DNA from: Hyaloperonospora brassicae
Lineage: Eukaryota; Oomycota; Peronosporomycetes; Peronosporales; Peronosporaceae
Direction: 5' to 3'
Length of the DNA stretch: 64,000 nt
NCBI GenBank assembly: GCA_947650285.1
Contig: CANTFL010001244.1
Coordinates: forward strand, 310,001-374,000
The notes beneath the pieces are model-generated. The model had not been told where the DNA came from. It worked only from the letters and a program-made list of their open reading frames with translations, and did not search any database. Positions 1 to 64,000 of this stretch are shown here, one piece after another (the first letter of the stretch is position 1; every line of letters starts with the position of its first letter). Both the position numbers and the translations under genes were made by a program.

Positions 1-2478
1 CGACCAGGTGGGCGAAACGAACGAGCGTCTTCGCCTGTTGCTGTGATGGACGCAAAGGAAAGACGCATGACTGACACGGGGCAAATTGCCACCGTGAGCT
101 TTTTTTCAAATTGAGAGCTATGAGCTATTTCCTGGAAGTATCCCGAAAAAGGGAAGCTCACGTTATCGTCTAACGGCGTTGTTTTGAAATGAATGAAGAG
201 AATTGAATGACCTGAGGCTTCAAGTATGTGCGACCTGTCACTGGATTGATTGATTGAGATTGATGGGGTCGGCAGGAGTCAAGACGGTTAAAGGGGTTTT
301 TCGTGAAAACGTTCCTCCTCGTGCTACACGCACGTTAATTGCATGTTAGGAAAGCTTAACAACGAATATCACTTTGGAATTTGCCACACACAAACACCTT
401 GTTTCTCCTCTCTCTCTTCGCTGTCACACTCTGTGCTTCGCTGCGGTTGCTACCTACAGAGCGCTAAAGCTGTTAAGAGCGGCAAGACCCGTCTTGTTCC
501 GGCGTATGTAGACGGCAGTGACTTTTGTCACGGATCAGAATAGCATGTACGTCGACCAGTGCTTTGCGTAAGGGGAGAATAAATTGCCTTAGTTGAAAGA
601 GGGAAAATTGGTCGAGACAAGCGACTCGCGACTCGTTGCGCCGACGACCAGTGTTTTGGGTGTTGGTCTGTACTCTTCCAGATAGTTCGATCCTAGACCT
701 AGTGCACGGGCGGATAGACAGGTGAGCTTACCCTTTTGTGGTAGTGCAGCCATCCAATTTCACTTAATATCCCGACTGCATCGGGGAAAGGCTGTGAGCT
801 TTGTTGATCTGTTACCTGGTAGGATTTTTTCATGCAGTTCGTTCTCTGGCACGTGGCCATTACTCGCTGGCGCATGCACACTCGACACCATCTCTAGCAC
901 CATCGAAAGTTCAGCAAAAACGCACTGGGCTTTCTTTAGATTGCTCCGCGTCCATCGATTGTCCGACGTCGGATGTACTTGGCTTGCCAAAGGAGCACGC
1001 GTAGGTATCTCGTCAGCCAAATATAAGAGCCGTAAGCGATCATCTGCAGCCAAGATGCGGTCATTGCTTTGTACATATAGAAACGATACGCGACCAGAGT
1101 GGAAGGAGTCGCGGCCACACTTTTGTTCGGTCATGACTTGCGCTTCATTTGGTGGTAACAAAGTGTCAATGATCATCAAGATTGCTCTTCTTACTGATGA
1201 ATTCAACGCACACTGTTCAGCCGATGTTGACGTATGTCCGTCCCAGTTCAAGGTCATACATACACCATACAGAAAACAAGTCTCGAAGGAAAACTTCCTG
1301 GGAACCGGGTACGAACGACCAAATAATGTACTCGGAGAGCAGACGACTTCAAGCGATTTCGACGCAGATCCTCTTACTTGCGAATGGAGTCGTACCACGC
1401 GCCACTCGTCATCGTTTGCATCGTTCTCGAGCCTCCGTCTTGTGTTGATTGCACGAGGAGAAATAGCGTGTCTACTTCGGGAAGACTGTTGACATTTTTC
1501 ACACAGAGAGTGTACTAGAAGGTCGGGCTAGAGCTGATGTCGGTATGCGACGACGGTCTGGCATCAGACGAAAAGCTAGCGTGTCTCTTACGCGGAAGTA
1601 GAGATGATAGCCTCATTTCCAGTCTCTCTCCCTATCGATATCTCCCTCTATCAGTCTGTAGGTATCTCGTAAAACACTCCTTTCGAACTCGTTGTGTCGG
1701 CGGATCATCAGGTGTAATGTTCCTGTTCATCCATCGAGACAGCTGTGCAAGGGCAACGATAGCATGACAAGCGCAACGCTTTTGTGGACAGGTTGATTGC
1801 GGCAACGATATTCTTTGCATCCAAGTAATGTGTGTGTGTGTGTGTCTGTCTTGATGATACACGTAAGGTACTTGCACCCGCTGGATCAAGTTTACTATGC
1901 TCATTGCACACAACCCGATTCAACAGATGTGCTAATCATTGCTTCTCTTGTGGCTTAATGTTGCTCGACATAAACAAATATGCCAATACTTGATGTCGGG
2001 CGGAAGCGTGCGATCTTCGAGATGGAAAGTGTATCTGTAGTGACCGACAGGCGGTATCGAGGCAGACGAGATGCAGGCTACACACCGTCAATCCGCCTCG
2101 AGTCTGTTGTCAGGTCGTGCGTAATGACAAAAGAAGATAATCGAACGGCGCTGCGCTTAGCGGTAACACATGACAGCATGTCAAAAAATCCGCCGCTTGG
2201 CCCTCAGCAGCGATGATGCAGCGGACGACCGAAAACACAACTACTGCAACGAGAGAGCACGGCGAACGTGTCCGACAAGTGTATATCCCTCTGCTTTTCC
2301 AGCTGGCATCGAGTATGAGACTCGAGGCAACGCTTGTGAAGGACTATCAGCATGAAGAATGAAGTTCATCAAGACACGCGCACGGACAGGACTTTTCGCA
2401 TCACGAATAGGCACATGATACGGCAGTGATGGCCGAGAGACTGAATATGTGTCATGTGTGACATTGTCAGTGCTGGTG
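1..2478. other. Stretch without a recognised gene
   Basis: Open frames of about 210 to 250 codons occur on both strands between about 720 and 1490, largely opposite one another. Neither shows a domain I recognise, and no start or splice context favours one. A short (GT)n tract lies at about 1829-1846. A decayed gene or an unrecognised exon on the minus strand cannot be excluded. Confidence 0.4.
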
Positions 2479-2947
2479 TGTAACGGGGCACGCTCTTGCT
2501 CAGATAATTAAAAAAGGCCTTGTATGAACAACAATACAAAAGTGCGTACGACCGACGTCACGCACACGAGGCGTGAGGAAGAGCGACCAAGACAACACAG
2601 AACCCGAAAACTCTGTCTTGAGGGCTAAGTAGAGCTATTATTGATATATTTATTTTATTACTAAATCATCTTTCGTTTTAAACTAACTATATCAAACCAT
2701 TGTCTCCTATGTGGGTCTTCTTTCCAGCACTCATTGCGCGCATACAGCAGCGATTGGCAATAAAATTGGTTGATGTACACGGTACATCAACCAAGAAGTG
2801 GACCTCTCCACGAATATTATTCTCACAGGTAACATTCCGGCAACATCGCTTTTCTCGAGTGATGTTAATTGAAAATTGTCAAAATAAATGATATTCGAAA
2901 TCGGTACTTTCGTACCAATTTTTATGTAAAGGGCTCACCCCGTTACA
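2479..2947 (-). repeat. Left LTR of copy 1 (3' LTR)
   Basis: It starts TGTAACGGGGCA and ends in CACCCCGTTACA. At 469 bp it is longer than the other three LTRs and shares only blocks with them, such as the stretch around 2731-2765 containing CATTGCGCGC. It has a perfect hairpin with 13-base arms (TTGGTTGATGTAC at 2766-2778 and its complement at 2782-2794), in the place where the other LTRs have a GATATC-based hairpin. Confidence 0.85.
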
Positions 2948-3294
2948 TCACCCCTACCTTAAACAACTGTCACTTTAGTGAGTAATTGATTTATTGGTGA
3001 CAGAGAGACCACCGTCGTGTCGCTCTGGGGACGGAGAGCACTAATTGGTATTTCCCTTCTCATTTTGCCTTTATAGCGCATGACAAGTCGGTACATGCGA
3101 TCCGCGGGCAAGGCTGCGTGTGAAGCGGTTGCACGGATTCATGCAGCCGGAGTGCAAGACACTCAATACTAGGCAGCAAGCGATATGCGCCTGCTGCTGC
3201 TATCAAGCAGCCTGCAACACCCATAGTTGCAGGTGCACGTGGTCATCGACGTGCAGCTTCTTCACTCGCATCTTCGGCCGCGGGTGGAAGTCCC

Positions 3295-4860
3295 ATGGAC
3301 GTCGACCCCGAATTAGAGATGCTCTATTCGGGTGAGTCGTATCCCCCGTCCATCTCCAAGTCGTCCGCAAAGCCCGACCGTACGGTTGCGGAAACGGATA
3401 CTGCTTCGCCTTGAGGCAGTCTCGATTCTGAATTGCGGCACGAGATGTCCGGTTCATCCGACGATTCCGGGAATTCGTCACCGGGATCGAACTGATCGCG
3501 CTCGTACTCATACGAGGCGAGTGTGCAACATGAGGACGTACGTCCTCATGACGATGTCGATGACTCTTCGCAGATTCATCGTAGCCATACCCGCAGTAAT
3601 GCGAGGTATTGCGGCGATCGTGGTGCCAGTGATTACGTTGGCACCACGCAAGAGGAGCAGGATCGTGACGCGTGTCGATCTTCTCCTGAAAACAAGCCAT
3701 GGATGCCTTTCGTGAACGAGATGAGAGGGCGGTATCGGTATATTACTCGGAGTTGTCGAATCGCACTATTTGGCACATCAAGGATCCATGGTCCTGACTC
3801 CAGTGCGAACCATTATCCCAATGAGCATGAACTCTACATCGATGTATTCTTTAATCATCGATGGTACCACGGCAACCGAAAGAGAGAAGAGCTCTCTTTG
3901 TTTCAGGCGTGGAATTCGTTCATCGGCAACATTCAGAATGTTGGCCGCAAGGTATGGTTGGACAAACTCGATGTTGCTCGCAACAGAGTCGAGCTTAAGC
4001 CTTATACCGGTGCTCGGTACAAATTGCACCGATTGTATCAAGAGGTAGGTTTAACTTGCCTCTCGTGGATCGATAATTGTCTGAGTTGTGTTGACAACTC
4101 AAATCGTGCCCCTAGGGAGGCGTACCTCCCTACTTAACCCTACTGGAGGGCGCGCATCTCGCCCAAGATGCGTCTAGGGATTAAGAAGCTACGATCCTTT
4201 TACAAAGGGGGGCGTTCGTACGACGATGGCCCTCCATCGTCGGGTGTGTCTGGTCGTAGTTCTCGACAAGACCGGGCACATCCAACATCAGCTAGGAGAG
4301 GGGCTTACAGCTGTTTCAAGAGGAGATATACCCTCGCCACTGAACGAGGTAACTCGTCCTTGATCTTGAATCGTCACGGTGGTTTAAGATACCCTTCACC
4401 AAGAAGCGTTGACCACCGTAGGAGTCAATCAAAGGATGTGGAAAAGGAGGGATAACCTCCTCCTAGTCGTTCTGCTAACCATTTCGACCTGAACGAGATG
4501 GATCGCGCAATTGTTGAATTGCGCGAGGACTTAGATCACGAGAGGGACAGGCGTTACGCTCTGACCGACACTGTGCAACAGCACCGCAAAGATCGCGAAG
4601 CCGAGCGTACGAAGGACCGTGCCGAGTACGCGGTCGCGCAAATGCAGGCCGAGCGCGATGCCTGCTCTCTCGTTGAGGAGCTGAATACGGTACACATGAA
4701 GATCTCTCGGCTGAACGGAGAGATCTACTCATTAAGCATCCATACTGATCGTCTGGATCGCGAACACAAGAGAATGGTGAAGATTCTTGAACGTGGGGAA
4801 ATCTTCATCGTCGGAAGAGGGCTCGTACTGACAGTACGGGCAGAGACGTCCCGCGTATGA
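3295..4860 (+). pseudogene. Plus-strand accessory gene of chromovirus, copy 1
   Basis: One reading frame carries a recognisable protein from 3295 to 4860, interrupted by a few stops (for example near 4135 and 4453). The N-terminus is acidic and serine-rich with a YSGES motif. The middle has the motif DVFFNHRWY followed by basic residues, and the C-terminus (4498 onward) is a charged coiled-coil-like segment beginning MDRAIVELREDL. The same protein plan is present in copy 2 at 51437-53040. It runs opposite to gag-pol, starting beside the 3' LTR and ending antisense to the integrase C-terminal region. I do not recognise the family. Sequence before 3295 is frame-shifted and the true start is uncertain. 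Substitutions against copy 2 favour third codon positions in this frame, which argues it was once translated. Confidence 0.65.
4316..4411 (-). pseudogene. Chromodomain remnant, copy 1
   Basis: Read on the minus strand, this stretch gives QRFLVKGILNHRDD followed by SYLVQWRGY, the start of a chromodomain as in copy 2. A TGA at 4318-4316 replaces the tryptophan codon expected in the PSWNSCEP part, so the domain is cut. The chromodomain of chromoviruses steers integration towards particular chromatin. It lies wholly antisense to the plus-strand accessory gene. Confidence 0.7.
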
Positions 4861-6281
4861 CGTAGGATTCGTACGCATCCTACGTGGCAGTTTGATCGTG
4901 TATGCGTTGCCTTGTCGGCGCAGCACACGATAGGAGCATATGTACTTGGGCATTATATTACTGCTGCCCACATTGGTCACTACGTGACTAGGTAAATTTA
5001 ACGTAGATAGTAGGACTAAGTCACCTTTTGCAAATGAATTTATACTTGCTCTTCCATTTTTATCAGCGTTCCGTTTCGGACGGTCAACCGCGTAAGCTAT
5101 GGAACCCGATAGATAACGGACCACTGGTTTATGATCCAGCGGAAATCCTTCTGCTGAATTAGCATTGTTTTGTTCAGTTGGCCTTGTGCGAACTGCAGAA
5201 AAAGCACTTTCATATTTCTGTTCATCAGCGAGGGTATCGTCATCCTCATCATCATCTGTATCAATAGTAGCGTCATCGCTATTATTGAGGTGATCTACTT
5301 CTTCGATGTCATTTTGATCGACATCTGCATCATAAGTGACGACGTTAGCGTCGGCACGTGATAAGCAAGAGCCAGAACGGTTTTGTTCGAGCGAGCCCCC
5401 CCCTTATCCAAGAGTCACACTCTTAAAAGGGTGGTCAGACGTGGATGGCGTAAGTTATTCACGTAAAACGGTGTGTGTTGTGTATAAGCATGCACCGGAT
5501 CATTGATGGCAAATTCCACCATCTGTAGGAATTCGCATAAACTCGAGAACGAGTGGATGTATCCGCGAAGTATCTCTTCGAGGACACGATGGGCACGTTC
5601 CGTCCGACAATCTGTTTAGGGATGGTCAGAGGTGGACATCTTCAGCCGTGTTTCGAGTGAACGGAACACGGATTGCTAAAAGTCTGTCGTAAACCGAGGG
5701 CACGGTCTGACACGAGTTCACGGGGTAACACGTGAAGTCGAAATATTGTGTCGATAAAGACACGAGCACAGCCTTGTGCCATGATCGACTCGATGACAGC
5801 ATCAAGATGCACCATCTTGCTGAACTGGTCAAAGAACACAAGAATACTATTATTCGTGTGAGCGTTTTCGGGAAAACCGAAGACGAAGTCCATTGAAACG
5901 GACTGCCAGCACTCTGCAGGGACAGGCAGAGGCTGTAAGGGTGTACGTGATGAAGGACTGGGCTTCACCTGTAAACTACTTCGCAAGCACGAATGTAATT
6001 GTGGACAACTGACACTGGTGGGGCCAGTAAAAGTCACGACTTACCGTAAGGTAAGTCATTTCTCTCCCACGATGACCACCTGTTGGGGTATCGTGACACT
6101 CATACAAGATGCGCAAGCGCAAATCATTATGAGTGGGGACGAAGAAACGAGGCGTGTCGCCGGCAACGGCTATATAATAGAGCAGCCCATTTCGTGTTGT
6201 GGACCTATCCCAAGAGGATCGGTACAGAGCCGGTAAATCTTTCAATGATTTACTAGATGGATCCACCAGATGATCCATCAA
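4732..6281 (-). pseudogene. Integrase, copy 1 (broken)
   Basis: From the right, 6281-5976 carries the zinc-binding end with the motif ECHDTPTGGHRGRE, then DFYWP. 6037-5642 carries the catalytic core start (SMDFVFGFPENAHTNN and FFDQFSKMVHLDAV). 5124-4732 carries the C-terminal part with KYICSYRVLRRQGNAY, PRRMRTNPTSYAGRL and PYCQYEPSSDDED. Between 5642 and 5124 the frame is lost. The enzyme would insert the cDNA into the genome. Frameshifts between segments make it inactive. Confidence 0.8.
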
Positions 6282-6305
6282 GCACAGAAGATCCTCATCT
6301 TCTGC

Positions 6306-7557
6306 TTATGCCTTTCGTATGTCGTCAAGTAAGCTTGGCGACGGCGCACTGGCTCTCAGTGTTGCATCAGTGGGCTTATCCTCACTGTTGGATTGTGCGA
6401 CCGTCTCGAAATTGGGCCGGCGCGAAAGCGCATCAGCGACGATGTTTAGTCGTCCTGGTTTATACTCTACGTAGAAGTTGTACTCCGCGAAGAAAGACAG
6501 CCACCTCGCCATTCGTTGCGAGTAGTGGGGCCTGTTTACGGCCGTGCGTAGTGACGCACGGTCCGTAAAAACGATAAACGGTCTATCTCCACGAGATAGA
6601 CGCGAAACTTAGCCAGTGCGTACTTCATGGCAAGGAGTTCCTTGTCATGCACTGGGTAATTGCGTTTAGCTGGTTGCAGCTGACGCGACTGATAACAGAT
6701 GACGCGCTCTGCGCCATCTGCGTCAAATTGCATCAACGCACAGCCGATCGCAAAACTGCTGGCGTCACAGACCACATGAAATGGTCTGTCCTGATCTGCA
6801 ATCGCCAATATCGGCGACTGCATATAGCTTTGCTTTATAACTTCGAAGGAACGCTGACACTCAGCGTTCCATGACCACTTGACATTTTCTTGAGTAAGCA
6901 AGAAAGATGAACAGTCATCTCGGCGTAGTTGCGAGAGTACTTGAGCAAGTACGCCGCTAGCCCAAGGAACTTCCTTAGCCCCTTGACATCGACTGGCACT
7001 GGCCAGTCGGTGATCGCCTTGATCTTTTCGGGATCAGGGCGTACGCCGTGTTTATCCACGATGCACCCAAGAAGTGGTATTTCGCTAGCCGCGAATATAC
7101 ACTTCTTGAGGTTTGCGTACAACTTATGCTTGCGCATAAGTTGAAGGACTTGACGAACGTGAGTTCTGTGAACTTGAACGTCTGTCTTAATGTCCATAGC
7201 CCGTCTATGGACGAACACATCGTCGAAGTAACTCGGTGCAAAGTCTCGCACCGGTCTCAACAGATTCGTAACACATCTGTTGAAAGTAGCAGGGGCATTA
7301 CTCAGCCCCTGTGGCATCACTAGCCACTCCCACAGCATACCGCTGGGGGTGCTCACTGCCGTGTACGGGATGTCCCGTTCACGCATGAGGATCTGATAGA
7401 ACCCATCCATCAGATCCATGAAAAAAAGATGGTACTCTTTGACATACCATCGATGATTACGTCCTTCCTCGGTATCGGCGTCGGAGCCGGTACCGTTGCA
7501 GCGTTCCAACTTGTTGAACGCGTGCACTATCCGCCATCCTCCTGTGGCCTTTCGCAC
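6306..7557 (-). pseudogene. Reverse transcriptase and RNase H, copy 1 (broken)
   Basis: The reverse transcriptase lies at 7557-6835. It shows KATGGWRIVHAFNKL, then LMDGFYQILMRERD, PQGLSNAPATFNR and the catalytic APSYFDDVFVH (a YxDD box with phenylalanine at x). The connection KAITDWPVPVDVKGLRKFLG is also present. RNase H follows at 6901-6306 with FHVVCDASSFAIGCAL, the NYPVHDKELLAMKYA glutamate segment and EYKPGRLNIVADALSR. The RNase H frame changes near 6540. 7558-8576 holds the poorly conserved protease-to-RT linker in fragments, including SWESLQANPLYKDLIEFKD. Confidence 0.88.
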
Positions 7558-8576
7558 ACAGAAGGTCGGAGAGCTGTGAGAAGAAGTTTATTCCCTCAAT
7601 GAACCACGGACAAGCGACCGGTAAAGAGCTTATCGATCGCTAGTACTTGTTCACGAGGCAGTGGTCACTGCTTCATGACACAGTACTTCAAGCCCGGTTT
7701 GAGATCGATCTCGTGCCGAGTGCCTTTGTCATTAGGCAACTCGCAAGGCACGAATTCAAGGAACATATCCTTGAATTCGATCAAATCCTTATACAAAGGA
7801 TTTGCCTGAAGCGACTCCCAGGATTGAGACGTGTATCGTTCAGTCCGAGTCTTCTCATCGAGGACACTTTCGTCCATCGATGAGCTGCTGAGAACCCGTT
7901 CGTTCTCAGCAAATACTGTGGCCGACCGAATATCGGCCACATACTCATCCTCTGTGACGAGTATGCAGATCTGCTTGTTTCGACACTACGCAGATCACGC
8001 AAGAACCGTTTCGGTTTTATCGTTGGAATTAAGTTATCTCCGAAGTTAACTTTGGAGGCACAATCAGATCAAGCGTATAAGCGCCTACGCTTGATCCGTC
8101 ATTAACCAAGACGTTCAACGTCTCGGTTCCTTCCTGGGAACTTCGTTTCACAGGTTGATGAGGGCCTAATCCCTAAGTAATTAACTCTTGGGGAAGTCCT
8201 TCCTCAAGTACGTGGGGACTTATTCCCTCTACGTCTTCTGACTGTGGCTGTGCAACCACAGTCAGGTACCGATCATCTACGGTCGATTCTCCAGTCGACC
8301 TAGAATATCCGTGTTGCCGCTTGTGGGAAACCGGTTTACTCTTGCTAGGATGTCGCCCGCTAGACATACGTCCATGCCCCGGTCCACTCGACTTATTCGA
8401 GTGGTGGACCTTCAGCGCTGCCTTTACATCTGTACAGTCGCCGGGACCTTGATCGAAAGTGTAGCGATCAGCTACACTGAGGTCTTGTTTAGTCGTGCAA
8501 ACGACCGTACCACGAGTGAGGCCATCGCACTCACTCGTAGTACACCCACATGAATTTGAGCAATTAGAGATACTCT

Positions 8577-9014
8577 TCAGATCGTCATCTGATGAAAAGT
8601 GGCAGGCATCGATACTGATCGATGCTGGCGGCTCACCATTGGCTCGTATCTCCTGAGCGAAGGTAGTCCCAGGATGACATCAAACTTGTCATCTATATCG
8701 AGCACGATGCAGTCATCATCGTACTGTTCATATTTTAACGTGTAGTGGATTCCAAATACACGTTTCTCCACAGTGATCGATACGCCTGTCGCAAGGCGCA
8801 CCGTCATTCTCGTTGGAGAAATCTCCCGGTCCACGAAGTTGATACTCCCAGCATCTAGTGACTGGCGACGAACAAAGTTGCTCAACACCCCACAGTTTAC
8901 TAGGGCGCGAAGTGATAAGGCCTTTGTCACTTCCAATGTCAAGGCGATGAGGTAAACTTCATCACCAGGCGCACAGACACACAGTGAATGTGTGTCGGGA
9001 GCAACCTTCGTCAA
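8577..9014 (-). pseudogene. Retrotransposon aspartic protease, copy 1 (catalytic Asp lost)
   Basis: The frame reads SLRALVNCGVLSNFVRRQSL and later DDKFDVILGLPSLRRYEP, the fold landmarks of the retropepsin-like domain that matures gag-pol. Copy 2 has LLDCGASNNFVRRQSL at the same place. In copy 1 the catalytic aspartate is asparagine and the GAS turn is GVL, so cleavage activity would be lost even though the frame is open for 145 codons. Confidence 0.8.
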
Positions 9015-9149
9015 GAGATTTGAAAAATCTCTCGATGTTGCTGGATCAGTAGGGTCCTCCGCCCCTACTGACCACGACCAAATGTTGACGGTCCACTTCT
9101 CTGTTGCGGCTTTGCAACAGCATTAGACCCTCGTCCTCCATTTCTTTTA

Positions 9150-10182
9150 ACTAAGGACGGTCAATGCGCTCAGAACCAAGGGATTATGAGCGAGGAATAC
9201 TGCATTCGTGTGCATGGTGTCCCAGTTTGTGACAGCGATGGCATCTCACCATTCGCTTGTCATTCACAGGCCGAGGTTTGTCTCCCTTAACATTACAGGT
9301 GTCCATTGGTTCTGGGCCTCCGACCGCTGATCCTCTTTGTGGACGAAAGGGGTCAGCGTAGTGTGAGCCTGTCTCAATCTAAAGTCTTCCTGCTTTGCAG
9401 CGTAAATCGCTTCGGAGAGCGTCTTTAGCTCCCCGCGAAACATGTGGTCCCTGACAGGACCATCTGCAAGACCTTGAATGAATATTGTGATCAACACAAA
9501 TTCACTCACAAGGTTCACTACTATGTAACTTGCAAGGTAGCGCACATGCTGAGCGTAAGCGTGAACCTTACGCGAACCCTGTTTGATTCCGAGGAGTTCA
9601 GATAGTGTCCTGAACTCTGCCCTGGGAGGCTCAAACGTCTCGCTGAGCAGGATCTTGAAGACGTCTAACGACTTGAACACGTTCTGGTCGTGTAACTTGA
9701 GATTCAGGGCCCAATTCCTGGCGTCCCCTGCCAAGTAGGACTGAGCGAATGCTAGTCGCATTCGCTCGCTGTCGATGCGACGGGCCTCGATGGCACCGTC
9801 GACCTCGACGAACCATCTTAACAGGAAGTCTTCCTCGACTCCCCGATGCTTCGATATCTCTAACTTTAGACTCCCGTCGACGCTCACGCGTCGGCTCTGC
9901 GGACTGAGACTGATGCTGTCTCAGTTCTTCCGTCCGCTGGTGATTTTGTTGTTGTAACAAGGTCACCTGCGCTCGCGACACGTCAAGTTCTCGCTGCAAG
10001 AACGTGCTAATGACGGAATACTGCTGGTCTTTATCCCTTGTGGATAGCATGGCCCAGATAGCTTCCTCGCCAACGGCCGAGCTCATTCGTTCGATCGCAC
10101 TCCATTCGATGTCGCTCAAATGGGAGTAGCTTTCACGAGTTCCGTGGAATCTGTCGCCTTCGCCTTCGTCCAACATGTTCAT
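9150..10182 (-). pseudogene. Gag, copy 1 (frameshifted)
   Basis: The N-terminus (10182 downward) begins MNMLDEGEGDRFHG and has a glutamine-rich helical stretch. The frame shifts near 9890. The capsid-like part (9887-9264) has FAQSYLAGDARNWALNL and KVHAYAQHVRYLA, typical of gypsy gag. A CCHC knuckle, CHRCHKLGHHAHEC, is encoded near 9220-9180 but in another frame. Gag would package the RNA into virus-like particles. At least two frame breaks make this copy defective. Confidence 0.8.
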
Positions 10183-10222
10183 GTTGGGCGGTGCGAGTGT
10201 GGTCCTTGGACGGACTACAAAG

Positions 10223-10230
10223 TGCTACCA
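10223..10230 (-). promoter_or_regulatory. Primer binding site, copy 1
   Basis: Two bases inside the right LTR, the minus strand reads TGGTAGCA. This is complementary to a tRNA 3' end of TGCTACCA, which fits initiator methionine tRNA, the usual primer of many LTR elements. The same octamer at the same offset is in copy 2. The tRNA assignment is inference. Confidence 0.55.
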
Positions 10231-10232
10231 GG

Positions 10233-10667
10233 CGTAACGGGGCACCGACGACTACGTACTGGCCAACGAGTACGGAGTTTACTATCACTGACAACGGTGA
10301 CAGTCAGTGCCCAGCTAGGTGTAGAACTACATAGAGGAAGGAAAGGAGACTAAGTAGTCAGACTAGTCTCTGGTAAAGGTAAAACTGTATTATTATAATT
10401 AAGTCCTATAACTCCTTGAATCTCTGTTGTCCTGACTTAATTATACTAATATAACTAAATGTATGATGACGTCTACTTACCACCCATTGCGCGCGTCTAG
10501 CAGCGATTGGTGGGTTGATATCATTACGATATCAACCAATGAGTAGACCATTCGGTCATCTCAACAATATCACCATGCTCTGTGATATTGTTGAAAACTA
10601 TTCAGCGCGATATCTAACGTGATATCATCCTTAGTGACAATATCATGTAACGGGCTACCCCATTACA
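10233..10667 (-). repeat. Right LTR of copy 1 (5' LTR)
   Basis: It is 435 bp and begins CGTAACGGGGCA (first base changed) and ends CCCCATTACA. It resembles the LTRs of copy 2 more than its own partner at 2479-2947. It contains hairpins with perfect arms: GGTTGATATC at 10513-10522 paired with 10528-10537, and TCAACAATATCAC at 10561-10573 paired with 10582-10594. Confidence 0.85.
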
Positions 10668-11451
10668 TCGGGAGCGCAATTATGCTGGACCTATATCGTT
10701 TCCCAATGGTCGAGATCACTCATCACCGAAGGTCAGCTCCATCGGTCCAAGCAAGCGGCTTTGTCCAGACAGGCCGTCGAACTCCTTACATGAGGACGAG
10801 CGGACACTACGCGTCGTTTGCCCGGCAACGCTGATAGCGTCGGCCGCATATGGAAACAGATCTGGTGGATTGCGTGTTCGGTCTGCGTCATTACGCTTTG
10901 CAGTCAGAGGAATCGAAGTGTCCACAATCAGGACAGCATGACGCCGAAACAGGGTGTCGCCGAAGTGCGGTCCATCCTTGTACAACAATTGCGCGCTGTA
11001 GCGATTAGGACACAACGGCATGGCGGAAATCGAGCTGCTGGCTCCTTCTTTCAACCGGCAGCGACATTGTTCCTGGACACCGTCGCACATCGGACGTGGC
11101 ACTTGGAGACCCTCTCTTGCCGCCCCGGTCACCCTACTGGGGTCCTAGAGAGGTTGAGGTTATTGCAGCAATCTCGTACGCCTTAAGGGATAATCGACAG
11201 ACTGTTTCTCTCTCTCTCACACACACACACAGTATAAGTCCCAAATGCCCGTCACGAGCACATGTCGCACGAATTGTCGTCCGTCGTCGGGTCGTGTGGT
11301 GGTGGACCATGTGGTCCACACCCACCACACGTCCACAGTGTGACGCACCTACCGCGACGCTCGCCACCAGCCACTCCGTTTGTAGCCATTCACCCGCGTT
11401 GTCCGTCATCCGACCACCGAACAAGTCGTGTAGCATCTCACCGTCCACCGG

Positions 11452-11489
<38 letters not shown>
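10668..11489. other. Intergenic, simple repeats ahead of SSF1
   Basis: No gene is recognised. It holds TC and AC runs at about 11208-11230 and a long (TC)n tract at about 11453-11488 that ends exactly at the SSF1 start codon, probably part of its promoter or 5' leader. Confidence 0.5.
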
Positions 11490-11494
<5 letters not shown>

Positions 11495-12972
11495 TCGAAA
11501 AGGCGGCAAACGCGTACGGTGCCCAACTCGATCGCATTCCCAAGTGGCAGTCGCCACCGGTCCGTACGTCATTGCAGCTACTAACCCCATTGTGCTTGTG
11601 CGTCTTGTGATGGCTCTAGCGAAAGACCCGCACGCATGTGGTCGAAGGGCCGTCGAGTGCCAACGATGACACGCCCCTGAGCTTTGTGTTCAAGATGGGC
11701 AAAGTCCCGGCCGTCGTAAGCGCGTTGGTGCAGGACCTGCGGTGCGTGATGGCGCCCTACACGGCCGAGAAGCTGCGCGAGAAGCGCAAGAACACGCTCA
11801 AGGACTTTGTGCACGTGGGGGCGCCGCTCGGGATCACGCACTTTATCTTCTTGACGCACACGGACGCGGGCACGAACCTCAAGATTGCGCGCATCCCACG
11901 TGGCCCCACGCTGTCGTTTCAAGTGACACAGTACTCGCTCATGAGTCAGCTGCATCTGGTCGTGCGGCGGCCTGTGGACGCCTCGCAAGCGCTCAAGTCG
12001 ACGCCTCTGGTCGTGCTGAATAACTTTACAGCGCCGGACGACCACATGAAGCTCTTGAACGTCACGTTCACCAACATGTTCCCAGCCATTGACGTGCAGA
12101 CCGTTGCGCTCGGCGACTGCCGCCGCGTCGTGCTGTTCAACTACGACCACGAGACGGACGCTGTTGAGTTTCGTCAGTATGTGATTCGCGCTGCGCCGCT
12201 CGGGCTCTCCAAGAGCGTCAAGACCATTGTCAAGGCCAAAGTGCCCAACCTGAACAAGCTCGAGGACATTAGTGAGTACGTCCTCGGCAATGGCGCAGGC
12301 ATTGGCTCGGCGTCCGACAGCGAAGTGGACGACGAGGCAGCGCACGTGACGCTGCCCGACTCGTTTCGCGGGCGCGGGAACCGCCGCGCGGAGAAAAGTG
12401 CCGTGCGCTTGACCGAGATCGGGCCGCGGCTGACGCTGCGCCTCACGAAAGTCGAGCGGGGCATTTGCGATGGCGACGTGCTGTACCACGCGTTCAAGAC
12501 CAAGACGCCGGAAGCAGCGGCCATGGCGAAAGCCAAGCACGAAGCAGCGCGCACGCTCAAGCAGCAGCGCCGGGACGACCAGGCGTCGAACGTGGCCAAG
12601 AAGCAGGAGGTGAAGGACGCCAAGAAGCAGCGCAAAGCCGACCGCAAGCGCAAGCGGGAACAGAGTGGCGATGACGACGACGATGGGTACGACGAGACCA
12701 CTGCAACGACTGGTGGGGAGCCGCACCACAACGAGTCCGAACCCGACGACGTCGACTATTACCGCCAAGAAGTGGGCGAAGAACCCGACACGTACATGTT
12801 CCCTGACCAGAAGAAGCCGAGAGGCAGGAAACCGGCACTTGGTACGACCAGCGCCAAAGCGGGTCAAAAGCCGTCCGAAGTCGCTGCCTCCGACAAGAAG
12901 CGCCGCTTCTTGCGACCTGGTGCCAAAGCGCCAAAGGGCCAACTTATTCGCCAGCGCCAGCCCAAGAAGTAG
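11490..12972 (+). CDS. SSF1: SSF1/Peter Pan (PPAN) Brix-domain ribosome biogenesis protein
   Basis: Exons 11490-11513 and 11620-12972 encode about 458 residues. The 8-codon first exon (MPRKGGKR) is joined across a 106-bp intron that begins GTACGG, has a TACTAAC branch site near 11579 and ends CTCTAG. The join gives the basic N-terminus with RKTRTH, as in yeast Ssf1 (KKRTH). The Brix domain follows: SFVFKMGKVPAVV, RCVMAPYTAEKLREKRKN, LKDFVHVGAPLGITHF, KIARIPRGPTLSFQV and LTLRLTKVERGICDG. The tail is lysine-, arginine- and acid-rich. The family works in the nucleolus on 27S pre-rRNA processing and 60S subunit assembly. A long open frame on the opposite strand has no family resemblance and is a shadow. 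Confidence 0.93.
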
Positions 12973-13304
12973 AGCTCGGCATCGGTCAATAGAGCAGCAT
13001 CAGTAGCTGCTGGATCCGTCTGTGTACCCGTTCTGTGCAATGGCAATGGCAATGGCTGTCGTCTTCCTGCCGGACGTCCCAGCGCACTTCTCGATGCAGT
13101 CGGCTCCTTCGCGCTTTTCATTGTTTTCAAACGAGTTTACAGATCTTGTCATGACACTACGACGACTCGGCAATGCCCTGTTACAGCTCCTTCGACACAC
13201 AGACTAACCTATACCAGTCTGGAGGATCCAGTAACGCAAGTGAGGAAGAGTGGGCGCACGCGCGCACGCGCGACACACACACAAACCATATACACAGCGC
13301 GCAC

Positions 13305-15528
13305 TCACCGTCTGCCCGGGGGCGGCTGGAGCGACGGATGCTGGTGCTGCTTCGGGTCGCTCATTGGAATTGGAAAGCGGTCGCGACGTCCGCCCTGCGA
13401 AAGGCCTCCGGGACCGCCCAAGTTCTTTGGATTCAACCCAGCGAGACGCTGCGGTGGGGCCTGCAGTTTCCGGTCACCGCTGTCCATCGCGTAGCGCATG
13501 CCCCCGAGCTTGCTCTCATCTTTGATAGACCGGCCAGGCATCCCGCGACGACCGTCTTGCTGCATGTGCACAGCTTGCGCGTGTTGCTGCTGTGCCTGCA
13601 TCTGCGCTTGCATTTGCGCGTGGTGGTGAGCCTGCGCTTGCGCTGCTTGTGCTTGAGCTTGCGCATGCGCATGTGCCTGCGCCTGGGCGTGCGCCTGCGC
13701 TTGAGGGTGTTGCGATTGCATCTGCTGAGCTTGAGGCGGGTGCTGCATGCCGGGCACCATTCCACCCATGACACCGACACCACGGGCCATCATACCGCCA
13801 CCGTTCAACGGCGCGCTACGTCCCATGCCACGCATCATGTTCATACCGGCACTGCCCGCAGGTACGCCACGGGCCACACCGCTACTTGTCTCGGGGCCGC
13901 TAGCACTCATTGGGTTCGACGTCGGAGCACTGCCCATGCTCATGCTCATAGGCGCCTCACTTCCGCGCAACATGTGCGCCATCGGTACCCCTTGGCTGGC
14001 CGACGGACCACCATTCGGTTGAGCAGGCGCGCCTTGCTGCTGTGCCTGGTACTGAGACTCGGTGGTTGGTCGCGACGAAAACGTCGGCATCGGAGACGTT
14101 GTCGGCGGCTCCGAAGGGCCAGGCGCGGTGTTGGCACCGGCCATGCCGTTGGTCGGCTGGCCCGTTTCTCGAGCACGCAAGAGTTCCAGTCGCTCACGAA
14201 TGAACTGCGCGTCGGCTCCGAGCTCTGCAGCCTTCTGGTACGCATCGCGAGCATCGCTCGTTTGATTGCACGTGTCGTACAGTGTCCCGACATTGTACCA
14301 GACCTCGCAAATGTTGGGATTGATGTTGATCGCACGCGAGTACGCATCGAGCGCATCCAAGTGCTGGTTCAGCTGGTAAAAGAGCACGCCAAGCGAGCAC
14401 CACACGTTCGGGTTCTGCGAGTCGGTCGTCACGGCGTGTTTGTACGAATCGTACGCTTCTTCAAACTCCTGCACAGCCATGTAACATCGTCCCAGCAGGT
14501 ACCATCCTTTTCCGTCTTGTGGATCAATTGCCACGGCCTTTTTCAGAAAGTCAATCGCAGGTGGATGTTCACTGTGTTTCAAGCACAACCAGCCGAGCTG
14601 TTGCAGCGGCTTGGCATTGCTTGGATTCAGCTCGGCGACCTTGAGGTAGCTCGACTTGGCCAGCTGAATCTCGTCCTTGAGCTCGTACACGTGACCAATC
14701 TGCGTCCAGATATCACTAGCCATCTCCGTCGTCTGGACGTTCGCCTGCACGTCGTGCAGCACCGACTTGAGTCGATCCAGCGCGCCTTCATAGTCGCCCC
14801 GCTGCTTGGCAATGATCCCGAGCCGGAACTTGACTTCCAGCGCCATGTTAAAGTTGGGCTCGAACCGCAGCACGGCTTCAAACGACTCTTGCGCGTGCTC
14901 GAGCGAGCCCAGTCGTTCATACAGCTGGCCAATGCCGTACCACATGTTGGGGTCCTTCTGACTCATGGGGTTGTTGTACATGGCGTACTGGTACGCCGTG
15001 TGCGCGCTCGTGAGGTCGTTCATCATGAGGCAGCAGTAGCCGAGATGGCCCCACGCGTCCGAGTTCTGCTCGTTCAGCGACACGAGTCCGCGGAAACAGT
15101 CGGCGGCCTTTGTATAGTCCTCGACCTTCTCGTAGCAGCAGCCAATGGCAAACAGCGCCGTGGCGTTCAACCGGTTGTGCGACAGCACCTTCTCGTACGC
15201 CAACATCGTGTTCTCGTCGTCGCCCATCATCTCAGCAATGCGGCCGAGCGACAGCCACGCTTCTTCGTTCGCAGCCGAGAGCTGGCGCCCCAGCTACAAG
15301 TGTACACAACAAAGTCATTATACAGACACCACACCATGAGATTCGAAAACCATTTTTTCGATCGACACACAAAGTGGCTACACTACGTATACACCGGCAC
15401 ATGTATACACAAATGCGTGTATACACATGGACGATGTATACACACAGGTGCGGGTATACATTGCGCAAGAGGGGGGAAGATGCGTGCGTGCGTACCGTGC
15501 TGGTCTCTTCCATCTTGGGGGTGGCCAT
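13305..15528 (-). CDS. CYC8: CYC8/SSN6-like TPR transcriptional corepressor
   Basis: Exons 15528-15496 (MATPKMEETST) and 15293-13305 flank a 202-bp intron (GTACGC to TTGTAG). The protein is about 673 residues. About ten tetratricopeptide repeats fill the N-terminal 400 residues, for example NMWYGIGQLYERLGSLEHAQ and GKGWYLLGRCYMAVQEFEEA, in the order seen in yeast Cyc8/Ssn6 and plant/animal relatives. The C-terminus is low-complexity: Pro/Ser/Met-rich, then a run of Gln-Ala and His-Ala pairs, as in the (QA)n tract of yeast Cyc8. The family bridges Tup1-type repressors and DNA-binding proteins in the nucleus. The stop used lies in a GTGAGT context (near 13305). Splicing from there to an AG near 13223 would add two residues and a new stop, so the last residues are uncertain. 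Confidence 0.88.
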
Positions 15529-18500
15529 GTCGCGTCTCGGACGTAGCGCGGCGAGACAACAATGTGGATGTTATTATTCGGACTTAAGCGGAGCAATCTC
15601 CCGTCGTAGCGGCTTCGGGGGAAGAGGACGTGTCCCGACCGACGTGTGCACGTGCCGTCTCTTTGTCTACTGACGGCCACAGAGGGCGACGACGACTGGT
15701 TTTGCGGTTGGGGAGAAAGGGGGCACCGCGAGGCGCTTGGAGCGACAGGGGGGCGATGGCAAACCCCTACCCGCACGCAGCTTACACACTGGCCAGAAGG
15801 TGGTACTCTTTCTGCTACAGCGACTACTCCTGTCCCCTCGCGAGACAAGGGCGGGTTGAATTAACACGATAGTGGACACGACCCTTTGGACGTGGACGCG
15901 CGCGACGCGATGGAGTGACTGAGTGACTGACTGTCGTCCCGACGACTACTGTGCCGACTGACTACGTGGCGATCGGGAACAGTGACTGTGGATAAGCTGA
16001 CACCCTACAGTGCGTGTGTGTGGGGGGGGATTGTGGATCGGGTCTGGATGCTACCACCAAAATCGTGGAAGGTGGTGGACTTGCTGCTATCCAGTGCAAA
16101 CAGCTGCCCCCCACAGCCCACGAAGACCAAAGGTGTAAATCAGACGTGTGGACGTTGCCGACTCTCGCACGCACAACGGGTGATGCCCAGCAGCACACCC
16201 AGTGTCAGCTAACAACGAGCAAGCCGTCGTTGTAGCGCCAGTCTACGCACGCGCTTTGGTCGCACTTTGAGCGGTCAAAGCCTTGACCGCGATGATTGTA
16301 CCCGACGGACAATCGACTAACTAACTGCCTCTGTGCGCTCGTTTCAACTGAACCTCGAAAATATCCGTCCAAGCGACAGACAGTCCATCGCAGCTGTTAC
16401 GGAGCGTGATGAGCGTGACGGACGAACAGATCGAGCCGACCAATCGGATCCGTTGTCCATCGTCCCGTCGCTGTGACGCATCGGCCGCTCCCAAGAGCGG
16501 GCCAGCAGACGGAGCGATCAGAAAGGCGCGCGCAGGTTGCAGTCTCGCCAAGACGAGACTCGCGCGCGACGGTTTGCTGTGTAGCGCCGGCTCTCGGAGG
16601 CCCAAAGTGAGAAAAACGACCGCGATGGTCGTTCTCTTCAACGGCGTTGAGCTGTCTCACGTTGTTGTTGTTGTTGTTGTTCGTATTGTAGTTGTTGTTC
16701 TTGTGGCTGTATGCCTCGAACGAAGTCGCCGAGCGCTTTGCCGCAGACGCGCAGGGACGTTACATCTCGGGGCTCTTCTGAACCCACATGCCTGTCGTCG
16801 GGTCGGTGCCATCATCCACGCACCAGCTGTTTTGCGCACTTGTGCTACAGACGTGTCACATGGGCCACGTAAACAGACCGGAGGAACAACGTCATGGGCG
16901 AACTGGATGGCGTGGATCGTGGACGAGGCACAGCCGCGCGGGACAGAAGCATGGCCCGGTCAGGGGCAGAAACGCCATGCGGAAGAGTGAGCGGATACAA
17001 GGAGCGAATAAGAAGTCAAGCGGCAGCAGCAGCTGCTCGAGCGCATTCGGATGTTTGACGAAAGCGTATTGCGGGCAAACTCGTATGACGCGAGTGCTGT
17101 GGTGTTCCAACGTTCTTGACTGACTATGTATTGCGTCGGACACGCGGAAGGCCGCACGTGATCTGCGACTGTGAGGATTGCTGTGTGAGGAAATGGAATG
17201 AGAATGAGTGACGCACTTGGAATACGAGTCGAGCGCATGAGTTTTGATAAACTGTGGCAGCTCCTTGTTCTAATCGTGTTTCTGGTTGATCCAGGTCGTT
17301 GCAGCGAATACCTAGTCAGCATTCGCAAAGAGCTATTCTGATCAGTTGGTGATTGAAATAGTGCAGAATGGTTCTGATTTGATGAGCAGTATATATTTGG
17401 GAGACCCAATTCGTCGAGCGACGATACAAAAACAGAACCATACGCAAATCGCAGATTTTGTGCTCAGCTATCCATATATGCGTTTTTAGAGGTGACTTCT
17501 TGCGCTCTCTCGATATCTTCTTGAGAGCAAACGCTCGTACTTACTATGAGTGTTTGTCAAGTTCCTGGACCGTGTCGTCACGCGGCTTGCAGGTCGCAGG
17601 TCCACCCGAGAAATTGCGACTTGGCATTGAGGTGATCACACCTGCAAACTATCCTCGCGTTTGATCGCGTGTCGTTTGTCCCGTCTATTGACGGATAGTA
17701 TGTGTGTGTGTGTGTGTGTGTGTAGCTGGGAATCGCTTACCATTGGGCACACATACTCTCGACGCGAAGACGACCAGGCGCGAATGTCGCAACGGTACAT
17801 ACATACATACACTGACGTAAACAACAGACTAAGCAGAGGCGCTAGCGTGAACCCGATCGTGTAGCGAGCAGAGGATGGAGAGACTAGACCAGGTCTTTGG
17901 TACAGATGAAGTGTGGGCGCTTGATGCGAAGAATGAGCTACGCGACCTCAGTGTGGAGGAGACGAGTCCACAAGAAGGGCGGAGTCGGTGCTTGTGAAAG
18001 GGAACAATGACGTGAGTGGCGCATGGCGACGAGGGGGGACGACGCCAGGGAACCCGTCGACACGACGTGAGGAATCGAGGTAAAGGATAGTGGCGAAAGT
18101 TCCGAGACCACCGACCGGTCTGGAGAAGGGACGAGAGCTACGCTCTTGTCGCAGCACGCGTCGCACGCATAGCACCCAACGAAAAAGCTCCTGCTCCACA
18201 CATCGATTGATGCACGCGGCAGCGCGCATCACTCGTAGAAACGAGTGGGGAACGTCTGCAGGTTCATGCCTTCCTCCATTCGCGATCGATGGCAAACAGG
18301 TACTGTCGACTGCTGCGGGGCCAAGGAATGAGCTTGCAGCGTTGTCGAGCCGGTAACAGCGCACAGCGCGAGTCGGCTGTGTGTGGTGCGCCAGCCGCGA
18401 CCACAGCACATCGACATGATTTGCTGCTTTCCCGGCAAACTTTCTGTGTCGCGCCCGCGAGCGACCCGGGACCAGTTGACCAGCAAGCGACGGCAGTCGC

Positions 18501-20306
18501 ATATCCATCGACAAAGTCGTGTTTGCGCGAGGAACAAACAATGCGAGTCGAGCGGTTTGCGACAAGTCGATCACATGGCAGTGGCCGCAAGTCCTTCTGC
18601 GACTCCACGACCGTCTGGTCACCTACGTCAGTCCTTACCACATTACGTTCGCTGTCATAATTAGTATCGATCGCTGTCGGATGGATTCCGGTGGGTGCTC
18701 GAACCATTTGGCCAACGACTATGGGATATCTACTGCTGTCGACGCGTTCCCAGCGATGATGGGCCGCTGCGTCGATCCCGACCTCGACGAGGAAACACGA
18801 GACATCCTGAAGCAGACCACTTGTTTTCACCCTTCAGCAGCGACAGTGCGTCTACTTCCATTGTACACGGACGAGAAAACAAGCCGCAGCTTTGGGGCAG
18901 AACTGGCGGTGCAGCCCCCGGCTGTCATGGCAAAGGCTGGTGGATCGCGACAGTCGCGTGGATCTTCCTCGTAGCTTGGACCCAGCCAGACAGGGCGGGC
19001 ATCTAGCGTTGTTGGTCTGTGTCGACCATTACGTGTACGCTGCGGTGTTTTTGTTTTCTTTCGTGGCACAAGAGGATGATGGATGGGACGAGCTCAAGTC
19101 AAGTCGTGACGAGGAACGTGTTCACGCGGGTGCAGCTCCTGCGTCAGCATAAACCAGACAAACACGTTGGACGTTTGTGATGATGACGAGGCGATTGCAC
19201 GTCCTCATGTCCGCTACCTCGAGACGTCCGTCTACTGCGGGGAGTAGAGAGGAGAGAGAGACTGCGCTTGGTGGCCAGACAGCATGCACCAGAGCGTCTA
19301 CGGGACATGGCCACGCACGTCCATACGTGACTCTGCTGCGTTGTTGCTTGGTAGAGCGGCCCCCAATGGATGCAAACAAGTCGTACGTGATGGCATTGAC
19401 GACAGCCTTTGCGTCGTGGCACGAGGGGGGGAAACGCTTTGCAGAGCGTGCCTAACGTCTGCTACAGCATCTGCTTGTGCATCGAGTAGGGCACTGGGAC
19501 AGACATTGTGCGATCACCGCGCAGGCCGAGTGACGCCTGTCGACGGGTCCGGCAAAGTGCCAACACGTACCGCACAGTGCTCGCTCGACGGTGTAATGGC
19601 CCCACGACGCAAGTACTGTCGCCCGATGTGCGCAAGAAACCCCACCGCCTGTCACTTGAGCTGTCCATGTCAACCGATGACTCCTCCGTCGTTTCCTCTC
19701 TGCGCAACGAGCGCACATGTTGAGTGGCACTGCAAATGTGCGGAGCGAGACCACATCTACCGCTGGCACTCGGCAAGAAGAGCAGAAGATCTGCAGAGAC
19801 GACTGATTTACTGCTATTCGGTTGCTGCAAAATTTCAAACACGTCATGAGCGGACGCTGCATGTGATCGCGCAAAAAGCTGCCGAGTCAATCGATTTACA
19901 ACTGTCAATGTATCTCCCGACCATGAGCACGACATGTCCGTCGCTCGGGATCAATTGTTCCGTTGTCGCTCGCCGACAGTCCCCGTAACGACCACGAAAC
20001 GGTCACACACACACACAGAGCGAGCGAGCGAGCGATGAAACACTGTTTTCACTGCAACGATCAGCCCAAAGCAATCGCTTCGTCACGACAGTGCAAACAC
20101 TGCCCAGCGCAAGTCACTGCAGCAGCCTCAAGGACCCCAACAGCTCTTTTTGTCGCATGCCGCACGCTCTCTGATCAGAAGCGCTGGCTGGTCCCGTGCG
20201 AAACCCCTTTTTTCCAGGCAGCAAAGCCCTTGCGCTGCTCACGACGGCACTGTGTGCATGTGCACACATACGCTTTTGTCCGCTGGAACCGCACTGCCTG
20301 TCCGTC
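15529..20306. other. Long intergenic stretch
   Basis: I find no supportable gene in these 4.8 kb. Open frames up to about 190 codons exist on both strands, overlap each other and show no domain. It contains a (GTT)n tract at 16661-16682, a (TG)n tract at about 17700-17723, and CATA repeats near 17796-17811. Part of it must hold the promoter of CYC8 (left end) and of the first elicitin-like gene (right end). Confidence 0.5.
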
Positions 20307-21281
20307 ATGACTGTCACAGCGCCGCTCCCGCTTCTTCTCTTTGCGCTTGTTGTGGCTCGCCACTTGAGCGCTGGTCAAGACGTAGTGGCGGTGGTGACGC
20401 CTTCTCCTCCTGTAGCACTTGTAGATACGTCAGGGCCCAATGCCACGCGCGAGGCAGCAGTACCTCTTGCAGTCGACCTGCTGCTGCCGCCCATTCACAC
20501 GGCTTCGCCTGCGTCTTCGACCTTCCAAGTCGTAGCCGACGTCGTGTGCAACGCCACTGAGACGCAAAAGCTCTACGCCCTCTACGGCCGCAATCGGGCG
20601 CTCTTTGACCTGTGCGTCACGGACGCGCGGTACCACGTCTTCCCCTTCCTCGGCACGAAACCTTCGGCCGAGCAAGTGGCCAACATGGCGTCGTCCATGT
20701 CCTGCGTCGCACTCTTCTCGGGAGCGCTGCTGGCCACGTTCCCCGAATGCACAATCTCGGGCTTCCCGCTGAAAGCAGCGATGGAGACCGTGTTGAAAGT
20801 CCACGTCGACCTCGTGCACGGGTGGGCCCCACCTCCAACCGCAGAGCGGTTCCTCGAGATAATCACGTGGCGGAAGTGTGTCAACCTCGCGCGAGAAGTT
20901 GGGGCACCGAGTGACGCCGACTCGGAGTTGTACGGGCAGTTTGAGACGAACCTGGCGCTGCTTTGCACGGATAGCCCCGTGCGACTGCTGCCGGACTATC
21001 GTCTAGAGTACCAGCTCGGCAGTGGTTCCTGGCACGGAGCCGAAGAGATCAAGTCCGCGCAAGTTGGGGACACTCGGCAAGGCAGTCGCGACGGTGTCGT
21101 GGCCACTGTCTCACCTGGGGACAGTGACTTGAACGTGGGCGACCGCGAAGCTACGGACGTCACGAGGGAGTCGACAATTGCCGAGAGTGGCTGTGCACCA
21201 AAGAGTCGAGTGAGTAGTAGTGGACTTGCGTCGGCTCTAGTAAGTGCACTGCTAGGCGTGTACCTCGTAGGCATAAGCTAA
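20307..21281 (+). CDS. Elicitin-like secreted GPI-anchored protein 1
   Basis: 324 residues. I start at the ATG that gives a clean signal peptide (MTVTAPLPLLLFALVVARHL, cut near residue 23) rather than at one 37 codons upstream. The elicitin-like domain spans about residues 78-170. Cysteines at 81, 103, 133 and 148 match elicitin cysteines 1, 2, 4 and 5 in spacing, while the pair forming the third disulfide in classical elicitins is missing. Two further cysteines (191, 220) lie downstream. The C-terminus is hydrophobic after a serine-rich hinge, as for a GPI anchor. Elicitins bind sterols and are recognised by plants. Elicitin-like proteins are oomycete-specific. A paralogue follows 1.8 kb downstream on the same strand. 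Confidence 0.8.
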   Translation: MTVTAPLPLLLFALVVARHLSAGQDVVAVVTPSPPVALVDTSGPNATREAAVPLAVDLLLPPIHTASPASSTFQVVADVVCNATETQKLYALYGRNRALFDLCVTDARYHVFPFLGTKPSAEQVANMASSMSCVALFSGALLATFPECTISGFPLKAAMETVLKVHVDLVHGWAPPPTAERFLEIITWRKCVNLAREVGAPSDADSELYGQFETNLALLCTDSPVRLLPDYRLEYQLGSGSWHGAEEIKSAQVGDTRQGSRDGVVATVSPGDSDLNVGDREATDVTRESTIAESGCAPKSRVSSSGLASALVSALLGVYLVGIS

Positions 21282-23044
21282 GTCGTGTAGTATTCCCCGT
21301 GCTTTCGACCGTCGCTTTTCGTTTTACTATTGGGATCGGCTTAGTGAAGAAGCAGTGGACCTGCCCGACGCGAGTACTTACGCGCTTGGCTATGGTCTCG
21401 ATGGAGTCAGCAAAGTGCTTTGCTACTCGGAGGTTCTCTCGCATGGAGTCGTGACTGTACGATCCTTTTTCGTCTGCGATTCCTGAACAGCTGAACGCTG
21501 TTTTGTGTCTAGACTTGGGATATGCGCACGTACGTACGTACTGTGAACTGCTTGCAAGCTCTCATCTCGAGCGTGTCGTACTGCCACACAATGTGCAAAG
21601 TCAGACCGGATGCAACAGTGTGTGGGATCGTTACTTCCTCGTGGAAGAAGACATCAACGCGTCTGCATCTCGATGCGTGAGGCCACTCTAGAATGGAAAC
21701 ACAGTCCACCTGTAAGCCTGTCGATGGAGGTCAAGCTCAGTTCGCGAACAGATCTGTCAACCGCAAACTCTTTTGCAGCGGTAGTTGTCGGGTACAAGTG
21801 GAGAAAACGAATGCAACACGTTGTCAGCCCTTCGCAGCGTCTCCATGTTAGCTACCGCTGAGTCCCTCGAGAGTGAACTCTCTTCACCTTCGCAGTCCTT
21901 TACCTGTGTCAAAGTGGACAGGCAATGAGCAACGCACGTGAGCTCAAGCTTCGGCACTCAGCAGCTCGATCTTGACTCAGCTTTCCAGCAAGCCAAGTGC
22001 CATCGAAATGGTATCACACCTCAATAAGCAGCAACGAACCAGTCAGTCCGTCGATCTTCTGCAACGTTAGGCGTTCCCTCGTGGTGGCAACGCCCACAAT
22101 GCCAAAACGCTATGACCCCACAACTCGTCTCGTGCTTTCGTGACTGCGCGTCATGTCCTGACGATCGCATCATTAGCTAAGGCTCAACACAGCACGAACA
22201 CAGATCCCATCTGACCGTCACCCAGGACGGCCTCTCGTCGCTGACACCCGAGTGCCAACATGCTGCCGTACTTCTCGTTGACTAACAGCTGTGGCAACCC
22301 CACGGCGGCCTGTCCAACCCCGACACGTGGTCTCTCCTTTTCCCGCTGTCAACCAACTGCTCCTCAAGTTTCCTGCATCCACCAAACCCCCTGCAGACCA
22401 AACGCTCGTTCCCCATCGAATCGCTACTTGTACCTCATCCCGTCCGTCCGTCCTATGCGGCGTACCGCTACAGATTGACACGCAGATACCATCAAGTCGT
22501 ACCATTGTCCATCATCCGTCGCCACGTCAACTTTTCTACCGTCCCCTGTTTACTGCTGACCGCCTCAACATGTACGCTACTGGACGCACATTGACTGCGC
22601 TCGTTGACACGCAGTGGGGATCAAAGGCGGCAGTAATAGTACTACAACGGGCCGCCCATCATCCAATGCCCTGCAACGTTCCTGTAACTTGAAGGCAACA
22701 ATAACGTCGAGCGTCCAGTCTGGATCGGTCGAAAACAAGGGGCGGACGTCTCGACCCGACAACCACATGCGCTCAGCTCGTTCCCGACCGAAAAAAGAGA
22801 CAAACAACCGCACGAAGTCCTCGAGCGTTCCTCAACACGCAACACACAGCGTATATCTATCTCTCTGTCTCTGTCGCTCTCTCTTTCTCTCTCTGACTCT
22901 CTCGCTCTCCTCTTTGTCTCGTGAGCGCTCTCGCAGATGGGAAACAGCAGCGACCGACGGCCTCTACCGACCGAATTCCATCGGGTCTTCACTCGATAAA
23001 CTTCGTGTCGATCGCCAACTCGTGTCGCCAACCGCCATCGACAA
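21282..23044. other. Intergenic between the elicitin-like genes
   Basis: No gene is recognised. A CT-rich tract (about 22855-22920, with TCTCTCTCT runs) lies about 130 bp upstream of the second elicitin-like start, in the position expected for its promoter or leader. Confidence 0.45.
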
Positions 23045-24070
23045 ATGCTGCGGTCTCGAGCCCTTTGGTTCATTGCGATATACGCACTCGCCCATTGCCT
23101 CCTTTTGGTCAACGTCACTGCAACTGTTGCAGCAGATACGGCCCCTCCTCATGCACAACAACACCACCAACACCTGTACCAGAGGGCTACGGCATTGCCG
23201 ACCATCCACAAGGCCCGACGCAACTCGCCGACCTTTGCACTCGTTGAGGGCTACGACTGCGACCACAACACCGTCGCACTTGCACGTCAGTTTGTCACGG
23301 CCAATGCCGTCACGTTCGACACGTGCATTGCCGATAGCGGCTACGAGGTGTTCTCGTTCAAAGGCGTTGCGTTAACGGCCAGCGACGTCACAGGTCTCGT
23401 CCACGCCAATGCGTGTCGGGCCCTGATGACAGCGGCACTGCTGTTGGAGATGCCGCCGTGTTTGCTCGGGAACGTGGCTGTGCGTGCAGCTTGTGAGACG
23501 CTGTTGTACTATGCAGAGGCGTTGCACGAGGAGGAGAAGGAGGACGAGGAGGACGAGGGAGAAGCGAAGGCCGAAGTCGCTCTTGCCGAGCAGTTTCGGG
23601 AGCTATTGCACTGGCGACGCGACGTGAACTTTGCACGGGCAGCGAAGAAGCCGTTTGACAGCGAGTCGAAGACGTACGTCGTGTTTACGAAAGCGGTGCG
23701 CCGGGCGCTGGCGTCGAGTAGCGTGGCAGTGATGCAGAACTATACAGTTGTTTGGGATACGAACGAGGGGGACGAGGAGGCCATTGAAGTGGACGACAGT
23801 GACGAGAGCGACGACAGTAACGAGAGCGAAAGTGAGGACGAAGATGGGGACTACACGTCGTTTGTATCTACGAACTCGTCCATGGACTACTTTGTCGGTC
23901 GCGTTGTTGCAGTTGATGAGGTTAGTGACGATACGTCGATTGAGACCCATCATGCGAAGGAGATTTTGACTACGGAGAGCTCAGGTGCCGTGGCTTTGGT
24001 CCAAAGTTGGTCAGCGTTACTTGCTCGACTGGTAGCATTACTGGCCGTGACAGTTGTAGTACTCGTCTAG
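23045..24070 (+). CDS. Elicitin-like secreted GPI-anchored protein 2
   Basis: 341 residues. A signal peptide covers residues 1 to about 30. The elicitin-like domain (about 68-155) has cysteines at 72, 94, 124 and 139 with the same spacings as in the neighbour at 20307. It also lacks the third disulfide pair and has one extra cysteine at 150. A later segment, LLHWRRDVNFARAAKKPF, aligns with ITWRKCVNLAREVGAP of the neighbour, which shows they are duplicates over most of their length. Two glutamate/aspartate-rich insertions follow, and the C-terminus (LLARLVALLAVTVVVLV) is a GPI-signal-like hydrophobic tail. It probably sits at the cell surface or wall. Its ligand is unknown. Confidence 0.77.
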   Translation: MLRSRALWFIAIYALAHCLLLVNVTATVAADTAPPHAQQHHQHLYQRATALPTIHKARRNSPTFALVEGYDCDHNTVALARQFVTANAVTFDTCIADSGYEVFSFKGVALTASDVTGLVHANACRALMTAALLLEMPPCLLGNVAVRAACETLLYYAEALHEEEKEDEEDEGEAKAEVALAEQFRELLHWRRDVNFARAAKKPFDSESKTYVVFTKAVRRALASSSVAVMQNYTVVWDTNEGDEEAIEVDDSDESDDSNESESEDEDGDYTSFVSTNSSMDYFVGRVVAVDEVSDDTSIETHHAKEILTTESSGAVALVQSWSALLARLVALLAVTVVVLV

Positions 24071-24234
24071 CGAAGTATGTAAGTTAATGGTAATCTCAGT
24101 GTATTTCTACGGGAAAGCGCAGACATAGACACCGAGTCGATAGGTAGGAAGTAGATAAGTAGATAGACGGGTTCGGCAAATAGATAGCTGCAACTACGGG
24201 CCATGTCGATTCCAATCAAGTGCGTCCACTAGAC

Positions 24235-27200
24235 TCAAAACTTGGCCTTGCGCTTGAGACTCAGCTCTTTCTTGGCTTGTTTGCGATCGTCTTTAGTCAG
24301 CACGAGCGGCGCAATGGCAGTGCCAGCCCGTTTGAGGATCTTGGGCGCAGTGAGGACATTCGTCATGTGCGACGTGTTCCAGTCGCTGCCCAGTGGATTG
24401 CGGATCGCGGCCTCGTACTCTTCGCGAGACGTGAATGGATACGGCACGTCCTTGACCTTATACTTGGCTGCCTTCTTGTCCTTCTTCTCATTGATGAGCA
24501 CCTTGTCCAGACGCGCGTCTTTGCGACCAGCCAATGCCTTCTGCTTGGCCGCTTGGGCAATCGACTTGGCCTTTTGCTCACGTGCAAGTTGATGCTTCGA
24601 CACGCGCACGCCTTCGCCTGCCCAGCTGCCCCAGCCAGACATACCCACAAGCTTTGCAATCTCAGCCCCTTTCTTCGCATCGGCATCTTGACCCGCCAAC
24701 CGGTCCTTCTCTTTTGCAAGCTCGTCGTCTTCCTCAGCAACAAAGTCAAACGCTCGACGGACCAACTCGTCTTGCCCAGCTCCCAGTGCACTCGCTTTGG
24801 GCTTTTTCGTCAGCTTCTTGCTGCCCGACACGGTCTGCTCGGACGCCTCGAAAGTGCCCGTCTTGGCCTCGTCGAGTTTTCGCTTCTTGCCAGTCGTTGA
24901 CGCGCTCGCGGTACCAGCACGAGCAGGTGTCGATGCAATCGATACCTCGTCACGCACTGTCGTGTTCGTGTCTTGTGCCAGCGCTTCGATAGCCACGGCA
25001 ACGTCTGGCTGTGTACTTGCACTCTTCTGCTGTGCTTTCGTCTTGCTCTTCTTGTGACGCAGCTTACTCCTTGTGGCTGTGCTGGACAACCACGGGTTCT
25101 CTTCACCTTGTGCCATTGGCTCTACGTCGGCGCCTTTTGACTTGACCTTCGACCGAGACTTGCTAGCTCCATGTGCACTGTCCGAGGTACATGCCTTGAC
25201 ACTGAGGTCAACGACATTGCTCGGTCTCGTGTCGTCTTCGGTTGAGACCGTGACCGTGCTACCACCTTCGCCAAGATCGACTGCAATCACACCGGAAGCA
25301 CGAGCAGACATGCCACCACTCATGCTCACGTCCGACGTCTGCAGTGCGCCTCCAGCCAGTGCTTGGTCCACCACTGCCTTGTCCTTGTCAGTCACCACTA
25401 CTTTTGCTTTCGTCTTCCGCACACGTTTGCGCTTTGTTGCAACGGCAGCACCTTCACCGCCAGAGCTATTGTGGTCCTCATGCTCTGAAAGGACGCGATC
25501 ATCGTCTGCACCGTCGCCCGTCCGAATCTCACGCAGGAGTTTCTCAGCCTCTGCACGCGCCTTCTCTCGCTGCTTCTCAGCTGCACGTTGCATGAACTTC
25601 ATACCCTGCAGACCGCGCTTCTTGCCAGCTTCCTCCGTATCGGCATCAATTTCCGTAACCAGAGCTTTGGCTTGACGTTCCAACCGCTTTTGCAGACGCG
25701 AAGCTGCATCACCTTCACCTTCATCGTCATCATCAGCGTCGTCACCGTCCAAGTCGTCACCGTCCAAGTCATCATCGTCGACAGTGTTCATCTTTCGCCG
25801 CAGCTCCTCACCACGACGAAGTTGATCCGCAATGGCACCTCGAGTCGCATCATCGGCGTGAATGCCACGACGCAGTTGGTGCTTCACCCACTTGCTCGTA
25901 TTGCGATGCTTGAGCGTGAGTCGTTCTTCGGCGCGCTTTTCAGCAAGCTCTTCGTCCAGCTTCCGTGCTAACTCCAGGTCAAGTGCACGTAGCTCTTCCT
26001 TCTGCTTTGCCACAGCCTTCTTGTCCTGTGCGTTACGGATCTTGTGGTAGAGCTTGCTCTTGATCTTCTTGATACGCTTGGTCTTTTGCTCCTCGTAGAA
26101 CAGCAGTGACCGCAGCTTCGACAGCTCCTTCTGTCGTGCAGCTACTTCTTCCGTCGACACCTGCTTCCGCGCGAGCTCTTCTTCTTCGTCCTTTGCCAGT
26201 CGCTTGTCACTCAAATCGCCAGCTTCCAGTAGAGCTGCAACGCTCTTCTCCATCTCTGTCTGCGGCACAAACTTGCTCGCCAGTGCAGCAGGCGTCAGCT
26301 TCTCGAGCTTCGGGGCCTGGACACGCAGGTCCAGCGTCCCTTTCTGCCGATTGCGACGCACAACGGGCTCAAAGAGGTCCATGTCTTTGGTCTTTTCCAC
26401 GTACACCAGCTTCCGCTCCGCTCGCGCATCTTGTACTGCATCTCGATTGGCCTGGAGCGTCAGCGTCGTGCCGTCTCCTTCCAGTTCTCGCACCTGCTGC
26501 CTCATGCGTCGCAAGTCCAGCCCCGTCTTGGTCTTCTCATGAGCCTCCCCGTCGTCCTCTTCTTCAGCAGCTTCCGCTCCTGGCTTCACTGTCTGCGCAG
26601 CAAGCAGACTGCCAAGCGTCAGCTCTCCATCTCCTGTCTCACTAGCAAACTGCGAATCAATCTCGGCCACTCTCTTCCTGCTTTTGGGCGCCACCAAGCT
26701 GTCCACCATCTTGCTCAAGTTCTTCACCTTCACCTCCTCCTCCTCTTCCTCCTCCTCATCGTTTGCACTCGCAGTAGACAGCCTACCAGCAGCCGCAGTG
26801 CCCAACATATCCGACAGTAACTCTCCTCCTTCTCCATCATCATCATCTCCTCCATCTCCTCCATCTCTCTCTTCCTCGTTCACGTTCTTCGTGGCATTAC
26901 GAAAAAAAAGACCGTACGCAGCCTCATCGTTACTGTCAAACGCCCCGTCTTCGTCGACTTCCGAGTCGTCGTCGGCTTGCCCAAACGTCGGGTCTTCGTA
27001 CTCAAACACCTCGTCCACATCCGCCCGGGCGTTCATCGTGCGCTCGTAACTCGCCGCCTCCTCGTCATCGTCGCTGAACACGTCGTTCAGCTGACGACTG
27101 CTACTACTGCCGCTGCCTCTGTCGCGGCGCTGCTTTACAGCTGCTGTAGCTGCTCCATTGGACGTGCTCTTGGACCTGACGCTGGTGGCCGACCGAGCGA

Positions 27201-27237
27201 CTTTCTTGCCCTTGCGCGCGGAGGCTCGACGCGCCAT
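24235..27237 (-). CDS. UTP14: UTP14, U3 snoRNP-associated small-subunit processome protein
   Basis: About 1000 residues without an intron. I start at MARRASARKG; another ATG-less start five codons upstream is possible. The N-terminus is basic, then acidic. The centre has MDLFEPVVRRNRQKGTLDLR, SKLRSLLFYEEQKTKRIKKI and RLTLKHRNTSKWVKHQLRRG. The C-terminus has LVGMSGWGSWAGEGV, PYPFTSREEYEAAIRNPLGS and DWNTSHMTNVLTAPKILKR. This set and order are diagnostic of Utp14, a nucleolar factor that activates the DEAH helicase Dhr1 and is needed for 18S rRNA maturation. It is larger than most Utp14 proteins because of acidic and Ser/Ala-rich insertions. Confidence 0.93.
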   Translation of the reverse strand: MARRASARKGKKVARSATSVRSKSTSNGAATAAVKQRRDRGSGSSSSRQLNDVFSDDDEEAASYERTMNARADVDEVFEYEDPTFGQADDDSEVDEDGAFDSNDEAAYGLFFRNATKNVNEEERDGGDGGDDDDGEGGELLSDMLGTAAAGRLSTASANDEEEEEEEEVKVKNLSKMVDSLVAPKSRKRVAEIDSQFASETGDGELTLGSLLAAQTVKPGAEAAEEEDDGEAHEKTKTGLDLRRMRQQVRELEGDGTTLTLQANRDAVQDARAERKLVYVEKTKDMDLFEPVVRRNRQKGTLDLRVQAPKLEKLTPAALASKFVPQTEMEKSVAALLEAGDLSDKRLAKDEEEELARKQVSTEEVAARQKELSKLRSLLFYEEQKTKRIKKIKSKLYHKIRNAQDKKAVAKQKEELRALDLELARKLDEELAEKRAEERLTLKHRNTSKWVKHQLRRGIHADDATRGAIADQLRRGEELRRKMNTVDDDDLDGDDLDGDDADDDDEGEGDAASRLQKRLERQAKALVTEIDADTEEAGKKRGLQGMKFMQRAAEKQREKARAEAEKLLREIRTGDGADDDRVLSEHEDHNSSGGEGAAVATKRKRVRKTKAKVVVTDKDKAVVDQALAGGALQTSDVSMSGGMSARASGVIAVDLGEGGSTVTVSTEDDTRPSNVVDLSVKACTSDSAHGASKSRSKVKSKGADVEPMAQGEENPWLSSTATRSKLRHKKSKTKAQQKSASTQPDVAVAIEALAQDTNTTVRDEVSIASTPARAGTASASTTGKKRKLDEAKTGTFEASEQTVSGSKKLTKKPKASALGAGQDELVRRAFDFVAEEDDELAKEKDRLAGQDADAKKGAEIAKLVGMSGWGSWAGEGVRVSKHQLAREQKAKSIAQAAKQKALAGRKDARLDKVLINEKKDKKAAKYKVKDVPYPFTSREEYEAAIRNPLGSDWNTSHMTNVLTAPKILKRAGTAIAPLVLTKDDRKQAKKELSLKRKAKF

Positions 27238-28255
27238 ACTGCGCACGTACACGTACGGCAGGAGCTACGAGTGACACGGGAATGGTTGGTGCACGGCCAT
27301 TCCCACTAAGTCCGATCCAGGCGACCGGCTGCTTTTGTTGAACCCATCTCGTGCACGGTCTCAGCTATTGGCTGGACGGACGGACGTTGACGTGGACGTG
27401 CAGTACTTTGTGGACGGGTGGGGTCAAACGAGTTAAATGTGGTGCGATCGACTGACTGCATGTTGAGGGGAATTGTGTCAGGTTGTCGACTCGACTTGCT
27501 CGTGTCGTGCAGTGGTGTCAAGTGGGATGGTGGACGGTGGGCGCAGGTACCTCTCGAGCTCTAAACCACAGCTTTGACGTGTTTGAGAGCGACATTGGGT
27601 GTGGGAACGTAGTAGGGCGAGAGGCACTATGACGCTTACTTGCTGACGATGCTGTTGCAGCCGTCTTTGATCGTTTGTTAGCGCTGTAGTTGCTGATGGA
27701 AAGCAAGTTGAGACGACGACGTGCGTCTAGTCGATAACTCATCGCGTCGGTCTATTTGTTTATTGCATGTGTACTGATGCCATGAACGACGTACAAGACT
27801 TGAAGTTCAAGTGGTCATTGACAGTCAAACGCTACGAACTGTATCAGCAGTGCAATGGCTTCACAGTCATGAGAGAGATCTCGACACAACACGCACATGT
27901 TTGCATCCGCAAGCGCTTATTTGCCATAAGACGGACGCCGACGTATTTGACATTCCGCGTTCCGAGCCAGTGCCAACGCTGTTCTCTCTGCTCGACATGT
28001 GAAGAATAAAATTCACAAAGAACAAAGCTAATTCTCGCAGGAGTATTGTATGTGACAGGGTATGCAGTGTCGCTCACGGCGGGAGGTCGACCTCATGGTT
28101 GGCGTCCGTTCGACACAATCGGCATCACAGTCACGATCACTCGGCCACGTGCCACCCGTCCGCTCGTCTGGTCGCCTCCACTGGTCATCCGCAGTTTGCA
28201 ATATACGTTCTCCCACACCCTTATAACACACGCCACAGCCACAGACACACGCAGA
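27238..28255. other. Intergenic
   Basis: About 1 kb with no recognised gene. Small open frames only. It separates the divergently transcribed UTP14 and the small membrane protein gene at 28256, so it should hold both promoters. Confidence 0.45.
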
Positions 28256-28414
28256 ATGATTTCGCCCCTGAAGGACATTGTCGTCGCCACAGTGCTGGGC
28301 CTCGGCTGCGGTCTCGTGTGGAACAAATTCAAGGACGGCGAGATGGACCGCATCAGTCAGTTCTACAAGTGGTACGACGCCCAGGAAGCCCCGAAGAAGC
28401 ACTTGGACGACTAG
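28256..28414 (+). CDS. Small mitochondrial-type membrane protein, COX5C-like
   Basis: 52 residues. One membrane helix (IVVATVLGLGCGLVWNKF, about 8-26) follows a short N-terminus with PLKD, and a charged tail contains QFYKWYDAQE. Length, single helix and the LGLGxGxxWK-like core resemble the plant and protist cytochrome c oxidase subunit 5C family, which is a small accessory subunit of complex IV in the inner mitochondrial membrane. The start is the ATG after a CA-rich leader. The frame continues open upstream, but that part has no similarity. Other tiny respiratory-chain subunits with one helix are possible. Confidence 0.6.
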   Translation: MISPLKDIVVATVLGLGCGLVWNKFKDGEMDRISQFYKWYDAQEAPKKHLDD

Positions 28415-29817
28415 AGAGGCCCCGGGCGGTGGGGTGTCGTCCCTCCCACGGTTGGGTCCGACTTGTACCGCATGTATTCGGCAAAGTGCGACTTGCCACG
28501 GGCCCTTCTGTGCGATCGCACGACTCTTGTCACCGACGGTTCAAGCAGGAGGTAGAGTGCGGGTTATGACATACAAGAGGGAACGTAATTCGTAATCAAG
28601 GGTCGCGCTTTTCGGGTCCGCCAAGTAGTGACATGTCGTATGATCCTTTTGTATGTCGCTCGTACACGTGAGGTCGATAGTACAGCACTTGCTTGATCCA
28701 TTGTCCTTATTCGTCTGATGGTGCTCTTCTTGCTACTGTATCGCGTCGTACCAGTCCATGTGCTTTTCGCTTGGATGACATGGGCGTGGAAGCAGATTGA
28801 CTGTACACTGAATACGACGAGAGTTTCATGATGAGTACCGACCGTGGCAGTGGACAGCAGAAGGTTGCGTTGTTTACTACTGTTCGGGAGTTACGTTGTC
28901 TACTGTGACGAATGATCAGGCCCACGAGATGTGTGCTATGACACCTCTTGTCGATTGTTGCGACTGCTGATCTGCTCCGTGGGCATCCTCACTACCGTAT
29001 TTTGCAACACGGGACGTTGCATGGCAGCACAAGAAGACAATCTCCATCAAGAGCACATTTGGCAAGCAAGTTCGCTCCGCCATGCTCCATTGTTAGAAGC
29101 TTCGCAAGTCGACTGTACGGATAAGGAGTCATTACGCGCGCATTCGGGTTCCAGAACCTTATTGGATCGAATTGGAGATGCTACCGGCAACACGTTCGTT
29201 GTCCAGACTCGAGAAGACCAGGAAAAAGGAATATGGATACAGATTCTGCCGACACGGACTGTTTGCCGTAAACGCGTGCACAGAACGAATAGGGTGTCAC
29301 GTGTCAGAGTGTGATCATGCAGCTTTCCTCGATTCAGCTATCGTACGCCATCACACAACCACACAGGACGCTCGCATCGTACCAAGTCATTGCAACTAAT
29401 GTCGACCAAAGCCTTAACGTGCACGTTCCTCTACCGTATTCGGTCGCTTGTCCGTCGCAAAAGCCCAAAATCACTATTCCTTTCGCTCGAGAGATCAGAG
29501 TGCACGCGAGAGCATCGAGCTATGATCAGTCGCTGCTCTGCCACGACGCAGTGTTTCAGCTCCTCGTGATTACATATTGCATCAGCTTCTAGAGAGTCAA
29601 GAGGAAAAAAACCACACACACACAAACACACACACACCTTTTGTCGCTCGCGGCTTTTGCGTCGATCGGTTCACAATACTGGCAGCAGACCTGTCCACTT
29701 TGGCCGTGTCGTAAGTTATTTATGATGATCCCATCGACCAATGAGAATCGATATGACACTGCGCTGGCTTGTTCCGGCGGTTCCACACTGAATTTCGCCC
29801 ACTGCTCGACGCCCGCA
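28415..29817. other. Intergenic
   Basis: No recognised gene in 1.4 kb. A CA-rich tract lies near 29608-29637. Open frames of up to 127 codons lack domains. Confidence 0.45.
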
Positions 29818-31077
29818 ATGGGCGATGTGATCCGCGTGCTGCTGTTGAATCCGCTCACGAGCGTCACGTCGCTCGTGTGCCTCCAGCGGCCGCTCGAGTG
29901 GGACAGCGTGCTGAGCGACTTTTATCAGGTCATTACGAACTCGGACGACGAGCCGGCGCCGAGTATCCTGGCCAAGTGCAAAGTGCTCCTGCACCCGACC
30001 AAGTCCAAGAGCGAAAAAGGAGTCGTGGTACGAGGACGCATGGGGTTGGGGGAAATGTATATCCAACGTGCGCGCGCCAGGATGGTTTTCACCTAAACTT
30101 TTGTTGTTGTTGTAGCTTGACCTACAAGAACGGGTCCAAGTGGCTCACGCGTAATTAATGTTCACGTGATGTAGATTCGCAAAAGCGCGCTGGACCGGTC
30201 GATCCGCGACGGCGACCTCTTGTCTCTCGACGGCTTCCAGCTCAATGAAGCGACAGGACCGCCGCCAGAGCTGCTCGATATCATGGAGACAATGGACTTT
30301 CGGGACTTGGACGCTGCGTTGCTGCCGTCCAGTGCCGTAGCAAAACGCAGTGACATGAACGATGCAGTGGCGTCGCTGGACGCGCGGGTTCAGGCACAGC
30401 TGGCGCTGGCACCAGCAGACGGACCAGCACGGTCTCGTCCAGCAGCATCGTCATCATCATCGTCGTCAGCAGCAATGGCTCCATCAGCGCGAGGCCAGTC
30501 ACGCAAGTCCAAGCGAGGACGCAGTCTCTCGTCCAAGTTTTGGCTCGTGAATAAATTGGCGGCCAGTGGCAAGATCAGCAAAGAGCAGAAGGATTCGCTC
30601 AAGATGCTGCTGATTGCATCGGACGACTCGGCGCTGCATCAGGCGTTCGAGCACTATGAAGAGACGGGGGACTTGGACACGCTGCTCAACTTGCACGTGA
30701 ACTCGAAAAAGTCGTTCGTGGGCTTACCGCCGCTGTCCACCGAGGCGTTCGACTTTCAGCTGACGCAGAACATTGAGAACGAGCTGGACCTGCTGTCGAT
30801 GCGGAGCTTCAGCGTTGGTGGCGGCGACACGTCGTCACCGATCAACGAGACGCTTGCGTCTGCTACAATGTTACCGACCAGACCGACGAGCACTTCAGCT
30901 CGCAACGAGCCGATTCCGTTCGCCGCGTCAACTGGTGAGCTCCTGGATCCGCTGGACGCGTTGCTCGAGTCGTCGTTGGACGCGCTGCCCATGCCAATCG
31001 GTCATGGCGACGAGCAGAACTTGCCGTCCGCACTGCCTGGTGATTTGCACGGCATGGAGGAATGGCTGAAGGATTAG
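29818..31077 (+). CDS. Unrecognised two-exon protein
   Basis: Exons 29818-30027 and 30175-31077 (intron 147 bp, GTACGA to ATGTAG, phase 0) give about 370 residues. The join reads EKGVV then [16 protein letters not shown]. Exon 1 encodes a compact hydrophobic-acidic domain ([30 protein letters not shown]). Exon 2 has a Ser/Ala-rich low-complexity linker, a helical block ([19 protein letters not shown] then [20 protein letters not shown]) and an acidic Ser/Leu-rich tail ending GMEEWLKD. I do not recognise the family. The tail resembles an acidic activation-type region only loosely. An alternative acceptor at 30115 would leave the frame or meet a stop at once. Confidence 0.65.
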
Positions 31078-31254
31078 AGACAAGTGTGGAAGCAAAAGGT
31101 TTGCAGCGTGGCACGTGGCGAGTCCGACCGACACGAGTCGAACGAGCACCCGCGTGCACGTTGCAAGTTCCGAGCAAGTGAGTGAGTGTGTAAACAGGTA
31201 TGTGGTATGTCGTGCGACTGGCTGCGCTGGTCCATTTGGTTCAAGCTCGTCCAT

Positions 31255-31743
31255 CTACCAGCCAGGCGTCTCTTTCGGTTCCCACACGTCCGTAACGTGT
31301 GGACCTCTGGCCGCGTCAAGTGGCGTATCGCGGAGAAACTGCTGCCGCTTTTCCTCGTCCATCATACTGGCCCGGAAGCACAGGTACATGTTCTTCCAAG
31401 TGAACTTGCACTCGTCTACTTGGCCGTAGCGGTAAAAGTGCTCCATTTGGTTCCCAGGCGCTATGTGCACAGACAGAAAAAAACAACGTCAATAAAGTGT
31501 TTTGTGCGAGTGTGTAAAAAATGCTTTTTTGCCGCGGTTTCGGCTCGGGCGCGGTCAATGTCACAACGTACTGACGCAGTAGAACGATCGATCGAGAAAC
31601 CACCGACACGGGAGTTTGGTCGCCGTCTGGCCGTCAGCCTTCTGCTTGAGCATCTCCTCGTGCACGTAGCGTGCCGTGCGCTCGGCATTGGACGTCTTCG
31701 AGTCCATTGTCGCAAACGTTTGCTTCAGAAGGATGGAATCCAC
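31255..31743 (-). CDS. DUF3128 / Emi1-like cysteine-containing small protein
   Basis: Exons 31743-31572 and 31460-31255 (intron 111 bp, GTACGT to CATAG, phase 1) encode about 125 residues. A second ATG at 31707 could be the start. The join restores the family core: CRWFLDRSFYC then VTPGNQMEHFYRYGQVDEC, then KFTWKNMYLCFR. Paired cysteines in a coiled-helix arrangement are typical of DUF3128 proteins such as yeast Emi1. Their molecular role is not settled; links to mitochondria and early meiotic induction are reported. The motif is cut by the intron, so it is only visible after splicing. Confidence 0.82.
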
Positions 31744-32223
31744 GTGGGCTTATTGGATCACGTGCGGCGAAACAAAAGAAGATAGCAGGCTGTCAATAAA
31801 CGCTCAATAAAGCGCTTTTTTACAAAAAGAGGCTGACGTCGTCGACCAGACTGACAAAATACCAAACAGAGGCTCAACATGCTGCACGTGGAAAATGCAC
31901 CTTCGAGAACACCTCTGGATCAAATATGCGAAGAAGACAGCAGTGAGCATCTGCAGCACATATGTTCCGACACATTACCCCCTCTGCCCATTGCCTGTGG
32001 CACTCAAAACACTACACGTCACGAAAACCCCACAGCGCATGCCCACTGTGTTATTTGGGCTAAAAAACCGTCCGCGTAAATGTGTCATTCTGCGCAGTGT
32101 TACTTTTCATCGCTCGCTCGCGCTCTCTCTCCCACCGTCGTTCTGCTACTTTTCCACGCTCGTTCGTTCGTTCGCTCTCTCTCTCTGAAGTAGCTGCACC
32201 ACCCGAGCGCCTCCCGTGTCCGT
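31744..32223. other. Intergenic
   Basis: 480 bp with no gene seen. A CT-rich run (about 32122-32188) lies just beyond the 3' end of the QCR7 gene. Confidence 0.45.
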
Positions 32224-32535
32224 CTACCACCGCGTGAGCTCCGCGCGCTCGTCCGCCAGCCGCTCGGCCTCCACGACCTTCTGCGACATGTAAAAGTCCA
32301 GCGGGCGCTGGATGGCCTGGATCTCGTCCGGCAAGTAGCTGCGCTTGAGCGAGCAGTCGGCCGCGCGCGCAATGCGCTTCGTGCGCGCCTTGTAGTCCGC
32401 GTGCGGCACCCAGTGCAGCGCGGTCTGCACGGCGGCCGTGTCGACGAGCGCGTCGTCGTACTTGAGGCCGTACTGGCCGAGCGTCTTGCTCAGCGACTGC
32501 TGGTACAGGCGCGCGACTTTGGCCAAGAGACTCAT
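32224..32535 (-). CDS. QCR7: Cytochrome bc1 complex subunit 7 (14 kDa subunit)
   Basis: 103 residues, the usual length for this subunit. Diagnostic segments are QYGLKYDDALVDTAAVQTAL, ADYKARTKRIARAADCSLKR and YLPDEIQAIQRPLDFYMSQK, matching the Qcr7/UQCRB family. It is a nuclear-encoded matrix-side subunit of respiratory complex III, with no membrane span and no obvious cleavable presequence, as in other species. The start MSLLAKVARLYQ fits the family. No intron. Confidence 0.92.
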   Translation of the reverse strand: MSLLAKVARLYQQSLSKTLGQYGLKYDDALVDTAAVQTALHWVPHADYKARTKRIARAADCSLKRSYLPDEIQAIQRPLDFYMSQKVVEAERLADERAELTRW

Positions 32536-33176
32536 TCGTTGTATGGGCTGTGGGCGAATGGAAATGACCGACGGCGCGGTCTGCTGACGGTCGACTCGGG
32601 AACACCGCAGAAATGGGGGGGGACACGAGTTGTACGTGAGATTCGGGACGGGCTGTGGATTTGGTGTGGTTCACGCTATTAACGGAGCCTCAGGTTCTTA
32701 CTTCACCGTGTTTGTTGAGTGTTCGTTTTGTGACGGCCTTTTTTGATGTGTCGACGGGCAAAGAGCAAAATTGGTGCTGGGTTGGGCGGTTGCGTCTCTC
32801 GGTAAGTTCGGTTCCGACTTGTGTTGTGCGTGTGTGCTCTTTTTATGTATACGCTGTTGTGTTGGACCAAATGGCGCGCGACCCAATGTGGCAGTCGGTA
32901 CGTTGTCTGCGTAATTTACGCTGATAGAAAGATGGGACATCTTGTACAACTTGCGCTGTTCCTTGCAGAGTCGATGCAACATGGCATGAGCACTACATAT
33001 ATGAAGTCATTTGTTTTTTATCCTGGCGCTCCACTTGTGCAGATTGTCGACAGCTTTTTAGTATACATTGACGAGATGGACTGCTGCACGAGTCAGATCG
33101 TATCTGCTGCGATACGACTTCGAACACGCACGACCTGCGAATTGAGCCCTTTGGCATCCCACACTTCCACTCGCTG
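32536..33176. other. Intergenic
   Basis: No gene recognised. It holds the QCR7 promoter side and the 3' flank of the FAM151-domain gene. Confidence 0.45.
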
Positions 33177-34121
33177 TCATTGCAGTGTAGTGCTAGTGCA
33201 GTGTGGTGCAATAGATGCTGCGAATCGTCCCTTTTGCCTCGCCAGGAAGCTGCGAAAGCCCTTTATGTCGTAAAACGTTCGTCCAGCGTACGATTTGCCA
33301 TCGGCTGGCGGTCCTTCGACGTGCCGCTCGCGTTCCAACGTCGTGTACAGCCACTCGAGTTCTTCGTCCGGCAGCTGCGTGGGCGCCCACCAGAGTGTCA
33401 ATCCGTAGCGTGGGTGCTCGAGCAGCTGCCGCACGGCTGGCCACGAACGTCGCACACTTGTCGCACGGAGTGGAAACGTCACGCCGCACTTGTTGGTCGT
33501 GTCGCGGTAGGGCTGCAAGAGCTGCAGCATGGCGTCGACCATGTCAATCGAGTACCCCCTGTCCACGTCGAGGTCCTGACTGTGGACGGTCGTCCATCCA
33601 ACAGACAGCACGAGTTTGTGGCGATGCTGTCCCCCGTCTCGCGCCCCGAGCCCATCAACTTGTTGCAAGAACACGGCCCCGTCAAAAGCTGCCCCGTCGA
33701 CCAGAGGCGTCTCTGGTCCAGGCACAATATCGGCATTGAGGAACACACTGCGCGTGAATGGATACGCTGCGAGGAACGCGGCCAACAGGTCCAGCGACGC
33801 CTCGAACGCCTGCGGACTTTTAAAGTCGCACTTCACAATCAACGGTGGGTCACTGCTCACAGGCACATGTTGCAACATATTGGCCACGTCCAACATCGTC
33901 TGTAGAAAAGCAGCCAATGTCAAGTCGCCAGTCGTTGCGGGCGGGTGACCCATCACAGGCCTCTGCTCCGCTTCGCTCCAGATGATATCGGCCTCAATGG
34001 CATTGACAAAGTCATGCAGTGCAATTGGCTGCGTCGTAGCACGTTGCACCTCCTGGTGCACTCTTCTGAGCAACGCACGGGAATTGATTGCGTGACCCCA
34101 TCGATAGTCGAGCGGATTCAT
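33177..34121 (-). CDS. FAM151/menorin-domain protein
   Basis: 314 residues from the ATG giving MNPLDYRWGHAINSRALL. The frame is open further upstream, but that part encodes a cysteine run from a TTG repeat and looks untranslated. Family marks are WGHAINS, FVNAIEADIIWSE, PVMGHPPATTGDLTLAAFL, LIVKCDFKSPQAFEASLDLL, VFLNADIVPGP and LVLSVGWTT. These His, Glu, Asp and Lys positions resemble a glycerophosphodiester phosphodiesterase-like barrel, which is how FAM151/menorin proteins are classed. The substrate is not known. In animals the family includes secreted factors for neurite patterning, so its role here must differ. No signal peptide is seen from this start. Confidence 0.82.
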   Translation of the reverse strand: MNPLDYRWGHAINSRALLRRVHQEVQRATTQPIALHDFVNAIEADIIWSEAEQRPVMGHPPATTGDLTLAAFLQTMLDVANMLQHVPVSSDPPLIVKCDFKSPQAFEASLDLLAAFLAAYPFTRSVFLNADIVPGPETPLVDGAAFDGAVFLQQVDGLGARDGGQHRHKLVLSVGWTTVHSQDLDVDRGYSIDMVDAMLQLLQPYRDTTNKCGVTFPLRATSVRRSWPAVRQLLEHPRYGLTLWWAPTQLPDEELEWLYTTLERERHVEGPPADGKSYAGRTFYDIKGFRSFLARQKGRFAASIAPHCTSTTLQ

Positions 34122-34682
34122 GTTCCCAGGACGGGCGATGATAGCGGAGTGGGTCTCTTTGCTGCAGGAAGATCGGGTGGTGGTGAGATGGGTACACACA
34201 GTGGACGCAATTACGACATGGGTACAACAACAGCAACAACAACAACAACGACGGTGGATGGTATGCAGTCCAAGCCAGAGGGACTGCGAATTGTGATATT
34301 GCAATGACCGTTTGCGGCGAACGATGTGAGGAGTGGAGCGGCTGCTGGTAGTCAAAACGAACGCGTGAAGTCACAGCTGTTGCCTGACAGGTCGACGGTC
34401 GGCAGCTACGGTGGTTTTGCTCAAATGGTATATTACAAAAGCTGCAACCGTTGAAGTGAGGAAATCATGTTCAGTGTTTCAGATAACACCTGAACACTGT
34501 CTCGATCGTACCTCTGATCTTTGGTCATCGCATAGCGGCCATCTGCGTCTCGACGGCCCAACGGCTCGTTGAACCGTCTCCCGCTTTGGCTCAATTGCGT
34601 TCTTGTTACGTAGGAACGAAGCGGCAAAAACAGTAGCCGAGGAAGAAGGAGGAGGAGAACGAGACGTAGAGGTATACCTAAC
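34122..34682. other. Intergenic between divergent genes
   Basis: 561 bp with a CAA/AAC repeat at about 34207-34252. It is shared upstream sequence of the FAM151-domain gene (-) and the permease (+). Confidence 0.45.
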
Positions 34683-36143
34683 ATGGCACTGACGGAATGC
34701 GAGAGCGATACCGTCGAGTCGGCTCCTCTTCGATATGCCAAGACGCCCCATTTGTGGGCGCTGGGCGTCGGAGCGGTCGTTAGCGGCAACTTTTTCGGCT
34801 GGCAGGCGGGACTCGTAGCTGGTTTCAACGGCTTACTCATTAACTTGTCCTTAGTCACAGTGCTCTACGTCCTGCTGGCGTTCTCGATTGCTGAGCTCTC
34901 GACGACGGTACCATCGGGTGGCGGTCCCTACGTCTTTGCTTTGCATGCCATCGGTCCTCGCGCTGCCTTCTTGGCAGGTCAAGCCGAGAGCCTCAAGGTC
35001 GTCATCACTTGTGCTGTGATTGTCACGGGCATTAGCTCGTACATGAACCAGCTGCTGGACTGGAGCTCCGACTATGGACCGATCTGGTGGACGGTGTTCT
35101 ACGTCCTCTTTGTCTCGCTCAACATCATTGGCGTCGAGATGACGTTTCGCGTGCAAGCGATCACGACAGTAGTGTCGGTGGTCATTCTGCTCGTGTTTTA
35201 CATTGGGGCAACGACCAAAGTGTCGTATACCGAGTGGGTCGCCAATGTTCACTGGGAGTACCCCGGAGGTTGGGACGGACAAGTAAAGGGCTACTCGTTT
35301 GCCTTGTGGTTCTTCTTGGGGATCGAAGAGCTCCCGCTTGCTGTGGAAGTGACGATCGACCCAGGACGCAATTTACCAACTGGTCTCCTCACGTCCATCT
35401 TCACACTTGTGCTTCTTGCGGTTGGCACAGTCGTTTTCAATTCCATGATCGACCCCGGCGCTCAGGACATTTACAGTAGTGCATCCCCGCTCCTAACAGG
35501 GTACCAGAGCGTCTTTGGCAACAACAGCATCACCTCAGGCTTCTCCTGGATGCTGCTCGTGGGCCTTATTGCGAGCTTCCACTCGTTTATCTTTTGCATG
35601 GGTCAGCTCCTATTTGCCATTGCTCGGGACGGGTACTTGCCGCAGATTCTGACTCGACGACACCCGACGCGAGGTACCATGTACGTGTCGTTGATTGCTG
35701 GTAGCAGCATTGGATTCCTCGTGGTGATCGTGCTGCACTATATCATCGGAGACGCGCGTCTGGGCTCGGTGATGATCAACCTCGCACTCATAGGTGCCGT
35801 GATTTCCTACATCTTTCAGCTGACTTCCTTCATTCAGCTGCGCATCAACGAACCACGTCGAGTTCGCCCGTACCGCAGCCCTTTTGGTGTCCCTGGTGCT
35901 ATCATATCGATGGTCCTGTGTCTTGCTGGAATGATCTCGATCATCTACAGCGGCACGTCCAGCTACGAGTTTCTAGCATCCCTCATCGTTGCGATCGCGT
36001 ACTTTTCCATCGGTGCCATGTACTTTGTCACTTGCGTACAGCCACGTGCTGTAGCACCGCCTACGCCGATACATCACAATCTGAGCAATGAGGCGGACAG
36101 CATCGAGTTTCCGTATCAACGAAGTGGTGTCGGATACACTTAG
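34683..36143 (+). CDS. APC-family amino acid permease
   Basis: 486 residues, intronless, with about 12 hydrophobic segments. The first helix has GVGAVVSGNFFGWQAGL, the broken-helix motif of APC transporters. Others include IAELSTTVPSGGGPYVFALH (helix 2 to 3), ALWFFLGIEELPLAVEV (helix 6 region), FAIARDGYLPQILTRRHPTR (helix 8 loop, a strong APC signature) and RINEPRRVRPYRSPFGVPGA (before helix 11). The GVGAVVSGxxFGWxxG form is closest to ethanolamine/amino acid permease types known from bacteria. It would move amino acids or amines across the plasma membrane with protons. The exact substrate cannot be read from sequence. Confidence 0.85.
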   Translation: MALTECESDTVESAPLRYAKTPHLWALGVGAVVSGNFFGWQAGLVAGFNGLLINLSLVTVLYVLLAFSIAELSTTVPSGGGPYVFALHAIGPRAAFLAGQAESLKVVITCAVIVTGISSYMNQLLDWSSDYGPIWWTVFYVLFVSLNIIGVEMTFRVQAITTVVSVVILLVFYIGATTKVSYTEWVANVHWEYPGGWDGQVKGYSFALWFFLGIEELPLAVEVTIDPGRNLPTGLLTSIFTLVLLAVGTVVFNSMIDPGAQDIYSSASPLLTGYQSVFGNNSITSGFSWMLLVGLIASFHSFIFCMGQLLFAIARDGYLPQILTRRHPTRGTMYVSLIAGSSIGFLVVIVLHYIIGDARLGSVMINLALIGAVISYIFQLTSFIQLRINEPRRVRPYRSPFGVPGAIISMVLCLAGMISIIYSGTSSYEFLASLIVAIAYFSIGAMYFVTCVQPRAVAPPTPIHHNLSNEADSIEFPYQRSGVGYT

Positions 36144-37126
36144 CGACTTGACCATCGGTCCAAATTGACAAGTTGAAGCATCCAGTCACTTGAACGACAC
36201 CTGAGCTCTTTTCTGGCCCCACCTGCATCGATGCAGTGTCGTCCGCACGAGTTTCGGGCACAACGGCCAACTTGCTGTCAAGATATCTCACTCAAGTGGT
36301 GGAAACTACTGCATGAAGAAGGAGACTTGCTGAGGAAATACAAAGATGCCGACTTTTGCTACCAGAAATATCACACAAATGCACAGCTCGCGATTGTAGA
36401 TCATGGGCTACTACTTCATGGTACAACAAGTGTGCAACGACAACCTGAAGGTACGGATAAAAGATGAGGAGGAGGACTCTGACGCTAGACGACTTGTAAG
36501 GGTGACCGAATACGGGGGCATCCTTAGCATTTCTGGACTTATTTGCTCATTATGAGTATATCTTCACAATGCCTTGACCATGAGAGAGAAAAGAATGCCG
36601 GATTTGACGATCGAAGTGATGCGCGTACACCGGAACAAAGTCATGAGTGCGTGCGCTTGTGTTCGTTGTGCGGCAATGCGACGATTGCCAGCATACGTAT
36701 GGGTTCGAATGACTGACCCTGTTGTAACCGAACCCAATTGTGCAATCGAAGCAGCAGGTCCGAGCGAGTCGATCACACACATACGTGATACGGATACGTA
36801 AACCGCGAGGTATGCTCTTCCCGTTCATAAAGCGAAGACACCTTCACTAGTTCCCCTTCTCATCCATCAATCAGAGCGATAGCGAGCTCTTGCAACGCTT
36901 TGATGCGAATCGTGTCGCAATGTTCCCATCAGAAATGAAAACAACAGACAACAGCGTGAGGGTGACTCGAACTACGTGTGCTCCAGACAATGTCTACGAG
37001 CTCAGGCTGATACCATGTCGTCACTCACCCGGCAGTTCCTCCTAGACTTGATCGGGTCCAGCACGCAGTAGCAGTTGACGCTTCTGCCTACATGAGCATG
37101 TGGCATACTTTTACACTCAACCAACT
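36144..37126. other. Intergenic between convergent genes
   Basis: 983 bp between the 3' ends of the permease and the JmjC gene. No gene or structured element recognised. Confidence 0.45.
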
Positions 37127-38848
37127 CTAGAGCCCACTACGAACGACTGCTGATGACGCATCGCATTGTGCACTACCTCTGAGTTGCGGTTGACTCAACA
37201 TTGGTGCACCACTTTTCGCTTTCAGAGCTCGCATCTTCGTCTGCACGCGTCGAATTGCATACCGTAGTTCAGCCGTGCTTACCCACTGCAGCAGTGTACG
37301 ACTCTGAATCGAGCAGCCGCACATTTGCTTTGTGTGACGCAAGCATGACAATCGATTGGGATTGCACCTGCAGATGACACCCGAGAAGAAAACATTGTGC
37401 TTGCACAAGAAGCACTGCCGGACGTCATCCACTTCCATTGACTGCTCGTCCAGCATCACGTCGCCGCTCAACTCTTCCACATTCTGCAGCCCTTCCGCGA
37501 GAAAAAGCTTCTTGTAGCCTCTCTCCTCGTGAAACAACCGCCGCAGCTCCCTTAGCAACATTTCACAGTCCGCGACTGAATACTCGTCAAGGTTCTGCGT
37601 CGACCCGAAGTGGAACACGAATCGATCGTGTGAAAAGATAGACACTCGTCCGTAACTACGGTACATCTCGACGCACTCTTTTCCGAAGTCAATCCAGTTT
37701 GGAAGCACAAAGTTCACAGCTTCGTTGCAATTAAAGCCTTCGCTAAAGCCACAATGGTACGCTTTGGGGAAAGTCAGAATAATCTCTCCAGGCTCCTGGA
37801 CCAGTGTAAATACTCGCACACCGCCCTCTTGCAAGACCGACGGAGCCACCATGGTAGTCAAATGGAGGAGCAAGTCCGGGCTCTCACGGAATCGTTCAGG
37901 CACTTGCGTCCTCATCACAACCTCAAACTTTTCGGCATCCGAGGAAGGAATCCCGTACCATCGTTTCTTGGCACCAAAGTGGTGGTAGTTAATGCTCGAC
38001 ATGTAATTGTCTTCGGCGTGCCAGCAAAACGACGCAAACAACATGCCGCAGTACAACCACGGCACATTGATGCCATTTATTGCCGCACCTAGGTGACGAA
38101 GCAGTGAGCCGTACGCGTCCGGGAGGTTGTTCAGATTCCATCCAGTGTTCCGGTAGTACTCTGAGTCGGTGAAGTCAATCACTTCCTTTCCTGCATGTAC
38201 CGTATCATCAAGTGTCAGTTGCTACGACGACTATAGCAAGTACTGGTACTAACGTTGTGCTATACCTTTTGTTGCCTGAGATGTGAACCGCTTGGCCGAG
38301 CGCAGAAACCCGCTGCCGACTTGCGCAATGTTAAGGTCGTTTGCGTACTCCACCTGAATGCAAAACGTCACCGTCCACTCTTAATTTCATCCCTCCTCCA
38401 TTGCCACCTCCGCCACATGTGTCAAGTAGTACCTCAGTACGAGGTCCACCCGTCTGGACAATGCGCCAGTACTCCTGCTCAATCTCCTCCGACGTCGTGG
38501 CTTTCGGATCCAGTTCCCTCGAACGTAACCACTGGTCTCGAAACGCATCAGCCGTTCCCCGGAACGACTTAAACGTGTGCTTCCTGCCTTTGCCATACGC
38601 TCGTCCTTCCTGCACCACCACCCAACCACCAGAGAACAGCCCCACGCATTGTCAGCACCTCGTCACGACTCAGCCTCCGCACACGACAAAAGTGGCACGT
38701 CCCAACCTGCAGCTCGTGAATCTTCTGCTTCCTCGTGTCAAACAGCACGTGCTCATCTTCCAGATCAATAGCAAAAGTAGGACCCCACCCTCGTGGCGGC
38801 ACAATCTTGCAAATGCCCGTCCGCGCAGCTCCGTGCTCAATACTACAC

Positions 38849-38902
<54 letters not shown>

Positions 38903-39332
38903 CACACAAACACACAGCACACACACAACATCAGAACAACTCGAAGCACCAACTGGTGACACCTTCACCCTCGACCCCCACACAGCACAACTACACCAAC
39001 ATACAACTCCAACAGCAGCAAAAGCTCCGACTGTACCTGGCAATGTACTTGATCGGGTCAGCAAATTGCTCCCGCGTGGGGTAAAACACAGCTCCATTTG
39101 GTAGCGGCACTGGCCGCTGGACTCCTCGTTTTGGTGGCTCGGCCATCGACGTGGCCAACACCAACTTCAACATCTTGTGGACCGCTCGGGGGGCCGCAGG
39201 CTCTGCTACGGGCGACGAGGCGCGTCTTTTTTTGTACCGACGGGTGCCGTGAACTGTACCACTTGGAGTGGTACCACCACGGCCACATGGCCGCTGCGGT
39301 TCCGACAAGAGCGCGTCTGGAAGAGATGCCAT
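37127..39332 (-). CDS. KDM5-like JmjN-JmjC histone demethylase, five exons
   Basis: Exons 39332-39037, 38842-38659, 38609-38433, 38353-38266 and 38190-37127 keep one frame across introns of 194, 48 to 50, 79 and 75 bp, giving about 602 residues. JmjN straddles the first intron: PNGAVFYPTREQFADPIKYI, then ARTGICKIVPPRGWGPTFAI. After EEIEQEYWRIVQTG and VEYANDLNIAQVGSGF comes JmjC, with iron ligands His306 and Glu308 in CWHAEDNYMSSINYHHFG and His394 in FPKAYHCGFSEGFN. A C5HC2 zinc finger follows (CFLCKHNVFFSGVICRCNP and CLRHTKQMCGC). This set is typical of KDM5/JARID1 enzymes that remove methyl groups from histone H3 lysine 4. ARID and PHD domains are not seen, so it is a short form. The first intron contains a (TTG)n tract on the sense strand. 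Confidence 0.85.
38851..38901. repeat. (AAC)n microsatellite in JmjC intron 1
   Basis: About 17 AAC units on the plus strand, inside the 194-bp first intron of the KDM5-like gene (TTG units in the sense RNA). It creates polar open frames in all directions that are not genes. Confidence 0.9.
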
Positions 39333-39449
39333 TGAGGCTCGAGGTGGGGCAACGGTCCGTAGTCGAGCGTGGACGACGTGGCAGGTTGTCGAGTGTTCAG
39401 TGGTAAGTGTCGGGCGGCACGAGGTGGCGGTCGCAGCAGTAGTAGTACG

Positions 39450-39495
<46 letters not shown>

Positions 39496-41520
39496 AGGAG
39501 TACTTGTAACAGTACGATAGTAGTCGTGATAGTAGTCGAAGTCGTAGTAGTGGTCGAACACGGGGTCTAGTCGAAGTAAGTGGTAGTCGTCGTCGAAAGA
39601 GAAGGGGGTTGTAGTATAGAGGTTTAGCAGGAGGAGTAAAATGTCGGCAAAAAGTTGCGAGCGGTACGGGTTGACTTGATTTGTGGCCACAGCCGCTGAA
39701 TGGATAAAACGACGACAAAGCGCCGACTTTTCGCCCCGACGCACTGAAAGTTGGCCGAACGAAACGGCGGGGTACGGTAATACCGGTACGTGACCCATCA
39801 CACGGAATACCTGCGGAGAAAAAAAACGAAGAAGAAGAAGAAGAAGAAGAAAACGGCCAGACACCATCTGCAGCCCCCTCCCCGTTTCCGAAGTCTCTCG
39901 GATTTATGTGAGCAAGTACGACACGACAACCTCTCGAGTCGAAACGATAGGGCGAAAAAAGCACTTGATACGACACAGCTCGAACGAACGAACGTCGTAC
40001 CTCTGCACAGCGCCCGAAGGAGCCATCGAACAGGGTAGACATGTTTCTGTCATTTTGGTTGTCGTAGTCGACGGACCGTTGAAGACCAAGTGCTGGGCAA
40101 AGTGCTGTACTTTTAGATCGTCGAACGAGTGTTCCGGTCGATGAACGTGATCGAAGTAGAAAGCACGAGCGAAGAATGCAAAAACTTTTGTTATTTGACT
40201 TGTTAATACGTCATGATAGAGCACGCCGTGGGTATCTCGCCGAGCAACAAAGTTGTTTACAAGGCCGAGACCTATTTCGTCACAGTGGAGCAGAGAGAAT
40301 ACTGGGAGACAGATGATGCAAGCCTTCTTACATCCTTTTCACAAGACTAAGGTCTGAGCAACGATTGATGCAATTCGCAATATGCTGCGCACAGACAGAG
40401 ATAGGAGCACTGGCATTGAGTCGGTTTGAAACACGCAAAGCCTCGATGCGAAGGATACTCCGTGGAGTCAATGACGAGTCGTGCTCGTGCTTGCGCTGCG
40501 GCCAATATAGGCTGCGCTGAATCATTGCCCTTGTACGCACCTTGAAACTGGAGCGGTGGACTGCAGGATTTAGCTCAAGAGTAGCTCTATTGCATTCCAT
40601 GGGCACAATGGCAAGCTTTATTCCACACAGCCACATCAAGCGATAGCAAATTCACTCGTCCCGTTCCGATTCGAGTGACTTACGGACTTACTTGCAGTCG
40701 TACCATCCAAATCAAGTCGCGAGTCGCGCGACTCTAGTGTTCATTTGCAGTCCACTGGCAACAACAAGCACGGGTGCTAGGGTCCATGGCATTTGTAAGC
40801 AATCGAATGAGCGCGCAAAAACACGGCAAACATGCGTTTGTTCTTCACGTTTTCAAGTGGTTGCAGTCAAGCTCAAGTCCATCCAGGCCTCGGCTCCTTT
40901 TCTCGCGGCACCTTTCTTATGCGGCAACCCTCCCTCGCGATAACTGTCGCGAATGAGGTCGCCCTCTCGAGCGTGACCGAAAGTGACAAGCCACATATAC
41001 AATCACTGAACTCGGCTGAGTACCAACGCTACTGCTATCCATCCAGTCATACAAATTGCCAGACACCCTGCGACCACTAACTGTCCAGTCGACACTTTTG
41101 CCTTTTTTTCGACTGTGGTCGTACGTGACAATCAGCACGTGTGACCTCGAAGTGATCACTCATCGTCCCATCGCACGCCATCGTACTTAGCTACGGTACC
41201 GCAGCTCTCTCCGCATACGTATCTCGACGAATCCCACGCGAGCCGACGTCGTCACGGTTTGTCGTTACGTTTGTATACTTGGCGGTTAGACGCCAGCGCC
41301 TGTTGTCTTCGATCTTTTCCGTCGAAAAAAACGGTTGGGCACATACTGCACGCGAGTCAAAATATTCGGCGGTTCGCGCCACGCTGCGACTCACATCGGT
41401 ATCTATCGCCACTAGCTCACGAGCTGTGTACCTACAACAACAACAACTACTACTACTACTGATAACAATAAAAAACATACGCATCATCGTAATACTTCAA
41501 TAGTCTTGACATTGAGATCG
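39333..41520. other. Intergenic between JmjC and Myb genes
   Basis: About 2.2 kb between divergent genes. It contains a (GTT)n tract at 39449-39495 and an AAG-rich run at about 39823-39852. The GTT tract is the inverse of the AAC tract inside the JmjC intron. No convincing gene; the open frames here are driven by the repeats. A short ACAACAACA plus CTACTACTA run precedes the Myb start. Confidence 0.45.
39449..39495. repeat. (GTT)n microsatellite
   Basis: About 15 to 16 GTT units on the plus strand, about 120 bp upstream of the JmjC start codon on its 5' side. Confidence 0.9.
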
Positions 41521-42568
41521 ATGCAAGGTCAGTCAAGTAGGAGCAACTCGGAGTTGCTACTGCATCACCAGAAGCTCCAAAAAGAGCGCAAACCTGTGAG
41601 CAAGTGGACCGAAAAAGAGGATTGCTTGATGCTCAAGCTTGTGCACAAGTACGGCACGCGTCACTGGACGGTCATTGGCACGAAGTTGCCGGGACGCAGT
41701 GGGAAGCAGTGCCGGGAAAGGTAGTGCAATGACCATCATTGAGCTTCGAGATGAAATGCCATGCTGGAAGCTGGACAGACGTAGATACTGACTGCTGTTG
41801 ATCGTTGCTGAACGGTTTAGGTGGCACAACCAGCTGGACCCAGCCATTCGAAAAGAGCCGTGGACAGCTGAAGAAGAGCTCATTCTCAAGGACCTACACG
41901 ATAGGTTTGGCAACAAATGGGCCGACATTGCCAAGATGTTACCGGGACGGACGGACAACTCGATCAAGAACCACTGGAATTCCCGCAAGCGACGACACAA
42001 ACGGGAGATCGCGCCACCGAAGACACTGCAGCGTAAACGTCACGAGAGGACCGTATCGGAGACCGTAACTTCAGGAAGCATTTTAGCACTCGCGTCGCCA
42101 GCGTCAGTGGAAGGTCACGACATGTACACACTTCCAACGCTGGTGTCAAATCACCAGGTCGACTGTGCAAGTCCGCATGTGAATGCATTTTTCCAGTCCC
42201 CGCTTGCGATCCAAACGGCACCTCATGGTGATCCACACAACAAAGCTGTATGCTGGACGCCAACCGATGCAGCATACAATCGCCCGAATACCGCGTGGAG
42301 TGTGCCTGCTGCAATGCCGAACTGGACTTCGGACGATCGTATCCATTTTCTCAGCACAGCGACAACGATCGAGCCACGAAGCACCAAGCTGACATCAGAT
42401 GATCGAGTACCCGTGATGAGTGGCGAGGGTCTCATGGAAGTCCCGGGCGAATCTGGAGAGAAGACGTTGTCACTCAATGCAAGAGAGACGAATCAGAAGA
42501 AGGATGATCCATCGCTGGAGATTCTGGCCAATGCTGCACTACTGCAAGCGATTGGCCATGTGGTGTAG
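41521..42568 (+). CDS. R2R3 Myb-domain DNA-binding protein
   Basis: Exons 41521-41720 and 41821-42568 (intron 100 bp, GTAGTG to TTTAG, phase 2) encode about 315 residues. The first Myb repeat is [20 protein letters not shown] then [20 protein letters not shown]. The intron splits it just before its last tryptophan, and the join restores [11 protein letters not shown]. The second repeat is [20 protein letters not shown] then [20 protein letters not shown], with a basic tail RKRRHKRE. Repeat types and the [12 protein letters not shown] helix match the c-Myb-like R2R3 class, which binds DNA in the nucleus. The C-terminal 200 residues have no recognised domain. Oomycete Myb proteins include regulators of sporulation, but that role here is only a guess. 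Confidence 0.9.
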
Positions 42569-45500
42569 GCTGAGTGGATAGTGTTTGTGTTTCCGCGTGA
42601 GATGGCAGTCAGACCGCGATGGACAACATACAATGACTGCCCTGTTTTAATGGTACTTTAATGACGTCGTTATCTGGTAAGCTTTCTCGTGCACGTACAT
42701 TGGCATGTTTCTTGAGCGAGCCCCATGCAACGATGTCAGCTACTCAGATTTCTACCACCGCACGAAGAGCGTACAAGATTCTATGGCAAAGCCTGCATCA
42801 CGGCGGGTGTAGCCGTGATGGATGTCAATGCATTTCTGCCAGTATCAACACAACTCATACATTTCTTCGCCAATGCGCTCATTACAATAGGTTCTGTATT
42901 CATGCGGGTTCAATACGGGATGCAAGTCAGCGTACGAGTGCGTATGGGCTCCGCAACGTATCGGGGCGATTAAGCTGTCCGACGACGTTGGCCGTCTGGA
43001 TCGAGCACCGCCGCGCTGTCACGTCGATGTTGCTATTATTTGCGAAATGTATCACTACCTTTTATCGCATGAGTGTGTTTATGTGTGTAGATGTGTTGCA
43101 CTCCCGTGTTATCCTTTCCCGATATGATTTCTCTATTTTTAAAACGTGTCCATTAGGTATAATTGGAGTAGTGAATACATTCCATCAAGTATGCCATGTC
43201 CCTAGATGGCGGTTGCAGTGCGTCGATTTCGAATGTCGCCGGTGGTAATTTCAGAACTATTATCCGCCCATAGGACGTAATCTCTATTTGGGTGCTTTTC
43301 GCAAGCCTGGAGAGTATTGGTACATGGGTAACGGGTAATTTATATAGTGTAAAAATCAGAGTCGACATTTTCGTATAACGCACGTTTAAAAGACGTGTAT
43401 TCTCCTTAATTTTGCTTGTAATCCCTTTATGCGTAAAATAGTTAGAAGAACGTATTCTTGTCACAGACCCCCTGTCTTTACGTGCCCGCCCTAGGTAATT
43501 AAGTGCGGTTAGGTTCGAGATTAGTTACACATTAACGATATGCATATAGCTACGGCCCTTGATACCAGTAGGAAGACGGGATGTTAGTAGACAAATACAC
43601 GTGTTTGGATCGCACCTTTCAATACCAAAATTGTCTACGGTGAACGAGTGCTACAGCCAAACGGATTAGCTTCTTTGGTCTTCTTCGCGGTATTACGATC
43701 CACCTTCTTTGTGGATTCTGGTATTTTTGATTTGATGTCAGCGTCTTATAACTTGATAGACCTACTGGAAATTAAAAGCGCTACTAAGTGAGCTTAGATT
43801 TGCCTCAAACATTGAATTATTCGTTTCTTCCAGTAATCTATCGAGAAACAGCATCTATAGGATCTCGTAGAGACAGAACTAAAGCTAGCGATGTTGTTCA
43901 TAAACACGTCCTCAGAGATGTCAAAGGATCGAGCTGCGCTACTGGCGACGTTTAGTAGATTCCTTAAGAATGTTGTCTATCATTGTTATCGCGGTTTATC
44001 AGCCGAGACTCTGTAATTCTGACTCCTGTAAACCTACACGATATTGTATCATTGCCTTTTAAGACCAAGTCAGCTCACTTCGCTTTGCTGGAATAGCCGA
44101 TGAAGATGTGGTGATGGGCTCTTCGAAAATGGTGCACCTGAAGACCACCGGATTGAAGGAACAAGGGATAACCATTCAGGGAAAGGGTACCAAGGAGAAA
44201 GGAGTCAAGAAAGCAACGAGACCCTCGGAGGACAAGAATGTGCAGGATTAGTTAGAGGAGATCATGGCCAAGGTACCAGATAAATGACACATATCGGAGT
44301 AGATCACGGACCCTCATTCGTAGACAACCCTACGACCTTGGTCCCTCATCGGTACACTGCGGTCCCTCGGTATAGACCTCGACCCCTCGTTGTTGGACTC
44401 GGTCCCTCACCAGTAGACCCCGGTCTCTCGAGGTAGATCTCGGTCCCTGATCCGCAGATCCCGGCCGCTCGAAGCCTGTCTACTCATGACCAGTAAGATA
44501 AAGAGTCGGAGCACTGGTCAAGAAAGCTAGAGTATTGAAGAAGTTCAAAAAAATGACTATATCGAATACTACATACTTTGCGATCTACGTTGCACGTCCT
44601 TGTCGTCCTCGAATGAACAACTGGTTAATTCTGCTCGCCTGTTCCGGGGAAGGGGTACATTTTGGCTCCCGTCGTAGACAGCTACGTGTCAAAACCAAGT
44701 GCAGGTCGAAGAATCCAAGCAAGTGTTGGCCTGTAGGTTCGTCGAGTAGAACCCTCCTCAAAATCCGCGATTGGAAGAGGCCTCCCTACCTAGCGGTTAG
44801 GGAGCAAGGTAAAGGCCAGGTGTTTCATACCCCTGTGATTGATTGAAAGACCAGGAGAGACAAGCTACCTGTGGTATTTAGCTGTAAGCCCACTCTCGAC
44901 CGAGTTGATCGAGTGGCCACCTACTGGTCCACCGAGTGAATCATATCCACCTGGGGATCAAGACCTACCTCTGCCAATGCCAACACATCTCTGGTTTCGT
45001 CCGGGTCTACATAAGAGTGAAACCTGCCAGCCGACGGGTACACAAGGTGAATAATGGTCTATATGCGGTGTCGGGGCACCCTTCCCCCGCCCTTAAGTCG
45101 ACAGTCCGAAACAGTGAATGTTTTGAGGATCATCACGCGGTTCGAGACCCCACTCCACCACACAATTGTCTTTATATACTTTTGATGCACAAAGTGTTCA
45201 TGGTTGCGCCACTACTAAAACTCCGCGCCATCTACTTTATATTGATACAGGGATGGATATGTGACAACATAGTCTTCTCTGTCCGTTTTCTTGAACTGAA
45301 AGTCTTAGCGAGAAAATTTTATTTCTACATCATATAGGCCTCCCGGGAACACACCACTCCATCAATGGATCGTTCACGTTTGCTTAATAACATATGATAT
45401 AGTTATAAACACTTCAGCTAAATTGCAACGGGACAACTTGCTGCGCTCCTGCCATATTAGAGGTGAGCTTCTTCCATTGAAATCTGAATGAAGTTCGTTT

Positions 45501-45829
45501 TCTTTTAGACCTTTGATATATAGGATCGCGCATCCGCGAGACAATAACATCATTTAGCCCGAGTTCTAAATTATTGCCTCGAGCGATAAAGGGAGGGAAC
45601 TACAATTTTGCTACATAAACCCTTAGATTCTTGGTGCTGTAAAAATAAGATAAGGTATCAAGCCATATTATGACCGAAGACCAGTTTGTGGCTGATAATC
45701 GGCAGTAGCCAATCAAATACTAGAGCTGACATCTCTGAGCGATCTGATTAGCTTCTTTAACGAATGGGTCAGTTTATCGCCGCACGCACGCCTCAAAACC
45801 AGGTTGACCACATACTGGAACAAGGCACG
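42569..45829. other. Repeat-rich stretch without intact genes
   Basis: The sequence is AT-richer than the gene island, and stops are dense in all frames. A degenerate minisatellite lies at 44308-44473. Short frames on either side of it (44100-45060) could be remains of a retroelement, but I see no domain that would show it. Confidence 0.45.
44308..44473. repeat. Degenerate 20-21-bp minisatellite
   Basis: About eight units built on GGTCCCTC followed by a variable part with GTAGACCTC-like ends, spaced alternately 20 and 21 bp. The mixed period shows it is not a coding repeat. Confidence 0.75.
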
Positions 45830-46710
45830 ATGAAGAAGAGAAAGGTCTATAGCCAAGACGATCTCGCGAAGGCTGTCCGTGCTCGAGAATGTGGTATGTC
45901 GTGGTACAACGCTCACGAGTTATTTCCCACGCCCCCCAGAAAGAACGACCCGCCGCCGCGCTACCCAACAGCGATCTGTTGTGATAATAAGAAGACCTGG
46001 ACCACTGCCCGTTCTTTGCCAAAAAACAGAAGACGACCTCCAGACATGGATCGTAGGGATGAAGCGAGAGGGTCTCCCTGTTAAGCGACAGGTGGTACTT
46101 AGCAAAGCAAACGAGGCGTAACGCGTGTTGTACCGTCCCGCGCGATTGGCTGGCATCTTGAGCGACGGATGAATCAAGCGAGTCTTTTCCGTCTCCCTAA
46201 TCTTTCACTCAAAATCAGTATAGGTGATTTCTCGCGCACGCTACCGAGTCGTGCAAGAAAAAGTCAACCAATACTGAATCAGCTAATTGAGCACGCGATA
46301 GAGCGCAAACTAATCAACGACCGTGTTTTCTAATATGGAAGAGACGAGATTTGATCAGAAATCGAAGTCAATGAAAATCATTGCTGTGCGTGGGTCGAAG
46401 AAGTTGTGGACAAAGTGCATCAACGTGATCTTCCACCTGACGCTAGTCGTCTGTGTTAATGCCTACGGATCGTGTCTACCGCCACTATTTCTACTTTCAT
46501 GCCAACGTTTGAATCGTGAAATCGTGAGTGAGTGATCCGTTGTTGTTGCTACAATTGACGTTGCTCCGAAGGCGTTCATAAACCAAGCTATCTTCGTCAA
46601 GTTGTTGTATTACTTTGCAGCAAGCGTACACAGAAGCGTCATCCCAGTCACTGATGCTCATCTAAAACAGTTGTGCAAGCCATTACAGCAAGACATAGTT
46701 GAGAAGTAGA
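45830..46710 (+). pseudogene. Pogo/Tigger-type transposase remnant
   Basis: The start MKKRKVYSQDDLAKAVRARE is a psq-type helix-turn-helix as in pogo transposases. After a frame change, EDDLQTWIVGMKREGLPVKR followed by QVVLSKANEA is the CENP-B-type DNA-binding helix. Then FNMEETRFDQKSKSMKIIAV and RGSKKLWTKCINVIFHLTLV with PPLFLLSCQRLNREIV give the first part of the DDE catalytic domain; the first catalytic acid is in NMEET (usually NMDET). FINQAIFVKLL and YFAASVHRSVIPVTDAHLKQ follow after a stop. Frameshifts, stops and loss of the later catalytic part mean it is dead. No terminal inverted repeats were found by eye. Confidence 0.8.
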
Positions 46711-49250
46711 TCGAGATGAGGATTATTCTATTTCTTCTTCCTCCAAACTCCACACAATCTTGTAGACTTTAGATGTATCTGCTTTCAATCCCTTCAAGAT
46801 CAGCCTACGTCTCTCCATGGACCGCTTCATGATCGATGAAGATGTGTCGAGCTCGACAAAGAAACATGCGATATCATATTCATCAAGCGCGTGACAAAAG
46901 GATGTGCTTGTCAAGCCAGATTATATAAAGTTTGGCCAATCTCAGCACCCAAAATGCGTGCACGAAGAAAATTGTACGACTATGGAGGTGTTAAGAACAG
47001 AAGTGCACTAAGATACCCGGTGTGGCTTGCAGTTCAAAAATAGCTCCATACGGAGGCACTCTTCCTTGCCAAGCCGTCAACAATGGAATTGAAATCGCAA
47101 CACTCAACATGATTGATCTCATCATGAATCAAGAACTGTTGCGACAGATCGAGTAATACAATTGTATTTTGTATTACATTTATAACGACCATAAATCGAC
47201 ACATTCGTGAATGATCCAGTATTTTTGCCTCTTTGCTTTGTTCCATAACTTTCGTATAGTTAGTTTTATTTGCATAATATAAATTGATGCAACGGATATC
47301 CACGGTATTCCTATTTCGTTAAGCTACTACAAAAAAACAAAATAAACAAAAAGCGAAGTCAACATTAAGTATATTAGCTAGTGTACACGAATCCCGGCCG
47401 TAAATCGGTCTCATACTTTATCCACGGTTTGTGTCGTCTTCATCAGCAATTTTGCGGTGCTGTTGTACTTAACATGGATTGAACGAGCGATCCGCTAAAG
47501 TATGATTATTTCTATGAAGACGCATTTTCCAAATTTCGTCACAATATCATCGTTCAGTTTCAAGTTGTGTCACCCTTATTAGCTTAAATCTTGCTTGTTT
47601 CTTCTCCTGGATTACAATTTTACTATAGCTCAAATAAATTATTCTAAGAGTATGGTAGTGCGTATGCTACAGGTAGCAACTAAAAGATCTTCTATCACGC
47701 TTAGCGATGTTGTATCTGGCAATGCAATTGAGTGCGCATTATTTAATTTGCTTCCTATTTGCATCTGTGATCTACAAGAGTTCTATTATATGGGTCAATT
47801 TAGCCGCGCAAGTGTAATCCCCACGGTTTCAAAAGCTTTGAGGCTAACGATGGTCGCGATAAATTGGTTGTATATCGCGAAAAATATGACAGGGATATAC
47901 ACGCACATAAAAGTTTACGCTATTTTTACATATGGGGGTTCTCGTATGGTTTGAGATGAACATGCAGTGAACGAGAATCTACAATACGTTTCTTTGCTGT
48001 ACATGGTCAACTTTGCGCATCACCAACGGTTGGTAGTTAACGAGGACTAGCAAGTCCGTCACTTACAGTACAACTTTACATGACTTTTGTAAATCATGGT
48101 TCGAGCCATATGTTTCTGCTCATAGATCACATATGCATCGCATTATCACCTCCAAGCCAAGATAAACACATTTTATGTATTACAATATATACTGCAAGTT
48201 TGTTTACGTCGATTGACGATTCCGAGGTCGCACTACGCTGACAGCGTCAATTTTGATCGCGTAAATTACACAATATGGACAATGTATCTTGCGACGTAAC
48301 ATTTAGTTCTCCGCTTCCATACGAAGAAACTGCCTATTCGTCGATTCCACGGGGGGATAAGTGAAAGCACGTAACTTCTACAGATCATATAGTTGCGATC
48401 CAAGGCGAACGAGTTTAGCTACACCTCCTAAATGAACTGCTGTGTAGTTGAACGCTTAACTAGCGAACGACACTTGTGCCTCCAATAAAACAGGCGTAAT
48501 GCGTCGACACATGTCCTCACAAATTTTGCATGCGGATGTTTGTCTAGGAAATGGCAGTGAAGAACAAATACTTCGTATGCAATTGAGTTTTGCTTACTTG
48601 CGCAAGATATTGCGCATCTTTGTCAGTCCGGTAAGTTACCATTTTGGTCTCAAAAAAGCTTGGTGCTATTGGTGCTTGTTTCCTTAGTGTTTCCTAGCAA
48701 ATACACTTAACATCTACCCACCGCACGAGCGTGTTCTGGCGTGAACGAGAATTGAGCTCCACTAATTGTAGATGATAAAACGTATTGACGCTACATCTCT
48801 GCGCTTGCTTTTTCAATAGCCCGGCACGCGTTAATGTTCAACGGCGCGTGCATTATTTGTAATGCCTTGATGGAGAAAAAAGTGACTGAATTCACACACG
48901 GACTGCTACTCAACGCCTACTGGATTCTATGCAAAATTCTTTCGAGACTTTCAATGTAGACTTCGTATCCGTCTACGTTGTCATCCTGTGATCAAAACAA
49001 TCAATGGATTGCACAACTGAGCCTCTACGGGTATGTTCGCAATCATTATATAACGTGATTGGACAACGTGCGAGAACAATAGTCGACTACCATTCTGGAG
49101 TGAGAGCCTTGAGCTACACCCCACGAGAGGACTTCTCGTTCGCGCGTTATGAATTATTGCTCCGAGGTGAGCCATTGTGTCACGTGTCTAATGTTTTTTC
49201 TTTCCCCAGGTACACTCGTTCTAGGAAAGTTCATTCCATCGGATGAGCCA
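46711..49250. other. AT-rich stretch without recognised genes
   Basis: Only short frames (up to 119 codons at 47595-47954) with no domain. Composition and stop density suggest old, decayed repeats. Confidence 0.45.
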
Positions 49251-50300
49251 CTAACACTGCCTACCGTCCATTCGGTGTTTGACAAGCGCTTCTAAAATGT
49301 GCGATTCGTCACTAGTGCCTTCATCAAAAATAAATGGTATTTCTTTCCTTACCGGTAGACTGCTAAATCGCAAAGGGTTTGGCACAAAATGTCTTAACAA
49401 AGCGATGTTGAAGCTCAGATACAACTCGCTCAGTGGGCGAAGGACAGTGATTTTGACCATGTTATGGTTGATTATTCTATTACTCTTTGAACGGTTCAAC
49501 CTGCGTCGCAACTAGCTTATAATTTGTTGTAGATTTTCCGTTATTACTATGGCGCACTTTGAGATGCCTAGCGCCAAGCATAACCACATTCCCGTCTTTA
49601 AACGCAACACTGCTGCGTTTTCTGCTTTCATACTATTTTTGAGCATTCTCAAAGTTCGCCCGTGCAAATTTCATGATCTTCTGTCTGCGAATATATTGGC
49701 GTACTCAGCCAAACCAATCTTCGTCACTACTTCACTGGAATTGCCTGCAACAGCGTTGTTGACTTTTCGACCCGTGTCAATTTCGAATGTTTATAGCTGG
49801 ATAGACTTGCCTAACAGCGTAGCGTGCGCAAACTCAATATTGCCGAAATGATATGACCTTTCACTACCATGTTACGACACCATGCATCTTATATAATTAA
49901 TATTTGGCGCTCTGTTTTACCGTCCGCTTGTGCGCGGTGCGATATCGTCATTGAAAGCATTGTATCCATGACCGTAATGAGAAATTTCCAAGAGTTAAAC
50001 GTAAATTTTGGGTCGCGATCGCCTAGATGGATTTCTATTAGACCGTGGTAACGGATTACAGCATCGAAAAACGAGATAAGAAACCTGTGGCGCATCGAAG
50101 TTGGTGTGCGTGGCAGCATATCTTTTATGCTTCGACAATTTATCCAATACAGTAATGATCGCGTCGAACCCGCTTGACACTGGAAGTTCCGCAATAAAAT
50201 ACACCAAGACAACTTCCCAAAATTCTTCTGGTATTGCTATAGGCGGGTTTGTCATTTTCTTACGTGTCCTCGCCTTTCATCGTACACATGTACCACAGCT
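49251..50300 (-). pseudogene. Old gypsy integrase and chromodomain-linker remnant
   Basis: Read right to left on the minus strand: AELPVSSGFDAIITVLDKLS, then HLGDRDPKFTFNSWKFL, SMTISHRAQADGKTERQ, a stretch with NSMKAENAAVFKRGNVVMLG, and near the end LRPLSELYLSFN and IPFIFDEGTSDESHILEALV. This is the order of integrase core, integrase C-terminus and the lead into a chromodomain in a Ty3/gypsy element. It belongs to a different family from the two copies in this window, since it is the conventional type with SDRDPKFTS and HRAQADGQTER motifs. Many stops and frame shifts; no LTRs seen. Confidence 0.75.
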
Positions 50301-50907
50301 TGTGACATAGTCGAGTACGTCTTGTTCCATGTTTGGCTAGTCAGAAAATTGTCGTGCCTTCAACTGAGTGCGACAAATTCCTGGATGTGCCGCTGTAATT
50401 TTCATCATGATGTTCTAGTAAAATACCGGTGATTAATCGATTGTCCGCTGACATGCAAAGTCGATTAATAACATGCTTTGTATTTAATTGTAATAGCCCA
50501 TTGTTTTAGCCCGCACTCCTCATAAATATTGTTCAGAGCACTCACAAATTTTTGGTCTGAGCGTAGCCGACTTTGACAATCTCTGCATCAGGGGATATAT
50601 AAAAACTTGATACCACAAACTTGATGCGCTGGACTTGATCCTACTTCTATAAGTGTTGGATTTGATGTAATCGTACGAGGTGAAGCACATCACTTATCTG
50701 TCAAAGGTCATTCACATCTAGAACGAGTTCCTGATCAAGACGTGCAAGCGAGCAAAATAATTTTTAATGAAGGCTATGACGTGTGGAAGTATCCCGAACA
50801 GCGCACTGCGGACCAAATTCATGAAGTCGATATAGTGAATCTAAGAAGGAACGTGTGGGCGGAGTGACCCCGGTAGCCGGTGGCAAAACATCGGCGACCA
50901 CGTTGGA
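50301..50907. other. Left flank of chromovirus copy 2
   Basis: About 600 bp, probably retroelement debris, with no intact frame. The last five bases before the LTR are TTGGA. Confidence 0.45.
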
Positions 50908-51304
50908 TGTAACGGGGCACACCCTTGCGTGAACTTAACGCAAGGATTTTGGGTGCCCCGACAGACGTACACGAGGCGAACGAGGAAGCGTAGGATAAGG
51001 AAAAAGTAAAACTGTTATATTAATATAATTAAGTCTTTTTGCTACTGTCTTTTTGTTTAACCTGACTTAATTATGTTAATATGACTGAGTGTATGGTGAC
51101 GTCTCGTCACCACTCATTGCGCGCGTCCTGCGGCGATTGGTGCATTGATATCATCAAGATATCGACCAATGAGCAGACCCTTTGGTCGCTCCACCAATAT
51201 CACCACGTTGGTGATATTGTTCAAAGAATATTCAGCTTAATATTCTTTATTGTCATTGTTTCTTTTAAAGTGACAATTTCCATGTAACGGGCTGCCCCGT
51301 TACA
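50908..51304 (-). repeat. Left LTR of copy 2 (3' LTR)
   Basis: 397 bp, from TGTAACGGGGCA to TGCCCCGTTACA. It holds a chain of hairpins: a nested one at 50913-50960, GATATC-based at 51147-51163, arms CAATATCACC at 51195-51204 with 51210-51219, and arms ATGTAACGGG at 51282-51291 with 51296-51305. Read on the plus strand, it lies directly upstream of the accessory gene. Confidence 0.93.
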
Positions 51305-51436
51305 TCACTACCCCTTTAACTGATAGTCGCCGTGTGACTATCGAAAATGTGGTGGCCACCCGTTGGTCACCATTGGGACAGGGAGCACTTGTTGGGTCCG
51401 CTCCATTCACTTTCCGCTTGACCTCGCATAGTTAAC

Positions 51437-53040
51437 ATGTCTATGCGAGGTGACTCAAGACCCACACAGCCCGGTGCTGTGCCAACCTCTGCGGCAGACG
51501 ATTCGTCGTCTACTGCTCTTTCTTCGCCTGCAGCAACAGGTGCTGCAGGTGCACGCGGTACTGCACCGCGTGCGCATGATGACCCCGACATTGAGGTCAT
51601 CTACTCTGGCGAGTCAGACGTGTCTGACTCGGGCAATGCTGCAGAGGCGTCTCGCCCACCGGCAACGCCTCAGTATTCGCCACGGCCACTGCCGAACGAA
51701 CGGAATCGTGAGTTGCAACACAGTCTGTTCGGCAGTGATGACGAATCGAATGATGAGTATGTTTGATCATCACCGCAATCAGCTCGTGCTCCTTCGCACG
51801 AGCGACTTGACGGTGGTGCAACCCATCGTCATACTGACAACCGTGGTACCGACAAGGGTACCACTGTACAGCGTGATGAGCTGAAGCCGTGGCGTTTGCC
51901 CGAACGGCTCATCAATAGCTTGTCTCAAGAGACAAACCAACACCATCGAATACCCTTATTCGATGCGACTGAGCTTCACGGCTTGAATCCCAGCGCGAAG
52001 AACTTTCGCGCTGAAGAAGGTTTTTATCTCGATGTCTTTCTTAGACATCGATGGTACAACAGCAACCAAAAGCGTGACAAAGCCTCGCTTTTGGCTGCGT
52101 GGAACGCGTTCGTCTAAAACGTAAAGAATTTTGGACGAGAAGGGTGGCTCAAGAAACTTGAGGCAACACGCCTCAGGTTCGAAAGCGAACTCCAACCTGT
52201 GCCAGGTACCGGTTGCACTATTTATCAAGTGAGGCCGGCATTCCATGCCTCACTTGGGGAGACCCTTGTGCGAGTTGTGCTGACAACTCGCAACGTGCAC
52301 ATAGGGATGTTGATTCCCTGAATTCGCCCTGGGGAAAGGCACACATCTCGGAGGAGATGCGTGACGCGATTGCAAACTTGCAATCCGTATACAAGCGCCA
52401 AAAGCGCGTGTTTACCGATGGGCCCGAGGACTCATCGGATGGGTCTCGTCATATTGTCGGAAGAGACCTTCAACATCCATCAACATCTGAGAGCGGGGCT
52501 CACAGCTGTTCCAAGAGGGTGGATACCCCCGCCACTGGACGAGGTAGCTCGTCCTTGATCCTGAATCGTCACGGTGATTCAAGATACGCTCCACTAGAAA
52601 GCGTTGACCACCATGAGCATCCACCAAAGGATGTGGTAGAGGAGGAAAGACCTTCTCCAGAGCCCCAGGCTCACCATCTCGACCCTTACGAGATGGATCG
52701 CGCAATCGATGAATTGCGCGATGACTTGAAGCACGAGCGCTACCGGCGCTACGCTTTGACTGATACCGTGCGGAAGAACCGCAAGGATCGCGAGGCTGAT
52801 CGGGCGAGGGATCGCGCCGATTATGCCACAGCGCAGCTTCAGGTCGAGCGGGATGTCCGCTCCCTTTACAGCGATCTGGCGACAGCTCGCGGGGAGATAT
52901 CTCGGTTGAGTTCCGAGGTATCATATCTGCGCGACCAGACGGATCGTCTGGAGCGCAAACGCAAGAACTTGATGGATGTTCTTGAACGTGGGGGCTATCG
53001 TCATCGGAAGAAGAAGGCTCGTACTGACAGTACGGCCTGA
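51437..53040 (+). pseudogene. Plus-strand accessory gene of chromovirus, copy 2
   Basis: It starts at ATG 51437. The first 110 residues are Ser/Ala/acid-rich with IEVIYSGESDVSD. After a TGA near 51764 the same frame continues with a domain containing FYLDVFLRHRWYNSNQKRD and LLAAWNAFV, then a TAA at about 52115. A deletion of about 7 bp near 52194, relative to copy 1, shifts the frame. From 52213 it is open for 275 codons to 53040, with a cysteine cluster (CLTWGDPCASCADN), a low-complexity part and a charged coiled-coil-like end: MDRAIDELRDDLKHERYRRY and later RLSSEVSYLRDQTDRLERK. From 52412 on, the opposite strand is also open and encodes the integrase tail and chromodomain. I do not recognise the protein. 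Position beside the 3' LTR suggests antisense transcription from that LTR, which is inference. Confidence 0.68.
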
Positions 53041-53644
53041 GTCGCCCCACGTAAAACATAGGATGCGTCCGCATCTTACGTGGCAATTCGAGTGTGTATG
53101 CATTGCCCTTGCGATGAAACACTCGAAATGGCCCAACGTATTTCGGCAGTAGTAAACTACTGCCGACAATAGTGACTGCATGTCCAGGTAAGTTTACCGT
53201 AGACAGTAGTACTAGGTCGTTAACCTTAAATGAAAGAACATTTGCTCTTCCATTCTTGTCTGCGTTCCGTTTCTGGCGGTCCACCACATTTGCGATGGAG
53301 TCCTGAACGAAACGGACTACCGCCTCTCGAGTCAGCAGGAAGTTCTCTGCTGACTCTTTGTTTTGTCTTTCAGTGCGCTTCGTGCGCACTGCTAAGAGAT
53401 TGTTCTCTTCATCAGCGAGGTTGTCTTCTTCCTCGCTAGAAAAATCGTTGACGATGCTGAATATACCAGCATCGTCATCATCATCCGAATCAATAATAGC
53501 GTTGTCGCTATTATTGCGGTGGTGTGCTTCATCGATGTCGACATTGTCGACATCGGCATCATACGTGACGACGTTAGCGTCGACACATGATGAGCAAGAG
53601 CCAAAATGGCTTTTGCTCGAGCGATTCCCTCCCCCCTTATCCAA
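52412..53644 (-). CDS. Integrase C-terminus, linker and chromodomain, copy 2
   Basis: This is an open frame of about 410 codons, in effect the 3' part of pol after a frame break. It contains RQKRNADKNGRANVLSFKVN and LVLLSTVNLPGHAV, then KYVGPFRVFHRKGNAYTLEL and PRKMRTHPMFYVGRLRPY, the integrase C-terminal GPF/Y module. An Arg/Ser/Pro-rich linker of about 130 residues follows. A chromodomain ends the protein: RFLVERILNHRDDSGSRTSY, LVQWRGYPPSWNSCEP and MDVEGLFRQYDETHP. In this frame the linker shows no sign of constraint between copies, whereas the chromodomain does. It overlaps the plus-strand accessory gene from 52412 to 53040. Confidence 0.85.
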   Translation of the reverse strand: MDKGGGNRSSKSHFGSCSSCVDANVVTYDADVDNVDIDEAHHRNNSDNAIIDSDDDDDAGIFSIVNDFSSEEEDNLADEENNLLAVRTKRTERQNKESAENFLLTREAVVRFVQDSIANVVDRQKRNADKNGRANVLSFKVNDLVLLSTVNLPGHAVTIVGSSLLLPKYVGPFRVFHRKGNAYTLELPRKMRTHPMFYVGRLRPYCQYEPSSSDDDSPHVQEHPSSSCVCAPDDPSGRADMIPRNSTEISPRELSPDRCKGSGHPARPEAALWHNRRDPSPDQPRDPCGSSARYQSKRSAGSARASSHRAIHRLRDPSRKGRDGEPGALEKVFPPLPHPLVDAHGGQRFLVERILNHRDDSGSRTSYLVQWRGYPPSWNSCEPRSQMLMDVEGLFRQYDETHPMSPRAHR

Positions 53645-54479
53645 GAGTCACACTCTAAAAGGGCGGGCACACGTGGATGGCGTAAGCCATTCACGTAAAA
53701 CGGTGTGTGCTGTGTGGAAGCATGCACCGAATTATTGATGGCGAATTCCACGATGGGTAGGAATTCGCTCCAACTCGGAAACGAGTGGACATATCCTCGA
53801 AGTATCTCTTCGATGACACGGTTCGCACGTTTCGTCTGACCATCTTTTTCGGATTGGTCAGAAGTGGACATCTTCAATCGTTTTTCAAGAGAACGGAACA
53901 CGGTTAGCCAAAACGCCGCAGTGAACCGAGGGTAACGGTCGGATACGAGTTCACGGGGTAACCCGTGGAGTCTAAAGACCGTGTCAAGAAAGACACGAGC
54001 ACAACCGGGTGCCGTGATGGACTCGGGCACTGCAGCAAGATGCACCATATTGCTGAACCGATCACGAACACAAGAATATAATTATTCTTGTGAGCGTCTT
54101 CGGGAAACCCGAAGACGAAGTCCATTGAAACGGACTGCCAGCACTCTGCCGGGACCGGTAGAGGCTGTAATGGTGCACGGGATGTAGGACTAGGCTTCAC
54201 CCGTTGACAAACCTCGCAAGCACCTATGTACTAGCGTACAAACTGATACTGCCGTGGCCAGTAAAAGTCACAACTTACCGTGGGGTAAGTCTTTTCTCTC
54301 CCACGATGGCCACCTGTTGGGGCATCGTGACACTCATACACGATGCGTGATCGCAATTTATTATGAGTGGGGACTACGACACGAGGCGTGTCGCCTTCAA
54401 TGGCTGTATAATAAAACAGTCCGTTACGCGTTGTGTACCGATCCGATGAGGATCGGTACAGAGCCGGTAAATCCTTCAA
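53392..54479 (-). pseudogene. Integrase core, copy 2 (frameshifted)
   Basis: The zinc-binding part at 54479-54231 has VYECHDAPTGGHRGREKTYP. The catalytic core begins at 54200 with VPAECWQSVSMDFVFGFPED, shifts near 54070, and continues in the frame 54048-53392 with MVHLAAVPESITAPGCARVF, LHGLPRELVSDRYPRF, TSDQSEKDGQTKRANRVIEE and FPSWSEFLPIVEFAINNSVH. The DDE acids (MDF, SDRYPRF and VIEEILR) are all recognisable, but a stop near 54233 and the shift near 54070 separate them. Confidence 0.85.
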
Positions 54480-54593
54480 TGATTATTTTACTGGATGGAT
54501 CCATTAGATGATCCATTAATCGCAGAAGATAAGGATCTTCTGCGTATGCCTTTCGCACGTCGTCAAGCTTACTTGACGACGGAACACTGACTC

Positions 54594-55837
54594 TCAGTGT
54601 CGCAACAGTGGGCTTATCCTCACTGTTGGATTGTGCGTCCGGCTCGAAATCTTCCGGCGAGAGAGCGCATCAGCGACGACGTTTAGTCGTCCTGGTTTAT
54701 ACTCTACGGAGAAGTTATACTCCGCGAAGTAAGACAGCCACCTCGCCATTCTCTGCGAGAGGTGTGGGCTGTTTACGGCCGTGCGTAGTGACGCATGGTC
54801 CGTATAGACAACAAACGATCTATCTCCGAGGAGATAGACGCGAAACTTAGTCAGTGCGTACTTCATGGTAAGGAGTTCCGTGTCATTCACTGGGTAATTG
54901 CGCTTAGCTGCTTGCAGCTGACGCGACTGATAACAGATGACGCGCTCCGCGCCATCTGCATCAAATTGCATTAACGCACAGCCGATCGAAAAATCGCTGG
55001 CGTCACAGACCACATGAAATGGTCTGTACTGATCTGCAATCGCCAATATCGGCGACTGTATCAAGCTCCGCTTGATACCCTCAAAGAAACGCTGGCACTC
55101 AGCGTTCCATTATCACTTGACATTTTTCTTGAGCAAACGAGAATGATGAACAGTCATCTCGGCTTAGTTGCGCGAGTACTTGTGCAAGTACGCCGATAGT
55201 CCAAGGAACTTCCTTAGTCCCTTGACATCGACTGGCACTGGCCAGTCGGTGATCGCCTTGATCTTTTCGGGATTAGGGCGTACGCCGTGTTTACCCACAA
55301 TGCACCCAAGAAGTGGTATTTCGCTAGCGCGAATATACACTTCTTGAGGTTTGCGTAAAACTTATGCGCAAGCATAAGTTGAAGAACCTCACGAAAGTGA
55401 GTTCTATGAAATTCAACGTCCGTCTTTCCGTCCGTAGCCCGGCTATGGACGAACACATCGTCGAAGTAACTCGGTGCGAAGTCTCGCACCGGTCTCAACA
55501 GATCTGTGACACATCTGTTGAAGGTAGCAGGGGCATTGCTCAGCCCCTGTGGCATCACTAGCCACTCCCACAGCATCCCGCTGAGGGTACTCACTACCGT
55601 GAACGGTATGTCCCGTTCACGCATGAGGATCTGACAGAGCCCATCCATCACATCCATGGACGAATAGATGGTACTCTTTGACATACCATCTATGATTACG
55701 TCCTTCCTCGGTATCGGCGTCTGAGCCGGTACCGTTGCAGCATTCAACTTGTTGAATGCGTGCACTATCCGCCACCCTCCTGTGGCCTTTCGCTCACAGA
55801 AGGTCGGAGAGCTGTGATGGGATGTTGATTCTACCAC
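54594..55837 (-). pseudogene. Reverse transcriptase and RNase H, copy 2
   Basis: RT at 55837-55214 has HHSSPTFCERKATGGWRIVH, MDVMDGLCQILMRERD, MPQGLSNAPATFNR and the catalytic APSYFDDVFVHSR. A one-base change near 55325 shifts the frame at the FLGALWV part. RNase H at 55064-54594 has FHVVCDASDFSIGCALMQFD, NYPVNDTELLTMKYALTKF, FVVYTDHASL and EYKPGRLNVVADALSRR. RT and RNase H together would make cDNA from element RNA. Between them, 55213-55065 reads in several frames. Confidence 0.87.
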
Positions 55838-55903
55838 ATGGTCCGCTGCTAAGCGATCGACAAAGAACTTGTCAATCGCTAATACTTGTTCACGAGGCAG
55901 TGG

Positions 55904-56501
55904 TCACTGCTTCATGACACAGTAATTCGAGCCCAGTTTGAGCTCGATCTCGTGTCGAGTGCCTTTGTCCTTAGGCAACTCGCAAGGTACGGATTCAGGG
56001 AGCACATCCCTGAATTTGATCAAATCCTTATACAAGGGATTTGACAGAAGTGACTCCCAGAATTGAGATGTGTATCGCTCAATCCGAGTCCCCTCATCAA
56101 GGACACTTTCGTCCATCTATGAGCTACTTAAAAAACCGTTCTTTCTCAGCAAATACTGTTGCCGACCGAATATCGGTCACATACTCATCCTCTGTGACGA
56201 GTATGCAGATCTGCTTGACTTTGCCACTACTCAGATCACGCAAGAACCGCTTCGGTTCTAGCGTTGGCAACTGAGTTATCTCCGAAGTCAACTTCGGAGG
56301 CACAATCAGATCAAGCGTATAAGCGCATACGCTTGATCCGTCATTAACCAAGACGTTCAACGTCTCGGTTACTTCCTGGTAACTCCGTTCCACAGGTTGC
56401 TGAAGGCCTAATCCTTCAGCAAGTGAATCTTGAGGAATTCCTTCCTCAAGTACGTGGGGAATTATTCCCTCGACGTCTTCTGACTGTGGGTGTGCAACCA
56501 C
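55904..56501 (-). pseudogene. Protease-to-RT spacer region, copy 2
   Basis: Two fragments, 56501-56124 (with TLDLIVPPKLTSEITQLP and KQICILVTEDEYVTDIRSA) and 56116-55904 (RYTSQFWESLLSNPLYKDLI, VPCELPKDKGTRHEIELKLG). The second is the usual lead-in to gypsy RT (P-DKGTRHEI-L). They are separated by a frame break near 56120, and a stop follows KQ at 55904. Confidence 0.7.
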
Positions 56502-56795
56502 AGTCAGGGACCGATCCTCTACGGTCGACTCTTCAGTCTACCTAGGATATCCGTGTTGCCGCTTTTGGGCAACCGGTTTACTCTTGCTGGGATGTCGCCT
56601 GCTAGACGTACATCCACGTCCCAGTCCACTCGACTTCTTCGAGTGGTAGACCTTCGGCGCAGCCTGTAATTCTGTACAGCTGCCGGTAGCTTGCTCCACA
56701 GTGTAGTGATCAACTACACTGTGATATTGTGCGGTCGTGATAACGAACGAACCGCAAGTGAGGCCATCGCACTCACTCGCAGAACATCCACACGC

Positions 56796-57257
56796 TTATG
56801 GAAGCTCCAAGATGTTCATCAGATGGCCATCTGATGAACAAGCGGCAGGCATCTTCACGGATCGATGCTGCCAGCTCACTCTTGGCTCGTACCTTCTGAG
56901 CCAAGGTAATCCCAGGATGACATCAAATTTGTCATCCAGATCCAGTACGATGAAGTCATCATCGTACTGTTCGCCCTCCAACGTGTAGTGGATTCCTACT
57001 ACACGTTTCTAAACGGTAATCGAGGCGCCTGTTGCAAGGCGCACCGTCATCCTCGTGAGGGGAAAGTCGCGTTCAACGAACTTGAGCCTACGACCCTCTA
57101 GTGACTGGCGACGAACAAAGTTGTTCGATGCCCCACAGTCTAATAGGGCACGAAGCGACAAACCATTTGTCGCTTCCAACTTCAAGGTGATGAGCGAAAC
57201 GTCATCACCAGGTGCAGAGACACACAATGATTGTGTATCTGGAGCAACTTTCGTCAA
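56796..57257 (-). pseudogene. Aspartic protease, copy 2 (one stop)
   Basis: Reads SLRALLDCGASNNFVRRQSL, with the catalytic aspartate in a DCGAS version of the usual D[ST]GA motif, and later DDKFDVILGLPWLRRYEP. A TAG near 57009 splits the domain. Copy 1 lacks this stop but has lost the aspartate. Confidence 0.82.
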
Positions 57258-57307
57258 GAGATTTGCAAATTCTCTAGAGGTTGCTGGATCAGTAGGGCGC
57301 TCCGCCC

Positions 57308-58462
57308 CTACTGACCCCGACCATTTTTTGATGGTCCGTCTCGCTGTTGCGGCTTCGCAACAGCGCTAGACCCACGCCCATTGCTCTTCTTGGCGAATGG
57401 TCGTCCATTTCGCTCAGTACTGCTTGGTACTGGGCGTGGGGCACTACACTCATGTGCGAAGTGCCCTAACTTCTGACAGCGATTGCACTTCAGCAATCGC
57501 TTGTTGTTTGAAGAGCAAGGTCTCTCGCTCTCAACATAGCAAAGGTCCATTGGTTCTGGACCTCCGATCTCTTGTCGTCTTGGTGAAAGATAAGAGTTTG
57601 AGCTAGCATGAGCCTGTCTTATGCTGAAGTCTTCCTGTTCCGCGGCTGATATCGCTTCTTCAAGCGTATTCAGCTCAAGGCGGAACAGGTGGCTCCCGAC
57701 GGGCCCTTCTGCGAGCCCTTGCATGAACACCGTAATCAACGTGTGTTCATGAACTGGGTTAGCAGTTATACTATTCGCAAGGAGTCGTATATGTTGTGGG
57801 TAAGCGTGCACATCACGCTTACCCTGCTTGAGTGTCAGGAGCTCGAAACGAGCCCTGAACTCAGCCCATGGCGGCTCAAACGTTTGTCTGAGCCGAGCCT
57901 TAAAGTCATCTAGCGACCTAAACACATTTAGGTCGCTACTCTCGAGCCCCAGGGACCAAGTTTTGGCACGCCCTGCCAAGTGGGTTTGAGCAAATGTGAG
58001 TTTCATTTGATCATCTTCGACGCGACGAGCCCTTAGGGCTCTGTCGAGTTCGACAAACCATAGTAACAGGGAGTCTTCCGGGATTCCACTTTACTTGGAG
58101 ATGTCAACTTTCATGACTTCGGGACGACGCGCATGTGCCGTCCTGCCCACAGCAGCATGGAATTGCTGACGTCTCAACAGCTTTGTCTGTTGATCACCGA
58201 GTTCTCTCAACAGATCGGCCTGTTGAGAGCCTTGGTGGTGAAGCAAGGTTACTTTCTCTCTTTCGGCGACAAGTTCATTTTGAATGAACTTGGCTATAGC
58301 GGCATGTGGTTGGTCTCTGTCTAGAGACTCCAACATGGCGCTAATGGCGAACTCGCCTACGGTAGAACTCATTCGTTCTACCGCACTCCATTCGATATCT
58401 CTCAAATGGGTAAACCCTTCACGCGTGGCGTGAAAGGTCTCTTCATCATCCAACATGTTCAT
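57308..58462 (-). pseudogene. Gag, copy 2 (one in-frame stop)
   Basis: One frame runs from MNMLDDEETFHATREGFTHL at 58462 to 57308, interrupted by a single TAA near 58091, where copy 1 has a histidine codon. Capsid-type helices (FAQTHLAGRAKTWSLGL and DVHAYPQHIRLLANSI) are followed by PEPMDLCYVE and the CCHC knuckle CNRCQKLGHFAHEC, then a basic tail. This is the best-kept gene of the element after the chromodomain frame. Confidence 0.87.
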
Positions 58463-58496
58463 GTTGGATGTTGTGGTCCTTGGAAGGACTACAAAG

Positions 58497-58504
58497 TGCT
58501 ACCA
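58497..58504 (-). promoter_or_regulatory. Primer binding site, copy 2
   Basis: TGGTAGCA on the minus strand, two bases inside the right LTR, same as in copy 1; fits an initiator tRNA 3' end. Confidence 0.55.
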
Positions 58505-58506
58505 GG

Positions 58507-58903
58507 TGTAATGGGGCACACCCTTGCGTGAACTTAACGCAAGGGTTTTGGGTGCCCCGACAGACGTACACGAGGCGAACGAGGAAGCGTAGGATAAGGA
58601 AAAAGTAAAACTGTTATATTAATATAATTAAGTCTTTTTGCTACTGTCTTTTTGTTTAACCTGACTTAATTATGTTAATATGACTGAGTGTATGGTGACG
58701 TCTCGTCACCACTCATTGCGCGCGTCCTGCGGCGATTGGTGCATTGATATCATCAAGATATCGACCAATGAGCAGACCCTTTGGTCGCTTCACCAATATC
58801 ACCATTATCGGTAATATTGTTCAAAGAATATTCAGCTTAATATTCTTTGTTGTCATTGTTTCTTTTAAAGTGACACTTCCATGTAACGGGCTGCCCCGTT
58901 TCA
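58507..58903 (-). repeat. Right LTR of copy 2 (5' LTR)
   Basis: 397 bp. It starts TGTAATGGGGCA and ends TGCCCCGTTTCA, each with one change from the left LTR termini. The hairpin matching 51195-51219 has imperfect arms here (CAATATCACC against GGTAATATTG). Confidence 0.93.
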
Positions 58904-61599
58904 TAAATGGTATGGGCGAGACATGATGCGTATGGACAAACGATTGACACGTCCAAGCAATGATGGGATAAGCACGAGCTAGCATAGACATGATTGCTGC
59001 AGTCACCAGCGCAGACACAGTGGAGAGCTATGGCAAGGCCACCCGCGTTTAGTCTTTGTGCACATGCCAGCATCGAGCACTTGCAAAGAGCATCGCGAAA
59101 TTGCGTCAGCTACCAATAGTTCTATACTTTACGCATGCACCTTGTTGCCAGTGAGATCCTCGATGACCAACTCTTTGCTCGGACATAAAGCACGAGACGC
59201 CTCCGAGTCCTTTGGCGCTTACATCGTATCCTATGACTTCCCAGAGATCTCGCACAACGCCATCACCCCCATATCAGACAAGCCGGACCTTCTCATGAGG
59301 CCTGGACTTCGTGGCGCGTGATTGGGAAGCAGCTGGAAAACACGATATCGGCTCATCGCAGTCAGCAGCAACGACATGCGAGCCACATCGGCCGTGCTCG
59401 ACTTGAAGGAAATTGCGAAGTTGGCTGGAGAATGATTGCGTATCTGTCAGGATCATGACTCACAGAGGGCAAACTGTTGAACGATAAGGTAAACGGAACG
59501 ATCAAATCGATCGCATAGGACCCTACAAATGTGCCTATCTAATTGATTGAAACTGGCAGAAGCAACCCTAGAAAATTCTGGTGGAAGCCTTTCGATTTCT
59601 TTGCCACAACAGGTGATTGTGGTGGTATCTGTCATCGGCTTGAAACGCTGACGGTCACACGAGCAAGACGCGACGCTTGAGCGCCGACTGGGTTTCCATC
59701 TTCAGCAGTATCGGTCTTTGGGCATAGTCGTACTCTGGCGCACTAGACGCCTGCTGCCGACACCTCTAACAGCCAACATGGATACACCGCTCACGCCTGC
59801 ACAACTCCTTTACTACTACTAAAAGCGCAGAAATAACTGAGAAAGCGGAGGGTGGTCGATGACATTGTTGATGGACATAGACAGATGATACTGATCCGGT
59901 ATAAACCTCGCTGGAAATATTCCAAATAGCTGTAGAAGCAAAGACACGCCTGTCCATCAACATATTGCTGTAGAGCTTATCTGGGCTGACCCCAAAGTGG
60001 TGCACAGAGCGAAAGTGTTCTGGTCCGATAAAAACAGCTGTGATGTCGGCAAATTCTATGAATGTCACGGCTGCGCAAAAACCCTACATTGTGCGCTCAA
60101 AATAATCAACCGCACCCAAAAAGAAAGGTCTTCGATCGTGTTCGCCGCGGATCGTGCGAGCCCACATAACCGCTGCACACTCCCCAACTTGTTGATATGG
60201 TGTCGAATAATTGGCAACGAGTTTGACAATGTCCCTGTCAAAGCTGCGCTTGTAATGTTGCATCTCTGCGTGCTCAAATCGTTCCTGCTTTTAATAGACT
60301 TTGTCGCTGCCGCTAGCATTCATAGAAATGCACGCAACGGAAGAGCATGTACTTTAGGTTCAGACTGCTCGTTTCAACGCGCCAAAGCCGCTTCATATGC
60401 AAATCATTGAACTGGACGCTCCCTGCACTCGGTTGTCTCATGAAAACTGCTCGATTCAATGTGCCAGAGCCGCTTGGAATGCAAATCATGGGACCGGATG
60501 CTGCTCGCGCTCTATTGTCTCTCCAGTACTGCTCGATTCTGCGAATTGCCGTTCTCCAACAAATTCCATCGACAGGTCGTGCCTTCTACCGATCATCTCT
60601 CAAATATTGGCGCGCGGTGTCTTTCCTCAATGAACATTTTCTGTATAGCTGTTGGCTCTGTCTATTGAGTCCCGTCGTCGCCATCGCTTGTTGGCGAGAC
60701 CAGATCTCCAACTCGCTGATACAATGAGTCCACCTATCGAACACCGGCATCCCTTTGGACTCTCACCTCACAGAACCTTCGCTGCAATACGCTTCGGCTT
60801 TCGATAACACGATGCCGCTTTTGGCCAAAGAGCAACCTGTCGATTTGAAATGTCACACGCAGAGACATTTCACGCACAGTCAAGATGGCTCAAGGGTGCT
60901 AGGGACCTTCAAGTAGCCTGGTACGTAAACTGGAGCACTACCCGCACGAATCGGCTCGACTGTTTTGACGAACGGCCGCTTAGTAGCTGGGCACAAACCG
61001 CCACAGCCTGACGCCATGCCTTATCGCTGGACACGTACGTCTCGGTAGCTCGAAGACCTCGGCACAAAAGAAAAGCGATGCTCGAGCTGTGTGACGCCAC
61101 AAATTGTGCACAGTGTGTGGCTGTGACGGCTGGCCGACAGTAGTACCCGGATCCATGTTTTCGACTGCATGTACTCACATGGACGGTGCAACGTATATTG
61201 AATAGCGTAAAGTAGGAGCAGCTGATTTTTGGGTGCGAATAGACGAAGCCGTTAACGGCAGTATTCTGATCCGACCAGCTGCACGTAGGCTGCCACCGCA
61301 CAAGTTTGCCCACAACATGTCTGCATCCACGAGCTTTATTGGCAGCTCATACTAGAATAAAGGTGAATCGGTTTGATTACTGCATGCTTGCGCCAACTGG
61401 TTTGAACGTCACACGACTATTGTCCGACGACGGGTACCAAAATTCCTGCCTCTGTAGCACAAAATATCGGGTCTGGACAACGCTTATCAAGTGACAAAGA
61501 TTGAATCACCTTAGGCCACTGGATCATCCCGCCAACCATTTTCATTTAACAATTTGCGCCCCACTGCGAAGTCTCCTTTGGCCGCTCTGTCACTCCGTC
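58904..61599. other. Intergenic before the effector gene
   Basis: No gene supported. It contains an 82-bp tandem repeat at 60364-60560. Other open frames are short or antisense to each other. Confidence 0.45.
60364..60560. repeat. 82-bp tandem repeat, about 2.3 units
   Basis: Units start at 60364, 60446 and 60528 with ACTGCTCG(A/T)TTC. The first two match imperfectly over the whole unit (CAA(C/T)GCGCCAAAGCCGCTT-like blocks, ATGCAAATCAT). The period is not a multiple of three, so it is unlikely to be coding. Confidence 0.8.
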
Positions 61600-62640
61600 A
61601 TGAAGCCCCTATACTTTCGAGCGCTCATCGTCAGTGGCTTGCTGTCCGCCATGTTTTATGGCGCTTGGGGTGGCTCCGTACGAGAGGCACCGGCACCTGG
61701 TGCTCATGCACTCGATCACGAGACGGTGAAGACGGCACCGGCACCTGATGCTCATGCACTCGATCACGAGACGGTGAAGACGGCACTGAGTGCCCAAGCT
61801 ACCACCAGCGCCGAGCAAGAAGATCGAGGGTGGAAGATTCCCGACGTTGTCCCTTTCCTCCATGGCTTGGGTCCAGCCAAGTTCGAGAGGGTTCCGCCAG
61901 ATACAGGGTACATCGCCCATTTGAACCTTGATGTTGGCAAGGGTGAAGGTCTCCGTCGCATACAAGCTCCATCCCCCTTCGACGGCGAGGCCGAAAGGAT
62001 AGTGGAATGGATGGCTCTCAACCTGTTTTCACACGTCTCATCCATGAATCCGCCTCGGCATTCGGTCGAGCTTGCTAAGATACTGGAAGGCTTGAGTCCG
62101 TCAAGAGCGGCACTCGTGCTTAAACATGCGAGTAAACTCAGAGGGACACAAGCGTGGGTTGAAATGGCTGAGCAGACTCTGGCTGAAAGGGTTACATCAA
62201 GGAAATTCACCGATGGGGGAAATGGTCATGTCAAGTCGCCGGTCGCTGGCGAAAAGGCAGCACTCATCCTTTCCTTCAAGTGGAAGGAGTTGCAACTAGA
62301 GAGTCTCTATCAACGGATTTTCTTCAACAGCGCACAAGAACCGACTACTCTGCAGCTGGAAAAGAACGTTGCTCAGCAATTAGGCGATCTGCCTCTTGAC
62401 GATGCTGCAATCGTGGTTCAAATCGCGAAGAAACACAGCAAGACGAGTAAACTTGCTGAAAAAGTTCAAAAAAAACTGTTTGATCAGTTCAAGCGCGCGG
62501 GTTACACGCCTGAGGACATGGAAATGGGTTGGTTGCTGCCGGCTAGTCAATTTGACAAGTCTATTTACGGTGGACTTGTTAAAGCGCTTATCGACGATTA
62601 CAAGAATGCTTACACGTGGCGGAGATACTTGTTTGGATAA
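61600..62640 (+). CDS. Secreted effector candidate with LWY-like helices, no RxLR
   Basis: 346 residues, intronless. I start at the ATG giving a signal peptide (MKPLYFRALIVSGLLSAMFY, cut near residue 25), not at one 33 codons upstream. A 16-residue unit (APAPGAHALDHETVKT) is repeated twice directly after the signal peptide. No RxLR is present where it would be expected; EQEDRGW could be an EER-like acidic motif. The rest is helical, with pieces like those of WY/LWY effectors: VELAKILEGLSPSRAALVLK, TQAWVEMAEQTLAERV, then LPLDDAAIVVQIAKKHSKTS, KLAEKVQKKLFDQFKRAGYT and PEDMEMGWL. The last segment, ending GYTPEDM, resembles the usual link between LWY modules. Such proteins act inside plant cells. 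The target is unknown. Confidence 0.7.
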   Translation: MKPLYFRALIVSGLLSAMFYGAWGGSVREAPAPGAHALDHETVKTAPAPDAHALDHETVKTALSAQATTSAEQEDRGWKIPDVVPFLHGLGPAKFERVPPDTGYIAHLNLDVGKGEGLRRIQAPSPFDGEAERIVEWMALNLFSHVSSMNPPRHSVELAKILEGLSPSRAALVLKHASKLRGTQAWVEMAEQTLAERVTSRKFTDGGNGHVKSPVAGEKAALILSFKWKELQLESLYQRIFFNSAQEPTTLQLEKNVAQQLGDLPLDDAAIVVQIAKKHSKTSKLAEKVQKKLFDQFKRAGYTPEDMEMGWLLPASQFDKSIYGGLVKALIDDYKNAYTWRRYLFG

Positions 62641-64000
62641 AGTCGCCTTTGATCAGTTTGGTGAGACGGTCCGCTACGTCATAGCTTTAATAATCGCTAG
62701 TACATGTTGTTGCTTATGTTTATCGTTGTTGTGTTTTGTGTCCTGTGCCAGTCACGCACACAGCACCGGCTTGCTTTGGTACGGATTTTTTGTAGCAAAG
62801 TCATATGAATCACTACTAGCATATCGCGGCTCTCGTAAATAAACGTACGCACAGTGGCCAACGTGTGTGGCGTACGACACTTGCCACAGAAGATTACAAA
62901 GCTATTATTCCGTAGTTAATCGTTATATTACCACTACATTGCAGTGACCTAAGTAACAATATACAGAAATCTCATACGTTCACTGCTAACCAATCGAGTA
63001 GGAAATATGCTACTGCAGTATCTGCCTGGATTTGAATATGTCATCAACCGAGTTTATTACATAGTGCCATTGAAGCACGTTAATACATGTCACGTCCTTC
63101 ATTAAAACCGTATTAAGCAAAATCATCAACTTTTTTCGCTTCCAATCTTTTGCCACGTACCATTTAATCCATACATGGGAAAAAGGTACGGCGTAATTGT
63201 TATTACTGTAAGCTATTGCACTATTGCAAGTTGCAGGGCTGTGCTTAAGTAGTGTGCTTATCATCATAAATCCCCGCGATCATATCTAATACTCTCTTTG
63301 CATGTAACGGGATGAGCCCGTGGCTTCTCATTAACGCCAGATTGGTCATTTCATATACATTATGATACTTGATTACTGTGTAACATGAATTTTACCAGGT
63401 AAATGTTGAAGAAAGACCACCTTCAAAGGTGAGATGTAGTACATACCCACGTATTTGGTAATACAGGCCATCATGTGAGCTAACTAAAAGGTCTCTCTTA
63501 CTAGAAATGCGCAACGAAGGTGTGTGCGAGTGACTACATCTGACATTTATGAACACATGTAGTGAAAGTCCGATCAAATGGGTTTTTGAATTGAAATTTT
63601 CCTAAACTAATCACAGTCTTACTGTTATACTTTGACTGTGTGTATCGTTTAAAAGACTAAATCTTTCTCTGCACGAACAATGTACGTTTCGGTGCACTTG
63701 CCCTTTCTCTGCACGAACAATGTACGTTTCGGTACACTTGCCTACCCAATGTCTATATTTTAATAAATTAATCTTTTTCTTTAAAAATTAAATTTATATC
63801 ATTAGAGAAAAAGAATATTTGTCAAAATATATCGCGAAAGAATCTTAACTTTTCATTTGGATTATAAATCAATTGATTCGATATGTAGATAGCATGCACG
63901 GTGTCAGTGCATACAGGGGGCGCCCCAATGCACTGTATCGATTTTCGATAACAGCAATTACCACACTAATAAAGCACGCTAATTTTATATCGGGATGATA
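62641..64000. other. AT-rich right end
   Basis: No gene recognised. At 63302-63321 the sequence ATGTAACGGGATGAGCCCGT resembles the terminal palindrome of the chromovirus LTRs and may be a scrap of a related LTR. Two tandem 40-bp units lie at 63663-63742. Confidence 0.45.
63663..63742. repeat. Two tandem 40-bp units
   Basis: Units at 63663 and 63703 begin CTTTCTCTGCACGAAC and differ by about two bases, so the duplication is recent. Confidence 0.9.

What the first reader, a model, noticed from the sequence alone, without database searches (positions are those of the whole stretch)
53041..58500. Chromovirus coding region built as a chain of perfect short hairpins with paired changes between copies
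By eye, perfect inverted repeats with 8- to 12-base arms and 4- to 8-base loops recur along gag-pol in both copies, far more than in the neighbouring genes. Examples in copy 2: TAGCGACCTAAA at 57911-57922 with 57927-57938; CACAGTGTAGT at 56697-56707 with 56713-56723; AGCGATTG at 57478-57485 with 57494-57501; GATGTCGAC near 53534-53555. Arms often differ between copies on both sides at once. ATTCAAGGA/TCCTTGAAT (copy 1, within 7752-7778) is ATTCAGGGA/TCCCTGAAT (copy 2, 55993-56015). GTTCC/GGAAC (8126-8141) is GTTAC/GTAAC (56368-56383). AGTGTAGC/GCTACACT (8458-8478) is AGTGTAGT/ACTACACT. ACGAC..GAAC/GTTC..GTCGT (9668-9691) matches the 57911 hairpin. Either an RNA or single-strand DNA structure is selected, or reverse transcription repeatedly corrects near-palindromes into palindromes.
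Basis: seen in the sequence. Interest (0 to 1): 0.9.

Follow-up and report, generated by a model that had tools for sequence, protein, structure and literature searches.

The report
Retrotransposon built from size-limited hairpins
A group of related jumping genes in a downy-mildew-like organism is written, along all the sequence examined, as a chain of short, mostly perfect hairpins whose maximum size differs from family to family and which are kept while the element replicates but decay once it sits in the genome; I found no description of such an arrangement, and its purpose is not known.

Summary
Copy 2 (50908-58903, gag-pol on the minus strand) holds 73 perfect hairpins (arm >=8, loop 3-12) against 1.4 in shuffles. 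Synonymous-codon shuffles of a young copy give 0.55 against 43. Both LTRs are included.

Three related families (55-67% protein identity; 3.5-4 kb pieces seen) are tiled too, each with its own size limit. Here self-complementarity is flat to a span of about 24 nt and gone at 29. Elsewhere the limit is about 20 or 24 nt, or 13-16 nt in one (37 hairpins of exactly 5+3+5; 4 expected). Five other reverse-transcriptase loci, six Copia loci and host genes lie near background.

In family A, G.U is tolerated no better than A.C and both strands fold equally (about 51% below shuffles). Positions turn over between families. Pairs are kept on lineages that go on replicating (gain:loss 47:62) and decay in inserted copies (42:733). 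Changes are mostly single-base; templated blocks were not found.

Best reading: a cis-structure selected in the replicating element. A palindrome-correcting reverse transcriptase remains a serious rival. Mechanism open; architecture apparently undescribed.

The parts
50908..58903 (-). copy 2: LTR retrotransposon of the hairpin-tiled chromovirus family (family A), 73 perfect hairpins with arm >=8
50908..51304 (-). LTR (3' LTR of the sense strand), TGTAAC...GTTACA ends, 5 hairpins
58507..58903 (-). LTR (5' LTR of the sense strand), 3 hairpins; 99% identical to the other LTR over 298 nt
52415..58498 (-). gag-pol, broken by stops/frameshifts; SH3_Tf2-1 and chromodomain at its end
57911..57938 (.). 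perfect hairpin, arm 12 loop 4
56697..56723 (.). perfect hairpin, arm 11 loop 5
57478..57501 (.). perfect hairpin, arm 9 loop 6
53533..53555 (.). perfect hairpin, arm 10 loop 3
55993..56015 (.). hairpin with a paired change against copy 1 (7751-7779); A.C and G.T intermediates in other copies
51195..51248 (.). two perfect hairpins inside the LTR (51195-51219 and 51223-51248)
2479..10667 (-). copy 1: more decayed relative, 43 perfect hairpins, similar size limit (5-bp stems in excess to 27-28 nt, 1.6 times at 29-30)
52162..53037 (+). open frame on the other strand of the 3' part; 29 homologues, best named one in Hyaloperonospora brassicae (91% over 77% of the frame)

Best explanation
SHOWN: the elements carry a tiling of short, mostly Watson-Crick hairpins along all the sequence examined. 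Their maximal span is characteristic of each family. Hairpin positions are mostly not conserved between families. Pairs are kept while a lineage goes on replicating and lost after insertion. INFERRED (about 0.55): natural selection on the replicating nucleic acid keeps them; they are not by-products of templated mutation. SPECULATIVE (about 0.3): because the size limit belongs to the family and not to the host, the hairpins are most likely recognised by something the element itself encodes (Gag/nucleocapsid or reverse transcriptase), as hundreds of dispersed binding, packaging or shielding units. Equal pairing on both strands would follow if they matter in both the RNA and the minus-strand cDNA.
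For: Excess over dinucleotide and synonymous-codon shuffles. Hairpin number rises with closeness to the family centre (r = 0.66, 31 sequences). Pair gain:loss 47:62 on internal against 42:733 on terminal branches. Arm/outside substitution ratio 0.68 internal against 0.91 terminal (Fisher p 0.004). Losses of hairpins are depleted on internal branches (8.2 and 6.3% of changes in the two trees; random changes 24 and 17%), while changes on young terminal branches look random (17.3% loss, 3.1% gain; random 19.5 and 2.3). Changes inside hairpins on internal branches are mostly single-base and balanced between arms. No templated cluster among 333 scored. Sharp family-specific span limits, seen again in a second copy for two families. 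The step lies at the same arm length in G+C-rich and G+C-poor stems, on small numbers.
Against: RNA-structure selection should tolerate G.U more than A.C. In family A it does not: 25 against 22 pair losses on internal branches; in L073 A.C exceeds G.U, 13 against 2. A flat pairing probability followed by a step to chance is as natural for an enzyme with a fixed reach as for a binding protein. Repair of single mismatches by reverse transcriptase would give the same internal/terminal contrast. Gains on internal branches exceed random clearly in one tree only (8.7 against 2.0%; 4.8 against 3.8% in the other), and old terminal branches also have fewer losses (12.3 and 12.9%) and more gains (4.1 and 3.3%) than random changes (about 18% and 1.8%). 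Two-sided changes are rarer on internal (2) than terminal (23) branches. No experiment or second species could be examined.
Confidence: 0.5

Rival explanations
1. Palindrome-correcting reverse transcription: the element's reverse transcriptase, when it meets a near-palindrome within a fixed reach, copies one arm from the other. This would drive near-palindromes to perfect ones anywhere in the element, LTRs included; the reach of each family's enzyme sets the size limit.
For: In family A Watson-Crick only, mismatch types alike, strand-symmetric; present in LTRs and 3' part; positions turn over; step-like limit; maintained on replicating lineages. Template switching is reported to create and repair hairpins (PMC8794818, abstract and start of introduction seen).
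Against: No templated clusters, 0 of 333 scored, though the control transforms also gave 0 and the power is unknown. Multi-base groups touch both arms in 8 of 11 cases (4 of 6 without the root-side branch). Arms evolve more slowly than the rest on internal branches (ratio 0.68 against 0.91), where unbiased correction predicts about 1 by my reasoning. Only 2 of 52 changes shared within the young clade are gains; a rough estimate of the correction rate needed, made by hand on an equilibrium assumption, predicts about 20% (P = 0.0009). Related enzymes would need reaches from about 13 to about 28 nt.
Confidence: 0.3
2. Shielding from RNA silencing: local folds on both strands block duplex formation and small-RNA guides, and guides cut from a hairpin fold on themselves. 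Oomycete guides come from both strands.
For: Family A's span limit (about 24-28 nt) is close to the 25-26 nt small RNAs that are associated with silencing in Phytophthora parasitica, lie mostly in repeat-rich regions and show no strand bias (PMC5411455, abstract). In P. infestans most small RNAs map to transposable elements, chiefly LTR retrotransposons (PMC3522703, abstract). Folding is equal on both strands.
Against: Families in the same host have limits from about 13-16 to about 28 nt, which one host guide size does not predict. Only about 28-31% of bases of two family A copies lie in arms. Other retrotransposon families in the same genome do without.
Confidence: 0.15
3. Chance, amino-acid or codon composition, or an assembly artefact.
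For: None found.
Against: Dinucleotide and synonymous-codon shuffles. The same hairpins occur in dozens of separate copies. Other retrotransposons and host genes of the same assembly are near background.
Confidence: 0.01
4. Selection on a double-stranded DNA property, such as cruciform formation in the provirus or in unintegrated cDNA.
For: Perfect palindromic arms and strand symmetry fit DNA as well as RNA.
Against: No direct evidence. Integrated copies lose the pairs far faster than they regain them (733 against 42), so the integrated state by itself does not protect them.
Confidence: 0.05

Closest known systems
[quoted passage not shown]
   Same: Folding far below shuffled sequence along the genome, made of consecutive stem-loops whose positions are poorly conserved between relatives (PMC7642675, passages read).
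   Different: Occurs in LTR retrotransposons. About 51% folding-energy difference here, against HCV 7.5-10.7%, SARS-CoV-2 about 15% and 23.4% as the highest genome value in those passages (single regions there reach higher, to over 50%). Stems in family A Watson-Crick only, both strands equal, and a sharp family-specific size limit, none of which I saw in the passages read.
Template-switch mutation / quasipalindrome correction
   Same: Said to make and repair perfect short hairpins in single events (PMC8794818, abstract and start of introduction).
   Different: Known to me as scattered events. Here kilobases are tiled, and the multi-base templated changes were looked for and not found.
Ty3 RNA genome structure (SHAPE-MaP)
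   Same: A Ty3/Gypsy genomic RNA with mapped structure (PMC11381356, abstract and section list seen).
   Different: Its abstract describes a well-folded core and specific cis-acting sites, not a uniform chain of perfect hairpins.

Membership tests
Chromovirus (Ty3/Gypsy LTR retrotransposon) | Ty3/Gypsy reverse transcriptase/RNase H region | tested here: met
   1,014 proteins matched among 1,077 candidates; the 120 listed carry PF17919/PF17917
Chromovirus (Ty3/Gypsy LTR retrotransposon) | Chromodomain at the end of pol | tested here: met
   window copy 2 only: PF00385 38.7 bits (cut-off 25.1), PF24626 41.2 bits (cut-off 30). Not tested in L073, L074, L080, which are called related on protein identity
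Chromovirus (Ty3/Gypsy LTR retrotransposon) | Paired LTRs | tested here: met
   50908-51304 and 58507-58903, 99% over 298 nt
GORS | Native folding energy well below dinucleotide-preserving shuffles along the genome | tested here: met
   L028 50.7%, L044 51.0%, L060 50.5%, L078 42.7% on the sense strand; 9 host/other-element controls -1.9 to 6.4%; 240-nt windows, not the paper's 350. Relatives: L073 16.7, L074 18.7, L080 5.7%
GORS | Positions of stem-loops not conserved between relatives | tested here: met
   L044/L073 share 3 centres of 53 and 35 hairpins (chance 1.5), L044/L080 3 of 53 and 17 (chance 0.7); the closer L073/L080 share 6 of 35 and 17 (chance 0.45)
GORS | Structure on the sense RNA, G.U pairs allowed | tested here: not met
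   family A: G.U no better tolerated than A.C, antisense folds equally; L074 shows some G.U excess. That this is a defining feature is my own knowledge, not from the passages read
GORS | RNA virus, association with persistence | not testable with these tools
   the element is a retrotransposon; no infection data
Template-switch mutation product | Multi-base change that is a reverse-complement copy of a neighbouring segment | tested here: inconclusive
   0 of 333 scored private clusters, but control transforms also 0, so power unknown; 3 of 11 multi-base internal groups lie on one arm
Template-switch mutation product | Indifference to mismatch type and strand | tested here: met
   G.U, A.C and transversion mismatches all resolved on internal branches: 13, 21 and 13 gains against 25, 22 and 15 losses

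The most novel reading that the evidence does not exclude
A clade of retrotransposons has evolved a family-specific length code: much of the replicon, coding or not, is pushed toward perfect self-complementarity out to a fixed number of nucleotides (about 13-16, 20, 24 or 24-28 by family) and no further. An element-encoded ruler, either a binding protein or the reverse transcriptase, reads or writes it.
Probability: 0.4. Interest if true: 0.95.

Novelty: categorically new. Interest (0 to 1): 0.88.

Why it matters
Whole coding genomes are not known to me to be written as ruler-limited palindromes. If selected, it is a strong case of pervasive nucleic-acid structure imposed on protein-coding sequence, with many natural insertions that date and test it. 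If made by the enzyme, it is a mutational drive that rewrites a genome into hairpins. Either answer bears on how structure and coding coexist, on the source of compensatory changes, and on how covariation should be read as evidence of function.

Tried and rejected
Rejected: chance or composition. Ordinary sense-RNA structure in family A (G.U test; strand test); in L074 G.U is moderately in excess (56 with 31 in shuffles, A.C 34 with 24), so it is less firmly rejected there. A stability target: mean stem energies agree between copies and families (-11.4 to -11.9 kcal/mol) and arm length falls with G+C in copy 2 (rho -0.32), but the size step sits at the same arm length in G+C-rich and -poor stems (8 and 13 stems at the step for loops 3-4), so length, not energy, seems limited. 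A small-RNA ruler as sole cause, weakened by the 13-nt family L074/L083. Codon-register bias: an impression that did not hold when tested (p 0.08 to 0.67 in five loci). Protein cost: arms lie in less conserved codons, but derived residues at conserved positions are not clearly enriched (13 of 93 in arms, 32 of 283 outside).

Led nowhere: relatives in viral contigs and genome contigs, none. No second species' DNA was obtained. Divergence test on one arm against copy 1/L078: too few cases (6).

Corrected on the way: one search aligned loci in mixed orientation (redone). I first called L074 hairpin-poor (arm >=8), which was wrong once shorter stems were counted.

Rows dropped: in the span test I used 6 of the 12 Copia loci; the six left out (L062-L065, L068, L072) carry repeated palindromic motifs. 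All 12 together have 32 hairpins in 44.3 kb, 0.7 per kb.

Literature: 9 searches in an open-access library returned no listing that I recognised as describing this; most subscription papers and bioRxiv preprints are not held. Five papers were opened: abstracts and section lists and passages by search; the rest seen only as listings.
Full report
WHAT IS THERE. The window holds two copies of a Ty3/Gypsy chromovirus: copy 1 at 2479-10667 and copy 2 at 50908-58903, both with gag-pol on the minus strand and broken frames. A chromodomain and an SH3_Tf2-1 domain are found in copy 2. The host looks like a downy mildew or close oomycete: an elicitin-domain protein just over its cut-off lies between the copies, many RNase H relatives are named from Phytophthora and one from Peronosclerospora, and the best named relative of the plus-strand 3' frame is from Hyaloperonospora brassicae, 91% over 77% of the frame. 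The genome is 100.6 Mb in 898 contigs.

THE HAIRPINS. With arm >=8 and loop 3-12, copy 2 has 73 perfect hairpins, copy 1 43, and the 31 kb between them 10. Ten dinucleotide shuffles per copy give 1.4 and 1.3. In 12 of the 13 young loci L043-L054 and L060 the count is 44-46 in about 3.46 kb, about 13 per kb; L052 has 38. Synonymous-codon shuffles (20 each) give 0.55 against 43 (L044) and 0.8 against 46 (L060). In copy 2 the density is 4.6-12.6 per kb in the LTRs, the 3' part and each part of gag-pol. All 30 loci of the first set carry 25-51 hairpins per 3.6 kb.

THEY DECAY AFTER INSERTION AND ARE KEPT BEFORE IT. Hairpin number correlates with mean identity to the other copies (r = 0.66, 31 sequences). 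I counted pair changes by parsimony on two trees of 30 copies each, using pairs perfect in at least 5 copies and with at least 26 readable copies, and dropping branches at the root and the branch above five same-contig sister pairs. Internal branches show 62 losses and 47 gains of a Watson-Crick pair; terminal branches 733 and 42 (odds ratio 13, p 9e-24). Two-sided changes that keep pairing number 2 internal and 23 terminal, so they do not add support. A second count scored the effect of each change on hairpins. Young terminal branches are close to random: 12 gains and 67 losses of 387 (random 2.3 and 19.5%). Internal branches avoid losses: 67 of 817 and 18 of 286 (random 24 and 17%); gains exceed random in one tree (25 of 286, random 2.0%) and hardly in the other (39 of 817, random 3.8%). 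Old terminal branches also lie below random for losses (306 of 2,486 and 134 of 1,038; random about 18%) and above it for gains (102 and 34; random 1.8%). Changes shared within the young clade: 2 gains and 6 losses of 52 (random 3.8 and 19%). The two trees share about 1.84 kb, so the counts are not fully independent. Tips mostly record mutation after insertion, so this contrast shows maintenance during replication but does not by itself tell selection from repair.

WATSON-CRICK, BOTH STRANDS. In family A, admitting G.U pairs raises the count no more than admitting A.C pairs (L028 71 and 67, L044 62 and 70, copy 2 114 and 120). L073 gives 34 and 36, L080 18 and 29, L074 20 and 13. At each family's own stem size with one mismatch, G.U and A.C number 18 and 18 (L044), 30 and 29 (L028), 2 and 13 (L073), 1 and 3 (L080), but 56 and 34 in L074 (shuffles 31 and 24). 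So L074 tolerates G.U somewhat. On internal branches of family A new mismatches are 25 G.U, 22 A.C and 15 other. Folding energy is 50.5-51.0% below shuffles on the sense strand and 51.3-54.8% on the antisense strand in L028, L044 and L060; L078 42.7 and 42.5, L073 16.7 and 17.7, L074 18.7 and 25.1, L080 5.7 and 7.2. Nine control stretches give -1.9 to 6.4% sense and -1.3 to 5.0% antisense. Published genome values: HCV 7.5-10.7%, SARS-CoV-2 about 15%, highest mentioned 23.4% (PMC7642675, passages; other window length).

A SIZE LIMIT THAT DIFFERS BETWEEN FAMILIES. In a pool of family A hairpins (arm >=6, loop 3-9, from four copies) the chance that the next outward pair matches is 0.70-0.93 while the span stays at or below 24 nt, 0.46-0.64 from 25 to 28, and about 0.2 at 29-30. 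With loops of 3-4 the step is from 0.79 to 0.27 at arm 10; G+C-rich and -poor stems step at the same arm length. Counting every 5-bp stem by outer span against the background at 60-200 nt gives this picture. Family A (L044, L028): 5-8 times up to 24 nt, 3 at 27-28, 1.2 at 29-30; copies 2 and 1 are similar but weaker. L073: 4-5 times up to 20 nt, 2.5-2.8 at 21-24, 1.2 at 27. L080 and a second copy L082: 2-3.6 times up to 24, about 1 at 27-28. L074 and a second copy L083: 7-9 times at 13-14, 5 at 15-16, about 1 or less from 19 to 24, with a small second rise (1.4-2.3) at 25-30 that I did not follow. L074 has 37 hairpins of exactly arm 5 and loop 3; 30 synonymous shuffles give 4.0, at most 8; L083 18 against 2.4 in its open stretch. 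Protein identity among L044, L073, L080 and L074 is 55-67%, with 77% for the shorter comparison L073/L082. Of ten reverse-transcriptase loci outside family A that I fetched from the lists, five are tiled (L073, L080, L082, L074, L083) and five are not (L075, L076, L077, L079, L081). Six of twelve Copia loci tested and the host stretch lie near 1. For L073 I have one copy only.

POSITIONS TURN OVER. L044 and L073 share 3 hairpin centres of 53 and 35 (chance 1.5), L044 and L080 3 of 53 and 17 (chance 0.7). The closer pair L073/L080 share 6 of 35 and 17 (chance 0.45), some with paired changes. Arms lie in less conserved codons: 93 of 220 arm codons against 283 of 503 outside are identical in the other three families.

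SELECTION OR TEMPLATED CORRECTION? Both explain maintenance. Points for selection: no private cluster of changes is a local reverse-complement copy (0 of 333 scored; 14 further clusters were too long; control transforms also 0, so power is unknown). Of 75 internal-branch groups of changes inside hairpins 64 are single-base, split 33 and 31 between arms, and 8 of 11 multi-base groups touch both arms, 5 of the 11 on a root-side branch. Arms change more slowly than the rest on internal branches (0.68) than on terminal ones (0.91). Among 52 changes shared within the young clade only 2 are gains. Points for correction: near-indifference to mismatch type and strand in family A, presence in LTRs, and a step-like limit. 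I hold selection at about 0.55 and correction at 0.3. That the limit follows the family and not the host points to an element-encoded factor under either reading; this is inference.

WHAT IS NOT SHOWN. No experiment, no second species, no expression data. That the structure exists in cells is unknown. For the other families only 3.5-4 kb pieces were seen. Nine literature searches found no description in the open-access library; that is not proof of absence.

Noticed in passing
window 52162-53037 (+), with 51422-52114 (+): A plus-strand open frame in the 3' part of copy 2, antisense to the chromodomain end of pol. It has 29 homologues; three are labelled 'RxLR effector candidate' in H. arabidopsidis, so those labels may rest on transposon sequence.
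   Followed up: partly
L074, L083: A related family tiled with tiny hairpins of 13-14 nt (5-bp stem, 3-base loop), too short for a search with arms of 8 or more. It also shows a small second rise of stems at spans of 25-30 nt.
   Followed up: partly
G000 C738, C824, C24, C871 (L012/L017), C831 (L037/L038), C781 (copy 1/L078): Several copies of the family lie as oppositely oriented neighbours about 8-21 kb apart; L012/L017 are 99.8% identical. Inverted duplications or an assembly effect.
   Followed up: no
window 50908-58903: The LTRs of copy 2 are 99% identical over 298 nt, yet its interior is at least 5% from every sampled relative and its frames are broken: LTR conversion or amplification of a broken lineage in trans.
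   Followed up: no
L062-L065: Copia loci with repeated TGACGTCA palindromes, perhaps regulatory repeats; the main source of hairpins in the Copia control.
   Followed up: no
window 23045-24067 (+): Elicitin-domain protein, 25.5 bits against a cut-off of 25, between the two element copies.
   Followed up: no
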